A stretch of 64,000 bases of DNA, from assembly GCF_014205115.1 (NCBI RefSeq), contig NZ_JACHMW010000001.1:1674001-1738000 (forward strand), in the 5' to 3' direction. Below are positions 1 through 64,000 of the stretch, in pieces; positions within the stretch are counted from its first letter, which is position 1, and the number at the start of each line of letters is the position of its first letter. A program made the translations under genes and the position numbers. A model generated the notes under the pieces. The model ran no database searches, had not been told where the DNA came from, and worked only from the letters and a program-made list of their open reading frames with translations. Source of the DNA: Micrococcus endophyticus (GTDB taxonomy: Bacteria > Actinomycetota > Actinomycetes > Actinomycetales > Micrococcaceae).

Positions 1-28
1 GGACGGACCGGGCGGGCTCAGCGGCTGA

Positions 29-1744
<1,716 letters not shown>

Positions 1745-1825
1745 TCACCGGTGGACAGGTCCTCCTCCACGGCGCCGGGCCGGCCGGGGTACGGCTGGCA
1801 GTCGCGCCTTCGGAGTGCTAACCCC

Positions 1826-1856
1826 ATTATGAGCACTCGCCCGGGGAGAGTGCAAA
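1826..1856 (-). promoter_or_regulatory. groEL promoter with CIRCE operator (HrcA)
   Basis: Read on the minus strand, TTTGCACTC (1848-1856) and GAGTGCTCA (1830-1838) are separated by exactly 9 nt, matching the CIRCE consensus TTAGCACTC-N9-GAGTGCTAA with mismatches only near the outer ends. A CATAAT -10-like box (1826-1831) abuts the inner arm. A further perfect half-site TTAGCACTC follows at 1813-1821. HrcA binding is inferred from the motif. Confidence 0.85.
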
Positions 1857-1895
1857 AGGCCGGAGCGCCGCACGCCGCGGTGTCCGCGGACGGCG

Positions 1896-1942
1896 GACGG
1901 CCCCCGCCCGGGGCGCCGCGGGGCGCTCGGGCGGGGGCCGTC
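1896..1942 (-). terminator. Hairpin terminator after the LytR_C gene
   Basis: Perfect 14-bp inverted repeat: GACGGCCCCCGCCC at 1896-1909 pairs with 1929-1942. It lies 18 bp past the stop of the minus-strand LytR_C gene and upstream of the groEL promoter, so it should insulate groEL. There is no T-tract, as is common in high-GC genomes. Confidence 0.75.
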
Positions 1943-1959
1943 GGGGCCCGGACGGACCG

Positions 1960-2976
1960 TCAGCCGGTGACGACGACGGCGACGCCGTTGACCTGCAGGT
2001 TGGGGGTCTGCAGCACCGGGAAGCCGAGCTCGGCGGCGACGGCCTCGGCGGCCGCCTGGTTGCCCGAGCCGTTGTAGAGCACGGTGGAGGACTGGATGCC
2101 GTAGCCGCCCCAGTTCTGCGCGGACACGGAGGTGAAGCCGGCGGAGCGCAGGCGCTGGGCGTAGGAGGCGGCCAGGCCGGTGGTGCGGGTGGCGTTGTAG
2201 ACCGTGACGTTGGTGGACCGCGCGGCGGCGGCGGCCTGGGCCGCGGCCGAGCGAGAGGCCTCCGCGGCCTGGGCGGCCTCGGCGGAACGGGACGCCTCCG
2301 CCGCGGCGGCGGCCGAGCGGGAGGCCTCCGCGGCCTGGGCGGCGGCGGCGGAACGGGACGCCTCCGCCGCGGCGGCGGCCGAGCGGGAGGCCTCGGCGGC
2401 CTGGGCGGCGGCGGCCGAGCGGGAGGCCTCGGCGGCCTGCGCGGCCTCGGCCGAGCGGGAGGCCTCGGCGGCCTGCGCGGCCTCGGCCGAGCGCGACGCC
2501 TCCGCCGCGGCGGCGGCCGAGCGCGACGCCTCGGCGGCGGCCGCCTCCTCGGCGGCGCGGGAGGAGGCCGCGGCGGCCTCGGCGGCCGACTGCTCCGCCG
2601 CGGACTGCGCGGCGGCCTGGGAGCGGGAGGCCTCGGCGGCGGCCGCATCCTCCGACGGGGAGGCGGGCTCGGTCGTGGCGGCGCCCTCGGTCGGGGAAGC
2701 CGGCTCGGACGAGGTCGAGGGGTCCGCGGCCGGGGACGAGGCGGAGGACTCGGCCGCGACGGGCTCGGAGCGGTCGCCCGTGAGCCAGGGCAGCACGACG
2801 CCCACGAAGAGGCCGGCGAGAAGGACGAGTCCGGCCACCAGCAGGAGCGGGCTGAAGCGGCGGGCGCCGCCCGCGGCGGCGGCCGCGCCGGCGGGGGCGG
2901 CGAAGGACGCGCGGTGGGCGCCGCGCTGGTCCGTGTACTCGGGGACCTCGTCGAAGCGGTCGGGCTGGTAGGCCAT
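1960..2976 (-). CDS. LytR C-terminal domain membrane protein with Ala/Ser/Glu-rich stalk
   Basis: 338 residues. A short cytosolic N-terminus is followed by one membrane segment (about 43-65), then a very long low-complexity stalk (about 70-250) built from repeats such as [12 protein letters not shown], then a LytR_C domain (about 255-338, starting near [13 protein letters not shown]). The family domain occurs in cell-envelope proteins, often C-terminal to LytR-CpsA-Psr phosphotransferases, but the catalytic LCP domain is absent here, so an envelope-binding role is inferred only. The start is supported by AGGAGA 8 nt upstream. The gene follows the DUF3263 gene by 3 nt, so the two probably share a transcript. 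Confidence 0.85.
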
Positions 2977-2979
2977 GGG

Positions 2980-3285
2980 TCAGTTCTCCTGGCGGGAAGC
3001 GGGCGTGGACGGGGCCGGGTCCGCGGGGGCCCTGCGCGCCCTGCTGCGGGTGCCGCGCTTGCGCAGCAGCCGGGCGACGAGCAGGGGCCGGTAGGCCAGG
3101 GCGGCCTCACGGTCCAGCAGTCCGTTCAACACCTGATAGTAGGCGGTCGGGGAGAGCCCGAGACGCTCCCGGACGGCGTGGTCCTTGGCGCCGCCGTGTC
3201 GCCACGTGGCGGCCTCGAGGTCCAGCACCGCGCGCTCCTGCGGCGTCAGCGCGTCCCGGCGGGGTTCGGGGGCGGAGGTCGGCAT
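2980..3285 (-). CDS. DUF3263 family small helix-turn-helix-like protein
   Basis: 101 residues from the ATG (MPTSAPEP...). A longer reading upstream is rejected because it overlaps ung on the other strand. The core (residues about 12-70, [20 protein letters not shown]... then [16 protein letters not shown]) matches the actinobacterial DUF3263 family, which looks like a small HTH fold. The tail is basic. It is the first gene of a two-gene unit with the LytR_C gene, an arrangement widely seen in actinobacteria next to ung. A DNA-binding function is inferred, not shown. Confidence 0.85.
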
Positions 3286-3321
3286 GGCCGCCACTGTACC
3301 CAGCGCGGCTACGCTCGGGGG

Positions 3322-3999
3322 ATGGAGTTCATCGCACCCCTGGACCCCGGATGGGAGGCGGCGCTCGCCCCCCAGGCCGCCGCGCTCGAGCAGGTCGGCG
3401 CGGCCCTCACGCAGCGGCGGGCCGCCGGAGAGCAGGTGCTCCCGGCCCCCGAGCACATCCTGCGCGTGTTCCGCCGGCCCTTCGAGGACGTCCGGGTGCT
3501 CGTGCTCGGCCAGGACCCCTATCCCACGCCGGGCCACCCCATCGGCCTGAGCTTCGCCGTGGATCGCCACGTGCGCCCGCTCCCCCGCTCCCTGGTGAAC
3601 ATCCACCGCGAGCTGCAGGACGACCTCGGCATCGCCCCGCCCGCGCACGGGGACCTCTCGGCGTGGGCGGACCAGGGCGTCATGCTGCTCAACCGCGCAC
3701 TGACGGTGCGGGCCGGCGCCCCCGGCAGCCATCGGGGCCTGGGCTGGGAGCAGATCACGGAGGCCGCGGTCCGTGCCCTCTGCGAGCGCGGCACCCCGCT
3801 GGTGGGCCTGCTGTGGGGCGCCGACGCGCGGCGCATGGCGCCGCTGCTCACCCAGGCGGGGGCCGGCGTCGTGGAGTCCCCGCATCCCTCCCCGCTGAGC
3901 GCGCACCGCGGGTTCTTCGGCTCGCGCCCGTTCAGCCGGGTGAACCGGCTGCTGGAGGAGGCCGGCGCGGAGCCGGTGGACTGGCGCCTGCCCGACTGA
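3322..3999 (+). CDS. ung: Uracil-DNA glycosylase
   Basis: Removes uracil from DNA in base-excision repair. The 225-residue product has the family 1 motifs: GQDPYPTPG with the catalytic Asp at residue 65, and HPSPLS with the catalytic His at residue 188. The ATG at 3322 gives the normal family length and leaves 36 bp to the divergent DUF3263 gene, so the two promoters must overlap or lie close together. Convergent with the thrE-like gene downstream (15 bp between stops). Confidence 0.97.
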
Positions 4000-4014
4000 G
4001 CGGGCGTCGGCGGC

Positions 4015-5934
4015 TCAGCCGCGCTGGTGCATCACGAGCTCGGTGGGCAGCAGCGTGCCCATGCGGTCCGTGATGGGCTTGGCGAGCGTGTTGCCGAAGG
4101 CGACGCCGGCGGCGATCGCCACCACGATCACCGCGGCGTTGAACAGGCCCGCCAGGCCGAGCAGCGTGGAGCCGGTCTCCACGGTGAACCCGTAGACCGA
4201 GCGGAACATCATCAGGCCCGGCAGCAGGAACAGCATGGACGGCAGCACGATCACCAGGGCGGGCGCGGCGATGCGCTGGGCCACCAGGCGGCCGAGGAAC
4301 CCGACCGCGGTCGCCGCCGCGGCGGGGACCAGCCGGTCCCCGATGCCGAGCTGCTGCGCCGCCAGGAACACGCCGTAGCCCGCGCCGGAGACGAGCCCGC
4401 ACGCCAGGATCTGCGGCCAACGGGACTGCTCCACCACCGCGTCGGACATGCCGGCTGCCGTCACCAGGGCCAGCAGCAGCAGCGGCGGGTGCTGCAGGGT
4501 CCCCGCCTCGGCGAGGTCCAGGTGCTCCAGGCCCGCGAGGTCGCCGAGGGCGACCGCGACCATGATCCCCGCCATCACCCCCGTGAACACGAGCAGGGCG
4601 GAGAGGAAGCGGCCGGCCGCCGTGACGGGGAAGCCGTTGATGGCGTCCTGCACGGCGGTGACGAACCGCGCCGTGGGCAACAGCATCATGATGCCGCCGG
4701 CGATCACCACCGCCGGGTTGACCGGCAGCTCCAGGGCGAAGGCGGCCAGCGCGATCACCGTGGCCACGATCGCCCCGAACATGGTGGAGAAGATCTCGGG
4801 GAACCGGGCGCGGTCGGCCTGGATCTTGAGCCAGAACACGAGCCAGGTGGAGATCATCCCGAGCAGCGAGCCGGTCCAGTTGCCGCCGATGAACGGGATG
4901 AAGCAGGCCACGAACACCCCGGCGAAGAGGATCTCGAACACGGCCGGGAAGGGCTTGGGCTGGTGCCGGATCTCCACGAGCCGGCGCTGGGCCTCGGCGC
5001 GGTCCAGGCGGCCGTCCGCGATCTCCTCCACGAGCCGGTGGACGGCCACGAGGCCCTCGAAGTTCACGGAGGAGGAGCGCACCACGCGCTGCAGCGTGTA
5101 CGGCGACTCGCCGCGGGAGGAGTCCGGCGCGTAGTTCAGCGAGATGGACTGGTTGGTCAGGTCCACCTCGGTCTCGAGGATCCCGTAGGCCTGCGTGACC
5201 ACGATGATCGAGGTCTCCACGTCCAGGGAGGCCGCACCGAAGCTGAACATGGTCTCGCCCAGCTTGAGCGCGAAGTCCAGGGTGGTGCGCGCCTCGAGGG
5301 CGTGCGTCTCGGCCTCGCGGCGCTGCTGCAGGGTCGAGCGCATGCGGCGCCCGTACGGGGAGGAGTGCAGGCGGTCGGCCAGGACGAGCGCCTGGGTGGG
5401 CAGGTTCTCGACGAACACCTCGCGCGCCTTGCGTCCGCGGCGGCGCCCGCGCTTCTCCGGCGGGCCCACGGGCACCACGGGGTCCGGGACGGTGACGTCC
5501 GGCTCGGGGAGCACGTCCGGGGCGGGCAGGGCGCCGTCGGCGTCCGCGGGGGCCAGCACGGAGGTGGGCACCTGCTCGGACAGGGGCGGCTCGGTGAGCG
5601 GGGCGTCCGCGGCCTGCTCGGGGAGCTGCTCCTCCGGCGCCGCCGGCTCCGGACGCGCCACGGGCGCGGCGTCGGCCGGGTCCGGCTCCGCGGCGGCGGG
5701 GCGGACGACGGCGGGGAGCGGCTCGGCGGGCTCCACGGCGACGGCGGCGGGGTGGGCGTCCTCGGCGGGGTGCGGCCGGGCGTCCTCGGCGGCCGCCGGG
5801 TCCTGCGGCGCGGTGTCGTGGTCCGCCGAGGCGGGGCGCAGCACCGGGATGAGGGCGGGGACGGCGGGGGGCTCGGCGACCCGCGGGTCGAACCGCTCCG
5901 GCTCGTGGGTGCCCTCCGGCTCCATGCGGCTCAC
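4015..5934 (-). CDS. ThrE-like threonine/serine exporter family protein
   Basis: 639 residues from a GTG at 5934, chosen because GGAGAGGA stands 4-5 nt upstream; an ATG three codons later is possible. The first 210 residues are an acidic Pro/Ala/Glu-rich region ending in basic RRGRKAR. The rest is the ThrE fold: a soluble domain (TLDFALKLGETMFSFGAAS...) followed by about ten hydrophobic segments, as in the DUF1212/DUF3815 (ThrE) pair fused in one chain. Family members export threonine and serine by proton antiport; the substrate here is inferred. The long N-terminal extension is unlike the Corynebacterium protein. Confidence 0.88.
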   Translation of the reverse strand: MSRMEPEGTHEPERFDPRVAEPPAVPALIPVLRPASADHDTAPQDPAAAEDARPHPAEDAHPAAVAVEPAEPLPAVVRPAAAEPDPADAAPVARPEPAAPEEQLPEQAADAPLTEPPLSEQVPTSVLAPADADGALPAPDVLPEPDVTVPDPVVPVGPPEKRGRRRGRKAREVFVENLPTQALVLADRLHSSPYGRRMRSTLQQRREAETHALEARTTLDFALKLGETMFSFGAASLDVETSIIVVTQAYGILETEVDLTNQSISLNYAPDSSRGESPYTLQRVVRSSSVNFEGLVAVHRLVEEIADGRLDRAEAQRRLVEIRHQPKPFPAVFEILFAGVFVACFIPFIGGNWTGSLLGMISTWLVFWLKIQADRARFPEIFSTMFGAIVATVIALAAFALELPVNPAVVIAGGIMMLLPTARFVTAVQDAINGFPVTAAGRFLSALLVFTGVMAGIMVAVALGDLAGLEHLDLAEAGTLQHPPLLLLALVTAAGMSDAVVEQSRWPQILACGLVSGAGYGVFLAAQQLGIGDRLVPAAAATAVGFLGRLVAQRIAAPALVIVLPSMLFLLPGLMMFRSVYGFTVETGSTLLGLAGLFNAAVIVVAIAAGVAFGNTLAKPITDRMGTLLPTELVMHQRG

Positions 5935-5966
5935 CGTGTCCTCTCCGTGTGCGGTGCGGGGATGAG

Positions 5967-5991
5967 AAAGGGCCCTCCCGAAGGAGGGCCC
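5967..5991 (-). terminator. Rho-independent terminator of tRNA-Val
   Basis: 9-bp stem (5970-5978 with 5983-5991) and a 4-nt loop, with AAA on the plus strand (TTT on the transcript) at 5967-5969. It sits 8 bp after the tRNA 3' end and just upstream of the exporter start. Confidence 0.9.
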
Positions 5992-5998
5992 CGCTGGG

Positions 5999-6072
5999 TG
6001 GATCTTACTGGACTCGAACCAGCGACCTCTCGCGTGTGAAGCGAACGCTCTAACCAACTGAGCTAAAGATCC
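5999..6072 (-). tRNA. tRNA-Val (anticodon CAC)
   Basis: Full cloverleaf on the minus strand: acceptor GGATCTT/AAGATCC, D arm, anticodon stem TTCGC/GCGAG enclosing loop TTCACAC with anticodon CAC, and T arm with TTCGAGT. The 3' end reads A-CCC, so CCA is not encoded exactly and must be completed by the CCA-adding enzyme. Decodes GTG. Confidence 0.95.
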
Positions 6073-6200
6073 TCGTGCTCCGCGGCGCTTCCGCCCGGGC
6101 AACTCGATGGATACTACCCCCCTCCCCGGCGCGGGGCAAGTCGGCCGCCCGGGGCCGGCCCGGGCGCCAGGGACGGCGGCCCCGGCCGGGTGCACGGCGA

Positions 6201-6231
6201 CGCCCGTCCCCGCGGATGGCGGGGACGGGCG
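6201..6231 (-). terminator. Terminator of the subtilase gene
   Basis: Perfect 13-bp stem (6201-6213 with 6219-6231) and a 5-nt loop, 39 bp after the subtilase stop on the minus strand. Confidence 0.8.
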
Positions 6232-6269
6232 CCGGGTGCGGGCCGCACCTCATCGGCCCGCGCAGGACG

Positions 6270-8195
6270 TCACTTGGCGGTGACGGCCACGTCGTCGATG
6301 CGGAACACGGTCGAGTTGGAGTAGTCCTCCACGCCGCGGAACCGCAGGGTCACGGTCTTGCCCTTGTAGGCGGACAGGTCCACGGTGTGCTGGGCGTAGG
6401 AGGTGCCCTTCTCGAGGTTGGAGTGCGACTTCACGGTGGTGGTCTGGGAGCCGTCCACGACCTGCACGGCCAGGGTGTCGTACTGCGAGCGGGTGGTGGT
6501 CTCGTCCGAGCCGACCTGCAGCCAGTAGCTCAGGCTCGCGCCGGAGGCCGGGACGGTGACGCGCTGCTCCACGGTGCCGGTGTTCGAGCGGCCGTAGCCG
6601 TTGAGCACGCCGTAGTTGGAGCCCGAGCGGGCGTAGCCGGCGGCGTTGCCCACGAAGTCCGAGGGGGTGCCGGTCCAGCCGGTGGCGCCGGACTCGAAGC
6701 CGCCGTTCACGATGACGCCGGTGGGGGTCGGCTCCTCCGGGGTGGTGGTCCCGCCGCCCAGCGCCGCGACGGCCCGGGTGGCGTCCACGAGGCCGGCGCC
6801 GCAGCCCGCGGAGCAGGCGACGGGCATGGAACGCGCGGTGGACTTCAGGGTGGACTCCACCTGGGCCGGGGTGATGCCCGGCTGCTGGGCGAGCATCAGG
6901 GCGGTCAGGCCCGCGACGTGCGGGGTGGCCATGGAGGTGCCGTTGTAGGAGGCGTGGCCGGCCGTGGTCGGCGTGGTCAGACCCTTGTTGATGGTGGAGA
7001 TGATGCTGCTGCCGGGGGCGGTCACGTCCACGGCGGAGCCGTAGTTGGAGAATGAGGAGCGGGCGCCCTGGCTGGTGGAGGCGGCCACGGTGATGACGTT
7101 GGAGCAGTTGGCCGGGCGGGCGTTGGCGGCCGGCTGGTTCTCGTTGCCGGCGGCGACGACCACGGGCACGCCGCGGTTCACGGCGGCGTTGATCGCGTTC
7201 TGGTAGGTGGTGCCGCAGGTGCCGGAGCCGCCGAGGGACATGTTGATCACGTCCGCCGGGTTGGCGTTCGCGGGCACGCCGGTGACGCTGCCGCCCGAGG
7301 CCCAGACGATGGCGTCGGCGATGTCGGCCAGCGAGCCGCCGCACTTGCCGAGGACGCGGACGGGCTGGATCTTGGCGTTCGGGGCCACGCCCACCACGCC
7401 CTGGGTGTCCGTCACGGCGGCGACGGTGCCGGCCACGTGGGTGCCGTGCCAGGAGGAGTTGCCGGGCTGCGAGGCACCGCACTCGCCGGCGGCGTACCAG
7501 TCGCCCTCGTCGCGCGGGTTGGAGTCGCGGCCGTTGCCGTCGCGCGCCGCGGCGGAGCTGGAGTTGAAGTCGTAGCCGGCCACGACGTTGCGGTCGAGGT
7601 CGGGGTGGGAGGTGATGCCCGTGTCGAGCACGGCCACGGTGACGCCGGAGCCGGTGTTGTAGTCCCAGGCGCCGGGCACGCGCATGCCGTTGGTGCCGGT
7701 GAAGCCCCACTGCTGGGAGTAGAGGGCGTCCGCCGGGCTCAGCCCGGTGGCGGTCATGATGGCGTTGGGCTCGACGTCCTCGACGGCGCCGGAGGCCTTG
7801 AGGTCGGCCATGAACCGGGCGGACTCGGACTGGTCCAGCTTGCGGTCGGCCTGGACCACGTGGGAGCCGAGGGCGGTCTCGCGCAGCTCCTTCACCGAGA
7901 CGCCGGCGGCCTTGGCGGCCTTGCCCCAGGCCAGGGCGCGGCCCTTGCCGTTGGAGTTCTGCGCGGTCTCCTTGTAGGTGACGATGAAGGAGTCGTAGCC
8001 GTCGGCGTTGGGGTCCGCGGCGTCGGCGGTGGCCAGCGGGGCCGCGGCGGCGGGGCGGGGGGCCTGCTCGGCCCGGGCGCCCTCGGCGGGGGCGGCGAAC
8101 GCGGGCGAGCTGGTCAGGGCGCCGCCGGCGAGGACGGCGCCGGCCAGGAGGGCGCCGACGCGACGGCGGTTGCTGTGCTGCACGGAGGACTTCAC
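6270..8195 (-). CDS. Secreted subtilisin-like serine protease (S8) with C-terminal beta-sandwich domain
   Basis: 641 residues from a GTG with GAGGAGAT upstream. Order: signal peptide (1-35, cleavage near AFA-APA), inhibitor I9-type propeptide (about 65-145), S8 catalytic domain with Asp191 (VAVLDTG), His250 (HGTHVAG) and Ser421 (GTSMATPHVAG), a Thr/Pro linker (about 475-490), then a C-terminal domain of about 150 residues rich in beta-strand pattern, resembling carbohydrate-binding or jelly-roll modules. Paired cysteines suggest disulfides outside the cell. Extracellular protein degradation is the likely role. It is monocistronic, with its own terminator and a palindrome in the upstream region. 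Confidence 0.95.
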   Translation of the reverse strand: MKSSVQHSNRRRVGALLAGAVLAGGALTSSPAFAAPAEGARAEQAPRPAAAAPLATADAADPNADGYDSFIVTYKETAQNSNGKGRALAWGKAAKAAGVSVKELRETALGSHVVQADRKLDQSESARFMADLKASGAVEDVEPNAIMTATGLSPADALYSQQWGFTGTNGMRVPGAWDYNTGSGVTVAVLDTGITSHPDLDRNVVAGYDFNSSSAAARDGNGRDSNPRDEGDWYAAGECGASQPGNSSWHGTHVAGTVAAVTDTQGVVGVAPNAKIQPVRVLGKCGGSLADIADAIVWASGGSVTGVPANANPADVINMSLGGSGTCGTTYQNAINAAVNRGVPVVVAAGNENQPAANARPANCSNVITVAASTSQGARSSFSNYGSAVDVTAPGSSIISTINKGLTTPTTAGHASYNGTSMATPHVAGLTALMLAQQPGITPAQVESTLKSTARSMPVACSAGCGAGLVDATRAVAALGGGTTTPEEPTPTGVIVNGGFESGATGWTGTPSDFVGNAAGYARSGSNYGVLNGYGRSNTGTVEQRVTVPASGASLSYWLQVGSDETTTRSQYDTLAVQVVDGSQTTTVKSHSNLEKGTSYAQHTVDLSAYKGKTVTLRFRGVEDYSNSTVFRIDDVAVTAK

Positions 8196-8492
8196 TGTTG
8201 ATCTCCTCGGAGGTCTGGGCCACCGGCTTCGGGACATCCGAGGGACTCGGGTCCGGGTGACTGACCTCACAGTAGGGTCGCGGCCCGGCGGCCACGAGGC
8301 CCGCGGTCGAAGTCTGCCGGATGGTCCACGCATCTCTGGCGGATCCGCCAGAGGCGGCTGGCCGATGGTGCCGCCGGGCACACAGCCGGCCCCCAGTTCC
8401 TGTGCGCCGCGTCTGCAAAGGCCTCCGCCCGGCCGGTGCAGCCACAGCCCGGGGACGCGGCCCGCTCCCGTCGAGGGACGCCCCGGGACGAC
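8196..8492. promoter_or_regulatory. Upstream region of the subtilase with a perfect 20-bp palindrome
   Basis: Gene-free. It contains a perfect palindrome at 8334-8353 (arms CTCTGGCGGA/TCCGCCAGAG, no spacer), about 140 bp before the subtilase GTG. A weak CTACTGT (-10-like, minus strand) lies near 8270-8276. The palindrome could be an operator; no regulator is identified. Confidence 0.5.
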
Positions 8493-8533
8493 GACGGCGC
8501 CGCACCCTCCTCGCGGAGGCGTGCGGCGCCGTC
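8493..8533 (-). terminator. Long hairpin terminator after tRNA-Thr
   Basis: Perfect 13-bp arms (8493-8505 with 8521-8533), continued by CCTCC/GGAGG (8506-8510, 8515-8519) around a TCGC loop with one bulged base. It lies 22 bp beyond the tRNA-Thr 3' end. Confidence 0.8.
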
Positions 8534-8554
8534 GGGCACGCGGGGCGTGCGCGG

Positions 8555-8628
8555 AGCCCCCTGCCGGATTCGAACCGGCGACCTGCTGTTTACAAGGCAG
8601 CTGCTCTGGCCAGCTGAGCTAAGGAGGC
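8555..8628 (-). tRNA. tRNA-Thr (anticodon TGT)
   Basis: Cloverleaf on the minus strand: acceptor GCCTCCT/AGGGGGC, anticodon loop CTTGTAA with anticodon TGT, T loop TTCGAAT. The base pair closing the anticodon loop is a C-A mismatch (GCTGC/ACAGC), unusual but tolerable. CCA is not encoded. Decodes ACA. Confidence 0.93.
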
Positions 8629-8701
8629 GGGCGGGCCGGCGGGCGAGGCCCCCTCCGGGGCTCGGGCCGACCGTCCCCAGGGTACAAGCCCTGCAGACGC
8701 G

Positions 8702-8732
8702 GCGGGGCGCCTCCGTGGTGGAGGCGCCCCGC
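8702..8732 (-). terminator. Terminator of the DsbA-like gene
   Basis: Perfect 13-bp stem (8702-8714 with 8720-8732) with a GTGGT loop, 17 bp after the stop codon of the minus-strand gene. Confidence 0.85.
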
Positions 8733-8748
8733 GCGGGTCGAACCGTGG

Positions 8749-9621
8749 TCAGCCGGAGATCTTGGACTGCGCCCACTCCTGGAACGACTGGTCCGGGCCG
8801 CCGATGGCCCAGTTCTCGCCGTCCATGAACACGGTGGGGGTGCCGCCCACACCGGCCGCCTGGGCCTGGCGGGTGGTGTGCTCCACGGCGGAGCGGAAGG
8901 TGCCGTCCTCCACGCAGGAGGCGATGTCCGCGCCGTTGTCCTGGGCGAGCTGGGTCAGCGCGGCGTTGTCGATGCCCTTGCCGCCGTGCTCCTGGTAGGT
9001 CCCGAACAGGGCGGTGACGAAGCCGTTGTAGGCCTCGGGCTTCTGGTCCGCCACGCAGTAGGCGGCGTTGGCGGCGCGCGCCGAGTAGTTCTGGTTGTTG
9101 GGCGCGCTGAGGAAGTCGACCATGCGGTACTCGACCGTGACCTCGCCGGCCTCGAGCCACTGCTCGATCTGGGCGGCGTTGGAGGTCTCGAAGTCGGCGC
9201 AGTACACGCAGTTGAAGTCGGCGTACAGCACGATCTCGGAGGGCTCGCCCTCGGCTGGGGCCTCGGCGGCCGGGATGGTCTCCGGCTGCTGGGCGGCGCC
9301 CTGCTCCGGCACCTCGACCGTCGAGGCGTCCACCTCGCGGGCGCCGGCGCCCTCGGCCAGCGTGGTGGCGGAGGTCAGCTCGATGCCGCCCTGCTCGTTG
9401 GCGGCGGCGGGGATGGGGCCGGCCGCAGCGGGCTCGTCGCCGCCGCGGTTCAGGACGAAGGCCACGATCAGGCCGATCACCAGGATCGCAGCGAGCACGG
9501 AGCCCCAGATCACGGCGGTGCGGCGGCGGCCGTCCTTCTTGCGCTGCTGCTCCTGGATCTGGCGGGCACGCGCACGGGCGTCCGTCGCCGAGGTGTGCGA
9601 GCCTGACGTGTTCCGGGCCAA
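8749..9621 (-). CDS. Membrane-anchored DsbA-family thioredoxin-fold protein
   Basis: 290 residues from a TTG start, chosen because AGGAGG stands 4 nt upstream and the next candidates lack a site. A basic cytosolic N-terminus is followed by one membrane segment (about 36-57), an Ala/Glu/Pro linker, and a DsbA-like thioredoxin fold (about 128-290). The active site is CVYC at residues 138-141, and the cis-Pro region reads GVGGTPTVF. Members of this family catalyse disulfide formation or isomerisation in exported proteins; the direction of electron flow cannot be told here. It is monocistronic and divergent from the DUF4032 gene. Confidence 0.92.
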   Translation of the reverse strand: MARNTSGSHTSATDARARARQIQEQQRKKDGRRRTAVIWGSVLAAILVIGLIVAFVLNRGGDEPAAAGPIPAAANEQGGIELTSATTLAEGAGAREVDASTVEVPEQGAAQQPETIPAAEAPAEGEPSEIVLYADFNCVYCADFETSNAAQIEQWLEAGEVTVEYRMVDFLSAPNNQNYSARAANAAYCVADQKPEAYNGFVTALFGTYQEHGGKGIDNAALTQLAQDNGADIASCVEDGTFRSAVEHTTRQAQAAGVGGTPTVFMDGENWAIGGPDQSFQEWAQSKISG

Positions 9622-9714
9622 GGGTCCTCCTCGTGGGGCGGGCGGTCCGGGGCCGAGGGAGCGGACCCGGAGGTGAGGGCGGCAGACGCGCCGCGCGAGG
9701 CAAGCATAGCGGCC

Positions 9715-11037
9715 GTGTCTGAAAGAATCGTGACCGTGGACACCGTCGAGACCCCCTCCCCCGATGACCGGCTGACCGTCACGGGCGCCCCCTCCGGGGA
9801 CGCCTCCGAGGACCCGGCGACGGCGCTGCTCGCCCTGCCGTGGTCCACCGCCCTCGAGGACTGGCCCGAGGACGTGCTGGCCGCGCTGCCGCGCGGCATC
9901 TCCCGCCACGTGGTGCGCTTCGCCCGTGTGGGCGGCGGCGTCGTGGCCGTGAAGGAGACCACCGAGGACCTGGCGTTCCGGGAGTACCGGCTGCTGCGCC
10001 GCCTCGAGGGCGGCCCGGCGCCGTCGGTGGTGCCGGTGGCCGTGGTCACCGGGCGCACGGACGGCCGCGGCGAGCCGCTGCCGGCCGCCCTCGTGACCCG
10101 CTACCTGCACTTCTCCCTGCCGTACCGGGCCGTGTTCTCCGAGCGGCTCGAACGCCGCACCCTGGTCCGGCTCATGGACGCCCTGGCCACCCTGCTCGTG
10201 GAGCTGCACCTCGAGGGCTTCTTCTGGGGCGACGTCTCCCTGTCCAACGTGCTGTTCCGGCGCGACGCCGGCGGCTTCGCCGCGCACCTCGTGGATGCGG
10301 AGACGGGCGAGCTGCGCGAACGCCTCTCCACCGGCCAGCGCGAGCACGACCTGGACGTGGCCGCCGTGAACGTGGGCGGGGAGCTGCTGGACCTGCAGGC
10401 CAGCGGCCTGCTGGACCCGGAGGTGGACCCGGCCGCCACGCCCGAGCTGTTCGTGGACGCCTACCGCCGCCTGTGGGACGAGCTCACCGGGCCACTGCTG
10501 TTCCCCCGCGCCGAGCCGTGGCGGCTGGACCGCCGCGTGCGCCGCCTGCAGGAGCTCGGCTTCGAGCTCGCGGAGTACTCCCTGCGCGCCGCCGACGCCC
10601 CGGGGATGATGCTCGCGGCGCCCGTGGAGGTCCACGCCGGCTACCACCGCCGCCGCCTCACCCGGCTCACCGGCCTGCAGGTCCAGGAGAACCAGGCCCG
10701 GCGCCTGCTCGTGGACATCGAGGCCGCCCGCCGCGCCTGGGACCCCTTCCTGGACTTGGAGGGCGCCGCCCACCGGTGGGTGGTGGAGGTCTTCGACCCC
10801 GTGGTGCGCTCCGTCCCCCTCGAGCTGCGCGCCAAGCTCGAGCCCGCCGAGGTGATGCACCAGCTCCTCGAGCACCGCTGGTACCTCTCCGAGGCCCGCG
10901 GGCAGGCGGTCCCCCTGCAGGAGGCCGTGGACTCGTACGTGGACACCGTGCTGCGCGTCCGCCGGGACGAGGACGCCGTGGCCCTGCACCCCACCACCAC
11001 GATGCTGCGCACGGTCCCGCCAGCGGACGAGGACTGA
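9715..11037 (+). CDS. DUF4032 domain protein with kinase-like core
   Basis: 440 residues from GTG at 9715; GTG at 9730 or 9673 are alternatives, as no strong ribosome site decides. The N-terminal half carries a lipopolysaccharide-kinase-like pattern: VAVKETTED with a possible ATP-binding Lys, then LHLEGFFWGDVSLSNVLF, resembling the HGDxxxxN catalytic loop, and HLVDAETGE, like a metal-binding D-x-E. The C-terminal half matches the actinobacterial DUF4032 region. A phosphotransferase activity is inferred from these motifs; the substrate is unknown. Cytosolic, no membrane segment. Confidence 0.8.
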   Translation: MSERIVTVDTVETPSPDDRLTVTGAPSGDASEDPATALLALPWSTALEDWPEDVLAALPRGISRHVVRFARVGGGVVAVKETTEDLAFREYRLLRRLEGGPAPSVVPVAVVTGRTDGRGEPLPAALVTRYLHFSLPYRAVFSERLERRTLVRLMDALATLLVELHLEGFFWGDVSLSNVLFRRDAGGFAAHLVDAETGELRERLSTGQREHDLDVAAVNVGGELLDLQASGLLDPEVDPAATPELFVDAYRRLWDELTGPLLFPRAEPWRLDRRVRRLQELGFELAEYSLRAADAPGMMLAAPVEVHAGYHRRRLTRLTGLQVQENQARRLLVDIEAARRAWDPFLDLEGAAHRWVVEVFDPVVRSVPLELRAKLEPAEVMHQLLEHRWYLSEARGQAVPLQEAVDSYVDTVLRVRRDEDAVALHPTTTMLRTVPPADED

Positions 11038-11098
11038 GCCCCGGCCACCGGACAGGCGGCGGGACGCGCCGCGGGCCGGAGACCGGACGGGGCCCGGC

Positions 11099-13081
11099 TC
11101 AGCGGCGCAGCAGCAGGAAGCCGGGCGCCGGGACCGCCGCCGGGGCCTGCCCGGGGGCGAGCGGGCCGTCGTCGCCGTGGCCGGCGAGCAGCTCGGCGCC
11201 GGCCAGGTCCGCGGGCACGGGCAGCGGCTCCTCGCCCAGTGCCGCGAGCAGCACGACGTCGGCCTCCTCGCCGGCGCGCGTCAGGCGCACGTGGCGGCGC
11301 GGGGCGTCCACTTCGGCGCGCACCCGGTCGCGACGGGGGTCGGTGAGCTGGGGCAGGGTGCGCCGCAGCCCGATCAGCGTGCGGTAGGCCGCCAGGACGC
11401 GGGCGCCGCGCCCGCCCCCCTCGGTCTCGGACCAGTCCAGCACGGCGGAGTCCCGCGTGGCCGGGTCCTGCGGGTCCGGCACCTGCGCCGGGTCCCAGCC
11501 GTGGGCGGCGAACTCGCGCCGGCGGCCCTGGCGGACGGCCTCCCCGAGCTCCTCCTCGCGGAAGGAGGTGAAGAACGGCCACGGCGTGGCGGCGGCGAAC
11601 TCCTCCCCCATGAACAGCATCGGCACGTGCGGGCCGGCCAGCAGCAGGGCCGCCTCGGCGGCGAGCGAGCCCTCCGAGAGCACCGCGGACGTGCGGTCGC
11701 CCGCGGCGCGGTTGCCCACCTGGTCGTGGTTCTGGATGCTCGCCACCCACGCGTGGTTGGGCACGTGGTCCGGCACGGGCCGGCCGTGGTCGCGGCCCCG
11801 GAAGGTCGAGCGGGTGCCGTCGTGGAAGTACGTGCGCTCCATGACCTTCGCGACCGCCTCGAGCGGGGCGAAGTCCGCGTAGTAGCCGTGGGTCTCCCCG
11901 GTCGCGGCCACGTGCAGGGCGTGGTGGACGTCGTCGTTCCAGGCGGCGGCCAGGCCGAGCCCGCCGGCCTCGCGCGGCAGCACGAGGCGCGGGTCGTTGA
12001 GGTCGGACTCCGCCATGAGCGGCACCGGCCGGCCGGTGCGGGCTGCCACCTCGTCCGCGAGCGCGGCCATCTCCTCAAGCAGGTGCACGGCGCGGCCGTC
12101 GCGCAGTGCGTGGACGGCGTCCAGGCGCAGGCCGTCCACGCGCATGTCCTCGAGCCAGAAACGCACGTTGTCCAGCACGAGGCGGCGCACCTCGTCCGAG
12201 TGGGCGGCGTCCAGGTTCAGGCCGTCGCCCCAGCCGGTGCCGCCGGGGCCCAGGTAGGGCCCGAACACGGGCAGGTAGTTGCCGGAGGGGCCGAGGTGGT
12301 TGTGGACCACGTCCTGCACCACGCCCAGGCCGGCGGCGTGCGCGGCGGCCACGAAGCGGCGGTAGGCGGCGGGCCCGCCGTAGGACTCGTCGACGGCGGA
12401 CCAGGCCACGCCGTCGTAGCCCCAGTTCCGGGGCCCGGAGAAGGAGTTCACGGGCAGCAGCTCCACGTGGGTGACCCCGAGGTCCGCCAGGTGCGGCAGG
12501 CGCTCGATCGCGGAGTCCAGGGTGCCCTCGGCGGTGAAGGTGCCCACGTGCATCTCGTACAGCACGGCCCCGCGCAGCCCGCCGCCCTGGGGCTCGGCGG
12601 GGTCCGCCTCCCCGGCGCGGTCCTCGTCCGGCCATGCGAAGGCCTGCCCGGCGACGTCGCGGCGCGAGGGCCCGTGGACGGTGTCCGGCTGGCGGCGGGA
12701 GCGGGGGTCCGGCACGGGGTCGGACCCGTCCACCCGGTAGCCGTAGCCGGGGTCGGCGTCCTCGGCCGCGGTGTCGAGGCCGAGCGCGGCGAGCGGATCC
12801 TCGACCGGCGTCCACCAGCCGCCGGCGGCGGGGTCCATGGCCACGACGGCGGCGGCGGGCCACCGGTCCTCGGCGTCGTGGAGGGCGCCCGGCTCGGCGG
12901 TGACGAGGACGAGCTCCACGGTCTCGGCGTCGGGCGCCCACACGGCGTGGGGGGTGGCGCGGGCCGCGTCGACGGCGGCCCGCTCGGCCGCCGCGGGGTC
13001 CACGCGGTCCTCGCCGAGGGGGCGCAGGCCGGCGGTGTCGGAGTCGGGCCGGGCGTCGGTGTCGGGTCGGGTGCGGGTCAC
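11099..13081 (-). CDS. treZ: Malto-oligosyltrehalose trehalohydrolase (TreZ)
   Basis: Releases trehalose from the maltooligosyl-trehalose made by TreY. 660 residues from a GTG that overlaps the treY stop by 4 nt (GTGA), indicating coupled translation. An N-terminal early-set beta domain (HAVWAPDAETVELV) precedes a GH13 barrel with GLRLDAVHAL (nucleophile Asp near 320), LMAESDLNDP (acid Glu near 355) and NHDQVGNRA (Asp near 452). Length is slightly above the 560-600 typical of TreZ. Second gene of the treYZ operon; no glgX is adjacent. Confidence 0.95.
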   Translation of the reverse strand: MTRTRPDTDARPDSDTAGLRPLGEDRVDPAAAERAAVDAARATPHAVWAPDAETVELVLVTAEPGALHDAEDRWPAAAVVAMDPAAGGWWTPVEDPLAALGLDTAAEDADPGYGYRVDGSDPVPDPRSRRQPDTVHGPSRRDVAGQAFAWPDEDRAGEADPAEPQGGGLRGAVLYEMHVGTFTAEGTLDSAIERLPHLADLGVTHVELLPVNSFSGPRNWGYDGVAWSAVDESYGGPAAYRRFVAAAHAAGLGVVQDVVHNHLGPSGNYLPVFGPYLGPGGTGWGDGLNLDAAHSDEVRRLVLDNVRFWLEDMRVDGLRLDAVHALRDGRAVHLLEEMAALADEVAARTGRPVPLMAESDLNDPRLVLPREAGGLGLAAAWNDDVHHALHVAATGETHGYYADFAPLEAVAKVMERTYFHDGTRSTFRGRDHGRPVPDHVPNHAWVASIQNHDQVGNRAAGDRTSAVLSEGSLAAEAALLLAGPHVPMLFMGEEFAAATPWPFFTSFREEELGEAVRQGRRREFAAHGWDPAQVPDPQDPATRDSAVLDWSETEGGGRGARVLAAYRTLIGLRRTLPQLTDPRRDRVRAEVDAPRRHVRLTRAGEEADVVLLAALGEEPLPVPADLAGAELLAGHGDDGPLAPGQAPAAVPAPGFLLLRR

Positions 13082-15549
13082 GGGGTGGCCTCCTCGGCGT
13101 GGGGGGGGACGAGCAGGGCGACGGGCAGGGTGCTCAGCAGCTCGTCGAGTCGGACGGCGCCGCGGGCGTCGGGGTGCACGGGGCGGCCGGTGACGGCGTC
13201 CTCCCAGCGTCCCGGCGGCAGGGTCACCACGGTCTCGCCCCAGCCGCCGGCCGCGGCGAGGTGCACGGGCCAGCGGGTGGCCACGGCGAGGGCGCCGCCG
13301 CGGTCGAAGGCCACCGCGTGCTCGGCGGCCGGGCCGGAGACGTCGAGCCGGCGATGCCGGGTGAACAGCTCGGGCCGGTCCCGCCGGGCGCGCAGCACGG
13401 CGGCGACGACGGTGAGCTTGGCGGCGTCGGCGTCGTCCAGGCCGGGCACGTGGCCGGCGTCGAGGCGGTCCAGCAGGTCGGCGCGGGCGTGGAAGTCCAC
13501 GGGGCGGCGGTTGTCCGGGTCCACGAGGGACGGCACGGGCAGCTCGGTGCCCTGGTAGACGTCCGGCACGCCGGGGGCGGCGAGCTGGACGAGCTTGTGG
13601 CCGAGCTGGACCACGAGGCCGGGCTCGGCGATGCGGTCCGCGACCGCCTGCACGGCGCCGCGCGCGGGGCTGTCCGGTGCGGTGACGGCGCGGGCGAGAT
13701 CCTCGAGGCGGCCCTCGAACTCCGGGTCCTGGTCCGTCCAGGTGGTGGACAGGGCCGCCTCCCGGGATGCCTTCTGCAGGAAGCCCAGGATCCGCTCGGT
13801 CGAGGGGGCGGTGCCGTCCGTGGGCCATACGCCCACGATCGACTCCCACAGCAGTCGCTCGGCGCCCTCGTCCCCGAGCGGGTGCAGGGCGCGCAGCCCC
13901 GCCAGCTCCCCCGCCCAGCGCTCGGGCTCCTCGGCGAGGACCGCGATCCGGGCGCGGACGTCCTCACCGCGCTTGGTGTCGTGCGTGCTCAGGGCGGTCA
14001 TGGCGGTGGGCCAGGCGGCCTGGCGGGCCTGCTGCGCCGCGTGGAACGCGTCGAGGGACAGCTGCACGTGCGCGGGGTCCCCGCCGACCTCGTTGAGGTT
14101 GGCCCAGCGGGTCCAGCGGTAGAACGAGCGGTCCTCCACGCCCTTGGCCATCACCATGCCGGAGGTCTGCTGGAAGCGGCGGGCCACCGGGGAGTCGGGG
14201 TCCGCGAGCTCGGGGCCGAGGTCCGCCAGCACGGGAGCGAGGGCCGGCTCGGCCTCGCCCGCGTCCGCGAGCGCGCGCTCGAGCACGGCCAGGCCGACGG
14301 GCAGGTACGTGCGGTACACGGGCAGCCGGGAGAGGACGGCGACGAACGCGGCGGCCACGTCCTCGTCCGCGTGGGCGCCGAACGCGTGCACGCCGCGGAC
14401 CTCGCGGACCAGGCGGGCGGTCTCGGCGGCGAGGGAGCCGGTGGCCACGTCCCGCTTGGCCTCGGCCACCACCTCGTCCCAGTCGCGACGACGGCGCTCG
14501 TCCTCGTCCGGGCCGCCGGCGGCGACGGGGTGCATGAAGACGCGCTCGACCTCGCCCAGGGCGTCGTAGCCGGTGGTGCCGTCCACGTCCCAGTCGGCGG
14601 GCAGCTCCTCGCCGGGTTCGAGGATCTTCTCCACCACGAGGTACCCCTCGGGCAGCACGTGCGAGCGCAGGCGCCGCACGTAGCCGGCGGGGTCGGCCAG
14701 GCCGTCCGGGTGATCCACGCGCAGCCCCTGGACGAGGCCCTCGCGGACCCAGCGGGCGGGCTCGGCGTGGACGGCGTCGAAGACCTCCGGGTCCTCCACC
14801 CGCACCCCAGCGAGGGTGGTGACGGTGAAGAAGCGGCGGTAGTTCAGCTCGGCGTCCCCGCGGCGCCAGCCGATGAGCCGGTAGTGCTGGCGGGCGTGCA
14901 CCGCGCGGGCCAGGCGCGCGCGCTCGGGGGTCGGCTCGTCCGCGGGCTCGGCCCCGGCGAAGACGTCCGCGGCGCGCAGCCCGGTCTCCTCCTCGGCGGC
15001 CGCGAGGGAGCCGGGCGCCAGCGGGTAGCGCGTATCCCAGTGGCGCAGCCGCTCGCCGTCGTCGCCGGTCTCCACCACGAGCCGGTCCAGCTCGGCCTCG
15101 GCCTCGCCGTCGGGGCCGTCGCCGAGCACGGGCAGGAGCACCCGGCCGTCCCCGGCGGTCCAGTCCACGTCGAACCAGGGGGCGTGCGCCGCCTCGGAGC
15201 CGTGCGCGAGCAGGTCCCACCAGGCGGGGTTCGCCTCGGGGGTCGCCACGCCCACGTGGTTGGGCACGATGTCCACGAGCACGCCGAGGCCGGCCTCCCG
15301 CGCCGCGCGGGCGACGGCCTCGAGACCCTCGGCGCCGCCGCGGGCCTCGTCCAGCCGGGTGGGGTCCACCACGTCGTACCCGTGGTCCGACCCGGGCTCG
15401 GCCTCGAGGATCGGGGAGAGGTAGAGCCAGCCCACGCCGAGACGCCGCAGGTAGGGCACGAGCCCGGCCACGGACTCCAGGGGCAGGTCGGGCCCGACCT
15501 GGAGCCGGTAGGTCGAGGAGGGGACGGGGTGCTCGGTCGAGGTGCTCAC
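13078..15549 (-). CDS. treY: Malto-oligosyltrehalose synthase (TreY)
   Basis: Converts the reducing-end alpha-1,4 link of maltodextrins to alpha,alpha-1,1, giving maltooligosyl-trehalose. 823 residues from a GTG (STSTEHPVPSSTYRLQ...). GH13 motifs: VDIVPNHVG, GLRVDHPDGLADP (nucleophile Asp near 280), YLVVEKIL (Glu near 306) and STHDTKRGED (near 523), a TreY hallmark, then GVPDVYQGTE. First gene of the treYZ operon; cytosolic. Together with the glgE/glgB genes at 52.8-57.3 kb it links glycogen-like glucan and trehalose metabolism. Confidence 0.96.
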   Translation of the reverse strand: MSTSTEHPVPSSTYRLQVGPDLPLESVAGLVPYLRRLGVGWLYLSPILEAEPGSDHGYDVVDPTRLDEARGGAEGLEAVARAAREAGLGVLVDIVPNHVGVATPEANPAWWDLLAHGSEAAHAPWFDVDWTAGDGRVLLPVLGDGPDGEAEAELDRLVVETGDDGERLRHWDTRYPLAPGSLAAAEEETGLRAADVFAGAEPADEPTPERARLARAVHARQHYRLIGWRRGDAELNYRRFFTVTTLAGVRVEDPEVFDAVHAEPARWVREGLVQGLRVDHPDGLADPAGYVRRLRSHVLPEGYLVVEKILEPGEELPADWDVDGTTGYDALGEVERVFMHPVAAGGPDEDERRRRDWDEVVAEAKRDVATGSLAAETARLVREVRGVHAFGAHADEDVAAAFVAVLSRLPVYRTYLPVGLAVLERALADAGEAEPALAPVLADLGPELADPDSPVARRFQQTSGMVMAKGVEDRSFYRWTRWANLNEVGGDPAHVQLSLDAFHAAQQARQAAWPTAMTALSTHDTKRGEDVRARIAVLAEEPERWAGELAGLRALHPLGDEGAERLLWESIVGVWPTDGTAPSTERILGFLQKASREAALSTTWTDQDPEFEGRLEDLARAVTAPDSPARGAVQAVADRIAEPGLVVQLGHKLVQLAAPGVPDVYQGTELPVPSLVDPDNRRPVDFHARADLLDRLDAGHVPGLDDADAAKLTVVAAVLRARRDRPELFTRHRRLDVSGPAAEHAVAFDRGGALAVATRWPVHLAAAGGWGETVVTLPPGRWEDAVTGRPVHPDARGAVRLDELLSTLPVALLVPPHAEEATP

Positions 15550-15647
15550 GCGGCGACGCTAGCAGAGGCCCCGGACGCTGCATCAGGGCCGACGGACGGC
15601 CCCGCCGCGGGGCCGGCGCGCGAGCCCGGCCCTCGGGGCCCGCCCCG

Positions 15648-16106
15648 TCAGGCCCCGCCGATGACGTCGATGAAGATGTCGTCCCCGATGAAGGGCTCGC
15701 CCGAGGGGTCGACCAGGACCATCTCGTCCTTCAGCACGGTCCCGTCGGGCTGCGTGAGGTCGATGATGAACCCCGTGCCGGACTGGCGGATCCGCTCGAC
15801 GTCGGTGTAGCCGTACTTGGCGGTGAGGTTCTGGCGCAGCGCGTCCAGCCCGGCCAGGTGGGTCCAGACGCCCACGCCCGCCAGCACGACGGCGGCCACG
15901 AGTCCCACGACGCCCACCCGGCGCTGGAGCCGGGTGTTGTCCAGGACGTCCACCTCCGTGTTGCGCCCGTGGGCGGCGGCGTGGCGCCGGTGCCGGCGCT
16001 CCCGCCAGATCCCGGCGGCCAGCAGCGCCGCGCCGATCACGAGGGCCAGCAGGGCGGCCCAGTAGGCGAGCCAGGGGGTGGTGAGGTCGACGCGCTCGAA
16101 GGCCAT
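15648..16106 (-). CDS. Small two-pass membrane protein of unknown function
   Basis: 152 residues from ATG at 16106; an upstream GTG at 16130 would add 8. Two hydrophobic segments (about 11-33 and 66-86) flank a basic cytosolic loop (RERRHRRHAAAHGR). The roughly 65-residue C-terminus is soluble, with QNLTAKYGYTDVERI and a beta-rich end (GFIIDLTQPDGTVLKDEMVL). I do not recognise the family. It stands alone between the treYZ operon and an aldo/keto reductase, all on the minus strand. Confidence 0.7.
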   Translation of the reverse strand: MAFERVDLTTPWLAYWAALLALVIGAALLAAGIWRERRHRRHAAAHGRNTEVDVLDNTRLQRRVGVVGLVAAVVLAGVGVWTHLAGLDALRQNLTAKYGYTDVERIRQSGTGFIIDLTQPDGTVLKDEMVLVDPSGEPFIGDDIFIDVIGGA

Positions 16107-16172
16107 GCCCCAGTGTGGCACAGCCCACACCGAGGTCGGCGCGGCAGCGGGGTCGTCACCGGGGCCGGGTCG

Positions 16173-17210
16173 TCACGGCAGCGGGGCACCCCGCGCGGCG
16201 GTCCACAGCCGGTGCCACTGGGCGGAGTCCATGGCCTCCGCCGCGGCCACGGCGTCCGCGCAGGCCGCGATCCGCCCGGGGTCCTGGGACCCGATGACGG
16301 GCCGCACGCCCCAGGGCAGGCGCAGCAGCCACGCCAGCACCACGGCCTCGCGGCTGGTGTCCAGCTCCCGGGCGACCTCGCCCACGACGCCGGCCGCGCC
16401 GTCGTCGCCGGAAGAGAAGCGGCCCTGGCCCAGGGACCCCCAGGCCTGCAGCTCGATCCCCTCCGCCGCGCACACGCGGCCGAGGTCCGCGACGTCCGCG
16501 TCCGCGGCGGCGCCCGGATGGTTGGCCAGGATCACCGACTCCACGAGGGTGCGGTGGTGCAGGCCGAGCTCGACCTGCACGCACGCCAGGCCGGTGCCGT
16601 CGGCGGACTGGGCGGCCAGCTCGCGCTGGAACTCGAGCGTCCGGCCCACGCCGAGGTTGGAGACGCCGAGCTTGCCCACCAGCCCCTCCTCCCGCGCGTC
16701 GAGGAAGGCGCGCACGGTGTCCGCCACCGGCGTGAGCACGTCCGGACGGTGGATCACCAGGGTGTCCACGCGCAGCTCCCCGAGGCGGGCGAGCGAGCCC
16801 TCGAGGCGGGCGCGCACGTACTCGGGCGAGGAGTCGTAGCGCACCATCGGCCGCCCGTCGGCGTCCACCTCGTCCAGCACGATCCCGCACTTGGTCTGCA
16901 CCTTCAGCGCGGAGCGCTCCTCGTAGGGCAGCTCGTGCAGCAGCGCCCCCACGGTCTCCTCGGACACGCCGGCCCCGTAGATGTCCGCCGTGTCCAGCAG
17001 GTCGACCCCGGCGTCGATGCCGGCGCGCAGGGCACCGCGGGCCCGCTCGCGGGCGGCCTCCGCGGGCTCCGGCCCGGCGGGCGCGAGCAGGGCCGGCCCC
17101 TCCCCCGGGGCCGGGGCGGGGGCCGCACCCCAGGCCATGGTCCCGAGGACGATCGGGCTGGCGGGGGCCGACGCGGGGTCGAGGGGCGTGTACTGGCGGG
17201 AGACGCTCAT
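16173..17210 (-). CDS. Aldo/keto reductase
   Basis: 345 residues, (alpha/beta)8 NADPH-dependent oxidoreductase. The catalytic tetrad is visible: Asp73 and Tyr78 (DTADIYG), Lys107 (VQTKCG), His154 (VIHRPD). Near the C-terminus, RPVIGSQDPGRI matches the cofactor-phosphate-binding segment. An inserted Ala/Pro/Gly stretch at about 30-55 is longer than in most relatives. The carbonyl substrate is unknown. Divergent from the FAH-family gene with a 74-bp shared promoter region. Confidence 0.92.
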   Translation of the reverse strand: MSVSRQYTPLDPASAPASPIVLGTMAWGAAPAPAPGEGPALLAPAGPEPAEAARERARGALRAGIDAGVDLLDTADIYGAGVSEETVGALLHELPYEERSALKVQTKCGIVLDEVDADGRPMVRYDSSPEYVRARLEGSLARLGELRVDTLVIHRPDVLTPVADTVRAFLDAREEGLVGKLGVSNLGVGRTLEFQRELAAQSADGTGLACVQVELGLHHRTLVESVILANHPGAAADADVADLGRVCAAEGIELQAWGSLGQGRFSSGDDGAAGVVGEVARELDTSREAVVLAWLLRLPWGVRPVIGSQDPGRIAACADAVAAAEAMDSAQWHRLWTAARGAPLP

Positions 17211-17284
17211 CCACCCAGCGTCTCACGACGGCCCCCGGACGGGCCCGGGCGCGCCCCCCACCCCCCCTGTGATGGGATGAGCCC

Positions 17285-18187
17285 ATGAAGCTCGCCACCT
17301 TCCGCCAGCCCGACTCCGACGCCGCCTACCCGGGCGCCACCTTCGCCGCGGTCATCACCTCCGTGCACCCCGAGGACCCCGAGGTCGCGGTGCGCGCCGT
17401 GGCACTGCCGGAGTGCCGCGACGTCGGCGAGTACCTCACCGCCGAGCCGCAGGAGCAGCGCGAGATGGTGGAATCCGCCCTGCGGGCCGCCCAGGAGGAC
17501 CGCTCCCTCCTGCTGGACACCTCGACCCTGGTCTACGACACGCTCATCCCCTTCCCCACCAAGGTGTTCTGCGTGGGCCTGAACTACACGAACCACATCG
17601 AGGAGACCGGGCAGGACCAGCCCGAGCACCCCACCCTGTTCGCGAAGTTCCCCCAGTCCCTCACCGGCGCGCTCGACCCCGTCGAGGTGCCCGAGGAGGA
17701 CCACCGCGTGGACTACGAGGGCGAACTGTGCATCGTCATCGGCGAGCCGGGGCGACGGATCGCCGTGGAGGACGCAAAGGAGCACATCGCCGGCTACGCC
17801 GTGGCGAACGACGTCTCGATGCGCGGCTGGCAGGGCCGCACCTCCGAGTGGCTGCAGGGCAAGGTGTGGGAGGCCTCCACCCCCGTGGGCCCGTGGCTGG
17901 TGACGCCGGACGAGCTGACCGCCGACGCCCGCATCATCACGCGCGTCAACGGCGTCGAGCGCCAGGACGACCGGATCGCGGACGTGGTGTTCTCCCCCGA
18001 GGAGCTGGTCGCCTATGTCTCGCAGATGATCACGCTCAACCCGGGCGACCTCATCATGACGGGCACCCCCGCCGGCGTGGCCGTGGCCCGCAAGGGCGCG
18101 GACGGCCGCCGCCCGTGGCTGCGGGCCGGGGACGTCGTCGAGGTGGAGATCACCGGCCTGGGTCGGCAGCGCAATGAGCTCGTCTGA
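17285..18187 (+). CDS. Fumarylacetoacetate hydrolase family protein
   Basis: 300 residues. The C-terminal FAH fold (about 90-298) carries the divalent-metal ligands Glu145 and Glu147 (DYEGELCIVIGE) and Asp176 (ANDVSMR), and ends with the conserved GDLIMTGTPAGV. Family members hydrolyse or decarboxylate beta-keto acids in aromatic catabolism, for example acylpyruvate hydrolase; the substrate is not set by the sequence. It overlaps the next gene by 14 nt, so the two are translated from one message. Confidence 0.93.
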   Translation: MKLATFRQPDSDAAYPGATFAAVITSVHPEDPEVAVRAVALPECRDVGEYLTAEPQEQREMVESALRAAQEDRSLLLDTSTLVYDTLIPFPTKVFCVGLNYTNHIEETGQDQPEHPTLFAKFPQSLTGALDPVEVPEEDHRVDYEGELCIVIGEPGRRIAVEDAKEHIAGYAVANDVSMRGWQGRTSEWLQGKVWEASTPVGPWLVTPDELTADARIITRVNGVERQDDRIADVVFSPEELVAYVSQMITLNPGDLIMTGTPAGVAVARKGADGRRPWLRAGDVVEVEITGLGRQRNELV

Positions 18188-18920
18188 GCCCGCCGCCCCG
18201 GCCGCCCTCCCCCGCACGGTCGGGATCCTGGGGGCCGGGCGCGCGGGCACGGGGGTGGCGCGTGCGATCGCCCGCATCCCGCGGCTCTCCCCTGGCCTGC
18301 CCGAGGTGCGGGCCCTCGTGGCCGGCACGCGGCGCCCGAGCGCGGTGCAGCGCCACCTGACGGTGTACGCGCCCGCCGCGCAGGCCGTGGCGGCCGAGGA
18401 GCTCGCGGCCCGCGCCGAGGTGGTCGTGGTGGCCGTGCCCCGGGAGGACCTCGACGACGTCGACCCGCTCGCCCTCGCCGGGCCGGGGGTCCGCGCCGTG
18501 GTGGACATGACGAACACGTGGGGCGAGGAGATCCTCCCCGCGTGGCTCGAGGCCGGGCCCGACGACGCGCCGGGCACCGCCCGGATCGCCGCCCGCTGGG
18601 CCGCGGCGGGCCTCGAGGTCCCCGTGGTGCGGGCCCTGTCCGAGGTCTCCCACCACGACCTCGACGTGCACGGCCGCGCCGCCGCCCCGCGCCGGGCGCT
18701 GGCCGTGGGCACCGTGCCCGCCGCCGACGCGTCCGACCCGGGCGCCGTCGTCGCCGCCCGGGACGCGGTGGCCGCGCTCGTGACGGCCATGGGCTTCGAC
18801 GCCGTCCCGTACGAGGGGCTCGAGCGGGCGGCCGTCCTGGAGCCGGGCGGCGCTGGCTTCGGCGTCGCCCACGACGCGCGGGAGCTGGCCGCGCTGCTCG
18901 GCGTGGGCCCGCGGGACTGA
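18174..18920 (+). CDS. NADP-binding oxidoreductase (F420-dependent NADP oxidoreductase-like)
   Basis: 248 residues. An N-terminal Rossmann fold with GILGAGRAGTG (17-27) is followed by VVVVAVPREDLDDV and VVDMTNTWG, as in the coenzyme-F420-dependent NADP reductase/NAD(P)-binding superfamily. The C-terminal part (ALSEVSHHDLDVHG..., GFDAVPYEGLERA) fits a small helical substrate domain. Cofactor preference is not shown. It starts inside the FAH-family gene (14-nt overlap), suggesting a joint catabolic role. Confidence 0.8.
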   Translation: MSSSEPAAPAALPRTVGILGAGRAGTGVARAIARIPRLSPGLPEVRALVAGTRRPSAVQRHLTVYAPAAQAVAAEELAARAEVVVVAVPREDLDDVDPLALAGPGVRAVVDMTNTWGEEILPAWLEAGPDDAPGTARIAARWAAAGLEVPVVRALSEVSHHDLDVHGRAAAPRRALAVGTVPAADASDPGAVVAARDAVAALVTAMGFDAVPYEGLERAAVLEPGGAGFGVAHDARELAALLGVGPRD

Positions 18921-19001
18921 GCCCCGCCCGTCGCCCAGACGGTCCCGGGGCGGGCGCCCGCGCCTAGGCTGGCCGGAACGCCCGTCCGCCGAAGGAGCCC
19001 C

Positions 19002-20582
19002 ATGCCCCGCCCGCAGTCCGCCCGCTTGGAGGACCCCCGCCCGCTGCCCGCGCGCCGCGCCCTCGCGGCGGCCGCCCTGTCCGCCGCCGCCCTCGCGGGC
19101 GCGGCCGCCCCGGCCCTCGCTCTGCCGGTCGCCGGGATCGCGGCCTCCGCCGTCGTCGCGGCCCCGCAGGCCGCCGCCGTCGAGTGGCAGGACGTCGAGC
19201 TCGTGGACGAGGCCGGCGTCGTGGATCCGGAGCGGCTGCGCCGGGGCCTGGCGGAGGTCGAGTTCCGCGAGCCGACCCGCGTGGCCGTGGTGACCGAGCG
19301 CGGCCCGGACCTGTCCGGGCTCGACGACGACCGCGCCTCCCAGGCGTTCAACGGGCGCGTCCTCGAGCGGGCCCGGGCCGAGCACCCGGACTGGCTCAGC
19401 GCGGACGGGCAGACGTGGGCGGACGGCCTCGTGATCGTGGCCCTCGACCCGGACAACCGCATGCTCGGGCTCTACGTGGGCGAGGACCGCTCCCTGAGCA
19501 CGGACCAGCTGCAGGATGTGCGCGAGGACGGCTACGAGGCGGCCCGCGCCGCGAAGTGGACCGACGCCCTCGTGGACGTGACCGCCTCCGCGGCCGAGCT
19601 GATCGGCCGCCCGTGGTGGCAGCACCCTGGGCTGTGGATCGGGGCCGGCGCCGTGGGGCTCGTCGGGGCCGGCGCGGGCGCCGCCGAGATGGCCGCCCGC
19701 CGGAAGAAGCGGGGCCGGACGCAGGCTGACCTCGAGTCCGCCCGCGGGCACCTGACCGCCGTCACCCTGGAGCTGGACGCGACCGAGGTCAACGCGTCCA
19801 CGGTGCCGGCGGACTCCCCGCACGCCGCCACCCTGCTCGAGCGGTTCCGGGGCTTCCGCGAGCGCACCCTGGACGCGACCGCGGAGCAGCAGCGGCTCGA
19901 GGCCGTCCCGGAGAAGGACCTGCACCGCCGCGAGCACCGCGAGGCGGCCGCGGCCCTGCGCGCGCAGACCGCCGAGCTGGACGGGCTCGACGACGCCATC
20001 GGCGCCGCCAACGCCCTCCTGAACCGGCACCCCGGGTGGCCCGCGGCGTGGGACCTGCAGACGGCCCCGCTGCGCGAGGACCTGGAGGCCGTGGCCGAGC
20101 TGCGCGACGCCGTGACGGACACCCCGTCCGTCCAGGCCGCCGTCGCCGCCCTGGAGTCCTTCCGCGCCGAGGCGTCCGGCCGGCTCGATGCGCTCGGCGG
20201 CGACCTCGAGGCCGAGCGCGTCACGCCCGCCGCCGCCCTGGACGAGCTGGACGGGCTGCGCGGGCGCCTCACCTCGCTGGTGGGCTCGGTGGCCGAGGCG
20301 GAGATCACCGCGTTCAGCGACGACGACGAGGAGCGGCGGATCCTGCGCGAGAAGCTGCGCTCCCGGCGGGGCACGCATCGGGCGGCGCGCGGCTCGATCC
20401 TGGACTCCACGCTGCCCTCGGACGCCTACTGGACGGTGGTGGCGTTCAACGCCGGGCACCGCGCCGGCGAGCGGTCCGTCCAGGAGCGCCGCGAGGCGGC
20501 GTCGAGCTCGTCCTCCTCGGGCACCGGCTACGGCTCCTCGGGCGGCTCGTTCTCCGGGACCGGCTCCTCGGGTCGGTTCTGA
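19002..20582 (+). CDS. DUF5129-type exported membrane protein
   Basis: 526 residues from ATG with GAAGGAG upstream. A signal peptide or anchor (about 17-42) leads into a TPM-like extracellular domain (about 62-195, with REPTRVAVVTERG and DNRMLGLYVGEDRSL), a membrane segment (about 207-230), a basic RRKKRGR stop, then a roughly 290-residue cytosolic region rich in heptad-like Glu/Arg/Leu (coiled coil likely), and a Ser/Gly tail (SSSSSSGTGYGSSGGSF). Similar actinobacterial proteins are annotated DUF5129. Function unknown; no operon partner. Confidence 0.75.
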   Translation: MPRPQSARLEDPRPLPARRALAAAALSAAALAGAAAPALALPVAGIAASAVVAAPQAAAVEWQDVELVDEAGVVDPERLRRGLAEVEFREPTRVAVVTERGPDLSGLDDDRASQAFNGRVLERARAEHPDWLSADGQTWADGLVIVALDPDNRMLGLYVGEDRSLSTDQLQDVREDGYEAARAAKWTDALVDVTASAAELIGRPWWQHPGLWIGAGAVGLVGAGAGAAEMAARRKKRGRTQADLESARGHLTAVTLELDATEVNASTVPADSPHAATLLERFRGFRERTLDATAEQQRLEAVPEKDLHRREHREAAAALRAQTAELDGLDDAIGAANALLNRHPGWPAAWDLQTAPLREDLEAVAELRDAVTDTPSVQAAVAALESFRAEASGRLDALGGDLEAERVTPAAALDELDGLRGRLTSLVGSVAEAEITAFSDDDEERRILREKLRSRRGTHRAARGSILDSTLPSDAYWTVVAFNAGHRAGERSVQERREAASSSSSSGTGYGSSGGSFSGTGSSGRF

Positions 20583-20620
20583 GGCGGCCGCGCTCGGGCG
20601 CCCGGGCCTAGCCTTCCCGT

Positions 20621-20638
20621 CAATTTTGTGCAAACTTG
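20621..20638. promoter_or_regulatory. AT-rich near-palindrome before the AhpD-like gene
   Basis: An 18-bp imperfect palindrome of pattern CAA-N-TTTG-NN-CAAA-N-TTG lies 8 bp before the ATG of the AhpD-like gene and overlaps its GAAGGA ribosome site region. It stands out in GC-rich surroundings. It resembles MarR/OhrR-type operators; binding by such a redox regulator is inference. Confidence 0.45.
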
Positions 20639-20645
20639 AAGGACT

Positions 20646-21143
20646 ATGAGCGCCGCTGAGAACCCCGCCCCCCGCAAGGACCCCCTCGCCTTCTACCTCG
20701 ACAAGGCCGTGCCCGACGCCTGGAAGGCCGTCGGCGGCCTGGCCTCCGCCGTCCGGACCGCCGCCGAGGAGGCCGGCCTGGACCGCCAGCTCGTCGAGCT
20801 CGTGAACCTGCGGGTCTCGCAGATCAACGGCTGCGGGTTCTGCCTGGACTTGCACGCCCGCGAGGGCGCCAAGGCCGGGCTCAGCGCCCAGCGGATGGCC
20901 CTGCTGCCCGCCTGGCGCGAGGCCGAGGCCGTGTACTCGGAGCAGGAGCGGGCCGCGCTCGATCTCGCCGAGGCCGTCACGGAGCTCCCCGAGCAGGAGC
21001 AGCTCCACTACGTGCAGGCCTCCACCGCCGCCGCGCTCACGGACGCCCAGTACGCGGCCGTCCAGTGGGCCGCGATGGCGATGAACCTGACCAACCGGAT
21101 CTCGATCCTCTCCCACCACCCCGTGCGTCGGCGCGAGGACTGA
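20646..21143 (+). CDS. Carboxymuconolactone decarboxylase family / AhpD-like protein
   Basis: 165 residues. Carries the AhpD-type redox motif CGFCLDLH (Cys63, Cys66, His70) in the helical CMD fold, typical of alkylhydroperoxidase-like proteins that use a CxxC pair. All catalytic-pattern residues are present. It is followed after 14 bp by a pirin gene with its own AAGGAGG site, so the pair is probably an oxidative-stress operon. A near-palindrome just before the ATG may be the operator. Confidence 0.9.
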   Translation: MSAAENPAPRKDPLAFYLDKAVPDAWKAVGGLASAVRTAAEEAGLDRQLVELVNLRVSQINGCGFCLDLHAREGAKAGLSAQRMALLPAWREAEAVYSEQERAALDLAEAVTELPEQEQLHYVQASTAAALTDAQYAAVQWAAMAMNLTNRISILSHHPVRRRED

Positions 21144-21157
21144 AGGAGGCTCCCGCC

Positions 21158-22351
21158 ATGAGCAACACCGAGCGCGACCCGAAGGAACAGGTCTGCGAGA
21201 ACGGCCCCGGGGCCGCCCCCACCGGGCAGGAGGAGTCCCTGCGCGAGGCCCGCTTCACCGACGGACTGAGCTCCGGCGTGGCGGAGGCCGCCGGGGACGC
21301 GGGCGCCGTCGTCGAGATCCTGGAGCCGCGCGAGGTGCCCCTGGGCGGGCCCCGCGCCATGCCGGTGCAGCGCACGCTGCCCCAGCGCGCCCGCAGCCTG
21401 ATCGGCGCGTGGTGCTTCCTGGACTTCTACGGCCCGGACGACGTCTCCGCCACCGGCGGCATGGACGTCCCGCGCCACCCGCACACGGGCCTGGCCACGG
21501 TCTCCTGGCTGTTCGAGGGGCGCATCGACCACGCGGACTCCGCCGGCAACTGGGCCACCGTGCGCCCCGGCGAGGTGAACCTCATGAATGCCGGCACCGG
21601 CATCACGCACACCGAGTACTCCACCGACGACACCTCGGAGCTGCACGGCGCGCAGCTCTGGTACGCCCTGCCGGACGCCCACCGCTTCTCGGCACCGGCG
21701 CTGCACTCGCACCGCCCGGAGCCCGTGGCGGGCGAGGGCTGGACGGCCCGCGTGTTCCTCGGCGACCTGCTGGGCGACTCCTCGCCGGTCCCCACCTACA
21801 TCCCCCTCACCGGCGCGGAGCTGCGACTCGAGCCCGGGGCCACCGCCCGCATCGCCGTGCCGCAGGACCACGAGCACGGCCTTCTCGCCGTCTCCGGCGC
21901 CGTGACGCTGCAGGGCGCCGAGGTGCCGGCCGCCCACCTGGGCTACGTCGGGACCGGGACCGCCGAGCTGACCGTGACCGCCGGCGAGGAGCCGGTGATC
22001 GCCCTGCTGATCGGCGGCGAGCCGCTCGGCGAGCAGATCATCATGTGGTGGAACTTCGTGGGCCGCTCCCACGAGGAGGTCGTGCGCTGGCGGTCCGCCT
22101 ACCAGCAGGAGATGGGCTTCGAGGCCCCTGAGGACGACTCCCCGCTCGCCTCCGCGGCTGCCCGTGCGCTCCGCGGCGACGACGACGGCGCCCTCGGCTC
22201 CCCCGTCCAGGGCGCGCTGCTCGACGCCCTCGTGGGCACCGCGTACGACGACGGCCGCGCCTTCCCCCAGTTCGGCGACTTCCCGCCGGACCCGAAGCCC
22301 CCGATCCCGGCCCCGCCGCTGCCGAACACCCGCATGCGCCCGCGCGGCTGA
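21158..22351 (+). CDS. Pirin family protein
   Basis: 397 residues from ATG at 21158, preceded by AAGGAGG. Bicupin fold: N-terminal cupin with the metal ligands in RHPHTGLATVSW and GTGITHTEYS, and C-terminal pirin_C region around EEPVIALLIGGEPLGEQIIMWWNFVGR. A Pro-rich tail of about 30 residues ends the protein. Pirins bind Fe and some act as quercetinases or redox sensors. Co-transcription with the AhpD-like gene suggests a redox role, but the activity is unknown. Confidence 0.93.
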   Translation: MSNTERDPKEQVCENGPGAAPTGQEESLREARFTDGLSSGVAEAAGDAGAVVEILEPREVPLGGPRAMPVQRTLPQRARSLIGAWCFLDFYGPDDVSATGGMDVPRHPHTGLATVSWLFEGRIDHADSAGNWATVRPGEVNLMNAGTGITHTEYSTDDTSELHGAQLWYALPDAHRFSAPALHSHRPEPVAGEGWTARVFLGDLLGDSSPVPTYIPLTGAELRLEPGATARIAVPQDHEHGLLAVSGAVTLQGAEVPAAHLGYVGTGTAELTVTAGEEPVIALLIGGEPLGEQIIMWWNFVGRSHEEVVRWRSAYQQEMGFEAPEDDSPLASAAARALRGDDDGALGSPVQGALLDALVGTAYDDGRAFPQFGDFPPDPKPPIPAPPLPNTRMRPRG

Positions 22352-22428
22352 CCCCGCACCCCCTCCCCCAGCACGTCCGTGCGGGAAACGGGAGCCTCCC
22401 GCCCCGCCGCCCCCAGAAAGGACCCACC

Positions 22429-22806
22429 ATGACCGAGAACACCCCCACCCTGGACGCCCCCCAGGTCCGCAGGGTCGGCGAGAAGTACGAGATCGTCGTC
22501 GACGGCGACGGCACCGTGGCCGGCTACACCCTCGCCATCGACTACGAGGGCGCCGACGGCGTCGCCCAGCGGATCTTCCCGCACACCAAGATGGCCGAGG
22601 AGTACGGCGGCCGGGGCCTGGCCTCGGTGCTCGTGCGCGAGGCCCTAAAGGACTCCGTGGCGGCGGGCTTCCGGATCGTCCCGGTGTGCCCGTACGTGAA
22701 GCAGTGGACGCAGAAGCACGACGACGTGGCCGGCGACGTCGACCAGCCCCGCCCGGAGCACCTGCAGTTCCTCGAGGAGCACGCCCGCCGGCGCCGCGAG
22801 GGCTGA
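22429..22806 (+). CDS. Small GNAT-like N-acetyltransferase (YidJ/GCN5-related type)
   Basis: 125 residues, with AGAAAGGA upstream of the ATG. The short GNAT variant: beta strands, then HTKMAEEYGGRGLASVLVREAL with the acetyl-CoA-binding (Q/R)xxGxG-like GGRGLA loop, then RIVPVCPYVKQW, a signature of the single-domain Gcn5-related family that includes human NATD1-like proteins. The substrate is unknown. It follows the pirin gene by 77 bp and may belong to the same transcript. Confidence 0.85.
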   Translation: MTENTPTLDAPQVRRVGEKYEIVVDGDGTVAGYTLAIDYEGADGVAQRIFPHTKMAEEYGGRGLASVLVREALKDSVAAGFRIVPVCPYVKQWTQKHDDVAGDVDQPRPEHLQFLEEHARRRREG

Positions 22807-22821
22807 GGCTCCCGCTCCCCC

Positions 22822-22859
22822 CGGGCGGCCCCGGACGTCACGGCGCCCCGGGCCGCCCG
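22822..22859. terminator. Possible bidirectional terminator between convergent genes
   Basis: 10-bp arms CGGGCGGCCC (22822-22831) and GGGCCGCCCG (22850-22859) with an 18-nt loop. It lies 16 bp after the GNAT stop; the right arm falls within the last codons of the convergent XRE gene. Confidence 0.5.
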
Positions 22860-23110
22860 TCGTCGTCGGCAGCCGGCGCCGCGCCCGGACCGGGGGCGGC
22901 AGCTGCGTCGGGGACCCATTCGAGGAGGTCGCCCGGCTGGCACCCCAGGACCTCGCACATCCGCTCGAGGGTGCTGAGCCGCACGGCCTTGGCGCGCCCG
23001 TTCTTCAGCACGGCGACGTTGGCCGGGGTGATGCCCACCCGCTCGGCGAACTCGCCCACGGGCATCTTGCGGCGGGCGAGCTCGACGTCGATGCGCACGA
23101 CGATGGCCAT
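22838..23110 (-). CDS. XRE/Cro-CI family transcriptional regulator
   Basis: 90 residues with an HTH_3-type domain (about 8-62): MPVGEFAERVGITPANVAVLKNG, then LSTLERMCEVLGCQPGDLLEW. The short variable tail is Ala/Pro/Asp-rich. Its start codon overlaps the stop of the upstream DUF2975 gene by 1 nt (ATGA/TGATG type), the widespread DUF2975-XRE arrangement (YozG/YoaS-like), in which the membrane protein probably modulates the small regulator. Confidence 0.93.
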   Translation of the reverse strand: MAIVVRIDVELARRKMPVGEFAERVGITPANVAVLKNGRAKAVRLSTLERMCEVLGCQPGDLLEWVPDAAAAPGPGAAPAADDDGRPGAP

Positions 23111-23589
23111 CAGATGACCGCGTCCATCTCGTCGCGCAGCGCGGTGGCCCGGGTGAGGAGGCTCCGCATCACCCCCATGAGCAGCGCCAGGCCCAGGCCG
23201 GCCGCCGTGCCGACCAGGAGCATGAGGCTCCACAGGGGCGGGCCGCTCACGGCGGTCGCCTGGTAGGCGATCGTGGCCGCGCAGGTGAGCCCGCCGCCCA
23301 CGAACGCCGCAATGATGGCGTCCACCCAGGGCAGGGCGCGCGCCGTGAAGATGCGGTCGGTGCGAGTGAGGGCGAGCAGGCGGATGGTGCCGACCAGGCC
23401 CACCTGGACGAAGGCCAGGCCGACGATCGCCAGGGCCGTGACGGGCCACCGCATGAACGCCTCCGCCGGCAGGTCGCGCGCGACTTCTCCGCCCAGCCAC
23501 GGCAGGCCGATCACCTGGAGGAAGAGGATCAGCAGCACGGCCAGGACGAGCAGTCCCTGGAGCACCCAGGTGGCGAGTCGATGTCTCAT
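23110..23589 (-). CDS. DUF2975 domain membrane protein
   Basis: 159 residues from ATG at 23589. Four membrane segments (about 7-28, 45-67, 88-108, 117-140) with a conserved RTDRIFTARALPWVD loop typical of DUF2975. First gene of a pair with the XRE regulator (1-nt overlap). The function of the family is not established; a role as membrane partner or sensor of the regulator is inference from constant gene pairing. Confidence 0.88.
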   Translation of the reverse strand: MRHRLATWVLQGLLVLAVLLILFLQVIGLPWLGGEVARDLPAEAFMRWPVTALAIVGLAFVQVGLVGTIRLLALTRTDRIFTARALPWVDAIIAAFVGGGLTCAATIAYQATAVSGPPLWSLMLLVGTAAGLGLALLMGVMRSLLTRATALRDEMDAVI

Positions 23590-23666
23590 GGCTCGAGTGT
23601 CGAACGGGATCGATCGAACGTCAATAGATTTCTCTTGCCTCGGAGACGAACGGCTCCGGACACGGC

Positions 23667-23696
23667 GAAGCCCCCGCTCGAGTGAGCGGGGGCTTC
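23667..23696 (-). terminator. Terminator after tRNA-Pro
   Basis: Perfect 13-bp stem (23667-23679 with 23684-23696), GAGT loop, only 3 bp past the encoded CCA of tRNA-Pro. Confidence 0.88.
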
Positions 23697-23699
23697 TGC

Positions 23700-23776
23700 T
23701 GGTCGGGGTGACAGGATTTGAACCTGCGGCCTCGTCGTCCCGAACGACGCGCGCTACCAAGCTGCGCCACACCCCG
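23700..23776 (-). tRNA. tRNA-Pro (anticodon CGG)
   Basis: Cloverleaf on the minus strand: acceptor CGGGGTG/CACCCCG, anticodon stem CGTCG/CGACG around TTCGGGA with anticodon CGG, T loop TTCAAAT. Unlike the other two tRNAs here it encodes its 3' CCA. Decodes CCG. Confidence 0.96.
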
Positions 23777-23908
23777 TTGGAGGTCTCAGACCTGAATCCA
23801 ACAGAGAGCGACTATACCAGCCTGCGAGGGCACTGCCAAACCGGGAAGAGAGGGCAGAATCGCAGGCAGGAGTGCCCACCGGGCACGGGAACGGAGAGAG
23901 GTGCGGCG

Positions 23909-24337
23909 ATGGCCTGGTGGCCGTTCAGAGGCCCGTCCCGGGCATCCCGTGACGACGACGCCTCGACCGCAGGACGAGCGTCGCTGGAAGCTGCCGTGCA
24001 CTCACTGCGGACGCTGATGACCGCGGAACGCCACCGGCTGCGTCCGGACAGCAGAGACCTGGCGTGGACGATCACCGAGCGGGCGGCCGAGTACTGCCCC
24101 GCGTGGGACCGTGTGAGCGCCCAGCGTCCGGCCGAGGCCCAGGAACTGTTCCTGCTCCTCTCCCACCGCCTGGAGCCCGCCCTGCGGGATTTCCTGGACC
24201 TGCCAGACTCCCAGAAGCCCCGCCATGCCGACGAGCTCCACAGGCAGCTCTCCGAGCTGCGGGCCGATGCTCAACGATTGGAGCGCCGGCTCACGCGAGC
24301 CCTGTCCTCCCGTCTGCAGGCCCGTGGCGAGCTCTGA
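23909..24337 (+). CDS. Hypothetical cytosolic protein ending in a helical segment
   Basis: 142 residues from ATG, with GGAGAGAG 9 nt upstream. No signal or membrane segment. The middle has AWTITERAAEYCPAWDRV and the end (about 105-142, ADELHRQLSELRADAQRLERRLTRAL) is strongly heptad-like, so a coiled coil is likely. Not recognised. Its last codons (from 24321) are part of the sequence repeated beyond the second rrn operon, so this gene marks one edge of the duplicated segment. It is convergent with the first rrn operon. Confidence 0.7.
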   Translation: MAWWPFRGPSRASRDDDASTAGRASLEAAVHSLRTLMTAERHRLRPDSRDLAWTITERAAEYCPAWDRVSAQRPAEAQELFLLLSHRLEPALRDFLDLPDSQKPRHADELHRQLSELRADAQRLERRLTRALSSRLQARGEL

Positions 24338-24460
24338 CACCCGGCCCGCCACGACCCCAGTCCGGCAGCCGAGGTGGGGCACCGGCCCCTGGAAACACGG
24401 AAGGCCCCGCACCACAGGGCACCTGACGCCGCGACGGCGAAAGAGCCCGGGAATGCAAGA

Positions 24461-24488
24461 AGGGCCCCGCACCAAAGTGCAGGGCCCT
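24461..24488 (-). terminator. Terminator of the first rrn operon
   Basis: 12-bp stem (24461-24472 with 24477-24488, one G-T) with a CAAA/TTTG loop, 12 bp after the 5S gene. The second tandem hairpin present in the other operon is disrupted here. Confidence 0.85.
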
Positions 24489-24500
24489 CCCCAAAGAATG

Positions 24501-24617
24501 TCCGGCGGCGACCTACTCTCCCACAACCTCCCGGTTGCAGTACCATCGGCGCTGTGGGCCTTAGCTTCCGGGTTCGGAATGGAACCGGGCGTTTCCCCCA
24601 CGCTATGACCGCCGTAA
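24501..24617 (-). rRNA. rrf: 5S ribosomal RNA, first operon
   Basis: About 117 nt on the minus strand, beginning TTACGGCGGTCATAGCG and ending GTCGCCGCCGGA, with the universal CCGAAC region and complementary ends. Exact termini are estimated. Confidence 0.95.
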
Positions 24618-24806
24618 CCCTTCATCCCACCCCACACCCGACAAACACCAGGCATGGTGGGAAACCATCACGGGTCACACAACAGTGACACTATTCAACA
24701 ATACTCAACCACCCCACCAGGGGCAGCCGGTTGCAATCAGACAACCGCACAGTGGACGCAAGCACCACACCCTCACCACCCGAAGCATGGGCAATGAAAG
24801 AAAAAA

Positions 24807-27903
<3,097 letters not shown>

Positions 27904-28337
27904 ACAATGAAAGTCCTCAAATGAGCAAAAATATAACTAAGATGTCATTCTCGGCGTCACCACACCTCACACACCACCCCAGGGGGAACAGTGCGATCAA
28001 CGATGCAGCAACAATAAAAATAAGATGCTCGCGTCCACTATGCAGTTCTCAAACAACAACCCACACCCCATCCACCCACCCACAAGGTGCAGCTTCACAA
28101 GGCGCGGAGACCAGAAACAACAACCCCACCCCCACGGGCAGGGCGCCTGCTGTTCCAGGACCCAACAGTGTGCCAACACCAGCTCGCAGCCACCAACACC
28201 ACCCATTCCAACCCAACCCCCAAAGAGGTTCGGCGTACTCGAGCACTGCCGGCGCCACCACTGGCACCATTCATCGATGTTCCACCCATGAGCAACCCGC
28301 CATCACACACTCGGTGATGCAACGGGCACTTAATGCT

Positions 28338-29866
<1,529 letters not shown>

Positions 29867-30092
29867 AAAATTACAGAACAACATCACAGCAGCCGGAAAT
29901 AACCACCATGACATCAATTCAATACCCGGCAGACCATCACCACACCACGGGGGTGGTGAGCGATGATCAACCAATATGTGTTAAAACAATTGGCATCAAC
30001 AAACTTGGCACACTATTGAGTTCTCAAACAACAGGCGCTTCCAGCTTCAGCGACCCGCTCCGCGGGCCGTTTCGCTCTGGAGCAACTTCTCC

Positions 30093-30122
30093 ATCCTAGA
30101 CCATCCGCTGCGACCATGTCAA
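30093..30122 (-). promoter_or_regulatory. rRNA promoter of the first operon
   Basis: On the minus strand a perfect -35 TTGACA (30117-30122), an 18-bp spacer and a -10 TAGGAT (30093-30098), about 225 bp before the 16S gene. The leader carries TGTTTGAGAACTCAATAGTG (about 30013-30032), the actinobacterial antitermination (boxA-like) region. Sequence identity with the other operon stops immediately upstream of the -35. Confidence 0.88.
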
Positions 30123-30196
30123 CCCCGCGTCACCGCCAGGCTGCACATTCACCGGTCCACACACGTGGAAGGCCTTGAGAACCCTACCACGCGATC

Positions 30197-30367
30197 ACCA
30201 GTGACTCGCACCAGATCATCTTCTTCAGGAGTACCAGCCAGCATCACTGCCGGCCGCGTGCCCGGTGAACACCGTCCGCCCTGGACCTGCCATTCTCGGC
30301 ATGAATCCGCGGATCTCGTGTTCCTCACCGCACCTCCCGGAGACCCGGTCGGCGTCGTGAGCACGAG
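30197..30367. repeat. Distal rrn upstream block, copy 1
   Basis: About 170 bp highly similar to 52487-52650, separated from the main rrn repeat by unlike sequence (about 75 bp here, about 150 bp in the other copy). Short open frames cross it in both copies, but none has a convincing start, so it looks like conserved rrn upstream DNA. From 30368 to about 30800 I see no gene I can support. Confidence 0.6.
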
Positions 30368-30800
30368 AAGGAACTCTACCCCTGCCCCGCGCGGAACACC
30401 AAATCGGGGTCCGCCCCCACCGCGAAGGCCCCCTCCCCCGCGGAAACACGCGGCGGGCTGCTCTTCGACCTGTAAGGGGTCGCGCCGGCTGGCAAGCGTC
30501 AGGAGGTCGGTTCGTCGTCAGGACGCAGCGTGCGCTGGGGCCTGCTCGTGGCTGCGGGCAGCTTCCGTTCCTCCGGAGCACGGCGGCCGAGCCACTTGCG
30601 CAGGCGAGTGATGTTCCACCGGTGCGCCCACCCCCGTCGTGGCCGGCTCGGCTGCGCCGACAGACTCCTGGAGGGGCTGCGCGTGGATGAGTTCCGTCTC
30701 GGAGAGTCCGTTCACGGTCATGGTCATGCGGTTCTGGCATGAGTCGCCAACGGCGCCCTCCTCGGGCGCGACCCGGCGGTGCCGACGGCCTCCGAGTGCG

Positions 30801-31300
30801 CTATATGTCCTGCTCGGGGACGTTGATCGATCGGGAGAAGGGTGGCCGGTTCCCGCACGCGGTGTGTGGACGGTGTTGGTTGCGGCAATGCAGCCACCCG
30901 TCCAGCTCACCGCGACGCTCGGCCTCGGACGTGTAGCAGCGGGCGTAGGCCCAGCCATCAGTCTCAGTGCGGTGGAAACGCTCCACCTTCCGTTGGTCTG
31001 GGGCCGATACGGGCAGGTGCGCTGGTGTCGGGTCCCCAGCTCGTCGCAGGTGTCGCGCCACAGGTGTGAGCGGCAGGCGCCGCCGGTGTCGGACAGGATC
31101 CGTTCGACGGCGACGCCTCGGGCGGTGAACCAGCCGACCGCCCGGACCAGCACGGCGGTGGCGGCGAGAGTCGTTTCGTCGTCGGGGATGTTGCCGAGCT
31201 TCTTCGCATCGACGTGGAGCGTGGCGCCGGGGTGGTCGTGTTCGTCACGCCCGACGGGTCGCCGATGGCGCGGGGTGAGCGCAGCGTTCGCGTGACTCAC
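30801..31300 (-). pseudogene. Decayed IS481-family transposase
   Basis: Begins at GTG 31300 with the family N-terminus (VSHANAALTPRHRR), then jumps to the start of the integrase core (DEHDHPGATLHVDAKKLGNIP), jumps again to TTLAATAVLVRAVGWFTARG and continues through ILSDTGGACRSHLW to YRPQTNG, where a frameshift moves the reading to KVERFHRTETDGWAYARCY and the C-terminus ending at 30801. So there are two internal deletions (about 100 and about 45 codons, judged from the usual family layout) and one frameshift. Inactive. Confidence 0.8.
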
Positions 31301-31540
31301 AGGCCGTCCCAGTGTGCAACGCCGGCGATGCCCACGACGGTGCAGCCTCCTTCCGCAACGAGGGCCGAGTCCCACGCCATATCCACGTCGAAGTGACCCA
31401 CGTCGAGCTGGTCGAGATCGACCCCCACGCCGAGGAGCTGTTCGCGGGCGCGCGCTCGACCCCTGACATGGCGGGATCACCGCGGGTCTTGTCGGACGAA
31501 TCGCTGCAGTCCCCGCGAATCGCCGCCTGCAGTCCTCGGG
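31301..31540. other. Gene-free stretch between IS481 remnant and merR-like gene
   Basis: An open frame on the plus strand (31312-31593) has no recognisable domain and runs into the antisense of the MerR gene. I cannot support a gene here. Confidence 0.4.
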
Positions 31541-32305
31541 TCAGTCGCGGGCATGGACAGCGGCCTGCAGGGTGGTGGATCCGTCCGGGCTGATGATCTG
31601 GCGGTACACGCCCCCGCTGGCCAAGCCCCTCTTCTCCAGCTCCGCGTCGATGAGCACCCACGCGTCGGCGACGCTCGACGGCGGCGTCGGGAAGGTCACG
31701 GTTGCACCCTGGGGCGCCAGTGGGGCGCTGACCGGCTGGAGACCGGGGGTGGTGGCGCCGTCGGCCGTTGCCGCTGTGACGGTGATCTGGTCGGGGGACG
31801 TTCCGTCGAACAGCAGGATCAGGTCGCCCTGGTCGTGCGGAACGAGGTCGCGCAGCCGGGCCACGGCGGAGCCGATGTCGGTCTCGTCCAGGACCGTGGT
31901 GCTGGCACCTTGCAGGCTGAGCTCGGGCAGCGGTGTGAGAGACAGGTTCATGCTGATCTCCTGGGCCTTCTTCTGGATGGTGTCCACGCGGTGTTGGACC
32001 TGTGCCAGACGAGCTGAGGCCTCGGTGATCCGGTCGCGCAGCCTGTCAGCCTGCTGCATGAGGATGCGTTCCAGGCTGGAGTGGGCGATCTGGGGATCGA
32101 GCAGCTGCCTGATCTCGCTCAGGCTGAACCCCAGGTCACGCAGCTCTGCAATGGCGCGGATGCGCCCCAGTTGGGTGGCCTTAAATCGCCGATAGCCCGT
32201 CACGGGATCGACGAGGGCAGGTGACAGCAGCCCTTCCTGTTCCCAATGGCGCAGCATCCTCCGGGACACCCCTGTCCTGTGCGCGATTTCACCGATGCTC
32301 AACAT
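31541..32305 (-). CDS. MerR family transcriptional regulator
   Basis: 254 residues from ATG at 32305 (LSIGEIAHRTGVS...), with GGGGAT upstream. N-terminal winged HTH (1-70: MLRHWEQEGLLSPALVD, TGYRRF, LGFSLSEIRQLL), then the MerR dimerising coiled coil (about 80-130). The C-terminal 120 residues (STTVLDETDIGSAVARLRDLV... GVYRQIISPDGS) do not contain the Cys ligands of metal-sensing MerR proteins and resemble a GyrI-like or small-ligand domain only loosely; the effector is unknown. It lies in the rrn-flanked island with no adjacent intact target gene. Confidence 0.88.
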   Translation of the reverse strand: MLSIGEIAHRTGVSRRMLRHWEQEGLLSPALVDPVTGYRRFKATQLGRIRAIAELRDLGFSLSEIRQLLDPQIAHSSLERILMQQADRLRDRITEASARLAQVQHRVDTIQKKAQEISMNLSLTPLPELSLQGASTTVLDETDIGSAVARLRDLVPHDQGDLILLFDGTSPDQITVTAATADGATTPGLQPVSAPLAPQGATVTFPTPPSSVADAWVLIDAELEKRGLASGGVYRQIISPDGSTTLQAAVHARD

Positions 32306-32326
32306 GTCGATCCCCACACAAACCCA

Positions 32327-32346
32327 TCACACCGTGTGAACGTCAA
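32327..32346 (-). promoter_or_regulatory. Likely merR-like operator and -35 box
   Basis: A perfect 13-bp palindrome TCACACCGTGTGA (32327-32339), 22 bp before the regulator start, directly follows a TTGACG -35-like box (minus strand, 32341-32346). A palindrome between -35 and -10 is the usual MerR operator position; the -10 is weak. Confidence 0.55.
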
Positions 32347-32429
32347 CCACTGCGACCCGGCCCACGAGATCAACGTGTCCAGTCAGCACACCTGGAGAGA
32401 CGAGGGCCTCCGGCTACTCCCGAGACACC

Positions 32430-32640
32430 TACTGGCTGGCCCAGTCGCCGTGCTGCACCCGCCCCTGCCGGCCCCGGATCGCGTCGGTGCTCAGCATCGG
32501 GTGAACGAGGAGCAGGAGCGACAGCCCCGCGGTGTGAAGTCGGCCGGAGGCGGCCCAGCCCACGGTGCGGCGGCGAAGCATGTCGGTGATGAACGCGACG
32601 AAGCGGAACCCGGGCGGGATCCTGACTCAGGTGATGCACG
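32430..32640 (-). pseudogene. Fragment of an IS3-family transposase
   Basis: Translated on the minus strand, FVAFITDMLRRRTVGW followed by degraded sequence matches the start of the IS3 OrfB catalytic core (usual form: YVAFVTDVFSRRIVGW). An in-frame stop lies just before it and the rest is unrecognisable. Between here and the MITE (32641-32982) I see no supported gene. Confidence 0.6.
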
Positions 32641-32982
32641 CGACCCGCGGTCGATGCGGTCGCTCGGCCTCGAGGCACCGCCCGACGACGTCTGGGCAGG
32701 CAGCCGACTCACCTGTCGGCCGCGGTCGGGGGGGCGGCTGACGGCAGGGCCTGGCGCCTTGCGGGCGGCCGCGAAACGCCCTGTGCTTCGTTCCAAGGCA
32801 GGGAGGCAGCCGGTGCTGGGTTCTGGTGGCAGGGTGAACTACCTCCGTCTCGGCGGCAGGGCGTCGTCGAGTGCTTCGGGGAGGCACCGCGTGTTCCGCC
32901 AGTGCACCCGGCCCTCGCGGCCCCGCCTCGCCCGCGACTCCACGGTTGCCCGAAGCCGCCTGGCAGGGATGACCTCGGCCTT

Positions 32983-33051
32983 CTAGGGCGTGTCTGATAA
33001 TGCTTCGAGGGTTTGGCTAAGACCCTGGATCCATTCTCAAACACGCCCTAG
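32983..33051. mobile_element. 69-bp MITE derived from an IS5-family element
   Basis: Ends CTAGGGCGTGTCTGATAAT (32983-33001) and, inverted, CTAGGGCGTGTTTGAGAAT (33033-33051). The interior GGCTAAGACCCTGG matches the subterminal sequence of the IS5-family element at 43441 (AGCTGAGACCCTGGGG). It is therefore an internally deleted, non-autonomous relative of that element, flanked by CTAG. Confidence 0.75.
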
Positions 33052-33100
33052 ATCGGTTCGCATGCCCGCTTATCCCACGCCCGATAGCGTGGAGATCACC

Positions 33101-33454
33101 ATGAGTGAGCCCACCACGACCGAAGAACCAGAACGCACCGCACGCCAGTCCTGGCCCTACGCGGCGTCCGCATTGTCTTATCTGGTGGTTCCCTTCGCCA
33201 TCGGGACCGTGGCCGAGCCGGCCACCGCCACCGTCCTGCTGATCATCTGGCTCTTCTTGGCCGCGCTCAGCCTGGGCTTCCTGGACGGCCGGGTGTTCCG
33301 CCGCACCTGGGCCTTCCCGGTGATCACCGGAGCGTTGTGCTGGCTCGCCTTGCTGCTCTATTCCAATCCCGGGACCTGGGTCTACGCCGTTGGCGTCGTG
33401 CTGATCTGCCGGCTGGGCGGCATGATCGGCGGGGCTCGGACGGAACGGGGCTGA
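33101..33454 (+). CDS. Small four-pass membrane protein of unknown function
   Basis: 117 residues from ATG with GGAGATCACC upstream. A hydrophilic N-terminus (SEPTTTEEPERTARQ) is followed by four hydrophobic segments (about 19-37, 40-60, 66-88, 90-110) in short hairpins. Not recognised. It is followed after 3 bp by the next gene, so the two form an operon; both may act at the membrane. Confidence 0.65.
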   Translation: MSEPTTTEEPERTARQSWPYAASALSYLVVPFAIGTVAEPATATVLLIIWLFLAALSLGFLDGRVFRRTWAFPVITGALCWLALLLYSNPGTWVYAVGVVLICRLGGMIGGARTERG

Positions 33455-33457
33455 GCA

Positions 33458-34408
33458 GTGGAGGTGTGGACGCTCCACCATCCCGATCTCGGCGTCATCG
33501 AGCTCGAGCAGGGGTGCGATGCCGAGTTCCTCGCACGCGACCCGGAGTGGCCGCTGGAGGACTCCTGGGCAGGTGGCGACGACGGGACGCCCGCCGGCGA
33601 CCGCGAACGCTCACGCGTCGGCGAGCATGCGGGCCCCGACGCCTCCTTCCGGGAACGGTTCACGCGGTGGCGCCAGAATCCCCCGCAGCGCCTCCAGGTG
33701 AGAGTTGACGGTCAAGTGCGTGGCCGGTTCAAGGCCACCACGAACGGGGTGCTGCCGCTGAAGGGAGCGCCGGCCGCACTCAAACTCGCGGACGTCACGG
33801 GCTCCGTGGCCCGGGAGAAGCCGCACCTGCGGATCCAGGCGTCCTTGTTCGGGGAGCTGCTGCAGGTCGAGTTCCGGGAAGCGGGTGCTGTCGCGGAGTT
33901 CGACCCCCCGGCCGGCTCCCGCGGGGAGAGGCGACATCAGGCCATGGAGTCCAGCTCCGTCAAGCGGGTGGCCTACCCGCTGCTTGGCGGCCTCGGGAAA
34001 GCCGGCTGGGCGATCCTCCTGCTGGTGGTGATACCGCTGCTCGGTCGGCTCTTGCCCGACTGGGACGTCGAGCTGCCGGCCTTCCGTCCGCCGCGGATCC
34101 ACCTGCCCGTACCGGTCTGGCCGCGGATCGAGTTGCCGGTGCCGGTGTACCCCCAGATCCACCTGCCGGTCCTTCATGTGGACCTGCCTGCCCTGCCCGC
34201 CTGGCTGATCACGGTGCTGGAGTACGACCAGATCTGGAAGCCCATCCTGTTCGGGCTCGGCGTCGGCCTGGTCTCCCTACGCAACCACCGCAGGTCCGAG
34301 GCGGAGAAAGCCCGCTGGGTGCAGACCCTGGCCGACACAAAGATGAAAACGGAAGAGAAGTCCGCCCAAAGTTCCTCCCCTCAGAGCACCAGACCCGCAC
34401 GCCCCTAG
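33458..34408 (+). CDS. Unknown membrane protein with a periodic Pro/Ile/Leu/Val segment
   Basis: 316 residues from a GTG just after the upstream stop. An N-terminal soluble domain (1-165, beta-rich: RLQVRVDGQVRGRFKATTNG, HLRIQASLFGELLQVEF), a membrane segment (about 180-200), a 45-residue stretch with repeated units of the type PRIxLPVPVWPxI, a second membrane segment (about 260-278) and a charged cytosolic tail (KTEEKSAQSS). No family recognised. The second gene of a two-gene operon carried in the island between a MITE and a disrupted recombinase. Confidence 0.65.
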   Translation: MEVWTLHHPDLGVIELEQGCDAEFLARDPEWPLEDSWAGGDDGTPAGDRERSRVGEHAGPDASFRERFTRWRQNPPQRLQVRVDGQVRGRFKATTNGVLPLKGAPAALKLADVTGSVAREKPHLRIQASLFGELLQVEFREAGAVAEFDPPAGSRGERRHQAMESSSVKRVAYPLLGGLGKAGWAILLLVVIPLLGRLLPDWDVELPAFRPPRIHLPVPVWPRIELPVPVYPQIHLPVLHVDLPALPAWLITVLEYDQIWKPILFGLGVGLVSLRNHRRSEAEKARWVQTLADTKMKTEEKSAQSSSPQSTRPARP

Positions 34409-34451
34409 GGCCTCGGCCAACTCGTAGCGGTACGAGATCCAGAGCGAGGCC
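34409..34451. terminator. Cruciform-like terminator between convergent genes
   Basis: Outer arms GGCCTCG (34409-34415) and CGAGGCC (34445-34451) enclose an inner CTCGTA/TACGAG hairpin (34421-34436). It lies between the stops of the plus-strand unknown gene and the minus-strand recombinase remnant. Confidence 0.5.
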
Positions 34452-34454
34452 GCC

Positions 34455-34716
34455 CTACTGGTGGGTTGACCCTCGACGGGCAATCGAGGTGTAGAGGGTC
34501 TGCCGGCTCACCCCGAACGCGCGCGCCACCTCGGCCTTCGGGATCCCCATCTCGATCATCACGCGCGCCTGCTCCACGTCGGTGTCCGAGAGCTTCGGGG
34601 CCTGGACGTACTTGCCGCGGGCCTTGGCCAACGCGATGCCCTCGGCCTGACGCTCCTTGATCCGCCGGCGCTCGAACTCAGCGAACGCCGCCAGGATGCC
34701 CAGCATGAGCCCATCC
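34455..34716 (-). pseudogene. 3' part of a serine recombinase cut by the transposon
   Basis: 87 codons remain: GLMLGILAAFAEFERRRIKE (end of the resolvase catalytic domain), a linker (GKYVQAPKLSDTDVEQA) and the C-terminal helix-turn-helix (MGIPKAEVARAFGVSRQTLY). The reading stops at the left tip of the transposon (34717). The N-terminal half with the catalytic Ser is not found on the far side of the transposon. Family: resolvase/invertase. Confidence 0.88.
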
Positions 34717-34811
34717 TGTGACCTTCGCCGGTAAATGGCGGTGTTCTGTCGATGCTCCGTGGCGGCTTTAGTTGGTGGTACCGATGACAAGCGTGGTCTG
34801 GCCGTCCGTGG
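34717..34811. repeat. Left terminal inverted repeat with fossil tniB end
   Basis: Matches the inverse of the right end. Beyond the strong 55 bp, the similarity covers the last codons of tniB: read on the minus strand, the left end encodes TTLVIGTTN-stop, close to the TniB C-terminus STLVIGTT-stop. Confidence 0.75.
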
Positions 34812-34852
34812 TCGAGAGTCCTGCCGCCGATGCGAGGGCGGCAGTGTCATCG

Positions 34853-35182
34853 TCAGCAGCTGAGGTGTCCTCGTCGACGTAGCCAGATCTCCAGGGGAAT
34901 GGTCGTCAGTGGCGGTACCGCGGCGATGATCGAGAGAGCTGTGACCCGCCATGGCCACCGCAGGGTGATGGCGGTGATGAGCGCTATGGCGAGGTTGATG
35001 AGGAACATGCCGCCGTGCAGGGCGCCGAAGATGCTGACACCGACGTCGGTTGTGCCCGTCACGTACTTGAGGAGCATCCCGGCGAGCAGACCAGCTCAGG
35101 TGAAGGCTTCGAGAAAGGCCGCGACGATGGAGACTCTTGCAACAAGCGGAAGTCCATAACGCTGCTGGGTGCTTGCGCTCAT
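34853..35182 (-). pseudogene. DUF3817 membrane protein gene with a nonsense codon
   Basis: 109-codon reading from ATG 35182 (overlapping the tetR stop by 4 nt): SASTQQRYGLPLVARVSIVAAFLEAFT-stop-AGLLAGMLLKYVTG..., a three-segment membrane protein of the DUF3817 family (often next to MFS exporters). Codon 29 is TGA (35096-35098) where the family usually has Trp (TGG), a one-base change. An internal ATG at codon 35 could allow a truncated product. It is the third gene of the mfs-tetR cassette. Confidence 0.82.
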
Positions 35183-35751
35183 TGGTTCGCCTCGTTGCTC
35201 GGGAGTTCGTCTGCGTCCGCGACGGAGCGGGCGAGGTGCTCTGCCAGCGCGGCGCGCAGCTGGTGGGGTAGTGGGATCGCGCCGACGGATTCGCTGAGCC
35301 AAAGACCGTCGGCAGCGAGGTAGGCGACCATCTTCTGCAGTGCCCGAGGGTCGGTCGGGTCGATGCTGGCGGGGTCGGGGACCCAGCGAGTGATGACTCG
35401 TTTCCACGGCTTGCTGAGCTCGCTGTCGGTGCTCGCTTCGAGCATAAGCAGTAACTCCGCGCCGGTGGCGCCGCGGGCGCTGACTCGGGCATAGGCGGCG
35501 AGTCGCTCATCCTGCGATGCCTCATCCGGGTCCTTGCCCAGTGCGTGGATCATCTCCTCGTCCCAGTGCTGGGCTTGATGTTCGTGCAGCGCGAGCATCA
35601 TGGCGTCCTTCGAGGGGAAGTGGTAGAGCAGCCCGCCTTTGGTGAGTCCGGAGGCTGCGGCGACGGATTCGTACGTGAGCGCCGTGACGCCGTCGGTCTC
35701 GACAACGCTGAGGGCGGCCTTGAGGATCGTGTCCCGTTTACTGGTCCGCAT
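35179..35751 (-). CDS. TetR family regulator of the efflux cassette
   Basis: 190 residues. N-terminal HTH (about 5-50: RDTILKAALSVVETDGVTALTYESVAAASGLTKGGLLYHFPSKDAMM) and a variable C-terminal ligand domain resembling the TetR_C_37-like group (WVPDPASIDPTDPRALQKMVAYLAADGLWLSE). It starts 17 bp after the MFS stop and its own stop overlaps the DUF3817 start, so all three are one operon under the promoter at 37297-37324. Probably a drug-responsive repressor of its own operon. Base composition is lower in GC than the core genes. Confidence 0.93.
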   Translation of the reverse strand: MRTSKRDTILKAALSVVETDGVTALTYESVAAASGLTKGGLLYHFPSKDAMMLALHEHQAQHWDEEMIHALGKDPDEASQDERLAAYARVSARGATGAELLLMLEASTDSELSKPWKRVITRWVPDPASIDPTDPRALQKMVAYLAADGLWLSESVGAIPLPHQLRAALAEHLARSVADADELPSNEANQ

Positions 35752-35768
35752 GGGCGATCCTTTCTCGG

Positions 35769-37268
35769 TCAGTGCTCGGAGTGCAGCTGTGACTGGGTGC
35801 CAGGCAGGTACCGGCGCAGAAGCACTCCGGTGATGACTGCGCCCACCGCGAGAACGACTGCGACGACCAGCATCACAACGAGGTAGGCGGAATCGAAAGC
35901 CGTCGCCGCCGCCTGGAGGATCTCTGCGTCACCCTGCGCAGCAGCCTGTGCCTCAGCGATGCTGTTGCCAGCCGCGTCCGGGGCGCCGTCGGGTAGAACG
36001 ACGCGTGCGCCGTAGATAGCCGTGAGCAGGCTCCCGAGCACGGACACTGCAATGAGGCTGCCGAACTCGTAGGAGACTTCTTCGATCGAGGCGGCCATGC
36101 CTGCTCGGCGCACCGGCACGTTCCCGATAATCGCGGTGGAGGCGACCGCCAAGGCGGCTCCGATACCAGCTCCGGTCAACAGCAGTCCGAGGATCAGCAC
36201 GCCGAAGGACGACTGGAATCCGATGACCGTCACCACGACGCCGCCGGTGGCGAAGGCGAGACCGCCGGTGATGAGCGCGAGCAGTCCGGTGCGGTGCAGG
36301 AACGCGCCCCCCAGGAGCGCTGTCGGCAACGTGCCCACGGCGATCGCGGCGACCAAGAGCCCAGCTTCCAGCGGGCTGAATCCGGCGACCTGCTGGAATC
36401 GCTGCGTAGTGACGAGCTGGATGCCCCCGATCGCGAACATCGCGAACGACGCGGCCAGCACTCCGGCAGTGAACGCCGGGTTGCCGAAGATGGAGAACTC
36501 CAACAGAGGTTGCTCCATACCTCGCTGACGGCGCACGAACAGCCAGAACCCGATGGCAGCAACGAGCAGCGCAACAATGATGGTCGTTGCCGAGGGCGGC
36601 GCGTGGCCGATCTCTTTGATGGCCATCACCGTTCCGACAAGCCCGATCATCACCAAGATCGAGGAGATGGCATCCCATCGCTTCGAGGGATCCGGGTCGT
36701 TGGCCGGGCGGATCAGCCAGGTAGCGACCAGCGCCAGCACCACAACGGGCACGTTGATCAAGAACACCGAGCCCCACCAGAAGAACTCAAGGAGTGTGCC
36801 GCCAATAATCGAGCCGAGGGCGAACCCGATGACCGACATACTTCCCCAGACCGCGATGGCGAAATTGCGCTCACGCTCGACCGTGAAAGTGGTGCGGATC
36901 AGCGCCAGGGTGGCCGGCATCATCGCTGCCGCACCGACAGCGAGCACAGCACGCGCAGCGATCAGGACCTCGGGTGACGGAGCGAACGCTGCCAGCAGGG
37001 AAGCCAGTCCGAAGATCACCAGACCGACAACAAACATCCGCGTGTGGCCGATGCGATCCCCCAGGGTTCCGCTGCCCAGCAACAGCCCCGCCATCACCAG
37101 GGGGTAGGCATTGATAATCCAGAGGTTCTGTGTGTTCGAAGCCTGCAGTTCCTCAGTCAGCGTCGGCAGGGCCGTGTAGAGAATCGAGTTATCCATGGTG
37201 ATCAGCAGCAGACCTGCTCCAACCGTCACCAGCAGCGACCAGCGTCGCCTCTTCGTCATCGCGGACAT
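35769..37268 (-). CDS. MFS drug exporter (DHA2 family, 14 membrane segments)
   Basis: 499 residues, proton-driven efflux. Motif D1-like region in the first segment (LLLITMDNSILYTALPTL, Asp27), motif A-like GSGTLGDRIGHTRMF (about 66-80), RAVLAVGAAAMMPATLALI for motif B, and GSIIGGTLLEFFWWG for motif C of antiporters. Length and 14 predicted segments fit the QacA/SmvA/LfrA group that exports quaternary ammonium compounds and dyes; the actual substrate is unknown. First gene of the cargo operon. A 28-bp palindrome lies 28 bp before the ATG. Confidence 0.93.
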   Translation of the reverse strand: MSAMTKRRRWSLLVTVGAGLLLITMDNSILYTALPTLTEELQASNTQNLWIINAYPLVMAGLLLGSGTLGDRIGHTRMFVVGLVIFGLASLLAAFAPSPEVLIAARAVLAVGAAAMMPATLALIRTTFTVERERNFAIAVWGSMSVIGFALGSIIGGTLLEFFWWGSVFLINVPVVVLALVATWLIRPANDPDPSKRWDAISSILVMIGLVGTVMAIKEIGHAPPSATTIIVALLVAAIGFWLFVRRQRGMEQPLLEFSIFGNPAFTAGVLAASFAMFAIGGIQLVTTQRFQQVAGFSPLEAGLLVAAIAVGTLPTALLGGAFLHRTGLLALITGGLAFATGGVVVTVIGFQSSFGVLILGLLLTGAGIGAALAVASTAIIGNVPVRRAGMAASIEEVSYEFGSLIAVSVLGSLLTAIYGARVVLPDGAPDAAGNSIAEAQAAAQGDAEILQAAATAFDSAYLVVMLVVAVVLAVGAVITGVLLRRYLPGTQSQLHSEH

Positions 37269-37296
37269 GCGCGTCTTCCTCTCGTCGTGAACGACA

Positions 37297-37324
37297 TAAC
37301 TGTACCGGATGGATGGTGTAGTTA
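37297..37324 (-). promoter_or_regulatory. 28-bp operator-like palindrome at the efflux promoter
   Basis: Imperfect palindrome TAACT-NN-ACC-N8-GGT-NN-AGTTA, 28 bp before the MFS start codon and overlapping the probable -10 region (TACAGT on the minus strand). Its size and position suit a TetR dimer pair; binding by the cassette's own TetR is inferred. Confidence 0.65.
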
Positions 37325-37600
37325 AGTCGACGGAGGGAGAGACTCACGGCGCGCGCTGTGCATGGCGCGCGGGCGGCGAAGCTTGGAAGGTTTTAGAGCG
37401 AAGGCGCGGCACTTCGATGCAGGCAAAACCGGACGAGCTGGTGCCTCAGTTGGGTACAGTTTTACGAGACATCCGACGGTAGGTGCGACGGGAACCCACG
37501 TCCTGCGTGCACGTTCTCTCGGGGCTGTCTTGCGAAGTCGTCTCGACGGAGAATGCCTCACAGGGGTGCGGTCTATGGGCTTGTGAGTCATGCTGAGCGT
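37325..37600. other. Gene-free region before tnpR, probable res site
   Basis: About 276 bp between the divergent MFS and resolvase genes. Related elements place the resolution (res) site here. I see a GCGCGC...GCGCGC inverted pair (37350-37375) and two related tracts near 37463-37484 and 37527-37550, but cannot define subsites. Confidence 0.4.
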
Positions 37601-38203
37601 ATGAGGCTTCTGGGATATACGCGGGTGAGCACGGCGACGCAGGATGCGCAGCTGCAAGTCGATGCGCTGGTGGAGGCCGGGGTGCAAGAACGGGACGTGT
37701 TCTCCGATGTGACCTCGGGTAGCCGGGTCGCGATCGAGCGGCCGGGGATGAAGCGGCTGCTGGACTACGCCCAGGACGGTGACACGGTGGTGGTCTGGCG
37801 CATCGACCGGCTCGGCCGGTCCCTCATCGATGTCCTGAACACGGTCACGCTGCTGCGCGGCCAGGGCATGAAGATCCGATCGGTCTCCGACGGGATCGAC
37901 CCGGAGACGACGTCGGGCCGGATGATGCTGGGCATGCTCGCCACCCTGGCCGAGTACGAGCGCGAGCTGATCACCGAACGGGTCAATGCCGGGATCGCCG
38001 CGGCGAAGCAGAATGGCACCCGCTTTGGCCGGCCTCCGGTCGACCCGGCTGTGATCGCGGAGAAGCTCGAGATCGCGGGCGATGCCCGCGCGAAGGGCCG
38101 TACCGCCGAGGATGCCGCTCGACTCGTCGGCTGGTCGCGGGCGACGCTCTATCGCCACCAGCAGGCGGCCCGCGCCCGCGAGGCCGTCGCCGAGCAGGCG
38201 TGA
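37601..38203 (+). CDS. tnpR: Transposon resolvase (serine recombinase)
   Basis: 200 residues from ATG at 37601 (MRLLGYTRVS); a longer upstream reading is rejected because this is the family start. Catalytic Ser10 (YTRVST), then RIDRLGRSLIDVL, GRMMLGMLATLAEYERELITERVNAG (catalytic-domain end and helix E), and a Hin-type HTH (AEDAARLVGWSRATLYRHQQ). It resolves cointegrates formed during replicative transposition. Two bases separate its stop from tniA. Confidence 0.95.
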   Translation: MRLLGYTRVSTATQDAQLQVDALVEAGVQERDVFSDVTSGSRVAIERPGMKRLLDYAQDGDTVVVWRIDRLGRSLIDVLNTVTLLRGQGMKIRSVSDGIDPETTSGRMMLGMLATLAEYERELITERVNAGIAAAKQNGTRFGRPPVDPAVIAEKLEIAGDARAKGRTAEDAARLVGWSRATLYRHQQAARAREAVAEQA

Positions 38204-38204
38204 A

Positions 38205-39599
38205 ATGGACGGGCCAGCGCGATGGCGCATCCTCCGGCTGCACGTCGAGGACGGTATCCCGCTGAGCGCCCTGGCCCGGGAGACCGGGATCGGGTTGCGC
38301 ACCTTGGAGCGCTGGCACGCCCGCTACCGTGCCGACGGGTACGCGGGCCTGGAGACAGGACAGCGCTCAGACGCCGGCACCCACCATCTGCCCACGGAGC
38401 TCGTGCGGTTGATCGAGGGCCTGGCGCTGAGCAAGCCCCGGCCTGCGATCGCCACGCTCCACCGCAAGGTCACCGGCATCTGCGGTACCCGAGGGTGGCC
38501 GGTGCCCTCCTACGGGGTGATCCGCTCGATCGTGGCGGCGCTCGATCCGGGCATGGTCACCCTCGCCCTGGAGGGCGCGGCCTCCTACCGTGACAAGCAC
38601 GAGCTGGTGCTGCGCCGGCAGGCCGACCGGCCCAACGCGATGTGGCAGAGTGACCACACACTGCTCGACATTCTCGTGGTGGGTACCGACGGCAAGCACG
38701 CCCGCCCCTGGCTGACGACGATCCTCGATGACTGCTCCCGCGCGATCTGCGGCTACACCGTCTTCCTCGGTGCGCCGTCCGCGATGAACACCGCCCTGGC
38801 GCTGCGGCAGGCGATCTGGCACAAGTCCGACCCGGCCTGGCCGATGTGCGGCCTGCCGGACGTGCTCTACGTCGACCACGGTAGTGACTTCATCAGCCAC
38901 CACCTCACCCGCACCGCCGTCGACCTGCACATCCGGCTGATCCATTCCACCGTCGCCCGTCCGCAGGGCCGGGGCAAGATCGAACGGTTCTTCGGCACCG
39001 TCAACACCGAGCTGCTCGCTGACCTGCCCGGCTACATCACCGAGGGCCACCCCGCTCCGACGCCGAAGCTGTCCCTGGCCGAGCTCGACAGCGCGGTGGA
39101 GGAGTTCGTGGCCACCTACAACGACCGGATCCACAGCGAAATCGGCACCTCGCCGCGCATCGCGTGGATCGCCGAGGGCTGGCTGCCGCGCATGCCCGCG
39201 AACCTGGAAGACCTCGATGGCCTGCTGCTCACGGTCGCCCAGTCCCGGGTGGTGCGCCGTGATGGCATCCGCTTCCAGGGCCTGCGCTACGTCTCCCCAA
39301 CGCTGGCCGGCTACGTCGGACGGTCAGTAGTGATCCGCTACGACCCCCGCGACATCACCGAGATCCGCGTGTTCGACCATGACGAGTTCCTCTGCAAGGC
39401 AGTCAACCAGGAGCACCACGATCAGAAGATCGGCCTCAAGGAGATTCAGGCTGCCCGCAACGCTCGCCGTCGCGCCCTGCGCCAAGGCATCAATGAACGG
39501 ATCGCCGTCGTCGCCGCGAACACCACCGAGAAGCCACCGACAGCCGAGCCGCCGGCGCCGCGGCGGAAGTTGAAGGTCTACAAGGAGGACCTGAGGTGA
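38205..39599 (+). CDS. tniA: TniA-like DDE transposase (Mu/TnsB type)
   Basis: 464 residues from ATG at 38205, directly after tnpR. N-terminal HTH (PLSALARETGIGLRTLERWHARY), rve catalytic core with Asp150 (WQSDHTLLD), Asp224 (YVDHGSDF) and Glu260 (QGRGKIERFFG), giving DD-35-E spacing, then a Mu-type C-terminal beta domain (VRRDGIRFQGLRYVSPTLAGYVG) and a basic tail that probably contacts TniB. Joins transposon ends to target DNA. Shorter than Tn7 TnsB, as in Tn402/Tn552 transposases. Confidence 0.94.
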   Translation: MDGPARWRILRLHVEDGIPLSALARETGIGLRTLERWHARYRADGYAGLETGQRSDAGTHHLPTELVRLIEGLALSKPRPAIATLHRKVTGICGTRGWPVPSYGVIRSIVAALDPGMVTLALEGAASYRDKHELVLRRQADRPNAMWQSDHTLLDILVVGTDGKHARPWLTTILDDCSRAICGYTVFLGAPSAMNTALALRQAIWHKSDPAWPMCGLPDVLYVDHGSDFISHHLTRTAVDLHIRLIHSTVARPQGRGKIERFFGTVNTELLADLPGYITEGHPAPTPKLSLAELDSAVEEFVATYNDRIHSEIGTSPRIAWIAEGWLPRMPANLEDLDGLLLTVAQSRVVRRDGIRFQGLRYVSPTLAGYVGRSVVIRYDPRDITEIRVFDHDEFLCKAVNQEHHDQKIGLKEIQAARNARRRALRQGINERIAVVAANTTEKPPTAEPPAPRRKLKVYKEDLR

Positions 39600-40405
39600 A
39601 CCAGCGCTTCATCGTCACCAAGGAGCATCGCCGCTTCACCGAGTTCGCCGACGCTGTCCGCCGCGGCCGCACCATCGGTCTGTGCTTCGGACCGGCCGGG
39701 GTGGGCAAGACGCTGTCCGCGCGCCGCTACGCCCACTGGGAGAAGGCCTATGACCTGCTGACCTACTGGGGGCCGCGCGCCGACAGCGACGCCAAGGTCT
39801 ATGCCGCTCTGGCCCGCAGCCGCACCGTGCTCTACACCCCCAGCGTCCTCACCACCCCACGGGTGCTGAAGGACGAGCTCGACCAGGCCCTCGCCCGCAC
39901 CAGCATCTGCATCGAGCAGCACCTCGAAGCAGTCGGCCAGATCACCCCGGCCCGACGGCACGGCAGGAACTACGTCGAGCTGCTCATCGTCGACGAGTCC
40001 GAACGGCTCCGTCCCACCGCGCTGGAGCTGCTGCGCGATCGCTACGACCGCGACAACATCGCGCTGATCCTGATCGGCATGCCCGGGCTGGAGAAGCAGT
40101 TCAGCCACTACCCCCAGTTCTACAGCCGTGTCGGCTTCGCCCACCAGTACCGGCCCCTGGGCACGGACGAGCTGCTGTTCGTCCTCCAGCGTCACTGGCG
40201 CTCCCTGGGCAAGACCCTCGACTCCGAGGACTTCACCGACGCTCAGGCCATCGCCACCATCACTCGCATCACCCGCGGGAACTTCCGACTGCTAGAGCGG
40301 CTCTTCCCGCAGATCGAGCGCGTCATGAGGATCAACGAGCTCGACACCATCACCAACGATGTCATCGAAGCAGCTGCCAGCACTCTCGTCATTGGCACCA
40401 CCTGA
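39596..40405 (+). CDS. tniB: TniB-like AAA+ ATPase of the transposon
   Basis: 269 residues from a GTG overlapping the tniA stop (GTGA). Walker A FGPAGVGKT (31-39), Walker B LLIVDESERL (about 129-138), arginine-rich C-terminal helices. TnsC/TniB proteins choose and hand over the target to the transposase and confer target immunity. Its last 12 codons lie inside the right terminal repeat (40370-40456), so coding and end functions overlap. No TniQ gene follows. Confidence 0.93.
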   Translation: MNQRFIVTKEHRRFTEFADAVRRGRTIGLCFGPAGVGKTLSARRYAHWEKAYDLLTYWGPRADSDAKVYAALARSRTVLYTPSVLTTPRVLKDELDQALARTSICIEQHLEAVGQITPARRHGRNYVELLIVDESERLRPTALELLRDRYDRDNIALILIGMPGLEKQFSHYPQFYSRVGFAHQYRPLGTDELLFVLQRHWRSLGKTLDSEDFTDAQAIATITRITRGNFRLLERLFPQIERVMRINELDTITNDVIEAAASTLVIGTT

Positions 40406-40456
40406 GACCGCCACGGAGCATCGACAGAACCCCGGCATTTACCGGCGAAGGTCACA
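40370..40456. repeat. Right terminal inverted repeat of the transposon
   Basis: The inverse of 34717-34805: GAGACCGCCACGGAGCATCG through GGCGAAGGTCACA. It includes the tniB stop codon (40403-40405). Confidence 0.85.
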
Positions 40457-40809
40457 GTCTCGTGGGCGGGCGGGGTGTGTAAAGGGGTATACCCGACTGG
40501 ACGGTTTCTCAGGCACACCCTAGAGCGGCATCCCCACCTCGTGGCCTCCTCCCGGCCAGGATGGGCGGCGGGCACCCTCGCGCGACGCATCTCACGAGGC
40601 CCGGGTACACGGATCGGTGGGAGTGGGCCGGGCTGGGCGTTATTAGTTCACGAATGCTTCCGCGTGAGCTGCGCGCGCAGGGCTCGGCCAGTGTGGGTCT
40701 CCATGGCGGGCAGGTTGGCGGCCGGGCCTTTTGGATGCCGCATGCGACGCATCTGCACGACGCTCACCAGAGGGCGATCTCCGCAAAGGGCAAGGTTAAT
40801 CAACCAGTG
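40457..40809. other. Gene-free junction with an orphan IS5-type end
   Basis: Holds a lone inverted-repeat tip (40503-40523; read on the minus strand CTAGGGTGTGCCTGAGAAA) like the ends of the IS5-family element at 43441 and of the MITE. No transposase is attached. I see no gene, and no trace of the missing 5' half of the recombinase broken at 34716. Confidence 0.6.
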
Positions 40810-41502
40810 TCACGATGCCGTGGAATGCATACGACCTTGGGGGTCCCGGCGATTCGTCACCATCGTTACCTCATCCTCAGCAAAGAGGCGCATAACTCGA
40901 ACGAGTACACGAAGCGGGATGAAAGTCAAATGCTGGGTACTGGACCTGTCGGAAGCGACCAGCCATCCAGCCAGTTCGTCCGGGGTGCGCTCGACGCGAG
41001 GATCACTCTCGTCTAGGGCCCACCAGTCGCTAAGGGCCAGAGATTCGAGGGTCCATGCGAAGCGCATGATGAGGCTGTGGATGAAGAGGTTACAGACCTC
41101 GTTTGCCGTGACCACCACCTCCGCGGGTGCCTCCATGTCGTACATGTCGAGATCTCCAAGGGCATCCCAGACGTCAGGTGCCTTCGCGCCCACCCGCAGG
41201 GGGTAACGGACCACTCTTGCCTTTGTCTCCCTTGTTGCTTTGGTGACCTTGGACGGCATCCCGATCAGGCGCCGGACGGCGAAGGCTCCGTTCATGACGT
41301 CCCGCTCAACAAGGTAGAGCGCTTCTATCTCCGCCTCATATGAATCCGCGCCATCTAGTTGTGATGTCCAGGGACGTTGTTGCGTGAACAGCTGACAGGC
41401 GAAGGCCTGGTCTAGGACCGCAGGGACGCCCAGCCGGGCCCGTTCCAAGCGCTCGGCAGCGTTGGCAAGATCGCGCTTCCACGGCCAAGACTCGTTGAAC
41501 AT
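40810..41502 (-). CDS. Hypothetical protein, island-specific
   Basis: 230 residues from ATG at 41502 (MFNESWPWKRDL); a GTG two codons earlier is possible. Soluble, no signal or membrane segment. Visible features: acidic/Trp-containing N-terminus, VRRLIGMPSKVTKATRETKARVVRYPL, ANEVCNLFIHSLIMRFAWTLESLALSDWWALDESD. The end is basic and polar (VTNRRDPQGR). Codon use is clearly lower in GC than the core genes, a sign of transfer. I do not recognise the family. It stands alone; function unknown. Confidence 0.65.
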   Translation of the reverse strand: MFNESWPWKRDLANAAERLERARLGVPAVLDQAFACQLFTQQRPWTSQLDGADSYEAEIEALYLVERDVMNGAFAVRRLIGMPSKVTKATRETKARVVRYPLRVGAKAPDVWDALGDLDMYDMEAPAEVVVTANEVCNLFIHSLIMRFAWTLESLALSDWWALDESDPRVERTPDELAGWLVASDRSSTQHLTFIPLRVLVRVMRLFAEDEVTMVTNRRDPQGRMHSTAS

Positions 41503-41671
41503 GGACACACCATACGAGCCCGCTGGCCGGATTGATCTACCACGGTGGCCCTGTGGGAGGGCGCACTCACGCTGCTGCTAAGGGATCGATCAACGCGTTC
41601 GGTCAGTCGACCTGGTGCCCACGAGGCTGTGCCCCCATTTCGACATGGCTGGTGTGCTATAGGGATGGGGT

Positions 41672-42043
41672 TCACATAAGTGGTCCGTGGAGCTCGGTTA
41701 CGGTAGAAGCATGGGCGCATGGTGGCAGCTTGAAACAGGGAGCCGGCTGACACCGTTGAACGGCAAGAACACGGTTCCAGATGAGTTGATGCTCCTGGTC
41801 ACGGACGCGGATCACTTCGTCGATGAGGCCCAAGTTGAAGCGCTGTCCGAGCTCGAGGCCTGCGGACGTGAGGACGGGCCGGTACGAACTGGTACCACCG
41901 GGCTCGAGGTAACCATGAGCCTCGAGGTCCGAAGACGCCTTCTGAATCTTGAGGTTGACCCCGTTGGGTGGACATCCTCGCGCGTCCTGACTTTGTTCCC
42001 TAACGGTCACTGCGAGTTTCGGCCCATCTGGTGTTTCGGCCAT
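41672..42043 (-). CDS. Possible small protein, weakly supported
   Basis: 123-codon open frame from ATG 42043 (MAETPDGPKLAVTVREQ...), with a stretch (SSDLEAHGYLEPGGTSSYRPVLTSAGLELGQ) reminiscent of a winged helix, and a divergent position relative to the pentapeptide gene. A plus-strand frame overlaps it (41687-42163). No clear ribosome site; it may not be real. Confidence 0.35.
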   Translation of the reverse strand: MAETPDGPKLAVTVREQSQDARGCPPNGVNLKIQKASSDLEAHGYLEPGGTSSYRPVLTSAGLELGQRFNLGLIDEVIRVRDQEHQLIWNRVLAVQRCQPAPCFKLPPCAHASTVTELHGPLM

Positions 42044-42159
42044 CGTTTGCGGGCAGACCGCGTGAGCGTGCGACGCCTTGGCCACGCCCCGACCCGGCCA
42101 CCTGGCCGAAATCCCTCGTTAGTGAGCGGACCGAACGACGAGTTTGCGACACTGGGCGC

Positions 42160-43344
42160 ATGAGCGACGGCCCAATCACTCCCCCGCACCCGAAAGTCGG
42201 CATGGTGCCCGCGCAGCCTGCGGCCAAGCCCGAGCGCGGCCGGGTGAAACACCCGCGCCTGTGGGGAGTGCTGGGCTGGGCAGCCACCGCCGTGATCCTG
42301 GGCCTGATCGTGGCCGCCGTACTCACGATCGTGCTGTGGCTCATGTTCCGAGGCGTATGGCCCTGGGACGACAGCGACAGGCTCAAGGTCAAGGGCATCG
42401 ACCTGCTGAAGCTCGCCCTGAGCGTCGTGGCCGGCGCAGGCGGTGCGGTCGCGCTGACCATCTCGGTGCTCAAACAGCGCATCCTCGAGCGCGACGCCGA
42501 AGGCCAACGGGCCGAGGCTGCGGCCCAAAGAGAGGTCGATGCGGCGTTCCGGTCCCGCTACGGTGAGGCCGCGACTCAGCTCGGCAGTGACCGGGCGGCG
42601 GTACAGCTGGCCGGGGTGTACGCGATGGCCAACCTGGCCGACGACTGGCCTGAACAGCGCCAGCAGTGCGTCGACGTGCTGTGCGGGTTTCTCCGCCTCC
42701 CCCCACCCGCCGATGAAGGTCTAGGGGCTGCGGACGCGAAGATCCGTACCACCATCGGCGCTGTCCTCCGCGACCATCTACAAGAAGGAGGCGCGTGGTG
42801 CGGGCTCGACTTCAACCTCATCGGCGCCTACTTGGTCGACCTGGACCTCATAGGTGCTCGCTTTACCGGCCGGAACACCTGGTTTACCGGGGCGCAGTTC
42901 ACCGGCGAGCACACCACGTTCGACCTGGCGCGGTTCGCCAGCGAGCACACCTCGTTCGCCGAGGCGCGGTTCACCGGCGAGCACACCTCGTTCGCCGAGG
43001 CGCGGTTCACCGGCGAGCACACCACGTTCGCCAAGGCGGAGTTCACCGGCAAAACCACCTCGTTCGGCGAGGCGGAGTTCACCGGCAAAACCACCTCGTT
43101 CGGCGGGGCGGAGTTCACCGGCGAGAACACCTGGTTCGCCGGGGCGGAGTTCACCGGCGAGCACACCTGGTTCGCCGGGGCGGAGTTCACCGGCGAGAAC
43201 ACCTGGTTCGGCGGGGCGGAGTTCACCGGCAAAACCACCTCGTTCGCCGGTGCGCAGTTCACCGGCAACCGTGAGCAAGTGTTTAAGGAAGCGGTCGTGC
43301 CACAGTATGCCCTAATCGGGGCGCAATTCGCAGTCGAGCCGTAA
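42160..43344 (+). CDS. Membrane protein with C-terminal pentapeptide-type repeats
   Basis: 394 residues from ATG at 42160. Two membrane segments (about 37-65 and 86-106), a helical cytosolic region (about 110-190: ILERDAEGQRAEAAAQREVDAAFRSRYGEAATQLGSDR, then VYAMANLADDWPEQRQQCVDVLCGFLR), and from about 230 a right-handed-helix-like domain of twelve-residue units (A-x-F-T-G-x-x-T-x-F-x-x) akin to Pentapeptide_3. Actinobacteria carry many such proteins with the same VYAL-LADD linker; their function is unknown. The ATG has no strong ribosome site. Confidence 0.82.
   Translation: MSDGPITPPHPKVGMVPAQPAAKPERGRVKHPRLWGVLGWAATAVILGLIVAAVLTIVLWLMFRGVWPWDDSDRLKVKGIDLLKLALSVVAGAGGAVALTISVLKQRILERDAEGQRAEAAAQREVDAAFRSRYGEAATQLGSDRAAVQLAGVYAMANLADDWPEQRQQCVDVLCGFLRLPPPADEGLGAADAKIRTTIGAVLRDHLQEGGAWCGLDFNLIGAYLVDLDLIGARFTGRNTWFTGAQFTGEHTTFDLARFASEHTSFAEARFTGEHTSFAEARFTGEHTTFAKAEFTGKTTSFGEAEFTGKTTSFGGAEFTGENTWFAGAEFTGEHTWFAGAEFTGENTWFGGAEFTGKTTSFAGAQFTGNREQVFKEAVVPQYALIGAQFAVEP
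42856..43269 (+). repeat. 36-bp tandem repeats within the pentapeptide gene
   Basis: Eleven full 36-bp units and a partial one, in frame. The core GTTCACCGGCGAGCACACC or its AAAACC variant recurs nearly unchanged, with neighbouring units more alike than distant ones, indicating recent slippage or unequal exchange. Confidence 0.9.
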
Positions 43345-43490
43345 TGGTCGTTTGTGGCGGGCGTCCGGGATGCGACGGGGCGGCGTCGGATGTGCGGCGC
43401 GTCGCTCGCCAAATGACTCGCCACAACTGAAGTGCCAGAACTAGGGCGTGTCTGAGAATAGATGCACGAGTCAGCTGAGACCCTGGGGAC

Positions 43491-44376
43491 ATGTCCCGGT
43501 TCCAGATGCTCTCCGACGCCCAATGGGAGTTGATCGCCCCGATGCTCCCGACCCGGACCGGCCGCGCCGGCAGGCCGTTCGCCGACGCCCGCGCCATGGT
43601 GGAGGCGATCATCTACCGGTACCGGTGCGGAATCGCTTGGAGGGATCTGCCCGAGGTCTACGGGCCCTGGCAGACCGTGTGGACCTGGCATCGGCGCCTG
43701 GCCGAAAAAGGCACCTGGGACACGGTGCTGGCCACGCTGACCGCCGCCGCTGACGCCGAAGGCCTGATCGATTGGTCGGTCTCGGTGGACTCCACGATCG
43801 CCCGCGCCCACCAGCACGCGACGAACATCACCCGCCACACAGGGGGATGGATCGAACTACAAGAATCCGCGTGAGGAGCCGGCCGATCACGGCATCGGGC
43901 GCTCCCGTGGCGGGCTGAGCACGAAGATCCATCAGCTCGTCGATGGGACCGGGCTGCCGCTGGTCAGCCTGATCACCCCCCGGCCAGGCAGGGGACTCCC
44001 CGATGCTGCTTCCTCTTCTGGAGCAGCTGCGCGTGACCCGGCCAGTAGGGCGGCCCCGGACCCGCCCCGAGGCCGTGCTGGGCGATAAGGCGTACTCCTC
44101 CCGGGCGATCCGCACCCACCTACGCGCCCGTGGGATCAAAGCGGTCATCCCCGAACCGGCCGACCAGCAGGGCCACCGCAGACGGCGCGGTGCCCGCGGC
44201 GGGCGCCCCGTCAGCCTCGACGCGGACGCCTACAAGGGCCGCAACGTCATCGAGCGTCAGTACGCTCACCTGAAGCAGTGGCGGGGTCTGGCGACCCGGT
44301 ATGACAAGTACGCGATCATCTACAGGGCCGCTGTGGTCCTGAATGCTGTGCTCGCATGGTCAAAAGGGACTGGTGC
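43491..44376 (+). pseudogene. IS5-family transposase (split and frameshifted)
   Basis: First frame (43491-43874): MLSDAQWELIAPMLP, YRYRCGIAWRDLPEVYGPW, DWSVSVDSTIARAHQHA (first Asp of the DDE set), ending in a stop at the usual ORFA/ORFB junction. The next frame resumes with NYKNPREEPADHGIGRSRGGLSTKIH, then a second slip in a run of six C (about 43976-43981) before GDSPMLLPLLEQL and VLGDKAYSSRAIR (second Asp), NVIERQYAHLKQWR (Glu). The first shift may be programmed; the second is not expected. The C-terminus is cut by the IS3 insertion. Confidence 0.8.
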
Positions 44377-44397
44377 ACGTGTAGGTGACAGTCGTCT

Positions 44398-45282
44398 TCA
44401 CGCCGGGTCTGCGGGCGTGTGGTCCATGATCAACTCGTACTCGACCGGCGTCAATCGGCCCAGGCGCACCTGCCGGCGGCGACGGCGGTAGGTCCGCTCG
44501 ATCCAGGTGATGATCCCGGCCCGCAGCTCGTCCCGGGTGTCCCAGTCGCGTCGGTCCAGCACGTTCTTCTGCAGCAGCGCGAAGAAGGACTCCATAGCCG
44601 CGTTGTCCCCGGCAGCACCGACCTGTCCCATGGACCCGATCAGCCCGTGGGCGGTCAGGGCGTCCTGGAATAGGGCCGAGCGGAATTGCGAGCCGCGGTC
44701 CGAGTGCACGATGCACCCGGCCACCACGTCGGTGCCTCCGCGGCGGGCCACGGCCTGCTCGAGCGCGTTCACGGCCAACGAGGCCTGCATCCGGTCGGCC
44801 ATGGAGTACCCCACGATCCGTCCGGCGTAGAGATCCTTGATCGCGCAGAGGTAGAGCTTGCCCTCACCGGTGGGGTGTTCGGTGATGTCGGTCAACCACA
44901 GCCGGTTGGGCTCCTCGGCAGAGAAGTCCCGGCGGACGCGGTCATCGTGCACGGGTGGGCCTGGGCGGGTCCCGTTCTTGCCGCGCTTGGCCCCGAACGC
45001 GCAGTGCCACTGGTTCTCGTGGCAGAGCCGCCAGGCGGTACGGGCCGCCATCGGAGCGCCAGCATTCTCGGCCTCGTCGCGCAGCAGCCGGTACCCGAAC
45101 TCGGGATCGTTCTGGTGGGCGTCGTGGAGGGCGTTGGCCCGATGAGCGGCCTCCACCTCCGCGGTGGTGACAGGGTTCTGGAGCCAGCGGTAGTAGGGCT
45201 GGCGGGCGAGCTTGAGGACCCGCAAGGACACCGCGACCGGGATCTGGTCGGCGGCGAGCTCGGACACGAGCGGGTACATCAT
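44398..45282 (-). CDS. IS3-family transposase OrfB
   Basis: 294 residues from ATG at 45282; the main product is probably an OrfAB fusion made by -1 frameshifting. HTH_21-type N-terminal region (RQPYYRWLQNPVTTAEVEAAHRANALHDAHQND), then the rve core with Asp in RLWLTDITEHPTGEGK, Asp in IVHSDRGSQF and Glu in NAAMESFFALLQ, so all catalytic residues are present. The end RRQVRLGRLTPVEYEL is typical. Probably active. It reads opposite to the IS5 transposase it interrupts. Confidence 0.94.
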   Translation of the reverse strand: MMYPLVSELAADQIPVAVSLRVLKLARQPYYRWLQNPVTTAEVEAAHRANALHDAHQNDPEFGYRLLRDEAENAGAPMAARTAWRLCHENQWHCAFGAKRGKNGTRPGPPVHDDRVRRDFSAEEPNRLWLTDITEHPTGEGKLYLCAIKDLYAGRIVGYSMADRMQASLAVNALEQAVARRGGTDVVAGCIVHSDRGSQFRSALFQDALTAHGLIGSMGQVGAAGDNAAMESFFALLQKNVLDRRDWDTRDELRAGIITWIERTYRRRRRQVRLGRLTPVEYELIMDHTPADPA

Positions 45283-45581
45283 TTTTTCGGCAGGTTCGCC
45301 TGGGAGAGGTAGGCCGCGGCGCGGCGTAGGACTTCGTTCTCCTGCTCGAGGAGCCGGATCCTGCGGCGGGCTGCGCGGAGTTCTTCGGCCTCCGTGGCGG
45401 TGGTGCCGGGCTTGTTGCCGGCTTCGATCTCGGCTTGGCGCATCCAATTCGTCAGACAGGAGAAGCTGATCCCGAAGTCCTTCGCGATCTGCTTCAAGTG
45501 GGTGCCGGGCTCACGGTTCTGGGCGACGCGGACGACGTCGTCGCGGAACTCTTGGGGGTAGGGGGCGGGCATGGTGCACAT
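45279..45581 (-). CDS. IS3-family transposase OrfA
   Basis: 100 residues. N-terminal HTH (PQEFRDDVVRVAQNREPGTHLKQIAKDFGISFSCLTNWMRQAE) and a leucine-zipper-like helix (EELRAARRRIRLLEQENEVLRRAAAYLSQ) used for oligomerisation. The stop overlaps the orfB start in AAAAAATGATG, a slippery context that allows the OrfAB fusion needed for transposition. Confidence 0.94.
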   Translation of the reverse strand: MCTMPAPYPQEFRDDVVRVAQNREPGTHLKQIAKDFGISFSCLTNWMRQAEIEAGNKPGTTATEAEELRAARRRIRLLEQENEVLRRAAAYLSQANLPKK

Positions 45582-45719
45582 CCTTCCCCGCGGTGTGGGA
45601 ACACCACAGATCGTATGTCACCTACACGCGCATCAGTCCCAAACGATTGTCAGACATGCCCTAGCAGCCGATCGCGCTCTCGGGCGGATCAGTGTCCGAA
45701 CCGCCGCCCACAGGGCCCG

Positions 45720-46440
45720 GCTAGTCAGACGTCACGGCAATGGCGAACGCGTCCGAGTGCGCCACGGGAGACATGCCGGCTGCCGCGGCCGACGTGGTGC
45801 GTCAGGACCTCCCGGCCACGGCTGGCACCGGCGCGCACGAGGCCGTGTTCCAGTGCGAGCTCACGAGTGCGCGCTCCAGGCCTCGAGGCGGCAATCATGC
45901 CGTGCGGAGCGAGGCGTCGACACCACGCACCACGATCATGCTGGAGGGCACGTCGATAATGGACCTGACGCAGTCGAAGCCACCCAGGACCTCACGTGGA
46001 TGCGGTCAGCGACCTCCAGCTGGTGCGCTGCGGAGCTCGGAGCATGCGTTCGACGCCATCCGGTCTGGTGCGTGGCTGACCCGCGGGACGCGTGGCCACG
46101 GGCTTGCGGACACACCTGAGGCCCGCAGGCCGGCGGCGCCCCTGAGGCGGGCGGCCCCCGCCCCTGCCGTTGTGCCAATCGGCCCGAGCCACGACGTGGC
46201 GGATCCTCCTCGCCCCGTGGACGGTGTGGTTCTCGGTGTGGATCCGTTGGACCGCCTCCATGACGTTCTCGTCTCGAAGGCCCCGTGCGCACGTGGGAGG
46301 CGGCTTCGCGGCGCGGCCACCATGCGACGCCAAGAACACCCATCCCATCCCGTTGAGCCGGCGGCAGCAGGCCTTGACCTGGCACAGATCGCGGGCCTCA
46401 CCGGTGAACGCGACCATGATGTCGTGGGGCGGTCGAGCTC
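45720..46440 (-). pseudogene. Decayed IS3-family transposase (orfB)
   Basis: Pieces in several minus-strand frames align in order with a typical OrfB: MVAFTGEARDLCQVKACCRRL, LRDENVMEAVQRIHTENHTVHGARRIRH, QLEVADRIHVRSWV, IDVPSSMIVVRGVDASLRTA, then a faint end. At least three frameshifts and stops. It is a different lineage from the intact IS3 nearby. The rest of 45665-46548 holds nothing I can support. Confidence 0.7.
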
Positions 46441-46629
46441 GCGAGAGACGAATCCCCGCCGACGCCGGCCTGCGGGGCAATGGCCCGGTCCGAGTGCGGT
46501 CGCGGGCCCCCTTCGTCGGGGTCCCTTCCGAAGAGCGTTCGCCGAGGGGCCGTGGCGAGCTCTGAGACCCGGCCCGCCACGACCCCTGGCCGGCAGCCGA
46601 GGTGGGGCACCGGCCCCTGGAAACACGGA

Positions 46630-46657
46630 AGGCCCCGCACCACCAGGTGCAGGGCCT
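46630..46657 (-). terminator. Second (distal) terminator of the second rrn operon
   Basis: 12-bp stem (46630-46641 with 46646-46657, one G-T), 4-nt loop. The matching position near 24400 in the first operon has the left arm but a different right side. Confidence 0.8.
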
Positions 46658-46674
46658 CCCCCGGGAATGCAAGA

Positions 46675-46702
46675 AGGGCCCCGCACCAAAGTGCAGGGCC
46701 CT
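46675..46702 (-). terminator. First (proximal) terminator of the second rrn operon
   Basis: 12-bp stem (46675-46686 with 46691-46702), CAAA/TTTG loop, 12 bp after the 5S gene; same as 24461-24488. Confidence 0.85.
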
Positions 46703-46714
46703 CCCCAAAGAATG

Positions 46715-46831
46715 TCCGGCGGCGACCTACTCTCCCACAACCTCCCGGTTGCAGTACCATCGGCGCTGTGGGCCTTAGCTTCCGGGTTCGGAATGGAACC
46801 GGGCGTTTCCCCCACGCTATGACCGCCGTAA
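46715..46831 (-). rRNA. rrf: 5S ribosomal RNA, second operon
   Basis: Identical by eye to the copy at 24501-24617; ends estimated from pairing of the termini. Confidence 0.95.
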
Positions 46832-47018
46832 CCCTTCATCCCACCCCACACCCGACAAACACCAGGCATGGTGGGAAACCATCACGGGTCACACAACAGT
46901 GACACTATTCAACAATACTCAACCACCCCAACAGGGCGACCGGTTGCAATCAGACAACCGCACAGTGGACGCAAGCACCACACCCTCACCACCCGAAGCA
47001 TGGGCAGCAAAGAAAAAA

Positions 47019-50115
<3,097 letters not shown>

Positions 50116-50549
50116 ACAATGAAAGTCCTCAAATGAGCAAAAATATAACTAAGATGTCATTCTCGGCGTCACCACACCTCACACACCACCCCAGGGGGAA
50201 CAGTGCGATCAACGATGCAGCAACAATAAAAATAAGATGCTCGCGTCCACTATGCAGTTCTCAAACAACAACCCACACCCCATCCACTCACCCACAAGGT
50301 GCAGCTTCACAAGGCGCGGAGACCAGAAACAACAACCCCACCCCCACGGGCAGGGCGCCTGCTGTTCCAGGACCCAACAGTGTGCCAACACCAGCTCGCA
50401 GCCACCAACACCACCCATTCCAACCCAACCCCCAAAGAGGTTCGGCGTACTCGAGCACTGCCGGCGCCACCACTGGCACCATTCATCGATGTTCCACCCA
50501 TGAGCAACCCGCCATCACACACTCGGTGATGCAACGGGCACTTAATGCT

Positions 50550-52078
<1,529 letters not shown>

Positions 52079-52304
52079 AAAATTACAGAACAACATCACA
52101 GCAGCCGGAAATAACCACCATGACATCAATTCAATACCCGGCAGACCATCACCACACCACGGGGGTGGTGAGCGATGATCAACCAATATGTGTTAAAACA
52201 ATTGGCATCAACAAACTTGGCACACTATTGAGTTCTCAAACAACAGGCGCTTCCAGCTTCAGCGACCCGCTCCGCGGGCCGTTTCGCTCTGGAGCAACTT
52301 CTCC

Positions 52305-52334
52305 ATCCTAGACCATCCGCTGCGACCATGTCAA
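52305..52334 (-). promoter_or_regulatory. Proximal rRNA promoter of the second operon
   Basis: TTGACA (52329-52334), 18-bp spacer, TAGGAT (52305-52310) on the minus strand, identical to the first operon. Confidence 0.88.
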
Positions 52335-52382
52335 CCCCGTTTTCAAGGTCTTCACTCGCCGTTCACGCGATCAGGCTCGAAA

Positions 52383-52410
52383 ACCTTACCACGTTCCCGG
52401 TCGCTGTCAA
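52383..52410 (-). promoter_or_regulatory. Distal rRNA promoter, present only in the second operon
   Basis: TTGACA (52405-52410), 16-bp spacer, TAAGGT (52383-52388), 76 bp upstream of the proximal promoter. The first operon keeps a degenerate -10 (TAGGGT, near 30183-30188) but no -35. Confidence 0.75.
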
Positions 52411-52486
52411 CCCTGCATTCCTGCCGGGCTGCTCCATCGCCGGCTCACGCACGGGACAGGTTCATCAGAACCTCACCGCACAGACA

Positions 52487-52650
52487 CCGGTGACTCGCAC
52501 CAGATCATCTTCTTCAGGAGTCTCGACCCGCATCACTGCCGGCCGCGTGCCCGGTGAACACCGTCCGCCCTGGACCTGCCATTCTCGGCATGAATCCGCG
52601 GATCTCATGTTCCTCACCGCACCTCCCGGTCACCCGGTCGGCGTCGTAAG
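52487..52650. repeat. Distal rrn upstream block, copy 2
   Basis: Counterpart of 30197-30367 with a handful of differences. From 52651 to the glgB stop at 52838 I see no gene; weaker similarity to the other copy continues to about 52700. Confidence 0.6.
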
Positions 52651-52837
52651 CACAAGAGAGAACACTACCCGTCCTCGCCCCCGAACGTGAAATCGGGAGT
52701 GGTGCATCGACTCCCGTCAAGACCGGGGGTCCTGCTTCCGCAGATTCATGCCGATCTGGGCAGGCAAGAGCCTCGTCCGGCACCGCCTCGGCGCCCCATG
52801 GCCGCCTCGTCCCTCGACGTGAGGTCCGCCACGTCCG

Positions 52838-55168
52838 TCAGCGATCGGTCCCCGCGCCCGGGTGCGGCTGCAGCCACAGGGTGGTCAGCGCCGGCACGTT
52901 CACCGTCAGATGGGCCGGCTGCCCCTGCCACTGACCCGGCTCCGCGGTCAGCACCTCGGACTGCCCGGTCTGCTCCCGCCAGCCGTCCCCGTGGAAGTCG
53001 GTGGCGTCGGTGTCCAGGACCACGGTCCACTCCCCCGCGCCCGGCACCCCCACCCGCAGCCCCTGCCGGGGCGACCCCGAGAGGTTCGTGATGCACAGCA
53101 GCGGGGCGCCCCCCGGCTCGGCGGCGGACACCGCGGCGCCGTCGTCGTCGATGCGGGCCTCCGGCACCACGCGCTCGGCGGGATGCCGCAGGAAGACGAG
53201 GGTGTTGCCGTCGGCGTCCCCGCCGTCCACCCACTCGAATCCGGCCGGGCTGTGGTCCTGGGACCACAGGGCCGGCTTGCTGCGATACAGGGCGTTGAGC
53301 TCGCGGACCGTCAGCTGCACGCCGCGGTGCGACTCGTCCCAGGAGACCGGCCAGTCCAGGCCCTCCGCTTCGGACCACTCGCTCGGCTGGCCGTACTCGC
53401 CGCCCATGAACAGCAGCTGCTTGCCCGGATGCGCCCACATGTAGCCGTAGTAGGCGCGCAGGGTGGCCAGCTGGTGCCGGCGGTCACCGGGGATGCGGGT
53501 GAGCAGGGACCCCTTGCCGTGCACCACCTCGTCATGGGACAGCGGCAACACGTAGTTCTCCGAGTAGGCGTAGACCATCGAGAAGGTCCACTGCCCGTGG
53601 TGCCAGCGCCGGTTCACCGGGTCCTGCGAGAGGTAGGCCAGCGTGTCGTGCATCCAGCCCATGTTCCACTTCTTGCCGAAGCCGAGACCGCCGGCGTCCA
53701 CCGGGGCGCTCACGCCGGAGAACGCCGTGGACTCCTCCGCGATCATGTGCACGCCCGGGTGCACCCGGTACACCGTGGCGTTCACCTCGCGCAGGAAGTC
53801 GATCGCCTCGAGGTTGTGGTTGCCGCCGTGCACGTTCGGCTCCCACTGACCGTCCTCGCGGGAGTAGTCCAGGTAGAGCATCGAGGCCACGGCGTCCACG
53901 CGCAGCCCGTCGATGTGGAACTCCCCCAGCCAGTACAGGGCGTTGGCCACCAGGAAGTTGCGGACCTCGGTGCGGCCGAAGTCGAACACGTAGGTGCCCC
54001 AGTCCGGGTGCTCGCCGCGTCGCGGGTCCGCGTGCTCGTACAGGGGCGTGCCGTCGAAGCGGGCCAGCGCCCACTCGTCCTTGGGGAAGTGCGCGGGCAC
54101 CCAGTCCACGATCACGCCGATCCCTGCCCGGTGCAGCGCGTCCACGAGGTGCTTGAACTCGTCCGGGCTGCCGAACCGGGAGGTCGGCGCGTAGTAGCCG
54201 GTCACCTGGTATCCCCAGGACCCGCCGAACGGGTGCTCGGCCACCGGCAGGAACTCCACGTGCGTGAACCCCAGCCACTGCACGTACTCCACCAGCTGCT
54301 CCGCGAGCTCCCGGTAGTCCAGGCCGGGCCGCCACGAGCCCAGGTGCACCTCGTAGATGCTCAGCGGCCGCTCGTGCGGGTCCACCGTGCGGCGGCGCTC
54401 CATCCAGGTGCGGTCCTCGAACTCGTACTCGGACTCGAGCACGCGCGAGGCCGTGGCGGGCGGCACCTCGGTCCAGCGGGCCATCGGGTCCGCCTTCTGG
54501 CGCCACCGCCCGTCCCGGCCCAGGATCTCGAACTTGTAGCGGTGGCCGTGGCCGACGCCCGGCACGAGCAGCTCCCACACGCCCGAGGAGCCGAGGGAGC
54601 GCATGGCATGCCCCCGCCCGTCCCAGCCGTTGTGCTCGCCGACCACGCGCACGGCCCGCGCGTTCGGCGCCCACACGGCGAACGCGGTGCCCACGGCCTC
54701 GCCGGCCGGGGTGCGCACCACGCGCGCGCCGAGCACCTCCCACAGCCGCTCGTGCCGGCCCTCGCCGATCAGGTGCAGGTCCAGCTCGCCCAGGGTGGGC
54801 AGGTGACGGTAGGCGTCGTCCTGCTCCTGCGCCGGGCCCGTCTGACCGTCGGCGGTCTCGTACGCCACCTCGAGCCGGTAGTCGCCGGCGGCCGCCCCGG
54901 CCACCCGCGGCATCCGGGCGACACCGGCGAACACGCCGTCGTGCTCGTGGGCCAGCTCCACGCGCTCCCCGTCCCCGGTGCGCACCACGGTGACGGTGCG
55001 CGCCAGCGGGCGCAGCACGCGGTAGGTGACCGCCGCGCCGTCGGGGTGGGGGTGGGCCCCCAGCACCGCGTGCGGCTCATGGTGCCGGCCCTGCGCGACG
55101 GCGGCCAGCACCTCCGGGTCCACGGCGAGCGGGGCGACGGCGGGGCGGGAGGCGGCGGGCGTGGTCAT
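52838..55168 (-). CDS. glgB: 1,4-alpha-glucan branching enzyme GlgB
   Basis: Makes alpha-1,6 branches in glucan. 776 residues from ATG at 55168; the much longer open frame upstream is an artefact over glgE. Two N-terminal beta domains ([12 protein letters not shown]..., then CBM48-like [23 protein letters not shown]), GH13 barrel with Asp near 425 ([18 protein letters not shown]), Glu near 477 (MIAEESTAF) and Asp near 544 ([10 protein letters not shown]), and a C-terminal beta domain. It follows glgE by 41 bp, an operon for the GlgE pathway. Confidence 0.97.
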
Positions 55169-55209
55169 GGGGGTTCCTGTTCTGGGCGGCGGGGCGGGGG
55201 CGGGGCGGC

Positions 55210-57309
55210 TCAGCCGTGCCGCACCACGCGCAGGACGTGGGCGGGCTCGACGTGCGGGTCCAGGCGGACGTAGGGCGTGCGGCCCCACCGCCAGCGCTGG
55301 CCCGTGAGCAGGTCCTCGACCTCGAAGGAACCGGACTCGTCCAGGTCCTCGGGGCGCAGGCGCAGCGCGGACAGGTCGAGGTCCAGGGTGGCCTCGGCGA
55401 CGTGGTGCGGGTTCACGGTGACCACCGTGATCACGGTGTCCTCGTGCGCGCCGGCGTCGGTGACGGCCTCCGCGTCGCGGTGCTCGCCCTCGGGGCGGGC
55501 CGTGCGGGTCTTGGAGAACACGAGCAGGTCCTGGTGGGTGGAGCGGTGCAGCGTCAGGTTCTGCAGGTCCCGCAGCGCCGGGTGGGCGGCGCGGATCTCG
55601 TTCAGGCGCGTCAGGTACGGGGCGAGCGAGGCGCCGGCGGCCTCCGCGCCCTCCCAGTCGCGCGGCCGGTACTCGTACTTCTCGTTGTCGATGGACTCCT
55701 CCGCGCCGGGGCGGGCCACGTGCTCGAACAGCTCGTAGCCGGCGTAGACGCCCCACAGCGGGTTGGCGAGGGCGGCGACCACCGCGCGGATCCGGAACGC
55801 GCCCGGCCCGCCGTGCTGCAGGTACTCCGTGAGGATGTCCGGGGTGTTGACGAAGAAGTTCGGCCGGTAGAAGGCCGGCGTCTCGTGGGAGATCTCCTCC
55901 AGGTACTCGGCCAGCTCGGCGGCGGTGTTCCGCCACGTGAAGTACCCGTAGGACTGCTGGAAGCCCACCGTGCCCAGGGCGTGCATCATGGCCGGGCGGG
56001 TGAAGGCCTCGGCGAGGAAGACGACGCGCGGCTCCTCGGCGCGCACGCGCGCGATCAGCCACTCCCAGAACCACAGGGGCTTGGTGTGCGGGTTGTCCAC
56101 GCGGAAGATGTGCACCCCGCGGCCCACCCAGCCCTGCACGACCTCGAGCACGGCCTGCGCCAGGCCCTCCGGGTCGTTGTCGAAGTTCAGCGGGTAGATG
56201 TCCTGGTACTTCTTGGGCGGGTTCTCCGCGTAGGCGATGGTGCCGTCCACCCGCGTGGTGAACCACTCCGGGTGCTCGGCCACCCACGGGTGGTCCGGCG
56301 AGCACTGCAGCGCCAGGTCCAGCGCCACCTCCAGCCCCTCGTCCGCGGCGGCCGCCACGAAGTCCTCGAAGTCCGCGAGGGTGCCCAGGTCCGGGTGCAC
56401 CGCGTCGTGGCCGCCCTCGGCCGCGCCGATCGCCCACGGGGAGCCCGGGTCCTGCGGACCGGCCGTCAGCGTGTTGTTGGGGCCCTTGCGGTGCGCCGTG
56501 CCGATCGGGTGGATCGGCGGCAGGTAGACCACCTGGAAGCCCATCCGGGCGACTGCCGGCAGCCGACGGGCCGCCGTCGTGAAGGTGCCCGAGGACCACG
56601 TGCCCGCGGCCTCGTCGAAGCGCGCGCCCTCGGAGCGCGGGAAGAACTCGTACCAGCCGCCGCGGCCCGCGAGCTCGCGCTGGACGTCCAGGGGCAGCAG
56701 CTCGGAGCTCGTGACGTGCTCGCGCAGCGGCCGCGCGCCCAGCACGGCGGCGAGCTCGGCCGACTCGGCCCCGGCCAGGCGCTGGGCCGGGACGAGCCCC
56801 TCGTCCGCCAGCACGCGGGCGGTCTCCTCGAACGCGGCGCGGTCCTGCGCAGAGCGCTCCGCGTCCTCGGCCGCCGCGCGGAACAGGGCGGCGCCCTCGG
56901 CCAGCATGAGCTCCACGTCGACGCCGGCGGCGAGCTTCACGGTGGCCGCGTGCAGCCAGGTGCCCACCGGGTCGTGCCAGCCCTCCACCACGAAGTGGTG
57001 CACGCCGGTCTCGGACGGGCGCAAGGTGGCGAGGAACTCGTCCAGGCCCGGGCGGCCCGGGCGCATGTGGACGCGCTGGACCTCCGCCCCGGACGGGTCG
57101 AGCAGGCGGACGGTGGCGCGCACGGCGTCGTGACCCTCGCCGAACACGGTGGCGCGGACGGGGACGTCCTCGCCCACCACGGCCTTGGCCGGGAAGCGCC
57201 CGTCCTGCACCACGGGCTGCACGCCCGTCACCGGGATGCGCCCCGTGACGGTCTGGAGGCGGACGTCGGACGCGGGGGTGCTCTGGGCGGCTTGCTTCGA
57301 GTTGCTCAC
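55210..57309 (-). CDS. glgE: Alpha-1,4-glucan:maltose-1-phosphate maltosyltransferase GlgE
   Basis: Extends alpha-1,4-glucan with maltosyl units from maltose 1-phosphate. 699 residues from a GTG ([10 protein letters not shown]...). Order: N-terminal dimer domain ([27 protein letters not shown]), helical bundle, GH13 barrel with [17 protein letters not shown] (nucleophile Asp near 404) and [10 protein letters not shown] (Glu near 431), [17 protein letters not shown] loop and [11 protein letters not shown], all GlgE hallmarks, then a C-terminal beta domain. TreS and maltokinase, which supply the substrate, are not in the window. Confidence 0.97.
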
Positions 57310-57404
57310 GCCTCGACGCTACCCCGCACCCGCCCCGGAATGAACCATCGGGACGCCGCATGGCCACGTCCCTGAGGCGGGCTGGACCCCGTGCGTACAT
57401 GCCG

Positions 57405-57443
57405 CGAGGCCCGGCCTGCGCACGGGGCGCGGGCCGGGCCTCG
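57405..57443 (-). terminator. Distal terminator of the ABC importer operon
   Basis: 12-bp perfect arms CGAGGCCCGGCC (57405-57416) and 57432-57443, 15-nt loop, second of two tandem hairpins after the ATPase gene. Confidence 0.65.
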
Positions 57444-57449
57444 GGACGA

Positions 57450-57482
57450 CGGCGGCCGCCTCCGGAGGGAGGGCGGCCGCCG
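57450..57482 (-). terminator. Proximal terminator of the ABC importer operon
   Basis: 11-bp perfect arms CGGCGGCCGCC (57450-57460) and 57472-57482, 11-nt loop, 13 bp after the ATPase stop. Confidence 0.75.
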
Positions 57483-57495
57483 CCGGCGGCGCGGG

Positions 57496-58287
57496 TCAGG
57501 ACAGCATGGTCTTGTCGTCCACCACGGCGCCCTTGATCTTGGCGAACTCTGCGAGCAGGTCCGCCGGGGTCCGCCCGGCCTTCTGCGCCTCGTCCAGCTC
57601 CAGGATGATCCGGCCGTCGTGCATCATGATCAGCCGGTTGCCCACCTCGAGGGCCTGGGACATGTTGTGCGTGACCATCAGGGTGGTCAGCCGGTGCTCC
57701 GCCACCACCTGCTGGGTGAGGCGGGTGACCAGCTCGGCGCGCGAGGGATCCAGCGCGGCCGTGTGCTCGTCCAGCAGCAGGATCTTCGGGCCGGAGAACG
57801 TGGCCATGAGCAGGCTCAGGGCCTGGCGCTGGCCGCCCGAGAGCAGGCCCACCTTCGCGGTGAGGCGGTCCTCGAGGCCGAGCTCGAGCTTCGTGAGCTC
57901 CTCGCGGAACAGGCCGCGCCGGGACCGGGAGACGCCGCGGGCCAGGCCGCGCGTGTGCCCACGGCGCCAGGCCAGCGCCATGTTCTCCTCGATGGTCAGG
58001 TTCGGGGCCGTGCCTGCCGTCGGGTCCTGGAACACGCGGCCGATCCACGCCGCGCGGCGGTGGTCCGCCATGCGGGTCACGTCCTTGCCGGACACCTTCA
58101 CGGTGCCCGTGTCCGGCAGCAGCTTGCCGGCGATCGTGTTCAGGATCGTGGACTTGCCGGCGCCGTTCGAGCCGATCACGGTGACGAAGTCGCCCTCGGC
58201 CAGGTGCAGGTCGATGCCCTGGAGCGCGCGGCGCTCGTTGACGGTGTTGGGAAAGAAGGTCTTGGAGACCTGCGAGATCTCAAGCAC
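57496..58287 (-). CDS. ABC importer ATP-binding protein (TrpZ-like)
   Basis: 263 residues from a GTG that overlaps the permease stop by 8 nt. Walker [10 protein letters not shown] (39-47), Q-loop VFQDPTAGT, signature LLSGGQRQ (about 148-155), Walker [13 protein letters not shown] and switch His (MVTHNM). The FQDP-T-GT pattern and the company of a permease/lipoprotein pair resemble TrpXYZ/YnjD-type importers rather than classic amino-acid systems. Last gene of a three-gene operon. Confidence 0.93.
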
Positions 58288-59227
58288 GGGTCTGCTCCTC
58301 TGCGGTGGCGGCGGGCGTGGCGGTCGCGGGCGTCTCCGCCTGCGCGGGGGCCGCCGTCGACTTCGACCGCAGGCTGAGCCGCTTGGCGAGGCCGAAGCGG
58401 GGCAGCAGCAGCGCGAGGACCACGAGAGCCGCGGAGATCAGCTTCATGTCGTTCGGGCTCAGGCCGGCGTTGAGGGCCGCCTGGATGATCAGGCGGTAGA
58501 GCACGGCGCCGACGATCACGGCGAAGGTCGCCCAGAAGACCGTGCGCTGGCCGAAGACGGCCTGGCCCACGATCACCGAGGCGAGGCCCACGAGGATGAG
58601 GCCGATGCCCATGGAGATGTCCGCGAAGCCCTGGTACATGGCCAGCAGGGAGCCGCCGAGGGCCACGAGGCCGTTGGAGATCATCAGGCCGAGGATCTTC
58701 ATGCGGTCCGTGGAGACGCCGTAGGAGCGGATCATCTCCTCGTTGTCGCCGGTGGCCTGCAGGGACAGGCCCAGGTCCGTGTGCAGGAACCAGTCCAGGA
58801 TCATCTTGAGCACGAACACGCCCAGGAAGAGCACCAGGACCGAGCCCCAGTTGCGGGCCAGGCCCATGTCTCCCAGCCACGAGAACAGGGTGTCCTGGCC
58901 CAGCAGTGGGATGTTGGCCTTGTCCATGATCCGCAGGTTGATCGAGTAGAGCGCGATCATCGTGAGGATGCCGGCCAGCAGGCCGTCGATCTTGCCCTTG
59001 GTGTGGAGCAGGCCGGTGACCAGGCCCGCGAGGGTGCCGGCCACGAACGCGGCCACCATGGCCAGGGGCACCGGCGTGCCGCCGGTGATGAGCACGGCGG
59101 CCGTGGCGGCGCCGGTGGTGAACGAGCCGTCCACCGTGAGGTCGGGGAAGTCGAGGATGCGGAAGGTCAGGTACACGCCGAGCGCGACGACGGCGTAGAT
59201 CAGACCCAGTTCCACTGCGGTGAGCAT
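58280..59227 (-). CDS. ABC importer permease (TrpY-like)
   Basis: 315 residues from ATG. About eight hydrophobic segments; opens with VELGLIYAVVALGVYLTFRILDFPDLTVDGSF, the signature of branched-chain-type (LivH/BPD_transp_2) permeases used by the DUF534/TrpXYZ importers. Ends in an Ala/Thr/Pro-rich cytosolic tail. It lies 131 bp after the lipoprotein gene, with a long hairpin in between, and overlaps the ATPase gene. Confidence 0.92.
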   Translation of the reverse strand: MLTAVELGLIYAVVALGVYLTFRILDFPDLTVDGSFTTGAATAAVLITGGTPVPLAMVAAFVAGTLAGLVTGLLHTKGKIDGLLAGILTMIALYSINLRIMDKANIPLLGQDTLFSWLGDMGLARNWGSVLVLFLGVFVLKMILDWFLHTDLGLSLQATGDNEEMIRSYGVSTDRMKILGLMISNGLVALGGSLLAMYQGFADISMGIGLILVGLASVIVGQAVFGQRTVFWATFAVIVGAVLYRLIIQAALNAGLSPNDMKLISAALVVLALLLPRFGLAKRLSLRSKSTAAPAQAETPATATPAATAEEQTRA

Positions 59228-59297
59228 GGGGTGCCTTTCGGGCGGGTGCGAGTGCGGGGGACGACGGCGCGGCGCGGGCCGACGGGCCGTCTACGCG

Positions 59298-59341
59298 CTC
59301 CGCGGCGGCCGCGGACCGAAGCGGTCCGGGCCGCCGCGGAG
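59298..59341 (-). other. Long intercistronic hairpin between binding-protein and permease genes
   Basis: 13-bp perfect outer arms (59298-59310 with 59329-59341) and inner GGACCG/CGGTCC (59313-59318, 59322-59327) around AAG. Inside an operon such a structure may stabilise the upstream mRNA or partly terminate transcription, giving more binding protein than transporter. Confidence 0.65.
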
Positions 59342-59358
59342 GGCGGGGCGTGCGGGGG

Positions 59359-60351
59359 TCAGCCCTCGACGAGGCGGTCCGCCTCGTCCGAGAGCTCGGC
59401 GGGGATCTCGACGCCGTAGGCCTCGGCGGCCGCCGGGTTCAGCACGAGCTGCAGGTTGGCCGGGTCGGCGAAGCCCACGGCGATCTCGCCCGGGTTCGCG
59501 CCGTCCTTGAGGATCTTCACGGCCATCTCGCCGGCCTGCTTGCCGTGCGCCTTGTAGTCGATGCCGTAGGTGCCCAGGGCGCCGCGGTCCACGGAGTCGA
59601 TGTCCGCGGAGATCACGGGGATGTCGTTCTCCTCGCCGAAGCCCACGACGGTCTCGAGGGCCGAGACCACCGCGTTGTCGGTGGGCACGTAGATGCCGTC
59701 CACGTCCGAGAGGGACTGCACGCCCTGCTGGACCTCGGAGGAGTTGGTGACCGTGGCCTCCTTGATCTCGAGGCCCAGCTCCTGGCCGGCCTCCTTGGCC
59801 TGCTCCACCTGGACGGCGGAGTTGGCCTCGCCGGAGTTGTAGACGATGCCGACGGTCTTGGCGTCCGGGTTCACGTCCTTGAGCAGCTGCAGCTGCTCCT
59901 GCACGGGGTTGCGGTCCGAGACGCCGGTGACGTTGCCGCCGGGGGCCTCCTCGGACGCCACGAGCTCGGCGCCCTTCGGGTCGGTGACGGCCATGAAGAC
60001 GACCGGCTTGTCCTTGACCGCGGCGGCGGTGCCCTGGGCGGCGGGGGTGGCGATGGCGGCCACGAGGTCCACGTCGCCGTCGTTCGCGAAGGTCGAGGCG
60101 ATCGAGGTGACGGTCGCCTGCTCGCCCTGGGCGTTCTGCTCCTCGAAGGTCACCTCGAGGCCGGCGTCCGAGAACGCCTCCTTGAAGCCCTCGCGGGCGC
60201 CGTCGAGCGCCGGGTGGGAGACGAGCTGGTTGATGCCCACGGTGTACTTCTCGTCGCCGCCGGCGCCGGCGTCGCCGGAGTCCCCGCACGCGGTCAGGCC
60301 GAGGGCGGTGACGGCGAGGGCGGCGGTGAGGGTGAGTGAGCGATGCTTCAT
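59359..60351 (-). CDS. ABC importer substrate-binding lipoprotein (DUF534/TrpX-like)
   Basis: 330 residues. Lipobox LTACGDS with Cys22, so anchored outside the membrane. Type I periplasmic-binding fold: VGINQLVSHPALDGAREGFKEAF, AIATPAAQG, GIVYNSGEANSAVQVEQ, GIYVPTDNAVVSALE, VISADIDSVDRGALGTYGIDYKAHGKQAG. These match the ABC_sub_bind (DUF534) family, which includes tryptophan/tyrosine binding TrpX; the ligand here is not determined. First gene of the operon, with CRP-like boxes upstream. Confidence 0.93.
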   Translation of the reverse strand: MKHRSLTLTAALAVTALGLTACGDSGDAGAGGDEKYTVGINQLVSHPALDGAREGFKEAFSDAGLEVTFEEQNAQGEQATVTSIASTFANDGDVDLVAAIATPAAQGTAAAVKDKPVVFMAVTDPKGAELVASEEAPGGNVTGVSDRNPVQEQLQLLKDVNPDAKTVGIVYNSGEANSAVQVEQAKEAGQELGLEIKEATVTNSSEVQQGVQSLSDVDGIYVPTDNAVVSALETVVGFGEENDIPVISADIDSVDRGALGTYGIDYKAHGKQAGEMAVKILKDGANPGEIAVGFADPANLQLVLNPAAAEAYGVEIPAELSDEADRLVEG

Positions 60352-60433
60352 GAGACGGACCTCGTTCTGATGGTGCGTGGCGGGATGCGCTCGCCGACGG
60401 CAGGCCGTCGGACACAGTGGACATACTGTGCGC

Positions 60434-60472
60434 CGTGACGCGCATCACGTGCAAGCCGTGACGGCGGTCACG
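60434..60472 (-). promoter_or_regulatory. Two CRP/GlxR-like boxes in the ABC importer promoter
   Basis: Two palindromes of pattern CGTGA-N6-TCACG, at 60434-60449 and 60457-60472, with starts 23 bp apart (about two helical turns). They match the GTGA-N6-TCAC core of CRP/GlxR sites. A TTGCAC -35-like box (minus strand, 60449-60454) lies between them, and a CACAGT -10-like box at 60425-60430. Confidence 0.6.
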
Positions 60473-60583
60473 GGCCATCCTGTCAGCTGAAAGCCCGGAC
60501 CGTGGACACTCTGCTCATCTGTGAACCGGCGAGGCCGCCGTCGTCCCCGCGCGCTGCCGCGGCTCACCGCCCCCGGCGCAGAC

Positions 60584-60642
60584 ACGAGTCCCGCACAGTC
60601 GGGGTCATGCCCGCGGGCAACCCACCACTGTGCGGGACTCGT
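60584..60642. terminator. 16-bp stem hairpin after rlmB
   Basis: Perfect 16-bp arms ACGAGTCCCGCACAGT (60584-60599) and 60627-60642 with a 27-nt loop that itself contains the GCCCGCGGGC palindrome. It lies 29 bp beyond the rlmB stop on the minus strand, so probably a terminator; its size also suits a dispersed palindromic element. Confidence 0.65.
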
Positions 60643-60670
60643 CTCGCCGGCCCCGCCGAGACCTGCGTGC

Positions 60671-61654
60671 TCAGCGGCCGCCGGCGCGCTGCACGGAGAT
60701 CTCGTACAGCGAGATGCCCACGGCCATCGACGCGTTCAGCGACTCCATGTCCGAGTTGATCGGGATGGACACGATCTGCTGGCAGTGCTCCCGCACCATG
60801 CGGGACAGCCCCTTGCCCTCGGCGCCTACCACGAGCACCAGCGGCTCCGTGGCCAGGGAGAGCCCGGGCAGGGACACGTCCCCGCCGCCGTCGAGGCCCA
60901 GCACGAAGTAGCCGGCCCGGTGCAGCTCCACGAGCGTGGTGTTGAGGTTGCCTGCCTGGGCCACGGGCACGCGCGCCGCGGCGCCGGCCGAGGTGCGCCA
61001 CGCGGTGGCGGTCACGCCCACGGAGCGGCGCTCGGGCACGATCACGCCGTCCGCGTCGAACGCGGAGCCGGAGCGGATGATCGCGCCGAGGTTGCGCGGG
61101 TCCGTGATGCCGTCCAGGGCGATCAGCAGCGGCGGCGTGCGCAGGTGCCCCTTCTCGTGCTTCTCGAGGGCATCCGTGGCCAGCGTCATGGCGTCCGCGT
61201 ACTCGTACGGCGGGATCTGCAGCACGAGGCCCTGGTGGATGGCCTCGCCGGAGAGGCGGTCCAGCTCCGGCTTCGTGTTCTCCATGACCGGCACGCCCTG
61301 CTCCAGGCACAGGCGCAGGGCCTCCTTGACGCGGTCGTCCATCTCGATGCGGACGGCCACGTGCAGGGCCTTGGCCGGGATGCCGGCGCGCAGCGCCTCG
61401 ACCACGGGGTTGCGGCCGGAGACGGTCTCGTCCGTGAGCTTCGGGCGGGACGGGCGCACCGGGCCGCCCCGCTTGGCCGCGGAGCGCTCGGAGAGCTGCT
61501 TGGCGCGGTAGGCCTTGTGGTAGATCCGGTCCTCGGCCTTCGGGGTGGGGCCCTTGCCCTCGAGCGCCTTGCGGCCGTGGCCGCCGGTGCCCTTCATGGG
61601 GCCCTTCTTGCCCTTGGGCTTGCGGGAACCGCCGGAGCGGGGTGCGGTGGACAT
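60671..61654 (-). CDS. rlmB: 23S rRNA (guanosine-2'-O-)-methyltransferase RlmB-type (SpoU/TrmH family)
   Basis: 327 residues. A basic, low-complexity N-terminal extension (about 1-75, RKPKGKKGPMKG) is followed by the substrate-binding domain (SGRNPVVEALRAG) and a SPOUT methyltransferase domain with motif 1 DPRNLGAIIRS, motif 2 LVVGAEGKGLS and motif 3 MESLNASMAVGI, which form the AdoMet-binding knot. RlmB methylates a G in the 23S peptidyl-transferase region; the exact target here is inferred. Separate from neighbours by 70-300 bp. Confidence 0.93.
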   Translation of the reverse strand: MSTAPRSGGSRKPKGKKGPMKGTGGHGRKALEGKGPTPKAEDRIYHKAYRAKQLSERSAAKRGGPVRPSRPKLTDETVSGRNPVVEALRAGIPAKALHVAVRIEMDDRVKEALRLCLEQGVPVMENTKPELDRLSGEAIHQGLVLQIPPYEYADAMTLATDALEKHEKGHLRTPPLLIALDGITDPRNLGAIIRSGSAFDADGVIVPERRSVGVTATAWRTSAGAAARVPVAQAGNLNTTLVELHRAGYFVLGLDGGGDVSLPGLSLATEPLVLVVGAEGKGLSRMVREHCQQIVSIPINSDMESLNASMAVGISLYEISVQRAGGR

Positions 61655-61726
61655 GGCGGGGACTCCTGCGTGCCGGGGACGGGGTCGACGCGCTCGGGCG
61701 CGTCGGATCGGCCTCCAGTCTAGGTG

Positions 61727-63340
61727 TCAGCCCGCGGGACGCACGTGCCGGCCGATCCCCCAGGCGATCAGCGCGACGACGCCGGCCACCCCGGCGAAGC
61801 CGAGCGGCACCGCGGAGAGCAGCGGGGTGAGGGCCAGCGGCGCCACGGCGAGCACGGCCGCGTCCGCGCCGCGCACGGCGTCCCGGACCAGCGGGCCCGC
61901 CGCGCGCGTGGTCTGGGCCGGCTGCATCACCGCGCCCCAGTCCACCGGATCCGGCGTGGCGGTGCGCACCACGGCGCCGGCCAGGCCCACACCGGCCAGC
62001 GCGCCGCACAGCACCACCGGTCCGAGGGAGGGTCCGACGCCGTGCGTCCCCAGGGCCAGTACCAGGCCGAGCCCGGCGCCCCACGGCACGAGCACGAGCG
62101 CGGGGGCCACGGTGTGGACGCTCCAGGCCGCGTCCCGGCCGATCGGCAGCAGGCGCTCGAGCTCCGGGCTCCGGCCGACCTCCTCGGCGCCCGCGCCCAC
62201 CGCCCGGGTCGCCAGGACGGCCGCCACCGCGACGCCGAGGGCCAGGACCAGGGGCAGCCGCCCCGGCTCGGAGAGGACCAGCAGCGACGGCAGGGCCCAC
62301 GCCGAGGCGAGCCGTCGCCCCACCCCCGGCGTCCGCGCCAGGACCGCCAGGTCGGCCCGCGCCCACGCCCCCGCCGGCGAGGCCCGCCCGACGCGCAGCA
62401 GCGGGCTCACGCCGCGGCGCCGACGGCCCGGCCCCTCCTCGAGCGCGAGCGCCGCGCCGGCCTGGCGCACGCTCAGCAGGAACATGGCCGCCCCGAGATG
62501 GGCCGCCGCGTCTCCCGCGGACCGCAGGTCGCGGTGCGGGATCCGGTGCAGGCGGGAGCGCGTCGCCGCCAGCAGGGCCGCGGCGCCGAGGCCCGCGACG
62601 GCGGCCGCCCCCAGCAGCGTCCCGGCGCCGGCGCCGCCCGCGCCGCGCGCCAGGCCGGCCGCGACGTCCGCGCCCGCCAGGGCCGGCAGGACGGGCAGCA
62701 GCGCCGCCACCGGGGACCAGCGCAGCAGGGCGAGCAGGTCCCCACGCCGCCCCGAGGCCTGGACGAGCGCGCAGCCGGCCAGGACGAGCGCCGTCGTCGC
62801 CCCGGCGAGGAGCCCGGCCGCGAGCGCGTGGGACCAGGCCTCGCCCGCGGAAATCCCCGCGCCCCCGCCCGCCGTGGTGCGCGCGTAGAGCAGCCCGTGG
62901 GCCGTCGCGAGCCCCGCCCCGCCGCCGAGCGCCGCGCCGGCGACGACGCGCAGCAGCAGTGCCCGCCACAGCCAGGGGGCCGTGGGCGCGGGCAGCCGCA
63001 GCCACCACTGCGCCTGGGCCCGGTCCACGGCCACCGGGCCCAAGGTCGCGCCCAGCCGGAGGAGCCCGGCCAGGGCCAGCACGGCGGCGGCCGCGGCGAG
63101 GGCCGCCCCGCTCACCGGTGCCTCTCCGGGCAGGCGCCCCCACTGGACGGCGGCGCGCTGGAGCTGGGTGGCGGCACCCACGATCCCCGTGAGGAACGCG
63201 CCCAGGGTGAGGGCCGCCAGCATCGCGACGTAGACGTCCGTGATGCGCTCCCACCGCCGGGCCCTGGCCCGCGGGCGCTCCTGGCGGGCGACCCACAGGT
63301 CTGGCCGGAAGCCTGGACTCACGTGCGCTCGCGGATCCAT
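61727..63340 (-). CDS. DUF6297 family multi-pass membrane protein (ABC exporter permease partner)
   Basis: 537 residues from ATG at 63340. About 12-14 hydrophobic segments rich in Ala/Leu/Gly; the hydrophilic N-terminus (RQERPRARARRWERITD) is basic. It overlaps the end of the upstream ABC ATPase gene by 22 nt, so it is probably the membrane part of that exporter. The sequence resembles the actinobacterial DUF6297 group; substrate unknown. Confidence 0.78.
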   Translation of the reverse strand: MDPRAHVSPGFRPDLWVARQERPRARARRWERITDVYVAMLAALTLGAFLTGIVGAATQLQRAAVQWGRLPGEAPVSGAALAAAAAVLALAGLLRLGATLGPVAVDRAQAQWWLRLPAPTAPWLWRALLLRVVAGAALGGGAGLATAHGLLYARTTAGGGAGISAGEAWSHALAAGLLAGATTALVLAGCALVQASGRRGDLLALLRWSPVAALLPVLPALAGADVAAGLARGAGGAGAGTLLGAAAVAGLGAAALLAATRSRLHRIPHRDLRSAGDAAAHLGAAMFLLSVRQAGAALALEEGPGRRRRGVSPLLRVGRASPAGAWARADLAVLARTPGVGRRLASAWALPSLLVLSEPGRLPLVLALGVAVAAVLATRAVGAGAEEVGRSPELERLLPIGRDAAWSVHTVAPALVLVPWGAGLGLVLALGTHGVGPSLGPVVLCGALAGVGLAGAVVRTATPDPVDWGAVMQPAQTTRAAGPLVRDAVRGADAAVLAVAPLALTPLLSAVPLGFAGVAGVVALIAWGIGRHVRPAG

Positions 63341-64000
63341 GCGGCCCCCTCCGCCACGGCGGCCTCCCGCACCCGGCCGTCCACGATGAGGCAGCGCGTG
63401 GCGGCCCCGGCCAGGACGTCGGGGTCATGGGTGACCAGCACCAGGGCGGACGCCGGCTCGAGCGCCGCCAGGCGGGCGGTGAGGCGCTCGCGCATGCCGG
63501 CGTCCAGGCGCTGCTCGGGCTCGTCGAGGGCGAGCAGGCGGAAGGGGCGCAGCAGGGCCGCGGCCAGCAGCAGGCGGCGCCGCTGCCCGGAGGACAGCCG
63601 GGACGGCGGCGCGTCGGCGGCCTCCCGGAGGGCGAAGTACTCGAGCTCCCGGTCGACGACGCGGTCGGGCTCGGGGACGCCGTGGCCCAGGGCGACGAGC
63701 GTGAGGTGCTCGGCGACCGTGAGGGTGGGGAAGTAGGCGTCCTCGTCCGTCAGGACGCTCAGGGCCCGCCGATGCGCGGCGGACTCCGGCAGCACCGGCA
63801 GCCCCTCCAGGCGCACGCGCCCGGCCACCGGCTCCTGGTCGCCGACGAGGGTGCGCAGCACCGTGGACTTGCCCGCGGCGTTGGCCCCGACCACGCCCAC
63901 GCGCTCGCCGGGCCGCACCACCAGGTCCAGGCGCCCCGTCACCGGGACCCCGGCGTAGCCGCACTCGAGCGCCTCGGCGTGCAGCAGCGCCGGCTCCGTC
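63319..64000 (-). CDS. ABC transporter ATP-binding protein (5' end beyond window)
   Basis: At least 226 codons; the start lies past 64000. Walker A VVGANAAGKST, signature RLSSGQRRRLLLA, Walker B LLALDEPEQRLD and switch His (VLVTHDPD) are all present. The visible reading upstream of VTGRLDLV (LLHAEALECGYAGVP) shows that the GTG at 63942 is not the start. Its stop lies inside the start of the DUF6297 gene (22-nt overlap), so the two form an exporter operon. Arg/Glu-rich C-terminus ends in AAWIRERT. Confidence 0.9.
   Translation of the reverse strand, partial: TEPALLHAEALECGYAGVPVTGRLDLVVRPGERVGVVGANAAGKSTVLRTLVGDQEPVAGRVRLEGLPVLPESAAHRRALSVLTDEDAYFPTLTVAEHLTLVALGHGVPEPDRVVDRELEYFALREAADAPPSRLSSGQRRRLLLAAALLRPFRLLALDEPEQRLDAGMRERLTARLAALEPASALVLVTHDPDVLAGAATRCLIVDGRVREAAVAEGAAWIRERT

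Follow-up and report, generated by a model that had tools for sequence, protein, structure and literature searches.

Tn552 is a well-known carrier of staphylococcal beta-lactamase. The ends of Tn552 are about 120 bp long and its target duplication is 6 bp, with 10-bp repeats also reported (both sizes were taken from PMC3276174), and its habit of hunting for res sites is known from the same source. Such a habit is also known for Tn5053, and loss of the direct repeats after insertion has been suggested for elements of the Tn5053 family (PMC7765201). No description of an actinobacterial branch of Tn552 was found in the literature searched. In this study, we analyzed a 5.7-kb element of Micrococcus endophyticus, bounded by positions 34717 and 40456 of the window, that is, of the whole analyzed stretch of 64,000 nucleotides. 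With a probability of about 0.87, this element would be a TniQ-less, Tn552-type actinobacterial transposon that targets res regions, is resolved by TnpR and exchanges its cargo half. The features of the element and its flanks are as follows.

34455..34716, minus strand: left flank, C-terminal remnant (86 codons) of the target serine-recombinase gene, with Resolvase and HTH_7 domains
34717..34777, plus strand: left terminal inverted repeat, beginning TGTGACCTTCGCCGGTAAATGGCGG, with two TGGCGG motifs at 24 bp spacing; 55/61 match to the right end
34853..35182, minus strand: DUF3817 gene (PF12823 on the protein of the L010 copy, E=5e-21)
35179..35751, minus strand: TetR-type regulator, 190 aa (TetR_N and TetR_C_28)
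35769..37268, minus strand: DHA2-type MFS exporter, QacA/SmvA/LfrA-like, 499 aa (MFS_1)
37296..37325, minus strand: imperfect inverted repeat TAACTACACC-N8-GGTACAGTTA upstream of the MFS gene, probable TetR operator
37442..37471, plus strand: putative res site I, palindrome TGCCTCAGTTGGGTACAGTTTTACGAGACA; the module switch is at its centre, and identity to other cargo halves ends at 37458
37526..37549, plus strand: putative accessory res subsite, TGTCTTGCGAAGTCGTCTCGACGG, better conserved than its surroundings in the alignment with L010-L016
37601..38203, plus strand: tnpR, serine resolvase, 200 aa (Resolvase PF00239, 1e-42), catalytic Ser in RVST
38205..39599, plus strand: tniA (p480-like), DDE transposase, 464 aa (rve and Mu-transpos_C), D150-D224-(35)-E260
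39596..40405, plus strand: tniB (p271-like), AAA+ helper, 269 aa (AAA_22, 3e-21), Walker A GPAGVGKT
40396..40456, minus strand: right terminal inverted repeat, 55/61 match to the left end
40457..40700, no strand assigned: right flank, 97.6% identical to L002; in the intact paralogue it starts about 61 bp upstream of the recombinase start

The two inverted ends (34717-34777 and 40396-40456) aligned without gaps, with identities of 24/25, 38/40 and 55/61. A repeat finder detected no internal direct repeats in the ends of the element; each end holds only the two TGGCGG motifs. Chance inverted repeats were considered as the origin of the ends and rejected. The left terminal repeat was also present in loci L004, L005, L010-L016, L106 and L108. 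Between the ends, tnpR, tniA and tniB run rightward, and the MFS, TetR and DUF3817 genes run leftward. The start of tniA was placed at 38205, and a longer open reading frame starting at 38082 was discarded, judging by the relatives. The start of tniB overlaps the stop of tniA, and its own stop lies inside the right terminal repeat. The first-pass annotation had described a complete element with 55-bp ends, the three mobility genes on one strand and a cargo operon on the other, in which tniB ends within the terminal repeat and tniQ is lacking. The ends and the gene calls bear out this description; the ends were found to be 61 bp long with 55 identical positions, and tniB stops 51 bp before the right edge of the element.

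The lack of TniQ was then confirmed on a wider scale. No match to PF06527 was found within the element or anywhere in the host genome, nor in four other carrier genomes (those behind L010, L013, L021 and L039), all four with an element flanked by a target duplication. Since the initial control genomes gave no match, records of Tn402- and Tn5053-type elements were added as the positive control, and PF06527 was found on them. Several TniQ genes are present in the genome carrying L048, and the L007 plasmid has one TniQ gene, remote from the element. The tniB stop lies 31-56 bp from the end in 43 of 44 elements, leaving no space for tniQ.

The cargo is a TetR-controlled QacA-like efflux pump, a putative antiseptic exporter. 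The best NCBIfam models for the exporter were SmvA (9e-89), LfrA (1.5e-81) and QacA/B (5.5e-80), all under their cut-offs, and its nearest solved structure was QacA, over the whole length (E=4e-79). The inverted repeat at 37296-37325 is a probable TetR operator, as it is kept in the homologues L006 and L009, in which the surroundings vary. A search around the cargo operon gave neither a sigma-70-type promoter nor a terminator. The DUF3817 gene that had been assigned to this operon is present, but a TGA stop at 35098-35096 replaces the codon for Trp29; comparison of the translations showed Trp29 intact in L010-L014, L004 and L005. Homologous MFS-TetR pairs, 84-85% identical, were observed on Corynebacterium and Winkia plasmids, where the match stops short of the ends and mobility genes of this transposon.

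A scan of genome representatives gave 163 loci with TniA relatives, and the 80 of these that were kept were all actinobacterial by title; viral contigs held no relative of the element. Full-length copies (5754-5760 bp, 95% identical, same cargo) were found at different sites in six other genomes, namely Kocuria palustris, Enemella dayhoffiae, Brachybacterium, Demequina sediminis, a Kocuria MAG and genome G016. Target duplications of 8-9 bp flank five of these six copies (8 bp in G016), and the Brachybacterium copy has none. In two further genomes the copies (L015 and L016) are cut by contig ends. On Rhodococcus and Dietzia plasmids we found the cargo half with its end, without a joined matching mobility half. 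In the family of the host, 128 of 395 genomes matched the element somewhere, mostly in the resolvase, transposase or exporter gene alone, and the element was found in none of the 10 other listed members of the host's genus. Among 47 elements with resolved ends, a set that includes the pair L053/L054, apparently one insertion, duplications were found in 35, of 5 bp (1), 6 bp (9), 7 bp (8), 8 bp (7), 9 bp (9) and 10 bp (1). Two additional elements have duplications of 8 and 12 bp, giving 37 of 49 with 5-12 bp, mostly 6-9 bp. The proposal that a transposon carries the efflux cassette was thus upheld: the same ends recur with the cargo in other actinobacterial genera, five times with duplications, and the cargo genes were not seen at the same place without the transposition genes. 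The recurrence argues that the element and its cargo move as one unit.

Insertion of these elements was associated with serine-recombinase genes, as in Tn552. A serine-recombinase gene pointing away from the element lies within 1 kb in 20 of 48 elements (the duplicate pair reduced to one, and two elements added). Since the other 28 lack such a gene within this distance, the preference is partial. Counted by flank segments, such genes occur in 21/92 compared with 1/123 control segments taken 3-6 kb away (p=6e-8). Where the gene start is present, it is usually 45-118 bp from the element end. When copies with no more than one mismatch were counted, the palindrome AACGNNCGTT, which resembles the core of a resolvase site, was also enriched in the flanks within 120 bp of the element (16/92 vs 3/123, p=2e-4).

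These observations can be combined in a proposed mechanism. TniA, the DDE transposase, and TniB, the AAA+ helper, would insert the element replicatively and with no need of TniQ. Serine-recombinase genes would be the preferred targets, with insertion just upstream of them, in the region of their res sites. TnpR would then resolve the cointegrate at a res site between the cargo and tnpR. This site would divide the element in two, the left end with DUF3817-TetR-MFS forming a cargo half and tnpR-tniA-tniB with the right end forming a mobility half, and TnpR should therefore be able to recombine the res sites of two elements and exchange their cargo halves.

The copy in the window lies in such a recombinase locus. 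Its left end falls in the recombinase gene near codon 106, so that the gene is beheaded, and its right end lies upstream of the same gene, about 61 bp from the start, which is the usual distance in the family. The intact locus is present as a paralogue in the same genome (L002/L124) and on a Micrococcus luteus plasmid (L008). The two flanks are 378-380 bp apart in both intact loci and are adjacent here apart from the element; 378 bp of the intact paralogue are missing. No target-site duplication was found, and the mobility of this particular copy is therefore putative. L073 has a similar layout. For the lost duplication and the 378-bp gap, the favoured explanation is that two nearby insertions recombined with each other at their res sites; the other candidate is a deletion that the transposase made beside the left end. 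In the proposed mechanism, two insertions in one recombinase locus would have recombined and left both traces.

A deletion made by the transposase accounts for the window copy nearly as well as a res-res hybrid. According to this alternative, which concerns the window copy only, the element first inserted in the ordinary way, about 61 bp before the recombinase start, and the transposase then deleted DNA adjoining the left end; the res mosaic would be older. We consider it a strong contender, a little short of an even chance. The right end does lie as far upstream of the recombinase as is usual in the family, no base is missing from the left end, and post-insertion loss of direct repeats is the course suggested for the Tn5053 family (PMC7765201). 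However, divergence from the 99-100% identical relatives is far smaller in the cargo half than in the mobility half, a pattern that a recent res-res crossover would leave, and L004 has the form of the opposite product, with a 25/26-bp target repeat on its two outer flanks. Both points are suggestive as to the order of events.

Exchange of cargo halves at res is suggested by the distribution of identity along the element. From 34717 to 37458, the window copy is 97-100% identical per bin to L010-L016 and 95-100% identical per bin to L004, with values of 99-100% in nearly every bin for both. In the bin just past the centre of site I, identity was 52%. The tnpR-tniA-tniB half is 87-95% identical per bin, about 93% overall, to the complete copies L010-L014. 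In L004 and L005, identity is lost at the same base, 37458, and unrelated DNA follows. The module switch is about 144 bp upstream of the tnpR start, at the centre of putative site I. Similar breaks were found in six other lineages at -136 to -146 from the tnpR start: at -136 (L020/L021 and the L024 group), at -138 to -143 (the L007 group, within a palindrome around AAACGAACGATT), and at -140, -144 and -146. In these lineages the cargo halves differ although the mobility halves attached to them are nearly identical, and the L024 group has breaks elsewhere too. These results suggest that TnpR probably swaps cargo halves at res and, judged from the alignments, the window copy is such a mosaic.

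Homologous recombination, or gains and losses in several steps, might instead account for the exchange of cargo halves, the break at res being no more than the edge of a conserved mobility half. Since conservation is highest in the mobility halves, any change outside them would seem to end at their border, and the nested ends and IS elements in L004, L005, L006 and L033 indicate that other rearrangements occur. We regard this explanation as unlikely, since the cargo half in L004 and L005 retains its own half of site I and its identity stops at 37458, the base at which it also stops in the window comparison. In the L007 group it is the right half-site that remains joined to the mobility half, with differing left arms, and the two sides of the break meet at the site centre.

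Returning to exchange by TnpR, we lean towards a broader reading in which a large branch of Tn552-type elements would be, throughout the Actinomycetota, a two-piece kit. A mobility half would be combined with one of several exchangeable cargo halves (for mercury, chromate/metal, QacA-like efflux and others), and every half, of either type, would bring one transposon end and half of res site I. The resolvase would join and re-join them, and landing in the loci of other recombinases would bring partners close.

The family of the element was examined with a TniA tree of 37 rows. TniA of the window fell inside an actinobacterial clade (support 96/99). Together with the rows of staphylococcal Tn552, one enterococcal row and one alphaproteobacterial row, this clade forms a single branch (100/99), separate from the TniA of Tn402/Tn5053, from TnsB and from two other TniA; the placement of the staphylococcal rows with respect to the actinobacterial clade depends partly on long branches. 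TniA is 43-45% identical to staphylococcal p480 and 28% identical to the TniA of Tn402. The Tn552 gene order of cargo, resolvase, p480 and p271 is matched by the window element (the helper gene directly follows the transposase gene in L094 as well), with the serine resolvase gene directly upstream of tniA and the putative res toward the cargo, as in Tn552. Assignment to the Tn552 (p480/p271/bin) kind, in an actinobacterial branch and not in Tn402/Tn5053, is supported by sequence comparison through the tree, the gene order, the missing TniQ and the target preference. The earlier suggestion of a Tn552-like element or a new actinobacterial branch holds in both halves. The association with serine-recombinase genes, the missing duplication of the window copy, the mosaic at res and the nonsense codon in DUF3817 come in addition to what the first-pass annotation had noted.

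Descent from Tn402/Tn5053, with TniQ lost and needed in trans, is very improbable. Those elements share the serine-recombinase targeting and the set of TniA, TniB and resolvase (PMC7765201). However, the low TniA identity and the position outside their clade led us to reject this origin, as did the lack of TniQ in the host genome and in the four carrier genomes whose elements have target duplications. In addition, the order tnpR-tniA-tniB, with tniB last, differs from tniA-tniB-tniQ-tniR in Tn402, and the duplications of 5-12 bp differ from the constant 5 bp expected of a Tn402/Tn5053 derivative. An IS481-like or entirely new family has even less to recommend it and IS481 membership was rejected, since IS481, although the top-scoring NCBIfam model for TniA, reaches 107 bits against a curated cut-off of 224, and TniA has Mu-transpos_C and is partnered by an AAA+ helper and a resolvase, as in Tn552.

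The mechanism is of an ordinary kind; the branch is new, abundant and well sampled, and the signs of resolvase-made cargo exchange are unusually clear. Actinobacterial relatives of Tn552 are common, the 163 loci coming from species representatives, and in several actinobacterial families the element carries a QacA-like pump. The break at res offers a concrete route by which a transposon could change its cargo without homologous recombination or integron machinery. The large natural sample also opens TniQ-less res targeting to comparative study.

Among known systems, the element shares with Tn7-like elements and type V-K CAST the distant homology of TniA to ShTnsB (E=5e-52) and of TniB to ShTnsC (E=5e-5), and it is without TnsD/TniQ, TnsA and a CRISPR part. 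The antiseptic exporter QacA is the nearest solved structure to the whole length of the exporter, whose score is below the NCBIfam QacA/B cut-off. Tn402/Tn5053 have in common with the element TniA, TniB, a resolvase and the preference for res regions; they differ in having TniQ, in gene order and in a TniA of another clade. Tn552 of Staphylococcus is the closest: it has the same three mobility genes in the same order, no TniQ, the cargo on the far side of the resolvase gene and insertion at res/sin sites. The differences from Tn552 are in the cargo (blaZ-blaR1-blaI there), in the ends (reported as about 120 bp, against about 61 bp here), in the duplication (6 bp, with 10 also reported, against 5-12 bp in the actinobacterial elements, 6-9 as a rule) and in a TniA that belongs to a separate actinobacterial clade. 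Resolvase-driven rearrangements have been described in Tn552, and they are similar to the exchange proposed here.

Two open reading frames (ORFs) lie to the right of the Tn552-type element in the window:
42031-43344, 437-aa ORF containing numerous TGEHTSFAEARF-like repeats, each roughly ten residues long
43491-43874, ORF with a DUF4096 domain (IS4/IS5-type transposases)
No Pfam match was found for the 437-aa ORF, and its repeats resemble pentapeptide repeats. The DUF4096 ORF indicates that other mobile DNA is present near the element.

A second Tn552-type element of the same family was found in the Micrococcus endophyticus genome (6.3 kb, G000:C1 about 1338.3-1344.7 kb; L123:9328-15621). Its TniA is 64% identical to that of the window element, tnpR and tniB are also carried, and a 12-bp duplication, CACGGGAAGGGT, is present on both sides. 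In Tersicoccus solisilvae (L073), the left end of the element, at 3032, falls within a recombinase gene, as in the window element. The codon concerned is nearly equal (profile position 111 vs 108 in the window), and this element also lacks a duplication. An alphaproteobacterial element on Pseudosulfitobacter plasmid CP069018 (L097), with a TniA identity of about 59-61%, has a recombinase gene on each side.

The window-type cargo half was also observed on a Rhodococcus pyridinivorans plasmid (L004:5001-12820), ahead of a second, complete mer element that has its own left end at 7775; the outer flanks of this region share a 25/26 bp repeat. On Corynebacterium diphtheriae plasmid CP103906 (L009:5006-7928), an MFS-TetR pair shares 84-85% DNA identity with the window cargo and is adjoined by a serine-recombinase gene.
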